18,023 nt of DNA from assembly GCA_017550445.1 (NCBI GenBank), contig JAFZOV010000045.1, forward strand, positions 1-18,023, read 5' to 3'. The position numbers and the translations under genes were made by a program. Below the pieces are notes generated by a model. It saw only the letters and a list, made by a program, of their open reading frames with translations. It was not told where the DNA came from and made no database searches. Position 1 is the first letter of the stretch; each line of letters opens with the position of its first letter. Of this stretch, positions 1 through 18,023 are shown one piece after another. This DNA is from Fibrobacter sp. (GTDB lineage Bacteria > Fibrobacterota > Fibrobacteria > Fibrobacterales > Fibrobacteraceae).

Positions 1-1
1 C

Positions 2-211
2 CTCACCCACGACCCGTACATGCTCTGCGCCGACTTCCGCAGCTACGTGGACATGCAGGCCAAGGTGGCGAAGGAATACCAGAACAAGAAGGCCTGGGCC
101 GAGAAGGCGATCCTCAACGTCGCTCGCATGGGCAAGTTCAGCTCCGACCGTACCATCAAGCAGTACGCCGACGAAATCTGGCACGCCAAGGGCTGCAGCA
201 TCAAGCTGTAA
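2..211 (+). CDS. glgP: Glycogen phosphorylase, C-terminal end (partial)
   Basis: Only the last 69 codons are present; the reading frame is open from base 2 and ends at TAA. The fragment carries the typical end of bacterial glycogen/alpha-glucan phosphorylases: a Y-x-x-C-A-D-F stretch, then W-x-x-x-A-I-L-N, then F-S-S-D-R-(T/S)-I and a final I-W-x-A-K. The enzyme removes glucose 1-phosphate from storage glycogen in the cytoplasm and uses PLP; the PLP lysine lies upstream of the window. A strong hairpin and T-run follow the stop, so the gene ends its transcript here and is separate from the convergent operon that follows. I am confident of the family from the tail; whether it is the glycogen or maltodextrin type cannot be decided from this fragment. 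Confidence 0.88.
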
Positions 212-237
212 TCTGACGCGACAACCGCAATTAAAAG

Positions 238-265
238 TCCCGCGAGCAATCGCGGGATTTTTTTT
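238..265 (+). terminator. Intrinsic terminator after glgP
   Basis: A perfect 7-bp GC-rich stem (TCCCGCG/CGCGGGA) with a 6-nt loop is followed by eight T. On the minus strand the same stem is followed by CTTTT, so it may also stop the convergent operon that ends at 278. Confidence 0.85.
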
Positions 266-277
266 CATTGTAAAAAA

Positions 278-439
278 TTAAGGATCTTCTAAAAGTTCCG
301 CATCAAACCACGCCAATAATTCACCATCTTTATCCAATACCGTCAAGTCACCGTCGTAGGTTACCTTGCGACCATCGGGAAGTTCCGTTGTTCCTTTTTT
401 AGGTTCATTCGTTTTGTCTGATTGATTCGATTTATCCAT
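278..439 (-). CDS. Small acidic hypothetical protein (53 aa)
   Basis: A 53-codon frame begins with ATG five bases after a good GAGGGG ribosome site and ends with TAA. The first 18 residues are polar and rich in Lys, Asn and Asp. The rest reads like a small beta-rich unit with D-G turns (LPDGRKVTYDGD, LDKDGE) and an acidic tail. There is no signal peptide, no membrane segment and no cysteine. It is the last gene of the tight operon that begins at 3894, only 16 nt after the stop of the 87-residue gene. Function unknown. The ribosome site and operon position support a real gene. Confidence 0.6.
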   Translation of the reverse strand: MDKSNQSDKTNEPKKGTTELPDGRKVTYDGDLTVLDKDGELLAWFDAELLEDP

Positions 440-455
440 AGTTTCCCCTCTTTTA

Positions 456-719
456 TCATCCTAGAGCCTCGATATACACCTTATCTTCCCAAAATCCGTT
501 CTCGGTACAGTCACAGAAAGTAGCTACACACTCGCAGCCTTTCGGAACATCGTCATAGGCGCTGATGACATACAAAGGAGCTTCGCCTTCAAATTCCTTC
601 GGGAAATGATTCCTCAAAATTAACGGCCCTGCAAAACGGGCTATGCCCGGCTCCGTATTGCCGAGGTATGCAATGTATTCCGAGCCGTCGGACAGTTTGG
701 CGATGCACTTGCATTTCAT
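456..719 (-). CDS. Hypothetical Cys-containing protein (87 aa)
   Basis: The start ATG follows AAGGAG by a normal distance, and the gene begins 23 nt after the stop of the 348-residue gene in the same operon. The protein opens with MKCKC and has a second Cys group near residues 62-70 (CEC...CDC). Paired cysteines at both ends suggest metal binding or disulfides, but no known zinc-ribbon spacing is obvious. There is no signal peptide or membrane segment. The motif K-L-S-D-G-S-E-Y-I-A-Y near the start resembles small beta-barrel proteins only in a general way. I do not recognise the family. Confidence 0.65.
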   Translation of the reverse strand: MKCKCIAKLSDGSEYIAYLGNTEPGIARFAGPLILRNHFPKEFEGEAPLYVISAYDDVPKGCECVATFCDCTENGFWEDKVYIEALG

Positions 720-742
720 GGTTAGTCTCCTTATTCAGCCGT

Positions 743-1789
743 TCATGCGTCTTCGCCTTCATCTGCGTCACCCACGTCATCGCAGTTTTCGCGCTCTTTT
801 TGTTCCATCTCGTATATGGTGATTTCGTCGAGGGTCGCGCCGATTTCTTCATCGGTCGACATCATGGTATCTATGTTTATGGTGACAGGGACACAATTTC
901 CGTCAAAACGTAACAAAAGGTCTACAACACGCCTTTTGTACTCAGGCGAAAGCATGCCGAAATTGAGGGCGATATTCTTGTCGCCGTCTGGGATTATCAA
1001 ATGAAGTGCTTTCTCGATAGCTTCGCGCAGCTTGTATTGCATCGATTCGAGTTCGCCCGCATTTAGGTCACTCTGCGTCTTGGGCTGTTGCGCCATGTAC
1101 GCCCCGACAACTTTCTTCGCAAGAGACAGAGTATACTCGTCGGTGCGGCCCTCAACATAGATTCTCGCACAGTCAGGGTCGTCCTGATTTCGGACATCGA
1201 TGCCTATGACATCTTTTGCATACAGGTCTGCAACTAGCTTCCCCGCATCGTCGCGGAAGAGGAAACTTGCGACATAATCCTTGTTTGTCCGTACACGGTA
1301 GAAAATCCGGTACATCGGAGGCAACCCCATCAGATAATCGACGACTTCCTGCGAAATCCACTGGCGCTTGAAAAAGCTCATTTTGGCTTTCCTTTGGAAG
1401 GATTGTAGTTCAGGTTGTAGTCGATGCTGTTCAGGCTGATTTTCTTCGGGAAAATCAACATTCAGGACGGAGTCGAGGTCGTTTAGGCATCCCCTCGTAT
1501 ATACGTCATAGTGCATCACAATCATCGGGGCGAGATAGTCGGCTACCTCATTATAACGTTCCTCGAATGACAAGTCGGATTTGGTTGCCGCAGACAAGAC
1601 GTGACTCGTGATACAACGGAGAATCGGCAGAATTACCCCAGCGCCGAGGTCAGAATTCTTTTCGGCAAGTTCGTCGAAAGCACCTTGTGCGCACTTGGCC
1701 AAATCTTGGACTTCGAGCATTTTTTTGTTGAAACTGGGCCTATCGGCGGACATCATCTCATAAAGTTTTCTGATGTTTTCTGCAGACAT
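743..1789 (-). CDS. Hypothetical cytoplasmic protein (348 aa)
   Basis: The start chosen is the ATG at 1789, preceded by GGAGG with 4-nt spacing. An in-frame extension to 1891 would run into the upstream peptidase gene and has no ribosome site. The first ~110 residues look helical. A polar Gln/Glu-rich linker at about 115-135 (PEENQPEQHRLQPELQ) separates them from a second half with mixed strands and helices. The C-terminus is strongly acidic (ending DADEGEDA). No signal peptide, membrane segment or catalytic motif is visible. It follows the M50-like peptidase by 13 nt and shares its operon. Function unknown; a cytosolic partner of the membrane proteins upstream is only a guess from position. 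Confidence 0.75.
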   Translation of the reverse strand: MSAENIRKLYEMMSADRPSFNKKMLEVQDLAKCAQGAFDELAEKNSDLGAGVILPILRCITSHVLSAATKSDLSFEERYNEVADYLAPMIVMHYDVYTRGCLNDLDSVLNVDFPEENQPEQHRLQPELQSFQRKAKMSFFKRQWISQEVVDYLMGLPPMYRIFYRVRTNKDYVASFLFRDDAGKLVADLYAKDVIGIDVRNQDDPDCARIYVEGRTDEYTLSLAKKVVGAYMAQQPKTQSDLNAGELESMQYKLREAIEKALHLIIPDGDKNIALNFGMLSPEYKRRVVDLLLRFDGNCVPVTINIDTMMSTDEEIGATLDEITIYEMEQKERENCDDVGDADEGEDA

Positions 1790-1802
1790 AGAACCTCCAT
1801 TA

Positions 1803-2408
1803 TTAAGCGATATGCCCAAGTACCATAAAGAAGATGAACAGCGGCACAATAAAAATCCAGACACCTCTAAAGTATAACGCGAGGTCCGCATCGCTCATGG
1901 TAGAATGGTCGACAAGTGAAATCACCAGGTACCAGAGCCCGATTTGAGCCCAGATAGGGAGGCCGCCCGCCCATACGATACGCAGCAAAATGTATCCGAG
2001 GACCAGTCCCACAACCGTCGGGGCCATTGCCGTCATTGCATGTTGCAACATCTGGATGAACCACGGCCCACGGGCACGGTAGCTTATATGTCCAAGTCGC
2101 CCTCCACCACTTTCGAACATGCAAATTTCTCGGACCTCCGCCCCGGTAATCACCGCAAAGCAAAGGTGCGCCATCTCGTGGACGAAAGTTCCAGGGAAAG
2201 TAACGAAGCTCACAAAAAAATGGGCGAATTTACGATTAAATTTGCCAATAACAATAATTTGCAATCGCTCTAAACCATAAAGCAACATGCCCGCAGCAAC
2301 AGGAGCGAGAATTGCTGCTGCCGTCAATATGGCACTGATACCCGCCAGGGCACCGATGCCGTTGCCCCATCCGAACCAAGCGATGATCTGTTGCATCAGG
2401 TATGTCAT
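1803..2408 (-). CDS. Membrane-embedded zinc metallopeptidase, M50-like
   Basis: The 201-residue protein is mostly hydrophobic, with about five membrane segments. An HExxH motif (HEMAH, residues 77-81) lies in the context F-P-G-T-F-V-H-E-M-A-H, as in M50-type intramembrane metallopeptidases, where the two His bind zinc and the Glu activates water. A later segment, A-M-A-P-T near residue 130, and S-x-x-D (TMSDAD) near 174-179 resemble conserved positions of this M50-like group; the third zinc ligand is not certain by eye. The ATG at 2408 is chosen because GGAGG lies 7 nt before it; a TTG at 2414 lies too close to that site. The ATG overlaps the stop of the amidohydrolase gene (ATGA), so translation is coupled. 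Possible roles are cleavage of a membrane substrate or of an exported peptide. Confidence 0.75.
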   Translation of the reverse strand: MTYLMQQIIAWFGWGNGIGALAGISAILTAAAILAPVAAGMLLYGLERLQIIVIGKFNRKFAHFFVSFVTFPGTFVHEMAHLCFAVITGAEVREICMFESGGGRLGHISYRARGPWFIQMLQHAMTAMAPTVVGLVLGYILLRIVWAGGLPIWAQIGLWYLVISLVDHSTMSDADLALYFRGVWIFIVPLFIFFMVLGHIA

Positions 2409-3163
2409 GGGCAAGCCTCCCCCTTTATTATGCGCATCGCGTTATCCCACGAGATCTTCTTCCATTTTTTCTCGGCTATCTTTTTGCTTGCCGCAATTCT
2501 TGCCCTTAAGTGGCGGGGCAGAGAACTTTTTAGGTGCCGTCCTGGAATCGGAGTGTCCGTTCCGAACAATATTCTATCGGCAAATCCCGCATTGAGTAGT
2601 ATTTGCAGATGTTCGTAAGGCATAAACGAGGTGTCCACATAGGTATTTGGACATTCTCGTAGCATTTGGATTGTTTGCGGCAATGGGCGTCCATGCGCGA
2701 GAACCACGGGAACATCAGCATAGGCGGAACATATTCTATTGTATAGTCCCGCCTCGCATTCCTCGCGCTCACCCGTATGTAGCATAACAAAAATTTTGTG
2801 TTCCTTGGCGATATCAAAGGCCCGCTTCAAATTTTTGCCGAATGGATCCCAATGCTCCGATACTCCATGAACCTTCAATCCGACGATTTTTCCTCCGACA
2901 TCGTTCATATATAGTGACAAGTCCTTCGATTTTTCGAGCATATCGTGTGTCACCCACAAGATGGGCTTTGCCTTACCACTTGACAACTCGTACATGGCGA
3001 CACGTTCTTCCAGCAAAAAATCTGAATCGTCCGTGACAACGGCACTTGTGCTGGAATAGGCGAAACGCGAAACGCCTGCTGCTCGCAAGGTACGCAGTAT
3101 TCGTGGCGGCGTGTAATAGTCGTCAAAAAACTGCCCCATATGAACGTGGATGTCGAAGAGCAT
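2405..3163 (-). CDS. Amidohydrolase-family metal-dependent hydrolase
   Basis: The 252-residue protein starts with F-D-I-H-V-H-M-G, the HxH metal motif (His6, His8) of the amidohydrolase/TIM-barrel superfamily. Later motifs fit the same fold: V-M-L-H-T-G-E, V-L-A-H-G-R and F-G-T-D-T-P, giving the second-strand His, third His and C-terminal Asp ligands. This is the PF04909-like group of hydrolases and decarboxylases; the substrate is unknown. The ATG lies 2 nt after the stop of the four-TM gene and the stop overlaps the start of the M50-like gene, so all three are translated together. A decayed copy of its first ~20 codons lies at 4051-4107. TatD nuclease is a less likely alternative. Confidence 0.8.
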   Translation of the reverse strand: MLFDIHVHMGQFFDDYYTPPRILRTLRAAGVSRFAYSSTSAVVTDDSDFLLEERVAMYELSSGKAKPILWVTHDMLEKSKDLSLYMNDVGGKIVGLKVHGVSEHWDPFGKNLKRAFDIAKEHKIFVMLHTGEREECEAGLYNRICSAYADVPVVLAHGRPLPQTIQMLRECPNTYVDTSFMPYEHLQILLNAGFADRILFGTDTPIPGRHLKSSLPRHLRARIAASKKIAEKKWKKISWDNAMRIIKGEACP

Positions 3164-3165
3164 CC

Positions 3166-3894
3166 CTATTTTTTATTGATGTCGTAGTTATAAAGAGGAT
3201 TGTCTGACAATCCCCAAGCCTGTATAGTATTTTGAAACCACGAGTCTTTGTTTTTTGCTTTTGATTTGGATTTTTTTGACCAATTGGCAGTAGCCTTTTT
3301 TAATTCCTTGTTAAGGTTCTTCATTTCTTCGATTAAGCCAGGTTCCTTAGGTCCCGGGAAATTGGGGATTTTCTTGCCCATGCCACCTTTTGCTTCTATT
3401 AGTCCTAGAAGCGCAACACCAATGACGTATGAAAGAACAATGAATACGGTGCGTAACGGGTCTTCTTGGAAGAATGCACATGCAATCAAGGCGAAGACAG
3501 AACCGACTAAACCGCCCGCAACCAAGGCTCGCAAGGCCTTGTACAAAAAATAACTGAAAACACCTGTTGCAATGGCGATAGCCAAAGCCGCAACGCAAAT
3601 CAACACAGACATGCCGGTACTGCAATCCATTAAAACGATTGCTACAATTGCTGCAACAATTTCTAGAACAATCGCGACTGCCGCAAAAGTGTGCTGAACC
3701 CGTCTTTCGTGCCAGATGGACCAATCCAGTTTTTGCAAGGGAGATAGCGCCTTCCATTCCTTTGCTGTTTTGGGAGTGTCCTTACTCCAATCGATATTCG
3801 TAAGCCGACGGGGATCTTTCGGGATTTCAAGCCCATTTGGCTGTTCCGAAACATTGCCAGCGTTTTCGTTTAATATTTCTTGTTGTTCTGACAT
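3166..3894 (-). CDS. Four-TM membrane protein of unknown function
   Basis: The ATG follows GGAGG by 6 nt. The protein has a polar N-terminal part (1-66), four hydrophobic segments at about 69-90, 96-118, 124-142 and 149-167, then a Lys-rich C-terminal tail with K-S-K-S-K-A-K near 210-215 and an aromatic end (WFQNTIQAWG...LYNYD). The tail and N-terminus are probably cytoplasmic. No transporter ATP-binding or catalytic motif is present. It heads the compact operon with the amidohydrolase and M50-like peptidase. A chimeric scar ends 17 nt upstream, so in the ancestral arrangement a SPASM radical SAM gene preceded this gene directly. A role in export or immunity is possible, but nothing in the sequence proves it. 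Confidence 0.75.
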   Translation of the reverse strand: MSEQQEILNENAGNVSEQPNGLEIPKDPRRLTNIDWSKDTPKTAKEWKALSPLQKLDWSIWHERRVQHTFAAVAIVLEIVAAIVAIVLMDCSTGMSVLICVAALAIAIATGVFSYFLYKALRALVAGGLVGSVFALIACAFFQEDPLRTVFIVLSYVIGVALLGLIEAKGGMGKKIPNFPGPKEPGLIEEMKNLNKELKKATANWSKKSKSKAKNKDSWFQNTIQAWGLSDNPLYNYDINKK

Positions 3895-3911
3895 AACTGA
3901 CCTCCGTGTGG

Positions 3912-4107
3912 TTAGGTTTTATTTTCTCTCATTTTAGCTTTGGCATCTTCAACGAGTTTTCTGTTTAGGTGAGCCGCCTTACAGAAATGTGGAGCAATCT
4001 TCAAATAATCACCACCACTTTCGTTGAAGTTGCGGACCAGGCAGGGCGCACAATATTCGTAGCGATGTGTAATAGTCATTAAAATACTGTCCTATATGAA
4101 AATCGAA
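3912..4107 (-). pseudogene. Chimeric gene scar: amidohydrolase 5' end joined to SPASM radical SAM 3' end
   Basis: Bases 4107-4051 read F-D-F-H-I-G-Q-Y-F-N-D-Y-Y-T in one frame, a degenerate copy of the start of the amidohydrolase at 3163. Two codons are missing so that the HxH metal motif is lost. From about 4060 a different frame reads Y-C-A-P-C-L-V-R-N, then G-G-D-Y-L-K and P-H-F-C, ending R-E-N-K-T. This matches the end of the SPASM maturase at 4782-6245 (C-S-I-C-P-A-R-N, N-G-D-Y-M-K, H-H-C, R-N-K-T). The two parts are out of frame, so no fusion protein is made. An ATG at 4079 would give a 55-residue peptide from the SPASM tail, without a convincing ribosome site. I read this as a deletion scar between two lost genes. 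Confidence 0.8.
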
Positions 4108-4161
4108 AAAAAACACACAAAGTCGCCCCTAAATTTTATGCACCCTTAACATTTCTTCCTA

Positions 4162-4785
4162 TTATAGAGTGCAATATACGGCAATTGAAATTAGGATTAT
4201 CGCAATTATTATGGCAATTTTAATACATCCCTTATCACTAGTATCATTCTCTTTTAAGGCAGACTTTCTATCTTCATCTAAGTTTATTAATGAAAAATTT
4301 TGTTTGGCATTATCAACGATTTCTCTAAACATCTCTTCAAGCTGTATATCTTTCCAGGGGTGCATGGCGCCCCCCTGTATTATCATTTTTGGATGGGAAG
4401 AGGGATCGTCGTTGATATAACGCTCCCGTGCCAGTTGAAAATACAAATTCGCCCATTTATCCCCAAATTTTTCAAATTTCCAAGGCATAATTTTCTCTAT
4501 GTCACTTATTGAATCAATCCTTTTTGTTTCAAGTAAAAAAACAAATTGCCAAGTGAATGCATAGCGTTCTACGTCATTAAATGGATATTCTACTAAAGGA
4601 GGATTGTAATTATCTTCAAAATGGACTGACGCCAAATATGCGTGTATTTTTTCGTGAACAATCCAACCATCAGGGTCTTTTTGAACATCATAATTAGACC
4701 GAACGTTTATGGAGTCCGTTTTTACATCATATTCGGTAGGGTCAAGTTTTTTCCAAACCAGGTAATTAATTGGTTTTATATTCAT
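4162..4785 (-). CDS. Membrane-anchored HExxH protein, candidate RiPP leader protease
   Basis: This 207-residue protein has a zinc-peptidase-type motif V-H-E-K-I-H (HExxH at 44-48). About 25 residues later comes V-E-R-Y-A-F-T-W-Q-F-V-F-L, where the Glu could be the third ligand of a gluzincin. The body is soluble, and one hydrophobic helix at about 186-205 (IAIIIAIILISIAV) ends the chain, so it is probably tail-anchored. Its ATG overlaps the TGA of the radical SAM gene (ATGA), with AGGA 8 nt upstream, so the two are translationally coupled. The coupling suggests that it acts on the same peptide, for example by removing the leader. Metalloprotease activity is inferred only from the motif; I do not recognise the family. 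Confidence 0.7.
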   Translation of the reverse strand: MNIKPINYLVWKKLDPTEYDVKTDSINVRSNYDVQKDPDGWIVHEKIHAYLASVHFEDNYNPPLVEYPFNDVERYAFTWQFVFLLETKRIDSISDIEKIMPWKFEKFGDKWANLYFQLARERYINDDPSSHPKMIIQGGAMHPWKDIQLEEMFREIVDNAKQNFSLINLDEDRKSALKENDTSDKGCIKIAIIIAIILISIAVYCTL

Positions 4786-6245
4786 GTTTTATTCCTGTTA
4801 GAAAAGACTTCTTGTGCAATTTTATAATTTAAGGCCACTACATCACAATGATGTTTCGAAGGTTTCATATAATCGCCATTTGTCTCGCTGGCGTTTCTTG
4901 CAGGACAAATGCTGCAAAATGTTTGGTAATCACAGCCGCCACATTGAGTAAAATCACCTTTTTTCAACTTGCGTAATTTAAGAATCGTCGGTGATTTTTC
5001 CCAAATATCTTTAATTGGTTGATCCTTTACATTGCCACATGACATTTTTGTCCATCCCGAACAAGGGAATACATCTCCTGTTGCTGCAATATGTAAGGAG
5101 TCTCGTGCAATTCCGCATATTGGTTCATTTGCCCAGTTTGGATTACGATGAGGCTCAAAAGCATCTGATGTTATAGATTTTACATAATCAGGATCATATT
5201 TCATTATATCATGTAGAAGTTCATCCGTTTCTTCTAATGACAATCGCTCTTGTAAATTATCGGTTGTGTAATCTGAACGACCCATCATAATAAAGTCGGT
5301 GGATGCCTTACAATTTCTCTCATGGGCATATTCTAAAACTTTCTTATATGAGCGATAATTTGTATGCATAGTGGGACAAGCTATTTGAACAGGTATATTC
5401 GCCGCAATTAGTTGTTCGATAACAGCTTTTGTCTTTTCGCACGATCCAGGTAATTGAGTTATGTGGTCATGTTCTTCAGGAATTACGGAATAAAGCGATG
5501 TTTGTATATGGGCAACATCAAGCTCTTGAAGTAACTTAATATGTTTTGGTTTTATAAGGGTTAGGTTAGAAAGAATACAAAACGAAAAATCATATTCTCT
5601 TGCCAAAGTCAAAATCTTTTCAATATCTGGGTGCATAAACGGATCTCCACCTGTTATGGTGAGAGCTATGGTATGCATTTCTTTTGAAAGTTGCTTTAGA
5701 GAAGAGTCTACTACATCGATTGGTAGTATTTGATTCTTATCTTGATGAGGAATGTAGCAATGAATGCATCTTTCGTTACAACGATTGGTGACCTCAATTT
5801 GACAAGCATGTATTTGCGGAATTTGATTGTGTTTTGCTGTCAATATATTTGTCGAATCAGTATAAGATTGCTTATCATCGGGATTATCTAAAAAGTTATA
5901 TGAAATAGTTTTAGGATTATCTTGATAAGAGAAGGTCTTGTCTTTTTCTTTAATATCGGCCTCGTTGTATCCAGAAACAATATATTGATCTTTTTCTAGA
6001 CTACTGAGAAAATCTGTCAAATCTTTCTTTATTTCAGTGATAACAGCATCTTCAAAAGATGTCTTTATTTTTTTTAATATTTCGTCAAAAGTTTGCATTT
6101 TTCGCGAGAGCGCCGACAAAAACACACTCCCGATTTCATCGTAGACACGATCGTGACGATTCAACTGATTTGTTATATATCCATAATCATCAAAAATGCG
6201 AATAAAGGCATTTTTGGAAAGTCTGAAATAAATGTTGTTATTCAA
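4782..6245 (-). CDS. Radical SAM-SPASM peptide maturase with N-terminal PqqD-like domain
   Basis: The 487-residue protein has three parts. Residues 1-95 resemble a PqqD-like RiPP recognition element (Y-F-R-L-S...G-Y-I-T-N-Q-L, then helices). The radical SAM core starts near 148 with C-N-E-R-C-I-H-C (Cys156, 160, 163) for the SAM-binding [4Fe-4S] cluster and has G-G-D at 199-201. The SPASM region holds Cys377, 395, 403, 435, 438, 444, 447 and 467, enough for two auxiliary clusters. Such enzymes install thioether or C-C crosslinks in short peptides. The start is a TTG six bases after AGGAG; no in-frame ATG lies near. It follows the 47-residue peptide gene by 75 nt and overlaps the HExxH gene. 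The DNA is visibly more AT-rich than the housekeeping genes, suggesting transfer. Confidence 0.93.
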   Translation of the reverse strand: MNNNIYFRLSKNAFIRIFDDYGYITNQLNRHDRVYDEIGSVFLSALSRKMQTFDEILKKIKTSFEDAVITEIKKDLTDFLSSLEKDQYIVSGYNEADIKEKDKTFSYQDNPKTISYNFLDNPDDKQSYTDSTNILTAKHNQIPQIHACQIEVTNRCNERCIHCYIPHQDKNQILPIDVVDSSLKQLSKEMHTIALTITGGDPFMHPDIEKILTLAREYDFSFCILSNLTLIKPKHIKLLQELDVAHIQTSLYSVIPEEHDHITQLPGSCEKTKAVIEQLIAANIPVQIACPTMHTNYRSYKKVLEYAHERNCKASTDFIMMGRSDYTTDNLQERLSLEETDELLHDIMKYDPDYVKSITSDAFEPHRNPNWANEPICGIARDSLHIAATGDVFPCSGWTKMSCGNVKDQPIKDIWEKSPTILKLRKLKKGDFTQCGGCDYQTFCSICPARNASETNGDYMKPSKHHCDVVALNYKIAQEVFSNRNKT

Positions 6246-6256
6246 TTTAAGCTCCT

Positions 6257-6331
6257 AAAAAGGACGGAAATAGAATGGAGAAAGAATCTCCATTCTGTTT
6301 GTTTCCAGCATTGCCGTAATTTACGGTCCTT
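6257..6331 (-). promoter_or_regulatory. Hairpins between precursor and maturase genes (likely attenuator)
   Basis: Read on the minus strand, a palindrome spans the precursor stop (CCGTAA/TTACGG, 6314-6326). Next is a perfect 9-bp stem with a 7-nt loop (AGAATGGAG/CTCCATTCT, 6272-6296). An outer 6-bp AAGGAC/GTCCTT pairing (6326-6331 with 6260-6265) ends directly before TTTTT and the AGGAG of the maturase. This would cause partial termination or mRNA protection and favour precursor over enzyme. Confidence 0.55.
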
Positions 6332-6464
6332 GATAATCGCAACGAATGCACCATTCAATGTGATTATTGTATTGAGAGGGACATCCAGCAGCAAAACTAC
6401 CGCTCGGATTGTTCTTCGCAATCAGACGGGGCTTCTTGTAAGCCATCTTCTTTGTTGTCTTCAT
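6321..6464 (-). CDS. Putative RiPP precursor peptide (47 aa, three Cys)
   Basis: This short frame has an ATG six bases after GAGG and ends with TAA. The N-terminal ~20 residues are basic (K-K-M-A-Y-K-K-P-R, then A-K-N-N-P), like a leader. A G-S-F-A-A-G-C-P block at 22-29 is followed by a core with two more cysteines at 39 and 42 (C-I-R-C). Gly/Ala/aromatic residues next to Cys are typical substrates for SPASM thioether-forming enzymes. The gene lies just upstream of the RRE-radical SAM maturase on the same strand, behind a long structured leader. An in-frame ATG at 6476 would add four residues but lacks a ribosome site. The product and crosslinks are inferred; I cannot assign a named precursor family. 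Confidence 0.8.
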   Translation of the reverse strand: MKTTKKMAYKKPRLIAKNNPSGSFAAGCPSQYNNHIEWCIRCDYQGP

Positions 6465-6623
6465 AATATACCTCATGAGAGTATGTTATCCCCGCAACCT
6501 GTTGCGCACCATGCCGCGCGGGTTTCGGCACAGTGCGTTTTGCGTATGCAAAAGCCATTCGCCAGACCGAAGTCTGGTGTTCGCCCCTGCTCTGCAAAGA
6601 TTGCGCCGATTATGTGAGAAAAC
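6465..6623 (-). promoter_or_regulatory. Structured 5' leader of the RiPP precursor
   Basis: Between the terminator-like hairpin and the precursor start, the minus strand can fold into consecutive hairpins: CCAGAC-TTCG-GTCTGG (6562-6577), TTTTGC-ATAC-GCAAAA (6538-6553), GTGCCG/CGGCAT (6511-6531, extended by flanking GCAC/GTGC), and GCAAC/GTTGC (6494-6505). A 60-codon frame crosses this stretch (6486-6668), but its start has no clear ribosome site and the sequence looks constrained by pairing rather than coding. A leader RNA or RNA-based control element is the best reading. Confidence 0.5.
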
Positions 6624-6702
6624 AAAAAAGGCGCGAGTCGTTGCATCTATCACGCTGAGGCTCTGCATTGCCTATAACCGATAAACGCAAACGACCCACG
6701 CC
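6624..6702 (-). terminator. Long stem followed by T-run upstream of RiPP precursor
   Basis: On the minus strand 6702-6690 pairs with 6630-6642 over 13 consecutive positions (two G-U), extended by two more pairs after one bulge, around a 42-nt apical region; TTTTTTGTTTT follows. It is either the 3' end of an upstream non-coding RNA or transcript, or an attenuator inside the RiPP operon leader. Confidence 0.65.
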
Positions 6703-6977
6703 CCAAACGGGCTGCTGCCAATAACCAGCCTAGCGGCTGATACGGCAAACCGAGGCACACCGAAAAATGGCATACCTGCGTGAGCGTTCGCCCTGTCCTC
6801 GGTTATTTGAAATTTGCAGATTTCAGCGTGAGAACATGGACAAAACTCTTTATTCTGCTCTAAAACTACTATATAATTTCAGAAATGGCGTCAAAACCCC
6901 AAAAATTTTTAAGAAAAATGTACGAAAATCACATCTTTTAGCCGAAAATGCGGTTTTTGAGCGAATTTGGCCGATTC
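6703..6977 (-). promoter_or_regulatory. Intergenic leader region with alternative pairings; no gene seen
   Basis: No credible coding frame is present. On the minus strand, AACCGAGG/CCTCGGTT (6748-6755 with 6797-6804) competes with AATAACC/GGTTATT (6720-6726 with 6801-6807), because both use 6801-6804. A weak promoter candidate lies at 6868-6894 (TTGACG, 15 nt, TATAGT, the -10 overlapping TATATAG). If it is active, it would make a ~400-nt leader for the peptide gene or a ~230-nt RNA ending at the terminator at 6624. The stretch 6860-6977 is simply AT-rich. Confidence 0.35.
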
Positions 6978-7538
6978 TTACCCCGCGATGTCCATCAGGT
7001 CATAATACATGAGACGCGTGTGTGGGTCATCGTCTTCGGCGTTCATGAAGCGGAAACCGTTCTTTTCATAGAACGGTACAGCATCCAGATAGGCGTCCAC
7101 CGTCAAGAAGCGGCAGCCGGTTTTGTTCTCGGTGACAAACATCCATTTGATGTAATCCAGCATTCCTGAACCAATCTGATTACCTTTTGCCGAGACATCA
7201 ACACCCAAACGGCACAACTTGACCGCAGGATAGCTCTTCAAACGTTTTTCGTTTGGAAAACCACGCTTCTTGCGAAAACGGTTGAACTCTGATTTGTCCT
7301 TGAAGTCTGTTATGGAGACTTTGTCATTGGCGAGACTGCAATAGGCGTAAACCTCGCTTGCGTCATCAACATTAACACATGCATAAGTAACAGCAATCAA
7401 ATACTTTTGAAATGCCGATGCACGGTTTAGAATAAAATCATTCAGATCCCTATCCCCGCAGTCAAAATGATTAACAGCTTTGGTGGGGCGTAGCCGGATA
7501 AAATCCAGATGTGACTTGTCTATACGGTTCTGAAGCAT
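6978..7538 (-). CDS. GNAT acetyltransferase, probable TacT-like toxin
   Basis: The 186-residue protein shows F-D-C-G-D-R-D-L-N-D-F-I near 25-36, the typical N-terminal signature of TacT/AtaT-related GNAT toxins. The acetyl-CoA loop region is C-R-L-G-V-D-V-S-A-K-G-N-Q-I-G-S-G, and P-F-Y-E-K-N-G-F lies near the end. Toxins of this group acetylate charged tRNA and block translation. Its ATG lies 9 nt after GGAGG and overlaps the 3' end of the upstream 72-residue gene by 19 nt, the usual antitoxin-toxin layout. It is slightly longer than the common ~160-170 residues. It could instead be a housekeeping GNAT enzyme; the paired small gene favours toxin. Confidence 0.8.
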   Translation of the reverse strand: MLQNRIDKSHLDFIRLRPTKAVNHFDCGDRDLNDFILNRASAFQKYLIAVTYACVNVDDASEVYAYCSLANDKVSITDFKDKSEFNRFRKKRGFPNEKRLKSYPAVKLCRLGVDVSAKGNQIGSGMLDYIKWMFVTENKTGCRFLTVDAYLDAVPFYEKNGFRFMNAEDDDPHTRLMYYDLMDIAG

Positions 7539-7738
7539 GGATCATCACCTCCGTTGGCTTCTTCACGGGCGCGCATTTTAGCCATGCCACGTTCATAAGC
7601 TTTTTTGAAAAGTTCGTAATTCCGCTGGATGCGGGCACGAACTTCCGGAGGTTCCGGGTGCCGCTCTTCCATACGGGCTAAAAACCGGCGAGCATCCTCG
7701 CCGAACAAAATCGGGGTCTCTCGAATTTCGCGAGCCAT
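7520..7738 (-). CDS. Small partner of GNAT toxin (putative antitoxin, 72 aa)
   Basis: The ATG at 7738 is chosen because AGAGGA lies just upstream; a longer frame to 7777 has no ribosome site. The protein is charged and mostly helical. T-P-I-L-F-G-E-D-A-R-R-F near residue 7-18 is followed by a long basic/acidic helix (R-I-Q-R-N-Y-E-L-F-K-K-A-Y). It lacks the ribbon-helix-helix look of the usual DUF1778 antitoxins, so DNA binding is uncertain. The 19-nt overlap with the GNAT gene implies coupled translation. An antitoxin role is inferred from position only. Confidence 0.65.
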   Translation of the reverse strand: MAREIRETPILFGEDARRFLARMEERHPEPPEVRARIQRNYELFKKAYERGMAKMRAREEANGGDDPCFRTV

Positions 7739-7770
7739 GATTCCTCTTTTGTTATAAGCTATATAGAAAA

Positions 7771-7784
7771 CTGGCAAAAGCCAG
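7771..7784. promoter_or_regulatory. Inverted repeat upstream of the GNAT pair (possible operator)
   Basis: CTGGC-AAAA-GCCAG, a perfect 5-bp inverted repeat, lies 33 nt upstream of the antitoxin ATG and just upstream of a TATATAG element (minus strand, 7759-7765). Autoregulation of the pair at this site is plausible but unproven. Confidence 0.3.
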
Positions 7785-7912
7785 GCGGCAACCTGTCAAG
7801 TCGGTTCCATTGTCCAAAATATACTTAATGCCAAAACAAAAAACAACCCCTTATGCTTGGAGTCGTTCATTTTGTCAACTGTTTTGCCAGAAACTAAAAA
7901 ATGGCGGCGAAG

Positions 7913-8830
7913 TTAGTTACTTGCAATTTTCACGCAGTCAGCCGCCGTCTGCGCTAGTCGTTTGCCCCAGTCGCCGCACGCCCCGTCCAAAAGCTTCAAG
8001 AAGAACTTGTGTTCGTTCTCAAGCGAGTCGGGAATATGCGCAATATCCCCATTTTCGAGATAATGCGCCAGGCTCACAGTGTAATCGGAGCCAGGGGAAC
8101 CGCCCTGCCGGCCATAACTCACGGAAATCGTGCGCACGTCCACGTCGCTATCGCGGTTCGCATAAAAGTCCGCAGACACGCCCTTGTAGGGCCCGCGGAC
8201 CACCTTCAAGTAAAGCCTCGCCCTGTCGCGGGACTCGGCCGAAGTCTTGAACGAGACTTCGACATCTTCGTACCGGAACAGCGTGAAGAACAGCCCGAGG
8301 TCGTGTACCAGCAGGTCCACGGAAACGTCCACGTCGCGGCAACGCGGGGAATACTGGTGCTCGCGCCGGAATTCAAGACGGACGGCGGGCACGCCTTTTG
8401 CAGGCAATTCAGGCGAATTGCCACGCGTTTCATACAAACTATTCAATTCCAGCAGAAAGTGCTTGCGGAAGTTCAAGAAGAGCGGGTTGAAACATTCCGA
8501 TTGCGCGACAAACAGGAGCGTATTGTTCTGCTCCGAAAGCGCCACAAGTTCTTGCGCCTCCTCGCCGGTGATGGCGAGCGGTTTTTCAACCAACACGGGA
8601 ATTTTCCGTTCCAGGAAAAACTTCGCGTACCCGTAATGCGAACTCGCCGGAGTCGACACAACCGCAAAATCGAATTCCTTGCCCGCGATGGAGGCGGCCA
8701 GCACGGATTCATCGGAACATTCCTTGTCCAGCACGGCGACAAATTCCACCCCGCACGCCTCGAAACGAGCACGGTGCCGCCCGCCCATGGTTCCGTTCCC
8801 GATAAGGACCGCCTTATATTGCTTTGTCAT
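7913..8830 (-). CDS. Gfo/Idh/MocA-family NAD(P)-dependent oxidoreductase
   Basis: The 305-residue protein begins with a Rossmann dinucleotide motif, G-N-G-T-M-G-G-R-H at 11-19. It has the family hallmark E-K-P (82-84, in V-L-V-E-K-P-L-A) and D-V-S-V-D-L-L-V-H-D-L, the usual substrate-side His segment. Members oxidise or reduce sugars, inositols and related alcohols, or act in sugar-nucleotide pathways; the substrate here is not evident. The ATG directly follows the TGA of the phosphopantetheinyl transferase gene, whose last codons supply the GGGGGAG ribosome site, so translation is coupled. The pairing is unusual and does not tell the substrate. Confidence 0.88.
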   Translation of the reverse strand: MTKQYKAVLIGNGTMGGRHRARFEACGVEFVAVLDKECSDESVLAASIAGKEFDFAVVSTPASSHYGYAKFFLERKIPVLVEKPLAITGEEAQELVALSEQNNTLLFVAQSECFNPLFLNFRKHFLLELNSLYETRGNSPELPAKGVPAVRLEFRREHQYSPRCRDVDVSVDLLVHDLGLFFTLFRYEDVEVSFKTSAESRDRARLYLKVVRGPYKGVSADFYANRDSDVDVRTISVSYGRQGGSPGSDYTVSLAHYLENGDIAHIPDSLENEHKFFLKLLDGACGDWGKRLAQTAADCVKIASN

Positions 8831-9511
8831 TCACTCCCCCTTTAAATCAACTTCCATTACCTTTACCGGGTGCGTCTCCGGCGCACCCTTCAGGCAATAC
8901 GCATATCGAAAATCGTCATCGCGATCCAGTTCGCGGAACAGATACTCGGGCCTTACGCCATCGTGGTCGAGAACAATCCCCTCCGGCGAAAGCGTCAAGG
9001 AGAACTTGTCCGGAGTTAGCGACAGCCCGCGCCCGGTGACCTTCATGTAGCATTCCTTCAGCGTCCACAGGCGGTAAAATGCAGTATCCTGCTCGACGCC
9101 TTCCGCAAAGGAACGGATCCAGCACGTCTCGTTTTCCATGAAGAAGCGCTCGGCCAAGCGCGAACGCCCGACACGCACGTGTTCCACATCGCAGCCCACC
9201 TCGTAAGGCGAAATCACGCACATCGCACGTGTTTTGGAATGCGACAGATTGAAATGCACATCGGGCACGTCGCGGAATGCAGGTTTGCCGTTTTCGCCAG
9301 TAACTACATGGGCGTCAGCACCCTCGATTCCATAATCGCGGCACGCACGACGCAGCAGGAGCCCCACCGCAAGCGATTGCGACTTCCCGCTTTGAAACTT
9401 GAAGCGCATTGCCTTCTCGCGGCGGTATGCAGGAACCGTCCCGAGCAAGCGTTCAAAAACTGCCGGGTCGTCCAATACCGAAATGTCCGCCGTATAGACA
9501 AGCGTATCCAT
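8831..9511 (-). CDS. 4'-phosphopantetheinyl transferase, Sfp/Gsp type
   Basis: The 226-residue protein (start ATG 9511) carries the two transferase signatures: V-G-C-D-V-E-H near 105-111, with Asp108 and Glu110 for Mg, and W-T-L-K-E-C-Y at 149-155 with the catalytic Lys-Glu. H-F-N-L-S-H-S at 86-92 is the usual upstream motif, and the length fits the Sfp group. The enzyme moves phosphopantetheine from CoA to a carrier-protein serine. An upstream extension to 9556 lacks support. The ATG has no ribosome site but lies 6 nt after TATATTG, suggesting a leaderless transcript. It is cotranscribed with the oxidoreductase. No PKS or NRPS gene is visible nearby, so it may serve fatty-acid ACP. Confidence 0.9.
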   Translation of the reverse strand: MDTLVYTADISVLDDPAVFERLLGTVPAYRREKAMRFKFQSGKSQSLAVGLLLRRACRDYGIEGADAHVVTGENGKPAFRDVPDVHFNLSHSKTRAMCVISPYEVGCDVEHVRVGRSRLAERFFMENETCWIRSFAEGVEQDTAFYRLWTLKECYMKVTGRGLSLTPDKFSLTLSPEGIVLDHDGVRPEYLFRELDRDDDFRYAYCLKGAPETHPVKVMEVDLKGE

Positions 9512-9517
9512 ACCGCG

Positions 9518-9524
9518 CAATATA
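9518..9524 (-). promoter_or_regulatory. TATATTG -10 element of the transferase gene
   Basis: TATATTG on the minus strand ends 6 nt before the ATG at 9511, consistent with a leaderless start. See the recurring motif reported in the findings. Confidence 0.45.
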
Positions 9525-9561
9525 GCAATTTGGACCCGTTGCACGCCACACCGCAAAGATT

Positions 9562-9568
9562 TATATTT
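9562..9568 (+). promoter_or_regulatory. TATATTT -10 element of ybaK
   Basis: TATATTT ends 8 nt before the ATG at 9577, and no ribosome site lies between, so a leaderless or near-leaderless mRNA is likely. Confidence 0.45.
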
Positions 9569-9576
9569 TGCATCAT

Positions 9577-10077
9577 ATGGATATCAAGAAGACAAACGCA
9601 GCGCGCATTCTCGACCGGCAGAAAATTTCTTACGAACTCATCCCGTACAAGGTCGACGAAAACGACCTGGGCGCACAGCACGTGGCCGACAGCCTCGGCG
9701 AAGACATCAATCAGGTTTTCAAGACCATCCTCGTGCATGGCGACAAGATCGGCTACCTCGTATGCGTCGTGCCGGGGAACCTCGAAGTGGATTTGAAGGG
9801 CGCCGCAAAGGTGAGCGGCAACAAGAAAATCGACACCGTCCCGCTCAAGGACCTCACTCCGCTTACCGGCTACATCCGCGGTGGTTGCAGCCCGCTCGGG
9901 CTCAAGAAGAATTTCCCGATATTCATCCACGAGACGGCAATGCAGTTCCCGTTCATCTACGTGAGCGCAGGCGAACGCGGCTTGCAGTTGAAGGTGGCGC
10001 CCGCCGATTTGGTGAAGGCGACGCGTGCGACCGTAGGCGTTATCGCAAGAGTCCCGCCCGAAGCCCCGCAGGACTAA
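9577..10077 (+). CDS. ybaK: YbaK/EbsC-type Cys-tRNA(Pro) deacylase
   Basis: The 166-residue protein matches the YbaK/ProX editing fold. It begins with N-A-A-R-I-L-D-R-Q-K-I-S-Y-E near residue 7-20, has H-V-A-D-S-L-G near 36, F-K-T-I-L-V near 48, then K-V-S-G-N-K-K and the G-Y-I-R-G-G-C-S-P-L-G-L-K-K signature. These proteins hydrolyse cysteine mischarged on tRNA(Pro). The ATG at 9577 is preferred; a TTG at 9568 would add three residues without a ribosome site. The gene stands alone, divergent from the transferase, and ends in a strong terminator. YbaK and EbsC paralogues cannot be told apart here. Confidence 0.9.
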   Translation: MDIKKTNAARILDRQKISYELIPYKVDENDLGAQHVADSLGEDINQVFKTILVHGDKIGYLVCVVPGNLEVDLKGAAKVSGNKKIDTVPLKDLTPLTGYIRGGCSPLGLKKNFPIFIHETAMQFPFIYVSAGERGLQLKVAPADLVKATRATVGVIARVPPEAPQD

Positions 10078-10087
10078 ATATCAAAAG

Positions 10088-10119
10088 AGCCTCTCCCGAA
10101 GGAGAGGCTTAATTTTTTT
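10088..10119 (+). terminator. Intrinsic terminator after ybaK, probably bidirectional
   Basis: A perfect 9-bp stem (AGCCTCTCC/GGAGAGGCT) with a CGAA loop is followed by TAA and seven T. On the minus strand the loop reads TTCG and CTTTTG follows, so it also fits the end of the convergent xylanase gene. Confidence 0.9.
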
Positions 10120-10131
10120 CAGCAAACCGGA

Positions 10132-11244
10132 TTACTTCACCGTGATGCTGCGGACAGTCGAGCCCTGCTTCACCATATAAACGCCGGAGTGGAACCTAGC
10201 CTTGATGGCCGTGGTCAAGGCCGCATCGTTCTCCGTCTCGAAGGAACTGAGGAACTTGCCCTGGGCGTCAAACACGAACGACGTCTTGCTGACAATCGCC
10301 ATAGAACGTATTCCCTGGAGAGCCGTAGTCGACGAACTGCTAACTACGGGAACAACGGAAGAACTGGGCGGAGCAACAGAGGAGCTAGACCGCACAACGG
10401 AAGAACTAGACCGAGCAACAGAAGAACTAGAGCGTGCAACAGAGGAACTAGACGGAGCTACAGAAGAGCTGGACGGCGCATCGCCTTCGATATAGACCTT
10501 GGCGTAGGGGAAGTCGTATTCGCCCCGGGCCTGCGCGCCGTTGGAGTTTCCGGCCTCACCAAGAATCTTGGCCTCGTGCATCTTGCCCATCTTCATGCCG
10601 AGTTCCTCCCACTTCTTGAAGTGGGCGGTAATGTCGATAGTACCGCAATCGCGCTTCGATGTACGGACACTGAAATACTGCTTGAAATACTTGTTGTCGC
10701 CATCGATGGAATAGGAAGTGCGGTCACCTTCGTAAACCGTATAATCGGCGCCATCGATTTTGAACACGCCATGCTTCTTTGCAGAAGAGCCCTGAGCAAC
10801 CCAGTCGCCAGGCATATAGTCACTACCGGTGTTATCCACGATGTACCATTCCACTAGGGGCTCGCGGGTCCAGCCGTAAATGCCGATGTAGGAATACTGG
10901 ATTCCGGAAAGACCGCTCTTGACCAGCTTGAAATCCGCCTTCATGTGGCCAAGTTCAGTATGAGTCTTGTCGCTATTGAACGAAAGGCCCGCACGGCACA
11001 GATAGTCCTTGGCGCCGGTCATCTTGCAGTTGAAAGAGCCGTCGTCATAGAACGTCGCGGAACCACCGTTACCGCCTTCGTTCCAGAGTTCGTAGCCAAT
11101 ACCATTGCTGAACGACCCCACTTTATTCGTGGTAAGTTCCACTTTGGATCCGCTATGGGCGGCAGTTTGACAGAAATCCTGTGCAAAAGCATTTGCAGTC
11201 AGGGCACACGTGGCAATTAAGCCATACTTGAGAAAAGCTTTCAT
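10132..11244 (-). CDS. Secreted GH11 endo-1,4-beta-xylanase with Ser-rich linker
   Basis: The ATG at 11244 follows AAGGGA and starts a signal peptide (residues 1-21, cleavage after A-F-A). The GH11 domain spans about 22-255. E-P-L-V-E-W-Y-I-V holds the nucleophile Glu132, and A-K-I-L-G-E-A-G-N holds the acid/base Glu230; N-E-G-G-N-G and Y-A-K-V-Y-I-E-G fit the jelly-roll ends. A linker of about six S-S-S-S-V-A-R-like units runs over 257-305. The last ~60 residues (ending F-H-S-G-V-Y-M-V-K...V-R-S-I-T-V-K) resemble the short C-terminal domains of Fibrobacter surface enzymes, probably for sorting or attachment. It cuts xylan outside the cell. It is divergent from the GH16 gene, sharing a palindrome. 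Confidence 0.93.
   Translation of the reverse strand: MKAFLKYGLIATCALTANAFAQDFCQTAAHSGSKVELTTNKVGSFSNGIGYELWNEGGNGGSATFYDDGSFNCKMTGAKDYLCRAGLSFNSDKTHTELGHMKADFKLVKSGLSGIQYSYIGIYGWTREPLVEWYIVDNTGSDYMPGDWVAQGSSAKKHGVFKIDGADYTVYEGDRTSYSIDGDNKYFKQYFSVRTSKRDCGTIDITAHFKKWEELGMKMGKMHEAKILGEAGNSNGAQARGEYDFPYAKVYIEGDAPSSSSVAPSSSSVARSSSSVARSSSSVVRSSSSVAPPSSSVVPVVSSSSTTALQGIRSMAIVSKTSFVFDAQGKFLSSFETENDAALTTAIKARFHSGVYMVKQGSTVRSITVK
10357..10485. repeat. 21-bp tandem repeat coding the xylanase linker
   Basis: About six imperfect 21-bp units, each reading GAAGAACTAGACCG-GCAACA on the plus strand, code for S-S-S-S-V-(A/V)-(R/P) on the minus strand. Such units can change number by slippage. It is a coding repeat; the units abut without spacers, so it is not CRISPR. 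Confidence 0.8.
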
Positions 11245-11313
11245 ATAAACATCCCTTTTTGAGAAATTTACTACAATAAACACTTTTTTGCAGGGGGCGT
11301 TCTCCGCGCCCAT

Positions 11314-11330
11314 TATTCCAAGTTGGAATA
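11314..11330. promoter_or_regulatory. 17-bp perfect palindrome between GH11 and GH16 genes
   Basis: TATTCCAA-G-TTGGAATA is a perfect 8+1+8 inverted repeat. It lies 69 nt upstream of the xylanase ATG and 28 nt upstream of the TATATTT element of the GH16 gene, a position suited to a transcription factor acting on both. Confidence 0.5.
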
Positions 11331-11358
11331 TTTAGTGCCTTGATTTTGAAATTTAGGC

Positions 11359-11365
11359 TATATTT
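11359..11365 (+). promoter_or_regulatory. TATATTT -10 element of the GH16 gene
   Basis: TATATTT ends 5 nt before the GTG start at 11371, consistent with a leaderless mRNA. Confidence 0.45.
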
Positions 11366-11370
11366 AGAGA

Positions 11371-12474
11371 GTGTTCCAGAAAACCGCAGCATCACTCATA
11401 ATCGTCACGGCAGCAAGCACCGTGCTTTTCGCGTGCTCATCCGATTCGAACAGTTCCGGCCCAGAAGATGAGCTGTCCACGACGTCATCCTCCAGCATCG
11501 ACGTCCTGATTCCATCTTCCGACGATGCGACGTCTTCTTCCGATGTCACGACATCTTCCGGCGAGGCGCCTGCCGAATCTTCCAGCAGTACAATCGGCGA
11601 TTTATCTTCTAGCGACACTCCGCCGTCCAGCAGTTCTTCCCAAGCCGTCATTCTGAGCAGCGATAGCCGCGATATACGAGACTGTACAACTTGTTGTACT
11701 AGTGGAGTTATCCCCTGTGAGGAAGAATCCAGTAGCAGTACACCCCTCTCCTCCAGCGAATCCCCCTACTTCTGGAATGACGAGTTCGACACCATCGACA
11801 CTACCAAGTGGACATTCGAGATAGGCACGGGCGCAAGCGGTTGGGGCAACAACGAGAAGCAGTATTACACGGGCCGCAGCGAGAACGCCTACGTGCAAGA
11901 CGGCATCCTCCACATCCGCGCAAACAAGGAAAGCTACGAAGGCTCCGGCTACACATCGGCGCGCATGATCACCAAGGGCAAGTTCAGCTTTACCTACGGA
12001 ACGGTCGAAGCCCGCATCGCGCTACCCGTAGGCAAGGGAATCTGGCCCGCCTTCTGGATGCTCGGCGAGAACATCGACCAGGTTTCCTGGCCGGCCTGCG
12101 GAGAAATCGACATCATCGAGGCCGTCAATACCGAGCACATCATTTACGGCACCAACCACTGGTCCTATAATGGCGACCATGCGCAATACGGCAAAAACAC
12201 CGGCGATTATTTCGGCAAAATCTTTGAGCTGGACATCACCGAATTCCACACCTACAAATTTACCTGGGACAAAAAAACCATCACCATGTTCGTGGACGAC
12301 TTCAAGTACCACGAAATGACCATCGAAGACAATGCCGGCGGAACCGACGCTTTCCACAAACCGCAGTTTTTCTTGTTGAATGTCGCCGTGGGCGGAAACT
12401 GGCCCGGCTTCGAAATAGACGACGCGCAGTTCCCCAACGAAATGCTTATTGACTACATCCGCGTCACGAAATAA
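11371..12474 (+). CDS. GH16 endo-beta-1,3(4)-glucanase lipoprotein
   Basis: The 367-residue protein starts with GTG and has a lipoprotein signal with L-F-A-C (Cys22), so it should sit in a membrane with its catalytic domain outside. A Ser/Thr/Asp-rich linker covers about 23-130 and contains a Cys group (D-C-T-T-C-C, 104-109, and Cys116). The GH16 domain covers 133-367. The catalytic motif is G-E-I-D-I-I-E (Glu245 nucleophile, Asp247, Glu250 acid/base). The extra residue before the second Glu is the beta-bulge form seen in laminarinases, not the E-I-D-I-E form of lichenases. W-P-A-F-W-M and N-V-A-V-G-G-N-W-P-G also fit. Substrate is probably beta-1,3 or mixed-linkage glucan. Confidence 0.92.
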   Translation: MFQKTAASLIIVTAASTVLFACSSDSNSSGPEDELSTTSSSSIDVLIPSSDDATSSSDVTTSSGEAPAESSSSTIGDLSSSDTPPSSSSSQAVILSSDSRDIRDCTTCCTSGVIPCEEESSSSTPLSSSESPYFWNDEFDTIDTTKWTFEIGTGASGWGNNEKQYYTGRSENAYVQDGILHIRANKESYEGSGYTSARMITKGKFSFTYGTVEARIALPVGKGIWPAFWMLGENIDQVSWPACGEIDIIEAVNTEHIIYGTNHWSYNGDHAQYGKNTGDYFGKIFELDITEFHTYKFTWDKKTITMFVDDFKYHEMTIEDNAGGTDAFHKPQFFLLNVAVGGNWPGFEIDDAQFPNEMLIDYIRVTK

Positions 12475-12490
12475 TCGTCACGGACAATCG

Positions 12491-13453
12491 CTATTTGGCC
12501 CACTCGTTTTCGTATTCTGAAACAGGGCAAGTATTTGTGTTCGAACCACGATCAACGTATTCTCGCTTCTCGCGGGGGAACTCGTTCATCTCGCCGCAAT
12601 AGACAAACACGAACCCAAGTACCATTCCTTCGGTCGAATTCTTGCACTCTCCCGCACGGATATCGGCCACGGCAATTGTGTCTGCCGTTACCTGGGTCAA
12701 CACATGCCCAATGGCATCTGAAAGGCCCGAAACATTGTACAGATACGTTTCGCATTTCTCATTTTCTTCGACAGCCCTTTCGCTTACGGCAATAAGCTTC
12801 TCTGCCGACTCAGGATACAAATCGTACAGCACATCGAGCCTATTCCCAATCTTGTGCAAGCCCGGGCTATTCAGTTCCGTCACCGCATCACCAGGCTGAT
12901 TTCCCGGCACACCCGGATCCGTTCCGATGGGGTCAAAATCCTTTTCTCTATAAACGACCTTCGTTGCAAGGACAGCATCGTCAAACGTCGCCTTCGAATT
13001 TCCATAAATATAGGCATAGGCGGCAAGATTCTGGTCAGGCACGGCGCTCGTCGGCGGATCACCGCCCGGCCTATCACCCGACTGACCATTGCCCTTGAAT
13101 GAAGAAGATGACGAAGAAACCGCCGGTGCACTAGAAGAACTCGACAATACCTTTGGCTCAGACGAACTAGACGGTGCTATCTTTTCCTCCGAAGAACTGG
13201 AGGAGACAGCCTTTTCTTCTTCTGAACTGGAGGAAACCACCTTTTCTTCTGCCGAGCTGGAAGAACTCTCGTTCATAGTCGAATCGAGGGAACTCGACGA
13301 TTCTTCCCTTGCGATTTCGTTCGGTTCCTCGGAAGTGCCCGCGATTTCATCGGAGCGGGAACAGCCCGTGCAAACCAGCACCACGCCCAGACACAACGTC
13401 ACAAACAAACTAGCAAAAGAGCGCACGGAATTATATTTCTTGATCTTGTTCAT
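12491..13453 (-). CDS. Ser-rich-linker lipoprotein of unknown function (320 aa)
   Basis: The ATG follows AAGGAG by 7 nt and lies inside the end of the upstream regulator-like gene (23-nt overlap). The protein has a basic start, a hydrophobic segment and a lipobox ending C-T-G-C (Cys31). A Ser/Glu linker of S-S-S-S blocks runs over about 52-118, then a Gly/Pro stretch (G-Q-S-G-D-R-P-G-G-D-P-P). The C-terminal ~190 residues form a soluble domain with several cysteines (C-E-T-Y, G-E-C, V-Y-C-G, N-T-C-P) that may make disulfides. I do not recognise that domain. Coupling to a TIGR02147-like gene suggests a paired function at the cell surface. Confidence 0.8.
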   Translation of the reverse strand: MNKIKKYNSVRSFASLFVTLCLGVVLVCTGCSRSDEIAGTSEEPNEIAREESSSSLDSTMNESSSSSAEEKVVSSSSEEEKAVSSSSSEEKIAPSSSSEPKVLSSSSSAPAVSSSSSSFKGNGQSGDRPGGDPPTSAVPDQNLAAYAYIYGNSKATFDDAVLATKVVYREKDFDPIGTDPGVPGNQPGDAVTELNSPGLHKIGNRLDVLYDLYPESAEKLIAVSERAVEENEKCETYLYNVSGLSDAIGHVLTQVTADTIAVADIRAGECKNSTEGMVLGFVFVYCGEMNEFPREKREYVDRGSNTNTCPVSEYENEWAK

Positions 13454-14276
13454 TGTCGCTCTCCTTAACGCTTTTAGTCAGGGGGAAAAGCTGCAAGTTT
13501 AGACGGTAAACCTGGTCAATGTCCTTTTCCTCGGCTGCAATGGCAATAATCTTGCGGCGGCATTCATCCAACACGTTTACAATGCGACCGTACGTTTCCT
13601 TAGAAATGCCCATGGTGACACCGCTAAAGTTACGCTCCTCTACGGGGAGATCCAGCGCAGGCGTAGCGAACTTGGACATTTGCCGGTGCATGCTCCGTAA
13701 CGCAAGCCTTGTAGCATCGGGCGTGCCTGTGAGCGATGTTTCCGACTGGATAAACGCGCCCTCGCCCGCCTTCTTGAGAAGACCCGCCTTCGTAAGGAAA
13801 TCCAGCGACTGCCGCACTTCCGCTGCAGAAATTTCGGGGTAGCACTTCTTGGCCATCTCTCCGGGAGTCGCTCCCGACATCAGGGGAGCCAGTTCGCGAA
13901 TCACCGGGTTCTGCCACGATTCATAAAATTCGAACAGGTCGCCTTCCAGCACGCGCACCTTGTGGATTTTGGCAATCGCCAGCATGCTCGTGTAAGCGGC
14001 CTTCTTCTTCTCTTCCGTTTCGGCCTGACCGTATTCGACCATCGCACGGAAATATTCCATCTCGAAACCCGCAAGGCCCATGGCCATGCCCGTACGCTCC
14101 ACCCCGATACGGCTCAACTTGCTTTTGCCGTCGCAAACGACCTTCATGTACGAAGAAGAGGTAAAGCCAGCGATTCTCGAAAATTCACGCCACGAAAATG
14201 CGGAACGGCGTTTGCGGTCCTCATAAAAATCGCGCATGTACTGGCGAAAATCTGAATAGTCGACAATCGGTTTCAT
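13431..14276 (-). CDS. TIGR02147-family protein (Fibrobacter paralogous family)
   Basis: The 281-residue protein (ATG 14276) begins with Y-S-D-F-R-Q-Y-M-R-D-F-Y-E-D-R-K, then F-S-W-R-E-F-S-R-I-A-G-F-T-S-S-S-Y-M-K, the typical start of TIGR02147 proteins, which are paralogous in Fibrobacter. The N-terminal part looks like a helix-turn-helix. A winged-helix-like segment follows near 145-175 (S-L-D-F-L-T-K-A-G-L-L-K-K). A regulator role is likely but not shown. A longer frame to 14357 is not supported, because TATATTT ends 6 nt before this ATG, suggesting a leaderless mRNA. Its 3' end overlaps the lipoprotein gene by 23 nt, so the two are coupled. Confidence 0.85.
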   Translation of the reverse strand: MKPIVDYSDFRQYMRDFYEDRKRRSAFSWREFSRIAGFTSSSYMKVVCDGKSKLSRIGVERTGMAMGLAGFEMEYFRAMVEYGQAETEEKKKAAYTSMLAIAKIHKVRVLEGDLFEFYESWQNPVIRELAPLMSGATPGEMAKKCYPEISAAEVRQSLDFLTKAGLLKKAGEGAFIQSETSLTGTPDATRLALRSMHRQMSKFATPALDLPVEERNFSGVTMGISKETYGRIVNVLDECRRKIIAIAAEEKDIDQVYRLNLQLFPLTKSVKESDNEQDQEI

Positions 14277-14282
14277 CGCTAT

Positions 14283-14289
14283 AAATATA
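14283..14289 (-). promoter_or_regulatory. TATATTT -10 element of the TIGR02147 gene
   Basis: TATATTT on the minus strand ends 6 nt before the ATG at 14276, without a ribosome site between. Confidence 0.5.
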
Positions 14290-14392
14290 CAATCGTTTTC
14301 CCCAAAAGTCAACATTTTCATGCAACAAAATTCACAAATTTCGTAAAATTTAAGCATTTTTAAACAAAAACAGCATTTTTGACATTTCTATA

Positions 14393-14449
14393 CAACACTT
14401 TGTTGCATATGCGGGCCCATAGTTTTCGCAAACGGCAATTTCTATATTT
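14393..14449 (+). promoter_or_regulatory. bioB promoter region with inverted repeat
   Basis: TATATTT at 14443-14449 is the likely -10, about 30 nt before bioB. Upstream, CAACA-CTT-TGTTG (14393-14405) is a perfect 5-bp inverted repeat that could bind a regulator. It does not look like a BirA operator that I could recognise. Confidence 0.35.
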
Positions 14450-14478
14450 GCCCCCGAAAACGTTCAAGGAGTAGAGAA

Positions 14479-15453
14479 ATGTCCTTTATCCAGGAACTCA
14501 AGGAAAAAGTTTTAGGCGGTTACGAAATCAACCGCGACGAAGCGGTGAAACTGCTCAGTGAAAATCTCGATGAACTTTGCGAAGCGGCAAACGAGATCCG
14601 CGAAAAATTCCATGGCGACGATTTCGATTTTTGTTCCATCGTGAACGCCCGCAGCGGTCGCTGCTCCGAAAACTGCAAGTACTGCGCCCAGAGCAGCTAC
14701 TACCACACCGGCGCCCCCGAATACAAGTTGCTCAGCGCCGACGAGATTGTCGAAGACGCCAAGAAGAAGGAAGCCGCGGGCATCCCGCGCTACTCCATCG
14801 TCACCTCGGGCCGCACACTCTCGAACCGCGATGTGGAACAGATTGGCGAAGCCATTCGCAGGCTCAAAAAAGAAACAAAGCTTTCCGTATGCCTCTCGGC
14901 GGGTCTACTGAACAGGGAACAGTTTGACAAGCTGAAAGAGGCGGGCCTCACCCGCTTCCACAACAACCTGGAAACTTACCGCAGGCACTTCCCGGACGTT
15001 TGCACCACGCACACTTACGACGACAAGATAGGCGCACTCCAGAACGCGCTCGCCGCAGGGCTCGAAATATGCAGCGGCGGCATCATGGGGCTCGGCGAGA
15101 CTATGGAAGACCGTATCGACATGTGCCTCGACCTGCGTAAACTCGGAGTCAAGTCCACGCCGGTCAACGTGCTGAACGCAATCCCCGGCACTCCGTACGA
15201 GAACCTCCCGAAACTCACGAACGACGAGTTCTGCCGCATAGTGGCGATTTACCGGTTCATAAACCCGAAGGCGTTCATCCGCCTCGCGGGCGGACGCGGC
15301 GTACTCGGCGATGACGGCAAGCGCGCCTTCAAGAGCGGGGCGAATGCGGCCATCACCGACGACATGCTCACCACTGCCGGCGTAAACAGTTGCAAGGACT
15401 TTGAACTCGTGAAGGGCCTCGGCTTCAAGCCGCACGGTTTCTTGACGAAATAG
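14479..15453 (+). CDS. bioB: Biotin synthase
   Basis: The 324-residue radical SAM enzyme inserts sulfur into dethiobiotin. The SAM-cluster motif C-S-E-N-C-K-Y-C gives Cys62, 66 and 69. F-H-N-N-L-E-T, M-G-L-G-E-T, V-N-V-L-N-A-I-P-G-T-P and R-L-A-G-G-R-G are typical BioB motifs. By eye, Cys138, Cys198 and Arg268 match three ligands of the auxiliary cluster of E. coli BioB (Cys128, Cys188, Arg260), but the position of Cys97 appears to be Ser106 in Y-S-I-V-T-S-G. The ATG follows AAGGAG. No other biotin genes are nearby. No terminator is seen before the convergent phosphatase gene. Confidence 0.95.
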   Translation: MSFIQELKEKVLGGYEINRDEAVKLLSENLDELCEAANEIREKFHGDDFDFCSIVNARSGRCSENCKYCAQSSYYHTGAPEYKLLSADEIVEDAKKKEAAGIPRYSIVTSGRTLSNRDVEQIGEAIRRLKKETKLSVCLSAGLLNREQFDKLKEAGLTRFHNNLETYRRHFPDVCTTHTYDDKIGALQNALAAGLEICSGGIMGLGETMEDRIDMCLDLRKLGVKSTPVNVLNAIPGTPYENLPKLTNDEFCRIVAIYRFINPKAFIRLAGGRGVLGDDGKRAFKSGANAAITDDMLTTAGVNSCKDFELVKGLGFKPHGFLTK

Positions 15454-15480
15454 TTTATCGTTTATAGTTTATCGCGGGCG

Positions 15481-15945
15481 TTAGGACTGCGCCGTTAGTT
15501 TGTCTATCATGGCGTCGCAGCCTTCGTTCACGTCGTCCCAGGTAGCCTGGAAATTTCCGGTATACCACGGGTCTGCGACATCGCGCGGCTTTCCGGTCCA
15601 GTCCATCAGCAGCGAGACCTTCGACATGTCGTGCCCGTCACCCAGAATCCAGCGCAGGTTCCGCAAGTTGTTCCTGTCCATGAGCACGATGTAATCGTAG
15701 TATTCATAATCCTGTGCGGTCATCTGGCGAGCATGCTTGCCGCTGCAATCAATCCCGTGAGCATTCAGCATGCGCCTTGCCGGCGGGTAAACCGGGTTCC
15801 CGATTTCCTCGGTGCTCGTGGCGGCACTCGCGACTTCAAACCCTTCAATTCCGGCAGACTTCAGTTTTTCCTTCATGACGAATTCCGCCATCGGACTCCG
15901 GCATATATTGCCGTGACACACAAACAGGATTTTCACTTTTTCCAT
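15481..15945 (-). CDS. Low-molecular-weight protein tyrosine phosphatase
   Basis: The 154-residue protein starts at ATG 15945, giving M-E-K-V-K-I-L-F-V-C-H-G-N-I-C-R-S. The P-loop C-x5-R-S has catalytic Cys10 and Arg16, and the general-acid motif D-P-W-Y holds Asp125. The length is normal for the family, which dephosphorylates phosphotyrosine and sometimes arsenate-like substrates. An extension to 15969 is not supported: TATATTT ends 6 nt before this ATG. It is divergent from the NlpC/P60 gene and convergent with bioB. No tyrosine kinase gene is nearby, so its substrate is unknown. Confidence 0.92.
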   Translation of the reverse strand: MEKVKILFVCHGNICRSPMAEFVMKEKLKSAGIEGFEVASAATSTEEIGNPVYPPARRMLNAHGIDCSGKHARQMTAQDYEYYDYIVLMDRNNLRNLRWILGDGHDMSKVSLLMDWTGKPRDVADPWYTGNFQATWDDVNEGCDAMIDKLTAQS

Positions 15946-15951
15946 AAACGC

Positions 15952-15958
15952 AAATATA
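15952..15958 (-). promoter_or_regulatory. TATATTT -10 element of the phosphatase gene
   Basis: TATATTT on the minus strand ends 6 nt before ATG 15945. Its -35 region would overlap the opposing NlpC/P60 element at 15978-15984. Confidence 0.5.
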
Positions 15959-15977
15959 GCAAGCGGCAATTTTTAGT

Positions 15978-15984
15978 TACATTT
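15978..15984 (+). promoter_or_regulatory. TACATTT -10-like element of the NlpC/P60 gene
   Basis: TACATTT ends 7 nt before ATG 15992 with no ribosome site between, a one-base variant of the recurring motif. Confidence 0.35.
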
Positions 15985-15991
15985 CACACAG

Positions 15992-16651
15992 ATGTTCCCG
16001 CTGTCAAAATATGCAAGCCTCGTGCTGGCCCCGCTCTGCCTGGGACTACTCTGCTGTACATTTCCGCAGCGCACGGGTTACGACAGGAACATCGGCGACT
16101 ACAAGCCCGTAACCGCAGAAACAGCCCCGGCACAGGAACAGGCGCAAAGCGAAGCTCCGGCAGCAAGAGTCTCCGCACAGGCCGCTCCGAAAGCGGATTC
16201 CGTTCAGCACCAGAATTCCTCACGGAAGGTCAAGCAGGCAGCAACCCACAAGGAGACCGCAAAAGCGACAAAGAAACCCGAATCGAAGGGCTCGCTCGAA
16301 AAGTACGCGAGCGGCTGGATTGGCGCCAAGTACGTTTATGGAGCCGCGAGCAAAAGCAAGACGGACTGTTCCGGATTCGTGATGCAGGTTTACAAGGGCT
16401 ATTTCAACATCGCGCTCGACCACAGCGCAGCGAGCATGTACAAGGATAGTCGCGGGTCCAGCGTGAGCCGCGGCAGCCTCAAGGAAGGCGACCTCGTGTT
16501 CTTCGGGAGTTTCTGGAAAATCGACCACGTCGGCATCTACCTCTCGGGCGACAGGTTCATCCATGCAAGTTCCAGCAAGGGCGTAATGATTTCGCCCATG
16601 CAAGACAAGTACTGGAGCCACAAGTACCAAGGCGCACGCAGGTTCAAGTAA
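15992..16651 (+). CDS. NlpC/P60 peptidoglycan hydrolase, probable lipoprotein
   Basis: The 219-residue protein has a hydrophobic start with a double Cys (C-L-G-L-L-C-C, 16-22). This is probably a lipobox, though neither Cys fits the consensus perfectly. A low-complexity Ala/Gln/Lys stretch (about 40-100) is a spacer. The NlpC/P60 domain at 101-219 has D-C-S-G-F-V (Cys126 nucleophile), D-H-V-G-I-Y (His179) and F-I-H-A-S (His191), the usual Cys-His-His triad. Such enzymes cut peptide stems of peptidoglycan in the periplasm. It stands alone, 22 nt before pheA. Confidence 0.9.
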   Translation: MFPLSKYASLVLAPLCLGLLCCTFPQRTGYDRNIGDYKPVTAETAPAQEQAQSEAPAARVSAQAAPKADSVQHQNSSRKVKQAATHKETAKATKKPESKGSLEKYASGWIGAKYVYGAASKSKTDCSGFVMQVYKGYFNIALDHSAASMYKDSRGSSVSRGSLKEGDLVFFGSFWKIDHVGIYLSGDRFIHASSSKGVMISPMQDKYWSHKYQGARRFK

Positions 16652-16660
16652 ACCATTAAC

Positions 16661-16667
16661 TATATTT
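16661..16667 (+). promoter_or_regulatory. TATATTT -10 element of pheA
   Basis: TATATTT ends 6 nt before the pheA ATG at 16674, and no ribosome site lies between. Confidence 0.5.
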
Positions 16668-16673
16668 TTCACC

Positions 16674-17525
16674 ATGAAGAAAATCGCATTTCAGGGCCGT
16701 CGCGGGGCCTACAGCGAAAGCGCCGCCTACCACCTGTTCGGAAACGATATCGAAGTTGTCCCGATGGACACGTTCGAACAGATTTTCCAGGGCATCGAAA
16801 CCGGCGCCGTAGATGGCGGAGCTATCCCTATAGAAAACTCCACTGCCGGTTCCATCTACGACAACTATGACCTGCTCTATAAGTGGCGCCACCCCATCGT
16901 GGGCGAGGTCAAGCTGCAGATTTCGCACAGCCTGTGCGCACTGCCCGGAGTAAAGCTTTCCGACTTGAAAGAAGTGCTGAGCCACCCGCAGGGCCTTGCG
17001 CAGTGCAGCCGGTTCTTCGGGCGTAACCCGCAAATCAAGAGCACCGCGTTCTACGATACCGCAGGCAGTGCCGAAGAAATCGCAAAGCGTGGCGATAAAA
17101 CCGTAGGTGCCATCGCGAGCGCCTACGCCGGCAAGTTCTACGGCCTGGACATCCTCGCCGAAGGTATAGAGAACTTGCCGGGGGTGAACTTCACCCGGTT
17201 TTACGCCATCCAGAAGACGGCAAACCCGCTCCCCGAGGAAGGTACCATAAAGACGACGCTCCTGTTCATGCTGAGCGATTCGGGCAAGTCCGGCGCATTG
17301 CATGCGGCCCTCGGGTGCTTTGCAAAACGCGACCTGAACCTCACCCGCATCGAAAGCCGCCCGCATCCCGACCGCCCGTGGGAATACATCTTCCACCTTT
17401 CCTTTGAAGGAAGCCCGAAAGACGAAGCCGTCATCGACGCGCTCAAGGAACTGCAAACCTACTGCGATTTCGTGTACCGCCTCGGCAGTTTCCGCGAAGG
17501 AACGACGGAAAAGTTGACATATTAA
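16674..17525 (+). CDS. pheA: Prephenate dehydratase with ACT domain
   Basis: The 283-residue protein begins with [12 protein letters not shown]. The dehydratase signatures [12 protein letters not shown] (near 49-60), S-H-P-Q-G-L-A-Q-C and T-A-G-S-A-E follow, then N-F-T-R-F and the C-terminal ACT domain with T-R-I-E-S-R-P, the phenylalanine-binding feedback site. It converts prephenate to phenylpyruvate for phenylalanine synthesis. There is no chorismate mutase domain, so this is the monofunctional form. ATG 16674 lies 6 nt after TATATTT. Confidence 0.95.
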
Positions 17526-17532
17526 ACCAGGT

Positions 17533-17602
17533 TGTCACCCCGGCCACAGTGCCGGGGGCACCTTGCCAAAACGGTGATGCCGGAACGGAGTCCGGCATGA
17601 CA
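17533..17602. repeat. REP-like double-hairpin element
   Basis: Two hairpins, CCCCGGC/GCCGGGG (17538-17557) and ATGCCGGA/TCCGGCAT (17577-17598), sit between inverted ends TGTCA (17533-17537) and TGACA (17598-17602). This is the layout of REP/BIME-type intergenic elements, often present in many copies. It may also act on the 3' end of pheA mRNA. Confidence 0.6.
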
Positions 17603-17617
17603 GAACAAGGAGAATCC

Positions 17618-18023
17618 ATGTACGAACGTACCGACCGCAAATTCAACGAATACCGTAACCTCAAAATGACCACCGGCTTCATTTCGAGCGCCGACGGTTC
17701 CGTGCTCATCGAGATGGGACGCACCCGCGTCATTTGCAATGCGACCCTCCTCCCGAAAGTTCCCGACTGGCTCGCCGGTCGCGGCACCGGATGGATTACC
17801 GCCGAATATTCCCTGCTCCCGCAGAGCACGGGCAAGCGCGTGGAACGCGAGCGCAAGGGCGCGAGCGGCCGTACGCAAGAAATCCAGCGCCTGGTGGGCC
17901 GCTCGCTTCGCGGCGCAGCCGACCTGGCCGCACTCGGCGAGAACGCAATCGTGGTCGACTGCGACGTGATCGAAGCCGACGGTGGCACGCGTACCGCGAG
18001 CATCATCGGCGGCTTCGTGGCCC
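17618..18023 (+). CDS. rph: Ribonuclease PH, N-terminal part (partial)
   Basis: The first 135 codons are present and the gene runs off the window. The ATG follows AAGGAG by 5 nt. The family signatures are in order: [12 protein letters not shown], then [26 protein letters not shown] and [16 protein letters not shown]. RNase PH trims tRNA 3' ends by phosphorolysis. The usual opening R-x-D-G-R-x-x-x-x-x-R is altered: here it is [11 protein letters not shown], so one N-terminal substrate-contact region looks changed. An rdgB neighbour, common in other bacteria, would lie beyond the window. Confidence 0.93.

What the first reader, a model, noticed from the sequence alone, without database searches (positions are those of the whole stretch)
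4162..6464. Candidate RiPP locus: short Cys peptide, RRE-radical SAM-SPASM maturase, HExxH anchor protein
A 47-codon gene with a basic leader, a G-S-F-A-A-G-C-P block and three Cys sits just upstream of a maturase with an N-terminal PqqD-like segment and full SPASM cysteines. A coupled HExxH membrane-anchored protein follows. The gene order fits precursor, modifying enzyme and leader protease. The peptide is too short for routine gene calling, so the system may be missed in annotations.
Basis: partly seen in the sequence, partly recalled or inferred. Interest (0 to 1): 0.88.

Follow-up and report, generated by a model that had tools for sequence, protein, structure and literature searches.

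The report
Fibrobacter modified-peptide locus with variable core
A Fibrobacter-type bacterium carries a tiny gene whose start is nearly constant while its end differs in almost every relative, paired with an enzyme that should chemically cross-link the peptide, so this is very probably a real and so far unnamed family of modified peptides.

Summary
6321-6464(-) is a real 47-codon gene: 67 proteins, itself included, share a near-fixed leader (YKKPxLIAKNNPTGSFAAGCP), then a variable loop and CxxC. Beside it lies a complete RRE-radical SAM-SPASM enzyme (nearest CteB, SuiB, SkfB). In 111 Fibrobacteraceae genomes the peptide is in 18 and the maturase in 17, all 17 among those 18; the 18th is masked where the enzyme begins. 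The leader carries YxxPx[L/V], a motif known to bind lasso-type RREs. Distant full-length maturase relatives on plasmids and virus-like contigs have, in 6 of 6 loci read, an ORF with that motif upstream; Photobacterium and E. coli copies differ by 17 synonymous and 0 non-synonymous codons. Two partial relatives showed none. The recurrent third gene is an amidohydrolase, in 16 of 18 peptide genomes. The locus is a gene-swapping hotspot, and the window keeps a scar of it. Chemistry and function are inferred.

The parts
6462..6572 (-). 5' element in front of the peptide, shared with peptide loci and with peptide-less sites of other genomes
   Evidence: Found in 14 of 111 genomes: 7 at the peptide, 6 in genomes without the peptide, 1 (G007) at a second place
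6321..6464 (-). 47-codon precursor peptide
   Evidence: 67 proteins; alignment; dN/dS of the leader block
6423..6440 (-). YKKPRL, the YxxPx[L/V/I/F/A]-type motif expected to bind the RRE
   Evidence: Sequence; motif as described for lasso RREs in PMC13381572 (passages); Y9, P12 invariant in 19 loci
6324..6383 (-). Presumed core from Cys28 to the C-terminus: CP, variable loop, CxxCD
   Evidence: 60 distinct loops among the 62 of 67 proteins that fit the pattern; where leader and core divide is inferred
4782..6245 (-). RRE-radical SAM-SPASM maturase, 487 aa, TTG start
5961..6245 (-). N-terminal RRE-like winged-helix part (about residues 1-95)
   Evidence: Model secondary structure; PqqD Pfam match sub-threshold
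5757..5780 (-). CxxxCxxC radical SAM motif
   Evidence: Invariant in 51 rows
4845..5117 (-). SPASM region with seven invariant Cys
   Evidence: Pfam SPASM 3.1e-11
4162..4785 (-). HExxH protein with C-terminal membrane helix; optional passenger
   Evidence: 2 of 111 genomes
3912..4116 (-). Scar: amidohydrolase N-terminal fragment running into the tail of a maturase of another type
   Evidence: Tail 91% identical to P0032 over 47 aa; amidohydrolase fragment 61.5% over 26 aa, E 2e-4
3166..3894 (-). Membrane protein (five hydrophobic segments), hotspot gene
   Evidence: 60% identical relative at the peptide-less site L114
2405..3163 (-). Metal-dependent amidohydrolase, recurrent partner
   Evidence: Pfam Amidohydro_2 1e-18; 16 of 18 peptide genomes; H6, H8, K97, H129, H157, D203 invariant in 14 of 14
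1803..2414 (-). M50B-like membrane protein, hotspot gene
   Evidence: Pfam Peptidase_M50B 0.0048, sub-threshold; relatives in L006, L114, L115

Best explanation
This is a RiPP locus. The 47-residue peptide is the precursor. Its leader docks through YxxPxL on the RRE at the N-terminus of the adjacent radical SAM-SPASM enzyme, which then modifies the Cys-containing core, most likely by thioether links from the three Cys to residues in or near the variable loop. The amidohydrolase, not the HExxH protein, is the recurrent partner and most likely trims or hydrolyses the product. The product is probably strain-specific and used against or between close relatives, which would fit a fixed leader, a variable loop and changing passenger genes. 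Shown by computation: the gene, its conservation, the pairing, the leader motif, the enzyme architecture, the turnover of the locus. Inferred: docking, thioether chemistry, the role of the amidohydrolase, the biological role. My odds: precursor-maturase pair 0.9, Cys-based cross-links 0.5, amidohydrolase as processing enzyme 0.4, function among close relatives 0.3.
For: 67 proteins with near-fixed leader and variable loop. Peptide in 18 and maturase in 17 of 111 genomes, all 17 among the 18 (Fisher p 4e-19 without correction for kinship). Amidohydrolase at E 1e-20 in 13 of the 18, a 26% identical one in three more. Complete CxxxCxxC and SPASM Cys and a fold nearest CteB, SuiB and SkfB. YxxPx[L/V] leader motif with known RRE binding in other RiPPs. 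In 6 of 6 full-length relatives read elsewhere (4 of the 7 plasmid records, 2 of 2 virus-like contigs) a small ORF with that motif lies upstream; 17 synonymous and 0 non-synonymous codon differences between Photobacterium and E. coli copies. Amidohydrolase precedent in RiPP processing: PurAH (PMC10885120 passages).
Against: No modification, binding or cleavage can be shown here. PqqD match is sub-threshold. The two weaker plasmid relatives showed no such peptide. Leader constancy is partly an effect of a word-based search. Three of the 17 maturases have an interrupted reading frame (G014 one TGA, G100 and G005 split), and the G010 peptide is disrupted in its core; these may be assembly errors. 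Amidohydrolase not seen in G014, not judgeable in G008, and present without the peptide in G072. No transporter seen in the parts read. Most of the 1710 protein relatives of the maturase were not seen in context.
Confidence: 0.6

Rival explanations
1. RiPP precursor and maturase as above, but the enzyme makes carbon-carbon or other non-thioether links (streptide- or cyclophane-like) in the loop, while the Cys bind metal or form disulfides.
For: SuiB, a Lys-Trp cross-linking enzyme, is among the nearest folds; the 62 loops are rich in Gly, Asn, Asp, Ser, Tyr and Thr with some Trp.
Against: The three Cys are the most constant residues of the otherwise variable part; CteB, a thioether maturase, is the first fold match.
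Confidence: 0.25
2. One reading: the HExxH protein is the leader protease of the system.
For: Its start overlaps the maturase stop here; it also stands behind the maturase in L007; 4 of 17 sequences share an exact longest-contig length with a maturase or peptide cluster (indirect, from part of the lists); H44, E45 and E73 are invariant.
Against: 2 of 111 genomes, one without peptide; second His replaced by Arg in 2 of 17 sequences; no significant fold match.
Confidence: 0.08
3. The peptide is a scaffold or cofactor precursor (PQQ-, mycofactocin- or pearlin-like): a small molecule is cut out and the rest is discarded.
For: No transporter seen nearby; one copy in 17 of the 18 genomes; an amidohydrolase and, in the window, an M50B-like protein that could act inside the cell.
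Against: A cofactor should need a constant core, but 60 of 62 loops differ. The mobile branch with its near-constant core would fit better than Fibrobacter.
Confidence: 0.07
4. A regulatory leader ORF or chance ORF in front of the maturase.
For: Short, 75 nt upstream of the enzyme; variable 3' half.
Against: Leader dN/dS 0.036; 17:0 synonymous changes in the plasmid branch and only 5 other matches to the loose ORF rule in 2344 windows; in most Fibrobacter loci other genes stand between peptide and maturase.
Confidence: 0.02

Closest known systems
Sactipeptide / ranthipeptide systems (CteB, SkfB, PapB)
   Same: RRE-rSAM-SPASM maturase beside a short Cys-containing precursor; CteB and SkfB among the first eight fold matches
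   Different: About 14-17% identity; NCBIfam models of such maturases score far below cut-off; the precursor matches no NCBIfam model; thioethers not shown
Streptide (SuiA/SuiB)
   Same: RRE-rSAM-SPASM fold
   Different: Precursor has three Cys and no evident Lys-Trp pair; 14-15% identity; streptide chemistry recalled
Lasso peptides
   Same: Leader motif [Y/W]xxPx[L/V/I/F/A] that binds the RRE (PMC13381572 passages)
   Different: The processing enzyme is radical SAM; no lasso cyclase domain (PF00733, number recalled) among the 19 window proteins scanned with Pfam
Bottromycin amidohydrolase PurAH/BotAH
   Same: A dinuclear-zinc amidohydrolase that processes a RiPP (PMC10885120 passages)
   Different: No YcaO gene recognised in the window proteins scanned; kinship of the two amidohydrolases not tested
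Candidatus Thiodictyon plasmid cluster (L134)
   Same: PqqD-rSAM, second rSAM and amidohydrolase side by side; amidohydrolase 24% identical to the window's
   Different: Maturase 31% identical over the rSAM-SPASM part only; extra YcaO and TfuA; no YxxP precursor recognised

Membership tests
RiPP with RRE-fused radical SAM/SPASM maturase | Short precursor gene next to the maturase, conserved as a pair | tested here: met
RiPP with RRE-fused radical SAM/SPASM maturase | CxxxCxxC and SPASM Cys | tested here: met
RiPP with RRE-fused radical SAM/SPASM maturase | RRE (PqqD-like) domain | tested here: met
   By model and fold match; by Pfam sequence score sub-threshold
RiPP with RRE-fused radical SAM/SPASM maturase | Post-translational change of the peptide | not testable with these tools
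   Needs co-expression and mass spectrometry
Sactipeptide or ranthipeptide | Cys in the core | tested here: met
   Three Cys in 19 of 19 loci aligned
Sactipeptide or ranthipeptide | Cys thioether to a carbon of another residue | not testable with these tools
   -
Sactipeptide or ranthipeptide | Match to a named NCBIfam maturase above cut-off | tested here: not met
   Best 119.8 bits against a cut-off of 500, among the 25 of 59 models shown
Lasso peptide | YxxP-type leader motif | tested here: met
Lasso peptide | Lasso cyclase and leader protease | tested here: not met
   No such domain in the 19 window proteins scanned; the window was not scanned completely
Zincin metalloprotease (HExxH protein) | HExxH plus third ligand, zincin fold | tested here: inconclusive
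   Motif in 15 of 17 sequences; fold match not significant
Known anti-phage defence system | PADLOC model for the core genes | tested here: not met
   Window maturase matches viperin models at 2e-16 and 3e-12 over the radical SAM part only; HExxH protein and amidohydrolase none

The most novel reading that the evidence does not exclude
A polymorphic peptide-modification system for rivalry or recognition between close relatives: a hotspot of Fibrobacter swaps cassettes of a hypervariable cross-linked peptide, its maturase and amidohydrolase, and changing guard or immunity genes (FRG, membrane, Zn-ribbon, HExxH, and a diverging set of ~95-residue proteins), while a sister lineage of the same leader-maturase pair with a near-constant core travels on conjugative plasmids and in phage-like DNA.
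Probability: 0.3. Interest if true: 0.85.

Novelty: new variant of a known kind. Interest (0 to 1): 0.68.

Why it matters
The precursors tested match no NCBIfam model (window, L001 and L129 peptides) and the window's matches no Pfam model; the library searches found no report of a radical SAM RiPP in Fibrobacter, a major rumen fibre degrader (that role is recalled). A fixed leader with about 60 natural loops is a ready-made set for learning what one maturase family tolerates. The same leader motif in front of related maturases in three settings (Fibrobacter, enterobacterial and vibrio plasmids, virus-like contigs) gives a direct way to find overlooked precursors.

Tried and rejected

Rows set aside: peptide hits in G098, G075 and G166 (stops or fragment); five of 67 proteins outside the loop pattern (P0168, P0178, P0182, P0185, P0187); L010 left out of the codon analysis. 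G153, outside the family, has a 125-residue maturase match (E 3e-53) and no peptide hit; not followed. In one search one of 33 sequences (L114_62) was in the wrong frame, so it was not tested. The simple gene caller missed some genes; tblastn results were used for these.

Papers: searches in the held open library. Seen as passages: PMC4289311, PMC10885120, PMC13381572, PMC12710340. All others as listings only.
Full report
What is there. On the minus strand the window reads: 5' element (6572-6462), peptide (6464-6321), 75 nt, maturase (6245-4782), HExxH protein (4785-4162), a scar (4116-3912), a membrane protein (3894-3166), an amidohydrolase (3163-2405) and an M50B-like membrane protein (2414-1803). 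The ten genome-contig loci with a related peptide are all labelled Fibrobacter or its family or order, so the window is most likely from Fibrobacter. No whole genome is held for it.

The peptide is a gene. The protein search gave 67 proteins, the window's own included, with E from 6.5e-27 to 3.7e-7. The N-terminal part is almost fixed, the C-terminal part is not. In 62 of 67 the pattern AGCP-loop-CxxC fits: 60 distinct loops of 6-15 residues, followed after CxxC by Glu in 49, Asp in 10, Gln in 2 and Lys in 1. In 20 loci (window included, L010 left out) the 21-codon YKKP..GCP block has median dN 0.053, dS 1.17 and dN/dS 0.036 over the 122 of 190 pairs that gave a value. The search uses words of the query, so leader constancy is partly a search effect. 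Still, 19 loci including the divergent G014, G018 and G024 copies keep Y9, K11, P12, A16, K17, N18, P20, G22, S23, G27, C28, P29, C39 and C42. The window peptide matches nothing in NCBIfam or Pfam up to E 10; L001 and L129 peptides match nothing in NCBIfam.

The maturase is complete. Radical_SAM and SPASM exceed their Pfam cut-offs, PqqD does not. In 51 aligned relatives CxxxCxxC and seven later Cys are invariant. The model (pLDDT 88.3, pTM 0.89) starts with RRE-like strands and helices. The first eight Foldseek matches are CteB, SuiB and SkfB chains, E 5e-16 to 2e-13, query TM 0.50-0.62, 14-17% identity. NCBIfam models score far below cut-off (best 119.8 against 500 bits).

They go together. 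In 111 Fibrobacteraceae genomes the peptide profile hit 19; G098 has three in-frame stops and was dropped, leaving 18. The maturase is in 17, all among these 18. In the 18th (G008) the sequence turns to N just after a maturase-like start. Fisher p is 4e-19, not corrected for kinship. Three of the 17 maturases have an interrupted frame: G014 has one TGA, G100 and G005 are split. The G010 peptide is disrupted in its core. In 167 genomes of the phylum the same 18 remain after dropping G075, G098 and G166; that profile was built from these very loci.

The third gene is the amidohydrolase. At E 1e-20 it is in 14 of 111 genomes, 13 of them among the 18 (Fisher p 4e-12). A 26%-identical version follows the maturase in G005, G007 and G039. 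So 16 of 18 have one. In G009 it lies with the maturase on another contig than the peptide, and in G080 upstream of the peptide. None was seen in G014, G008 cannot be judged, and G072 has one without the peptide. G024 carries three units and G018 one of peptide, maturase and amidohydrolase with nothing between, the simplest form. Residues H6, H8, K97, H129, H157 and D203, metal ligands by recalled family knowledge, are invariant in 14 of 14. Such enzymes can process RiPPs: PurAH removes the bottromycin follower (PMC10885120, passages). Its role here is inferred.

The HExxH protein is a passenger. It is in 2 of 111 genomes (p 0.30 for association with the peptide). In G007 it stands behind the maturase. 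In G093 there is no peptide or maturase, but a possible 16-residue amidohydrolase remnant (E 0.038) and the 5' element, with neighbours like those of peptide loci. Two of 17 sequences have Arg for the second His. Its model (pLDDT 72) has no significant fold match.

The locus is a hotspot. Between peptide and maturase other loci carry different genes: an FRG protein in L035 (Pfam 3e-16; PADLOC PDC-S15 6e-45), Zn-ribbon-like proteins in L006 and L008, membrane proteins in L001 and L040, a second SPASM enzyme in L006 and L033 (in L010 behind the maturase). A chain of similarities, some weak, links ~95-residue proteins of L001, L002, L003, L008 and L040. The window's 5' element is in 14 of 111 genomes: at the peptide in 7, in 6 genomes without the peptide, and at a second place in G007. 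There it precedes other genes, among them an FRG protein (L115), relatives of the window's membrane protein (60%, L114) and M50B-like protein (56% L114, 66% L115), and a relative of the L001 passenger (L111). The window itself keeps a scar: an amidohydrolase start (61.5% over 26 residues) running into a maturase tail 91% identical to P0032, while its intact maturase groups with P0002 and P0003 apart from the other Fibrobacter ones (SH-aLRT 100, quick tree of 42 rows). Three peptides share NHIEWCIRCD; that all three go with this maturase branch is a guess.

The same pair exists elsewhere. Plasmids gave 9 records, 7 of them covering at least 80% of the maturase at about 36% identity (five E. coli, one Salmonella, one Photobacterium). 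I read 4 of these 7: each has a 38-codon ORF, MSYSKPTVLAKSSTYMAQCRPNSKPSGRPCNPPGPSGR, 75-77 nt before the maturase, not listed in the PLSDB gene table, which is incomplete by its own description. Photobacterium and E. coli copies differ in 17 codons, all synonymous. Two virus-like contigs gave relatives (36 and 32%; found again): L132, with phage terminase and endolysin genes in the same contig, and L133, beside integrases. Their upstream ORFs contain MIYKRPEILAQGTVKMAECKPNSKPSGRPCNPPRPTGR and MKKYQTPTLVAQSTVKMADCRPNRRPCGRPCNPPGPGGR. The two weaker plasmid hits, H8 and H9, showed no such peptide. A loose rule (30-60 aa, [Y/W]xxPx-hydrophobic near the start, two Cys after it) met 14 windows with the true peptides and 5 others in 2344. 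So the leader motif recurs across this maturase family, while the core is near-constant in the mobile branch and variable in Fibrobacter. Most of the 1710 maturase relatives could not be seen in context.

How it likely works. [Y/W]xxPx[L/V/I/F/A] is bound by lasso RREs, and YxxP is needed for RRE binding in another RiPP family (PMC13381572, passages; YxxP also in PMC12710340). I therefore expect the leader to dock on the fused RRE and the core to be modified at its Cys. A variable loop between fixed Cys fits a product under diversifying pressure, such as a narrow antibacterial or a recognition signal. An HTH gene (Pfam HTH_3 5e-5, L006) with relatives in L007 and L009 lies divergently upstream, and ACAGATGTCTGT-type palindromes were seen by eye there, which suggests regulation in those strains.

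Standing. The gene pair is well established by comparison; chemistry, processing and role are open. In the held library, Fibrobacter with RiPP, radical SAM and SPASM gave 0 papers; without SPASM 3, of which one was read in passages and lists no RiPP type for Fibrobacteres. Preprints and most subscription papers are not held.

Noticed in passing
L128 4813-4929, L129 and L130 4809-4925, L131 2782-2898: 38-codon ORF before a radical SAM gene on conjugative plasmids, identical in protein between Photobacterium, E. coli and Salmonella copies read; in three of the four records a recombinase gene is listed just upstream.
   Followed up: partly
L132 4594-6464 (IMG/VR contig): Peptide-maturase pair in a contig with phage terminase and endolysin genes, as if carried as a passenger of a phage.
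   Followed up: partly
window 3912-4116: Fused remnants of an amidohydrolase start and the tail of another maturase type, a scar of an earlier arrangement of the locus.
   Followed up: yes
L082 (G093) 3112-6063: Site like peptide loci but without peptide and maturase; HExxH gene and a possible amidohydrolase remnant remain, and a 60-codon ORF follows the 5' element.
   Followed up: partly
L115 4093-5265 (G007): A second copy of the 5' element in a genome that has the peptide elsewhere; here it precedes an FRG-domain gene.
   Followed up: partly
L006, L007, L009 upstream of the peptide: Divergent HTH gene and palindromes of the type ACAGATGTCTGT, seen by eye.
   Followed up: no
P0041 (826 aa): Natural fusion of a radical SAM-SPASM part with an RRE-rSAM-SPASM maturase, grouping with the plasmid/virus branch.
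   Followed up: no
P0034: Maturase labelled Bacteroidaceae in NCBI but placed inside the Fibrobacter branch: mislabelled bin or transfer.
   Followed up: no
window 6978-7777: GNAT-domain gene with an 85-codon gene overlapping its start, toxin-antitoxin-like (recalled); relatives of both also lie near the peptide in L008.
   Followed up: no
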